Positions 1 through 6,229 of a stretch of 6,229 bases of DNA are shown one piece after another. The notes beneath the pieces are model-generated. The model did no database searches and was not told the DNA's origin. It saw only the letters and a list, made by a program, of their open reading frames with translations. The position numbers were made by a program, and so were the translations under genes. Source of the DNA: Desulfobacterales bacterium (lineage in GTDB: Bacteria > Desulfobacterota > Desulfobacteria > Desulfobacterales > ETH-SRB1); NCBI GenBank assembly GCA_030669465.1, contig DAOVDN010000075.1, positions 1 to 6,229 on the forward strand. Reading direction: 5' to 3'. Position 1 is the first letter of the stretch. Each line of letters begins with the position of its first letter.

Positions 1-134
1 TTTGGCGACAGGTCGAATTTCAGGCCGGCCTCTTCGACCAGTTGCTTTAAGTTCTTTGCAGGGTTGTACTTTCGCTCCTCAGAAACCCACCTGACCGCTT
101 TTCTCAAATCTTCACCTTCCGGTTGAATACTCAT
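1..134 (-). CDS. Small conserved hypothetical protein, N-terminal part (runs off left edge)
   Basis: An ATG at 134 opens a frame that is still open at the window edge, giving 44 visible residues: MSIQPEGEDLRKAVRWVSEE, then a lysine-rich stretch and KQLVEEAGLKFDLSP. A good Shine-Dalgarno (AAGGA, about 8 to 9 bases upstream) precedes it. The composition is that of a short soluble helical cytosolic protein; I see no signal peptide or membrane segment. The opening resembles small uncharacterised proteins I recall near gatA in Desulfobacterota, but no function can be assigned. It lies on the same strand as gatA and the GxxExxY gene and could be transcribed with them, since I see no terminator in between. 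The C-terminus is outside the window. Confidence 0.7.
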   Translation of the reverse strand, partial: MSIQPEGEDLRKAVRWVSEERKYNPAKNLKQLVEEAGLKFDLSP

Positions 135-150
135 AGCCTAAATTCCTTTT

Positions 151-179
151 CACCACGAAGGGCACGAAGAACACGAAGG
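151..179 (+). repeat. Left arm of inverted repeat flanking the GxxExxY gene (ACGAAG-type)
   Basis: Three ACGAAG cores at a 9-base period (CCACGAAGG, then GCACGAAGA, then ACACGAAGG). The reverse complement of 564-592 matches this arm at 26 of 29 positions; the differences are the two bases after the first core and one in the second core. The arm ends two bases before the stop codon of the GxxExxY gene. Confidence 0.85.
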
Positions 180-181
180 GA

Positions 182-553
182 TTATAAAACCATTCGTTTT
201 ATTCCGTTCTTCATGTATTTGACGTTAAAATTCATCAATAAACCGATCGATATGCCGGATAGCTTCATATATGTAAGCAATTGTGCTTGATGGATTGGTA
301 ATATCTTGTTTACACTCTTCAATTCAATAATTATGCTATTATCGACAAGAACGTCAATTCGATAACCACAATCGATCTTAATATCTTTGTATCGTACAGG
401 AAGTTGGTACTGCAATTTGAATGGCATGCCTGACATCTTGAGCTCGTGAGCAAAGCACTGTTCATAAGTTGATTCAAGTAACCCAGGTCCTAAATTCCGA
501 TGCACTTCTATAGCACATCCAATAACTCGGTTTGACAATTCATCAAATTCCAT
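182..553 (-). CDS. GxxExxY family protein (PD-(D/E)XK nuclease-like fold)
   Basis: This 123-residue protein carries the family's name motif as G24-LL-E27-ST-Y30, preceded by EVHRNLGPG. It is followed by the PD-(D/E)XK-like pattern: D67 in YRIDVLV, then E77 and K79 in IIELKS, and the glutamines of HQAQLLTYMKLSG. The end, LLMNFNVKYMKNGIKRMVL, is the usual complete C-terminus, so the gene is intact. The fold relates to the Holliday-resolvase/restriction-type nuclease superfamily, but no biological role is established for this family. I start at the ATG at 553. The frame continues upstream to 682, but that extension only translates the CACGAAG repeat (HHEEHEKHEG) and the end of gatA. The Shine-Dalgarno AAGGA for the 553 start lies at the repeat edge. 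The gene looks richer in A and T than the neighbouring gat genes, consistent with acquisition. It sits between 29-base inverted repeats. Confidence 0.93.
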   Translation of the reverse strand: MEFDELSNRVIGCAIEVHRNLGPGLLESTYEQCFAHELKMSGMPFKLQYQLPVRYKDIKIDCGYRIDVLVDNSIIIELKSVNKILPIHQAQLLTYMKLSGISIGLLMNFNVKYMKNGIKRMVL

Positions 554-563
554 TTTTTGTTTT

Positions 564-592
564 CCTTCGTGTTTTTCGTGTTCTTCGTGGTG
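564..592 (-). repeat. Right arm of inverted repeat flanking the GxxExxY gene; supplies its ribosome-binding site
   Basis: Read on the minus strand it is CACCACGAAG, AACACGAAAA, ACACGAAGG, matching 151-179 at 26 of 29 positions. Its last AAGG plus the next A forms the only plausible Shine-Dalgarno for the start at 553. The gatA stop codon ends 11 bases upstream of the arm (603), so the arm fills nearly the whole gap between the two genes. Confidence 0.85.
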
Positions 593-602
593 TAATCTGC
601 AT

Positions 603-2063
603 TTATATTGGTGCTTTTTGTTTATGAAAATCCGTTGCCTGCTCAAAATTGTAAGCCACCTTAAAAAGCTTTTGCTCATCAAAATGTCTTCCCATTATCT
701 GGAGGCCTATGGGAAGACCATTTGATGAAAACCCGCATGGAACCGACATGCCCGGGATTCCTGCAAGGTTTGCAGAAAGTGTAAATATGTCGGACAGATA
801 CATGGCAAGAGGATCCTCTGTTTTTTCTCCTATTCTGAATGCCGGTGTAGGCGTTGTGGGCGAAAGGATCACATCGCACTCTTTAAACGCATTATTAAAA
901 TCCTGCATGATCAGCGTGCGAACCCGCGATGCCTTGCGGTAATATGCGTCATAATAACCTGCGGAAAGGCAGTACGTTCCTATGATGATGCGGCGCTGGA
1001 CTTCCGGGCCGAATCCTTTGGATCTTGTGCTCTTGTACATCTCCATAAGGCTCTTTTTCTCTTTGTCCCTGAAGCCATACTTTACACCGTCGTACCTGGC
1101 AAGATTGGAGCTTGCCTCGGAAGGCGCAATTACATAATAGGCTGCAACAGCGTATTCAGTATGAGGCAGAGAAACTTCAATGCATTTTGCTCCCAGGTCT
1201 TCCATCACCCTGACAGCCTTTTTTACCGCATCCGCAACCTCCGAATCGAGGCCTCCGGCTTCACTGTATTCTTTTGGAATGCCCACCGTGATTTCGCTCA
1301 AACCATCTTTGAGAAAGGATGTATAATCCGGTACATCCATCGGCACAGATGTAGAGTCTTCTGGATCAAAACCGGAAATTACGTTCATCAGCACAGCACA
1401 ATCCGTGACATCTTTTGTCAGGGGGCCGATCTGGTCAAGAGATGAGGCAAAGGCTACAAGACCAAAGCGGGAGACTCTGCCATAGGTTGGTTTCATTCCG
1501 ACTACGCCGCAAAGAGACGCAGGCTGCCGTATGGACCCGCCTGTGTCCGAGCCGAGCGATCCCAGACACATGTCAGCGGCAACAGCCGCAGCAGACCCGC
1601 CGCTTGACCCGCCTGGAATACGGCTCAGATCCCATGGATTGCAGGTAATCTTTATGCCTGAGTTCTCAGTGGATGAGCCCATGGCAAATTCATCCATGTT
1701 TACCTTGCCGACAATAACGGCGCCCGCTTTTTTCAGCTTTTTTATCACAAATGCATCGTATGGAGGCACGAAGTTTTCAAGAATCTTTGATGCGCATGTT
1801 GTGCGAAGGCCCTCTGTGCAGATAAGATCCTTGATAGCCAGCGGGATGCCTGTAAGGGGTGAAATATTCCCTTCTGAAATTGCCCTGTCGGCAAGCCCTG
1901 CCTGCTCCATTGCCGTTTCACGGGCAATCGTAATATAGGCGCCCACTCTTTTTTCAACTGCGTCGATGCGGTCAAGAACAGCCCTGGTTAAGTCTATCGA
2001 AGATATCTCTTTTTTCTTTAAAAGTTTGCATGCCTTTTGTATGGTAAGTTCGTGCAGATTCAT
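603..2063 (-). CDS. gatA: Aspartyl/glutamyl-tRNA(Asn/Gln) amidotransferase subunit A
   Basis: GatA is the glutaminase subunit of GatCAB. It releases ammonia from glutamine so that GatB can amidate Glu-tRNA-Gln and/or Asp-tRNA-Asn in the cytosol. The 486-residue length is typical. The amidase-signature Ser-cisSer-Lys triad is complete: K78 in GIPLAIKDL, the cis-serine S153 in GGSSGGSAA, and the nucleophile S177 in [12 protein letters not shown] (roles assigned by offset from the numbering I recall for the Staphylococcus aureus enzyme). The conserved block [20 protein letters not shown] follows, and the C-terminal [20 protein letters not shown] is intact. The ATG at 2063 is one base after the gatC stop, with a Shine-Dalgarno-like AGGGTGAT inside the end of gatC, which suggests translational coupling. 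gatB is not in the window and must lie elsewhere, as is common in this lineage. No terminator is obvious after the TAA. Confidence 0.98.
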
Positions 2064-2064
2064 A

Positions 2065-2352
2065 TCACCCTATCACCTTCGGAACTATAAAATTCCCGTC
2101 CTCTTTTTCAGGGGCATTGGCAAGTGCCAGGTCCCTGTCAAGATGTTTTTTCAGCGTGTCTTCACGAAAGGCATTTGTCAAAGAAATCACATGCGAGGTC
2201 GGAGACACACCTTTTGTGTCAACACGGCTGAGCGTATCAACATATTCCAGTATATCGCCTATCTGACCGGCAAATTTGTCTATAGACTCTTCATCCAGTT
2301 CAAGACGGGCAAGATCTGCCACGTGAACAACTTCATCTTTGGTTATTTTCAT
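2065..2352 (-). CDS. gatC: Aspartyl/glutamyl-tRNA(Asn/Gln) amidotransferase subunit C
   Basis: GatC is the small subunit that wraps around the GatA-GatB interface and stabilises GatCAB. The 95-residue length is standard. The family pattern is clear from end to end: the N-terminal [13 protein letters not shown], then [25 protein letters not shown], then NAFREDT, and the C-terminal [21 protein letters not shown], where AP and F-VPKV are the hallmark residues. The ATG overlaps the stop codon of the SPOR gene as ATGA (2349-2352). One base separates its own TGA from the gatA start. This double coupling fits stoichiometric production of GatC and GatA from one message. Confidence 0.97.
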
Positions 2353-3035
2353 GGTATTCCTCCCACAATAAACCCCTTTAACCTCTCTTTTTTTAATTTG
2401 TTCAGGGTACTCCTTGCTTCAGCCTTTGTTTTGAAATCTCCTATCCTCACCCTGTACCAGATACCCTTTCCGGGAATCTTTGCGCTTGTTATGTATGCAT
2501 GGTATCCTTTTTTCATAAGTTTTTTCACTACCCTGTCGGCAGCCTCAGGCTTTTTTAATGAAGCGACCTGAATTGTAAAGTTTTTTCCGGCCTCATTCTT
2601 TTTGTCTAAAGCGGGCGCCTTTTCCTTTTTGGGCGCTTTGGCTGATCTGGTCTTTTCAGATTCGGTTTTTTTAGCCGGAGATTTTCTTTTTTGTTCGGAT
2701 ATCTCGGCATGCAGGCTGTTATACTCTTTTGTGCTGCCTCTGGTATCTTTCAGAGCCTCATAAAAACCGAGATTTGTTTTACTATCCGCAGCGTTGGGGT
2801 CGATTTTGAACCGGCCCAGTTCCTTCTTGATAACAGCTTCTTTTAAGGCAACCAGTTCTTTTTGAAGTTTTTCAATATCAAATTGTACCGGTGCAGTCCC
2901 TCTTCCTACAAAAATACCTAATATAAACATCCATGCAGAAGCAAAGAAGATTAAACAGAGCCACCCCCCAGTCCCTTTATCCATCAACCGAAAGGACCTT
3001 TTTTTCTTTTCCCGCGCTTTTTTTTTATTTTCCAT
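2349..3035 (-). CDS. Membrane-anchored SPOR-domain protein
   Basis: From the ATG at 3035 this is a 228-residue protein. It has a short lysine/arginine-rich cytoplasmic tail (residues 1-20), one membrane segment (about 23-44, GWLCLIFFASAWMFILGIFV), a helical stretch (52-72), a low-complexity Lys/Glu/Ala/Ser linker (about 115-150) and a C-terminal SPOR domain (about 152-224, FTIQVASLKKPEAADRVV to WYRVRIGDFKTKAEAR). SPOR domains bind septal glycan lacking stem peptides, so a role in cell division or envelope remodelling is likely; the exact partner is unknown. The frame can be extended to a TTG at 3068, but that reads through the CACCAAGA repeat. The promoter at 3078-3105 would put the transcript start near 3071, leaving almost no leader for the TTG, so the ATG is preferred. 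Its Shine-Dalgarno is weak. It overlaps gatC by 4 bases. Link to tRNA amidation: none known, only co-location. Confidence 0.92.
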   Translation of the reverse strand: MENKKKAREKKKRSFRLMDKGTGGWLCLIFFASAWMFILGIFVGRGTAPVQFDIEKLQKELVALKEAVIKKELGRFKIDPNAADSKTNLGFYEALKDTRGSTKEYNSLHAEISEQKRKSPAKKTESEKTRSAKAPKKEKAPALDKKNEAGKNFTIQVASLKKPEAADRVVKKLMKKGYHAYITSAKIPGKGIWYRVRIGDFKTKAEARSTLNKLKKERLKGFIVGGIP

Positions 3036-3054
3036 AATTTCGTAATAGTTCAGC

Positions 3055-3078
3055 CACAAAGACACCAAGACACCAAGA
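3055..3078 (+). repeat. Three 8-base tandem units, CACAAAGA then CACCAAGA twice
   Basis: A short direct repeat just upstream of the SPOR gene, overlapping the -10 edge of its promoter by one base. It is the same general class as the CACGAAG and CGCAAAG arrays elsewhere in the window. I found no inverted partner for it here. Confidence 0.75.
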
Positions 3079-3105
3079 TTATAATATAATTCTGTAAGTT
3101 CTCAA
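3078..3105 (-). promoter_or_regulatory. Strong sigma70-type promoter for SPOR-gatC-gatA
   Basis: On the minus strand TTGAGA (3105-3100, five of six consensus bases), a 16-base spacer and a perfect TATAAT (3083-3078). Transcription would begin near 3071, about 36 bases before the ATG at 3035. It lies between the MITE and the gene, so it could keep the downstream genes expressed independently of argS. The -35 falls inside the 7-4-7 direct repeat at 3094-3112. No experiment supports it; the match to consensus is the evidence. Confidence 0.6.
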
Positions 3106-3174
3106 TAAGTTCCGGAGGAGCCCACTGGTGAGCGAGTCTTTTATCATTTTCACCCGAACTTATTGAGAACTTAC
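3094..3174. repeat. 81-base inverted repeat with 19-base perfect arms; possible operator dyad or hairpin
   Basis: Arms at 3094-3112 and 3156-3174 are perfect inverted copies, with 43 bases between. On the minus strand the proximal arm reads GAACTTATTGAGAACTTAC, which is GAACTTA, four bases, GAACTTA: a direct repeat with an 11-base period. The proximal arm overlaps the -35 of the SPOR promoter and ends 10 bases from the TATAAT. The arm centres are 62 bases apart, close to six helical turns. It could be a regulator-binding pair or an RNA hairpin; there is no T-run after it on the minus strand, so a simple terminator is unlikely. Confidence 0.75.
3167..3174 (+). repeat. Target-site duplication, left copy (GAACTTAC)
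   Basis: Eight bases abutting the left end of the inverted-repeat-bounded element, identical to 3509-3516. They also form the last eight bases of the distal arm of the dyad, so the insertion site was the edge of that arm. Confidence 0.75.
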
Positions 3175-3260
3175 GGTAATCCCTACAAAACAGTGCGGGT
3201 CAATAATTTCAAAATGTTATACATCATGGCTCCCGGCAGCGCATGACGAAAAATAAAGAT

Positions 3261-3300
3261 GAACGTCCAACATCGAACATCGAACGTCCAACATCGAATG
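3261..3300 (+). repeat. 7-base tandem array (GAACGTC / CAACATC / GAACATC), left block
   Basis: Five consecutive 7-base units, GAACGTC, CAACATC, GAACATC, GAACGTC, CAACATC, then GAATG. Bases 3269-3300 are a perfect 32-base inverted copy of 3438-3469. This block has one more unit than the right block. Confidence 0.85.
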
Positions 3301-3330
3301 AAAGACAAACATTCAATACCGAACATTCAA

Positions 3331-3349
3331 CATTCGATGTTCATCTTTT
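3331..3349 (-). repeat. Third, shortened copy of the array end
   Basis: On the minus strand it reads AAAAGATGAAC then ATCGAATG, the same beginning and end as the right block but with the middle units missing. It looks like a collapsed copy or an unequal-recombination product inside the element. Confidence 0.55.
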
Positions 3350-3369
3350 TCAGAATTAATTCCTTCTAA

Positions 3370-3415
3370 CGACGGTTTTCGTCGGGTGAACCTGCCTTCG
3401 GCAGAACCTCCCGAC
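3370..3415. repeat. Central compound hairpin of the MITE-like element
   Basis: CGACG (3370-3374) pairs with CGTCG (3380-3384). GTCGGG (3381-3386) pairs with CCCGAC (3410-3415) and encloses CTGCC (3392-3396), TTC, GGCAG (3400-3404). The first and second stems share 3381-3384 and are mutually exclusive. No T-run follows on either strand. Confidence 0.6.
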
Positions 3416-3437
3416 CTACTTATCTTTTCCCATTCAG

Positions 3438-3470
3438 CATTCGATGTTGGACGTTCGATGTTCGATGTTC
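3438..3470 (-). repeat. 7-base tandem array, right block (inverted relative to the left block)
   Basis: On the minus strand GAACATC twice, GAACGTC, CAACATC, then GAATG. It is preceded by AAGGA, four bases, ATG, so it starts a 12-codon frame translating as MNIEHRTSNIEC and ending in TGA. The coding look comes from the 7-base period (21 bases, 7 codons); I do not regard it as a gene. Confidence 0.85.
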
Positions 3471-3508
3471 ATCTTTTCCTTAACCTGCACTGCTTTGTAG
3501 GGACTACC

Positions 3509-3516
3509 GAACTTAC
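3509..3516 (+). repeat. Target-site duplication, right copy (GAACTTAC)
   Basis: Identical to 3167-3174 and directly abutting the right terminal inverted repeat. It is followed by 12 bases and then the argS stop codon. Confidence 0.75.
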
Positions 3517-3528
3517 ACCTGTATTTCC

Positions 3529-5196
3529 TCACATCCTCTCCGGTGCAGTCACCCCCAGGAGGGTGAGGCCGTTTCTTATGACCTTTTTAACCGCAAGCAC
3601 AAGATAGAGCCTGCCGCCGGTCAATAGAGGATCGTCTGTCAGGACTCTGTGTTTATTGTAGTAAGCATGAAAAGAGGACGCAAGATCCATCAGATAAAAT
3701 GTTATGCGATGTGGTTCCATAAACTCTGCACTGCATCTTACCACCTCCGGATAACGGGCCATGGCTTTAATCAGATGTATCTCCTCGGGCTCTTTCAGCA
3801 TGGCTACCGCCCTGTTATCCCAGGCGGCTATACTGCTTATTCCCCTTTCCTGCCCCTTGCGGACAATGCTCGATATCCTGGCATGCACGTATTGAACGTA
3901 AAAAACAGGATTTTCGTTTGTCTTTTTCTTTGCAACCTCAAGGTCGAAATCCAGAGGGCTCTCATAATGACGCGTCAGGAAAATGAACCTTGCCGCATCA
4001 GGTCCCACTTCGCTGATTACGTCTCTTAGAGTAACGAATTCACCGGCTCTGGTCGACATGGCAACAGGCTCTCCTCCGCGTAATAGATTGACAAGCTGAA
4101 CCAGAATCACATTAAACTGATTCTTGCTGCGACCGGAAGCCTCTATTGAAGCCGTTATGCGCGGAATATATCCGTGGTGATCAGCGCCCCACACATCTAT
4201 AACCCGTTCAAACCCGCGGTCAAACTTGTCCTGGTGGTATGCTATGTCTGAAGCAAAATATGTTGTCTGGCCGTTATTGCGGACAACCACGCGGTCCTTT
4301 TCATCTCCAAAATCTTTGGTTCTAAACCATAGGGCTCCGTCCTTTTCATATACGAGATTCCGGCTGCGAAGATCATTTAAAACTTTGTCAACCTTGCCGG
4401 AATCATAAAGGCTCTGTTCGCTGTACCACTGGTCGAATGTAACGCCAAAGAGTTCCAGATCCTTTTTGATATCATCAATAATATTGCCAGCGGCATACCG
4501 TGCGCAATAATTTACAGCATATGCTTCATCCTTCTTGACAAGCTCGTCACCTTTATTTTTTCGCACCTCTTCGGCAAACTCGCGAATATAATCACCCTGA
4601 TAGCAGTTCTCAGGAAACTCGATTTTTTCTCCAAGCAGCTCCTTATACCGCAAAAAAACAGAACGTCCCAGTGTGTTTATCTGCCTGCCCGAGTCGTTTA
4701 TATAATACTCTTTTTTAACATCATATCCGCAAAACAAAAGAATATTTGCCACAGCATCCCCTACAGCGGCGCCTCTGCCGTGCCCTACATGAAGCGGCCC
4801 TGTTGGATTGGAGCTTACAAATTCCACCTGGATTTTTTTTCCGTTTCCGATATTCGAAGCGCCGTATCTTGTATCTTCTTTGTGAATCCTGCGCAAAACA
4901 GAATGCCAGGACATTCTATTTATGAAAAAATTAATAAAGCCCGGACCTGCGATCTGGGTTTTTGCAAGTATTCCGTTATGGTCGATCATATGCTTTATGA
5001 TTGTTGTTGCAATTTTCTTAGGCGGCATTTTCTGGATAGATGCCATAATCATGGCAATGTTTGTCGAAAAATCACCGTGTGGCTCTATCTTGGGCACCTC
5101 GATTTCCACGTCAGGAAAGACTGATGACGGCAATTCTCCATTTTCATATGCACCTGTCATTGCTGAAAGTATCAAATTTTTTATTCTTTGCTTCAT
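3529..5196 (-). CDS. argS: Arginyl-tRNA synthetase
   Basis: A class I aminoacyl-tRNA synthetase that charges tRNA-Arg with arginine in the cytosol. From the ATG at 5196 it has 555 residues, normal for bacterial ArgS. In order: the N-terminal tRNA D-loop recognition domain (about 1-95, with [15 protein letters not shown]), the catalytic fold with the HIGH motif as H136-VGH in [23 protein letters not shown], the [12 protein letters not shown] block (335-346), and the KMSKS-equivalent loop [12 protein letters not shown] (379-390), degenerate as usual in ArgS. The DALR-type anticodon domain ends in the typical LGVTAPERM. The frame stays open to an ATG at 5295, but the extra 33 residues do not resemble ArgS and would cover the promoter at 5272-5300. 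[10 protein letters not shown] is the usual ArgS opening, so 5196 is preferred. The C-terminus is intact despite the nearby MITE. Confidence 0.98.
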
Positions 5197-5271
5197 TTTG
5201 TTATAAATTCCGACTTGTGCGGTTGCGGTTACGAAACTACTCAAAATTAATGGTTCTTTTTTTGCTTCCAA

Positions 5272-5300
5272 TTCATAAAGACTTTTTATTTCCAAGTCAA
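5272..5300 (-). promoter_or_regulatory. Candidate sigma70 promoter of argS
   Basis: On the minus strand TTGACT (5300-5295), a 17-base spacer and TATGAA (5277-5272): five and four of six consensus bases. It would start a leader of roughly 70 bases ahead of the ATG at 5196. It overlaps the start of the longer argS reading frame, which argues against the upstream ATG at 5295. Confidence 0.45.
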
Positions 5301-5349
5301 GAAGCTTTGCCGGGATGCAGCAATTCTAATTGCACCCGTCTTATTTTGC

Positions 5350-5378
5350 TTGACACCTGCTTTTTTATTACATATGCA
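5350..5378 (+). promoter_or_regulatory. Possible plus-strand promoter upstream of a hairpin terminator
   Basis: A perfect TTGACA (5350-5355), a 17-base spacer, then TATGCA (5373-5378), which matches only three of six -10 bases. It points away from argS. Its best support is the terminator-like hairpin about 100 bases downstream. Confidence 0.3.
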
Positions 5379-5380
5379 AA

Positions 5381-5406
5381 CTGTTAACCAACAGGCTGAA
5401 GCCTGT
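5381..5406 (+). other. Two overlapping, mutually exclusive small hairpins
   Basis: CTGTT (5381-5385), AACC, AACAG (5390-5394) competes with ACAGGC (5391-5396), TGAA, GCCTGT (5401-5406) because they share ACAG. The second is the stronger. An A-run rather than a T-run follows it, so it is not a terminator on the plus strand; it may be the body of a small RNA. Confidence 0.35.
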
Positions 5407-5430
5407 AAAAAAGTCATTTACAAGCACTTC

Positions 5431-5482
5431 AAACCACGAAGGTATGTGTATCATGAAGATACGGCGCTCTCGTGGTTTTTTT
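5431..5482 (+). terminator. Rho-independent-terminator-like hairpin with T-run
   Basis: AAACCACGA (5431-5439) pairs with TCGTGGTTT (5470-5478), with a run of seven T (5476-5482) partly shared with the stem. The 30-base interior has its own stem, GTATC (5448-5452) with GATAC (5458-5462). The T-run is on the plus strand only. No protein gene lies upstream on that strand, so it either ends a small RNA or blocks transcription. The 5' arm resembles a single CCACGAAGG repeat unit, an alternative origin. Confidence 0.5.
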
Positions 5483-5555
5483 ATGCGCAAAACGGTGTTT
5501 TTACCTATGCAGCGCCCAGGGCCGGCTGGTGGGGATTTGCAGCCGCACGCAGACA

Positions 5556-5585
5556 GGTCGTTCGTTCCTCACTTCTCGCAATGAC
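5556..5585 (-). repeat. Interspersed repeat of the GTCATTGCGAG type
   Basis: On the minus strand it begins GTCATTGCGAGAAGTGAGGA. This word is a common intergenic repeat in many bacterial genomes, usually present in numerous copies. Here there is one copy, so repetitiveness is inferred from recall. Plus-strand translation gives VVRSSLLAMTAR-like peptides that mimic coding sequence. Confidence 0.5.
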
Positions 5586-5627
5586 GGCTCGGAACCAAAG
5601 GTTTTCGTTCAGACGCTATATAGATAA

Positions 5628-5655
5628 TGTCCAAATAAATGGACACTGTCCAAAT
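5628..5655. repeat. TGTCCA dyad plus direct copy
   Basis: TGTCCA (5628-5633), six A/T bases, TGGACA (5640-5645) forms a dyad. TGTCCAAAT occurs at 5628-5636 and again at 5647-5655, a 19-base shift. It could be an operator or a leftover insertion-sequence end; similar TGTCC...GGACA motifs occur at some transposon ends, but no transposase is visible. Confidence 0.4.
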
Positions 5656-5844
5656 CGTATACTGTGCCAGTTGATAAATACAATAATAATAAGATTATCA
5701 ATAAATTATGGATGAAACACCAAAAAATATTCAATTTCACAATCCTGAAAAACACACCCCCGCTACCGGGCCAACCTGACTAATAAAATCATAATTTGCC
5801 ACTAATACAAGAAGTTATCATTCCCTATCGCCAATACACCTTCG

Positions 5845-5861
5845 CTGGCATACTTCCTGCT
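5845..5861 (+). promoter_or_regulatory. Weak sigma54-like -24/-12 match
   Basis: CTGGCA (5845-5850) and TGC (5858-5860) put the GG and GC dinucleotides at the required 10-base separation. Several other consensus positions are missed. It would give a leader of about 90 bases to the gene at 5961. Such matches arise often by chance. Confidence 0.2.
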
Positions 5862-5948
5862 GCATATATGGATTATCGTTGGGTTCAGGACGTTGAGGAA
5901 TTAGATAGAGGACCGCAAGGAACATGTAAATGAGTTAATCAAACAAAA

Positions 5949-5956
5949 AAGGAGGA
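5949..5956 (+). promoter_or_regulatory. Strong ribosome-binding site (AAGGAGGA)
   Basis: Near-perfect anti-Shine-Dalgarno complement, with the GGAGG core five bases from the ATG at 5961. This is the main reason to accept the short gene that follows. Confidence 0.8.
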
Positions 5957-5960
5957 AGAC

Positions 5961-6116
5961 ATGAAGAGGTTTTTTTTAGCGCTGTTCTTGGTGGGTCTGG
6001 CAATCAGCATTGCAGGAACGTCTGCTGTCTATGCCATATCCGAGCAGGATATCATGGACAGACTGGAAGGGTCAGTGCCCATCATTTTTGCCGATAACAT
6101 GTTGAAACGATGTTGA
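5961..6116 (+). CDS. Small exported peptide with signal sequence, possibly a truncated gene
   Basis: Fifty-one residues. It opens MKRFFLALFLVGLAISIAGT, a textbook Sec signal (two positive residues, a hydrophobic core of about 16) with a likely cleavage after AVYA (residue 25). The mature part would be only about 26 residues: ISEQDIMDRLEGSVPI, then IFADNMLKRC. The start ISEQDIMDRLE is the kind of opening seen where an exported protein with an N-terminal coiled coil begins, such as some porins, so this may be the stub of a longer gene. I cannot find a continuation in the other frames before the repeat at 6143. It could equally be a genuine small periplasmic peptide. The strong Shine-Dalgarno favours expression. 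It is not recognised as any named family. Confidence 0.65.
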   Translation: MKRFFLALFLVGLAISIAGTSAVYAISEQDIMDRLEGSVPIIFADNMLKRC

Positions 6117-6142
6117 TATAGCTTAGGATCAATAATTCTCAC

Positions 6143-6202
6143 GCAAAGTCGCAAAGCCCGCAAAGAACAAAAAAGAAAACTTTAGCGACTTAGCGCCTTT
6201 GC
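6143..6202. repeat. Imperfect inverted repeat of CGCAAAG-type units
   Basis: The left arm (6143-6165) has three GCAAAG cores. The reverse complement of the right arm (6180-6202) matches it at 17 of 23 positions. The loop is 14 bases and purine-rich. It lies between the stop at 6116 and the Shine-Dalgarno at 6205, so it forms most of that gap and could fold in the message. No target duplication is visible. Confidence 0.65.
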
Positions 6203-6204
6203 AT

Positions 6205-6212
6205 AAGGAGGA
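6205..6212 (+). promoter_or_regulatory. Strong ribosome-binding site (AAGGAGGA) for the gene at the right edge
   Basis: The same core as the site at 5949, here 10 bases from GGAGG to the ATG at 6222. It begins two bases after the inverted repeat. Confidence 0.65.
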
Positions 6213-6221
6213 ACATTTATT

Positions 6222-6229
6222 ATGCGAAA
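6222..6229 (+). CDS. Start of a further plus-strand gene (only first codons visible)
   Basis: ATG CGA AA, preceded by a strong Shine-Dalgarno. Only two complete codons are in the window, so no product can be named. It shares strand and ribosome-site style with the 51-residue peptide gene and may be co-transcribed with it. Confidence 0.5.

Follow-up and report, generated by a model that had tools for sequence, protein, structure and literature searches.

IS elements of the IS1 family generate target duplications of 8–9 bp, and duplications of 8 bp are also made by elements of the ISL3, IS6 and IS66 types. Several short passengers of IS elements have been described. In Acinetobacter, the mobile element MITEAba12 has a length of 111–114 bp and ends which match those of a coresident IS, and 40% of its 90 copies retain duplications; passages of the same paper also describe an insert flanked by elements most similar to the IS1-family ISAba3, with 24-bp ends that begin GGTGGTG and duplications of 8 bp (PMC6382973). 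A MITE of 187 nt from Microcystis has 8-nt duplications and was assigned to an IS on the basis of its ends (PMC11448079). The element described here, from a contig of a Desulfobacterales bacterium, resembles MITEAba12 in being a short mobile element with IS-matched ends, but the helper of MITEAba12 is ISAba12 and its duplications are of 9 bp, whereas the present family is of IS1 type with 8 bp (PMC6382973). The Microcystis MITE differs in its ISL3 type and its GGCTCTTCG ends (PMC11448079). The SM3A and SMN1 MITEs of Sulfolobus, which were compared by description and not by sequence, are likewise passengers which have no gene and rely on the transposase of an IS, but their helpers are ISC1058 and ISC1733 (PMC3718332). 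The family itself is not described in the passages of PMC11448079, PMC6382973 and PMC3718332 to which a literature search on MITEs and the IS1 family led. In the open-licence literature, no paper contained the string GTAGTCCCTACAAA, and no paper was found on MITEs in Desulfobacter- taxa or Desulfobacterales. These results make it a new MITE family of a well-known kind, mostly in sulfate-reducing bacteria, and the partner IS may already stand in ISfinder.

The whole stretch of DNA that was analysed (6,229 bases; hereafter the window) carries an element of 334 bp at positions 3175–3508. Its left terminal inverted repeat, GGTAATCCCTACAAAACAGTGCGGGT (3175–3200, plus strand), has an end motif found in 25 assemblies and is identical at 23 of 26 positions to the reverse complement of the right one (3483–3508, minus strand). 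The sequence GAACTTAC abuts both ends as an 8-bp direct repeat (3167–3174 and 3509–3516). Upon re-measurement, the 26-base ends and the perfect 8-base duplication were exactly as reported in the earlier note. They form the single case in the window of inverted ends with at least 23/26 identity and an abutting 8-bp direct repeat; three more inverted structures reach 23/26 (approximately 151–592, 3094–3174 and 3255–3476), all of them without a duplication. None of 30 two-base-block shuffles of the window contained any inverted pair at 23/26; even when 3 mismatches were allowed, the end motif did not appear in any of 200 dinucleotide shuffles. The statement that no substantial ORF lies inside holds in so far as any ORF located wholly within the element is shorter than 60 aa, but a 73-aa ORF (3386–3607) overlaps its right half and extends past its end. 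A search of Rfam gave no match at gathering thresholds, and the 334 bp had none in plasmid and phage collections; the end motif was present in one stretch among viral contigs.

The usual form of the family is 143 bp in length, and both this form and the 334-bp copy lie below the approximately 500 bp expected of a MITE. When the window copy is aligned with a MITE consensus built from 48 copies, 3175–3254 (plus strand) corresponds to consensus bases 1–80 with 68/80 identities (85%), and 3482–3508 (plus strand) is identical to consensus bases 117–143 (27/27). The 36 consensus bases in between (81–116) are substituted by an inverted repeat at 3255–3476 together with 5 bases. The window copy is a composite, i.e., a MITE of the 143-bp type with a foreign 222-bp palindromic repeat inside.

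Further copies in other genomes, which the earlier note had proposed to look for, were revealed with the end pattern GGTARTCCCTACAAARCAGTG in a one-genome-per-species collection, where it was present at 56 stretches belonging to 25 assemblies (counted by accession prefix). The genomes G001–G025 correspond to 27 of these 56 loci. According to the record titles, most of these assemblies are Desulfobacterales, Desulfobacteraceae, Desulfococcaceae or "Deltaproteobacteria", and the others include cyanobacteria, a Bacteroidales, a Thiomargarita, a Methylococcaceae and a Methanococcoides. The cyanobacterial loci with the exact motif (Pleurocapsa, Crocosphaera and Xenococcaceae) have one end only. Since most of the motif-bearing assemblies are MAGs, some of the loci may lie on stray contigs. 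When up to 2 mismatches were allowed, the motif was found in 15/15 genomes of one set and 11/11 of another (one genome, G002, belongs to both), and the reversed pattern in none of either set. At this threshold there are 86 ends in the 3.5-Mb genome G004 and 100 in the Bacteroidales genome G011, again with no instance of the reversed pattern. Allowing 3 mismatches raises the count in G004 to 95 ends, with one instance of the reversed pattern, and 62 of the 95 ends form 31 end pairs. The family has about 30 or more two-ended copies in a single genome of a sulfate-reducer group and is linked here to a probable IS1-type helper. The presence of the same ends in Bacteroidales and cyanobacterial assemblies and in one Methanococcoides assembly suggests that the system may cross phyla, provided that binning errors are excluded. 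The Bacteroidales genome has 59 end motifs on the reverse strand, and 33 of them begin at a distance of 26–44 bases from the start of a contig, a pattern to be expected where a repeated element interrupts the assembly.

For the analysis of target duplications, two-ended copies were defined by at most 5 mismatches per 22-base end and a length under about 440 bp. The 56 stretches, the 31 pairs of G004 and the window together provided 60 distinct elements with a 10-base flank on each side, of which 37 are exactly 143 bp long. An exact 8-bp direct repeat borders 11 of the 60, and no two of the 11 duplications have the same sequence; the earlier note had named such copies, alike in their ends but each with its own 8-base duplication, as support for a MITE. 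Exact repeats of 5, 6, 7, 9 or 10 bp border none. Near-matching 8-bp flanks were seen in no copy with 1 or 2 mismatches and in five with 3. When the right flanks were shuffled among the elements, the mean number of exact 8-bp matches was 0.2 and the largest was 3, as compared with the 11 observed. The remaining 49 MITE copies lack an exact 8-bp duplication.

The flanks of 79 MITE ends in G004 and of 37 IS ends in G081, the genome of the partner element described below, are similar in composition when the two sets are compared with each other, in outline (C/G)AAWWTT(C/G). The duplication of the window, GAACTTAC, fits this outline loosely. Odd inverted flanks at two loci (L002 and L007) proved not to be above the level of shuffled pairs, with 2/60 at up to one mismatch against a null mean of 0.3 and a null maximum of 4. 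A search for duplications common to different copies, as would follow replicative rearrangement, gave one pair among the 37 ends of G081 (null mean 0.04, at most 1) and one cross-copy pair among the 79 ends of G004 (null mean 0.7, null maximum 4); G004 had 9 matching pairs altogether, 8 of which join both ends of a single element. Identical-flank pairs in G004 numbered two in the same search (null mean 0.7, at most 6).

The full-length partner is an IS1-type element of 1,222 bp which has the same 26-bp ends on both sides and is present in G081, a genome that matches Desulfosarcina sp. BuS5. Its ends are typically GGTAGTCCCTACAAAACAATGCAGGT. This genome contains 37 end motifs at up to 3 mismatches, with no occurrence of the reversed pattern, and 11 two-ended IS copies of 878–1,455 bp, five of which are 1,222–1,223 bp long. 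The stop-free frame extends up to 352 codons. Its product matches PF03400 (E value 1.4e-12; 48.6 bits), passing the cut-off of 24.1, and NF033558 (IS1 family transposase; E value 1.1e-17; 64.6 bits), below the NCBIfam cut-off of 100, and for that reason the element is called IS1-type here and is not filed as that equivalog. With the IS1 family, it has in common the matches to both models and ends which start with GGT, and 8-bp duplications were observed at its presumed passengers; it is unlike in that its 352-codon frame contrasts with a model of 199 positions. No exact 8-bp duplication was found at the 11 two-ended IS copies in G081, one of which has flanks with 2 mismatches, and the duplications belong to the presumed passengers (11/60 exact). 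The lack of exact duplications at 49/60 MITE and 11/11 IS copies might be due to age, to recombination between copies or to rearrangement. In addition to the ends, the 143-bp consensus and the IS have in common one stretch of 25 nt (84%) located just inside the right end.

IS1-type frames also adjoin the same ends in three Desulfobacterales loci (L063, L165 and L166), one Bacteroidales locus (L155) and one cyanobacterial locus (L149). In a Pfam scan of six shorter frames beside ends, five matched PF03400 at E values up to 0.01, two of them above the cut-off, and in an NCBIfam scan of five such frames, three matched NF033558, all below its cut-off. A protein search with the L063 frame retrieved 126 proteins, and nine of the best 120 are named IS1 family transposase by a source. 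One protein named for Desulfosarcina sp. BuS5 (P0119) was found in G081 at 100% identity, and a search with it in 379 genomes of the order gave matches in 5 at E values up to 1e-20. An IS with matching ends, which the earlier note had likewise listed as support, is therefore available, and the family which that note could not name is assigned to the IS1 type through a partner with the same 26-bp ends. Its reading as a MITE is supported by the repeated family, the 8-bp duplications and the IS with the same ends, the latter in other genomes.

Given the ends, the fixed 8-bp duplications, the copy number, the full-length IS with the same ends and the similar flanks, we consider it very likely that the element is a non-autonomous DNA transposon (MITE), the ends of which would be recognised in trans by the IS1-type transposase of a longer element that shares these ends. 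The passenger was probably moved by that transposase. The steps and the chemistry of transposition which we infer from sequence comparison are as follows. The transposase, encoded in a single frame of about 340 residues, would recognise the two 26-bp ends of the gene-less MITE in trans. It would insert the MITE, often at AT-rich sites of the outline (C/G)AAWWTT(C/G), by joints staggered by 8 bases in the target DNA, and repair of the gaps would leave the 8-bp duplication, here GAACTTAC. The middle of the window copy would have been replaced by the 222-bp palindromic repeat either before or after its move. A transposase of another family which makes 8-bp duplications, e.g., ISL3, IS6 or IS66, might have moved the MITE instead, the likeness of its ends to those of the IS1-type element being incidental. 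The IS1-type element, however, bears the full 26-bp ends on both sides and has similar flanks, frames of its type are located beside the same ends in Desulfobacterales, Bacteroidales and cyanobacterial loci, and no other transposase flanked by both ends was found among the loci examined. Such a helper is accordingly improbable in our estimation, even though the IS1-type partner is known from genomes other than the host of the window, none of its 11 copies has an exact duplication, two lone ends (L011 and L018) adjoin transposase-like frames which by eye have another look, and an ISL3-linked MITE has 8-nt repeats according to passages of PMC11448079.

There is very little likelihood that the element is an internally deleted, decayed copy of the IS itself and does not belong to an amplified family of MITEs. 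A 316-bp element at another locus (L020) seems by eye to retain the start of the transposase gene, as would be consistent with decay. The idea is largely refuted by the alignment of the window to the 143-bp consensus over 80 + 27 bases (85% and 100%), by the single 25-nt stretch that the IS and the consensus share past the ends, and by the 37/60 copies of exactly 143 bp. Still less credence can be given to the idea that the structure is a hairpin repeat of the chromosome (REP/BIME or terminator-like) which never transposed and whose ends and flanks match by chance. Exact 8-bp duplications in 11/60 copies, against 0.2 by shuffling, and the absence of the element from the spacers of 17 relatives refute it, although the sequence has a strong fold as single-stranded DNA (-77.6 kcal/mol; z -12.7) and two terminator-like stems are present in 3030–3560, where 0.6 are expected. 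With the family defined, annotators could recognise such spacers as insertions and not as regulatory hairpins.

The MITE is located in the spacer between argS, which encodes arginyl-tRNA synthetase (3529–5295, minus strand) and precedes the spacer in the reading direction, and a gene for a SPOR-domain protein (2349–3068, minus strand), which follows it. The latter is in turn followed by gatC (2065–2352) and gatA, of the amidase family (603–2063). Relatives of the SPOR protein are present in 369 of 389 genomes of the order, with a best identity of 60% among the matches listed. Twenty loci were fetched, and 17 of them had both argS and SPOR matches; the three with no argS match (L172, L181 and L186) were left out. 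The argS-SPOR spacer measures from -10 to 328 bases in the 17 relatives versus 493 in the window, and MITE ends were absent from all 17 spacer sequences as read. The comparison with an empty site proposed in the earlier note was therefore answered in part: 0/17 spacers carry the element, but a near-identical site with a single GAACTTAC was not among them, the relatives being distant (SPOR identity at most 60% among the matches listed). In several relatives argS and the SPOR gene nearly touch or overlap, so the element may affect co-transcription and, with it, expression of argS-SPOR-gatCA. One promoter-like site is found in 3030–3560 (1.1 expected).

The left copy of GAACTTAC at the same time forms the final 8 bases of another MITE-like element, of 81 bp (3094–3174) and unrelated to the first. 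This second element is an inverted repeat with ends GTAAGTTCTCAATAAGTTCSGG and 22-nt arms (95%), and the 334-bp MITE is inserted into its right end. The family to which this second element belongs has the ends GTAASTTCTCAAWAWGTTCSGG and is also represented at L316, L319 and L324. With up to 3 mismatches, its end motif was found in 14/20 genomes, with 154 occurrences in G071, while the reversed pattern was found once in one genome and not in the other 19. Duplications of 8 bp are present at 2 of 10 two-ended pairs, three of which are overlapping combinations at L324 and one of which is that of the window; the window copy has no duplication of its own. The GTAA ends of this family are reminiscent of IS66.

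The foreign repeat within the 334-bp MITE (3255–3476) is an inverted array of GAACATC/GAACGTCC words of 222 bp, with 46-nt arms that are 78% complementary and a 32-nt core identical between the arms (100%). The word CGAACGTCCAACATCGAA, with up to one mismatch, occurs in 16/20 genomes, up to 131 times, and its reversed pattern in none. By eye, the start of the MITE is joined to the word array also at L307 and L054, near MITE base 50, and no right MITE end was found at these two loci. We put forward, tentatively and as a rather doubtful proposal, that the 222-bp repeat might be a gene-less copy of an undescribed mobile unit. In such a unit, two arrays of a short degenerate word would stand in inverted orientation. 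Other copies would enclose one small gene between the arrays, for a four-helix protein of the 23S-rRNA-intervening-sequence type or, with other words, for the GxxExxY protein of the window (182–682), and, having no transposase, the unit may move as RNA or folded DNA.

Word arrays were also observed at other sites. At L340 (1489–1991), they flank the gene of a 23S rRNA intervening-sequence protein (TIGR02436, E value 1.1e-23; PF05635, E value 6.8e-13). In a sample of PF05635 loci (L353–L382; 30 fetched from 8 genomes, 28 usable), imperfect inverted repeats around the gene were above the 95% level of mismatched pairs at 18 of the 28 and above the 99% level at 2, and by eye most of the arms are arrays of a short word which varies by locus. 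Within the window, inverted CACGAAG word arrays at 151–592 bracket a GxxExxY gene (PDDEXK_3; TIGR04256) at 182–682. This structure has an inverted-repeat score of 26, as compared with a 95% level of 12 and a maximum of 23 in 500 random window pairs, and it is of the same architecture as the word-array-flanked gene of L340, with another gene and another word. The argS-SPOR spacers of two relatives (L182 and L176) contain, by eye, inverted arrays of other words, GGAATATTGGAATGATGG and AGCACGAAAT, which suggests that this spacer has gathered such repeats more than once. A third relative (L171) has a GAACATC word array of its own in the argS-SPOR spacer.
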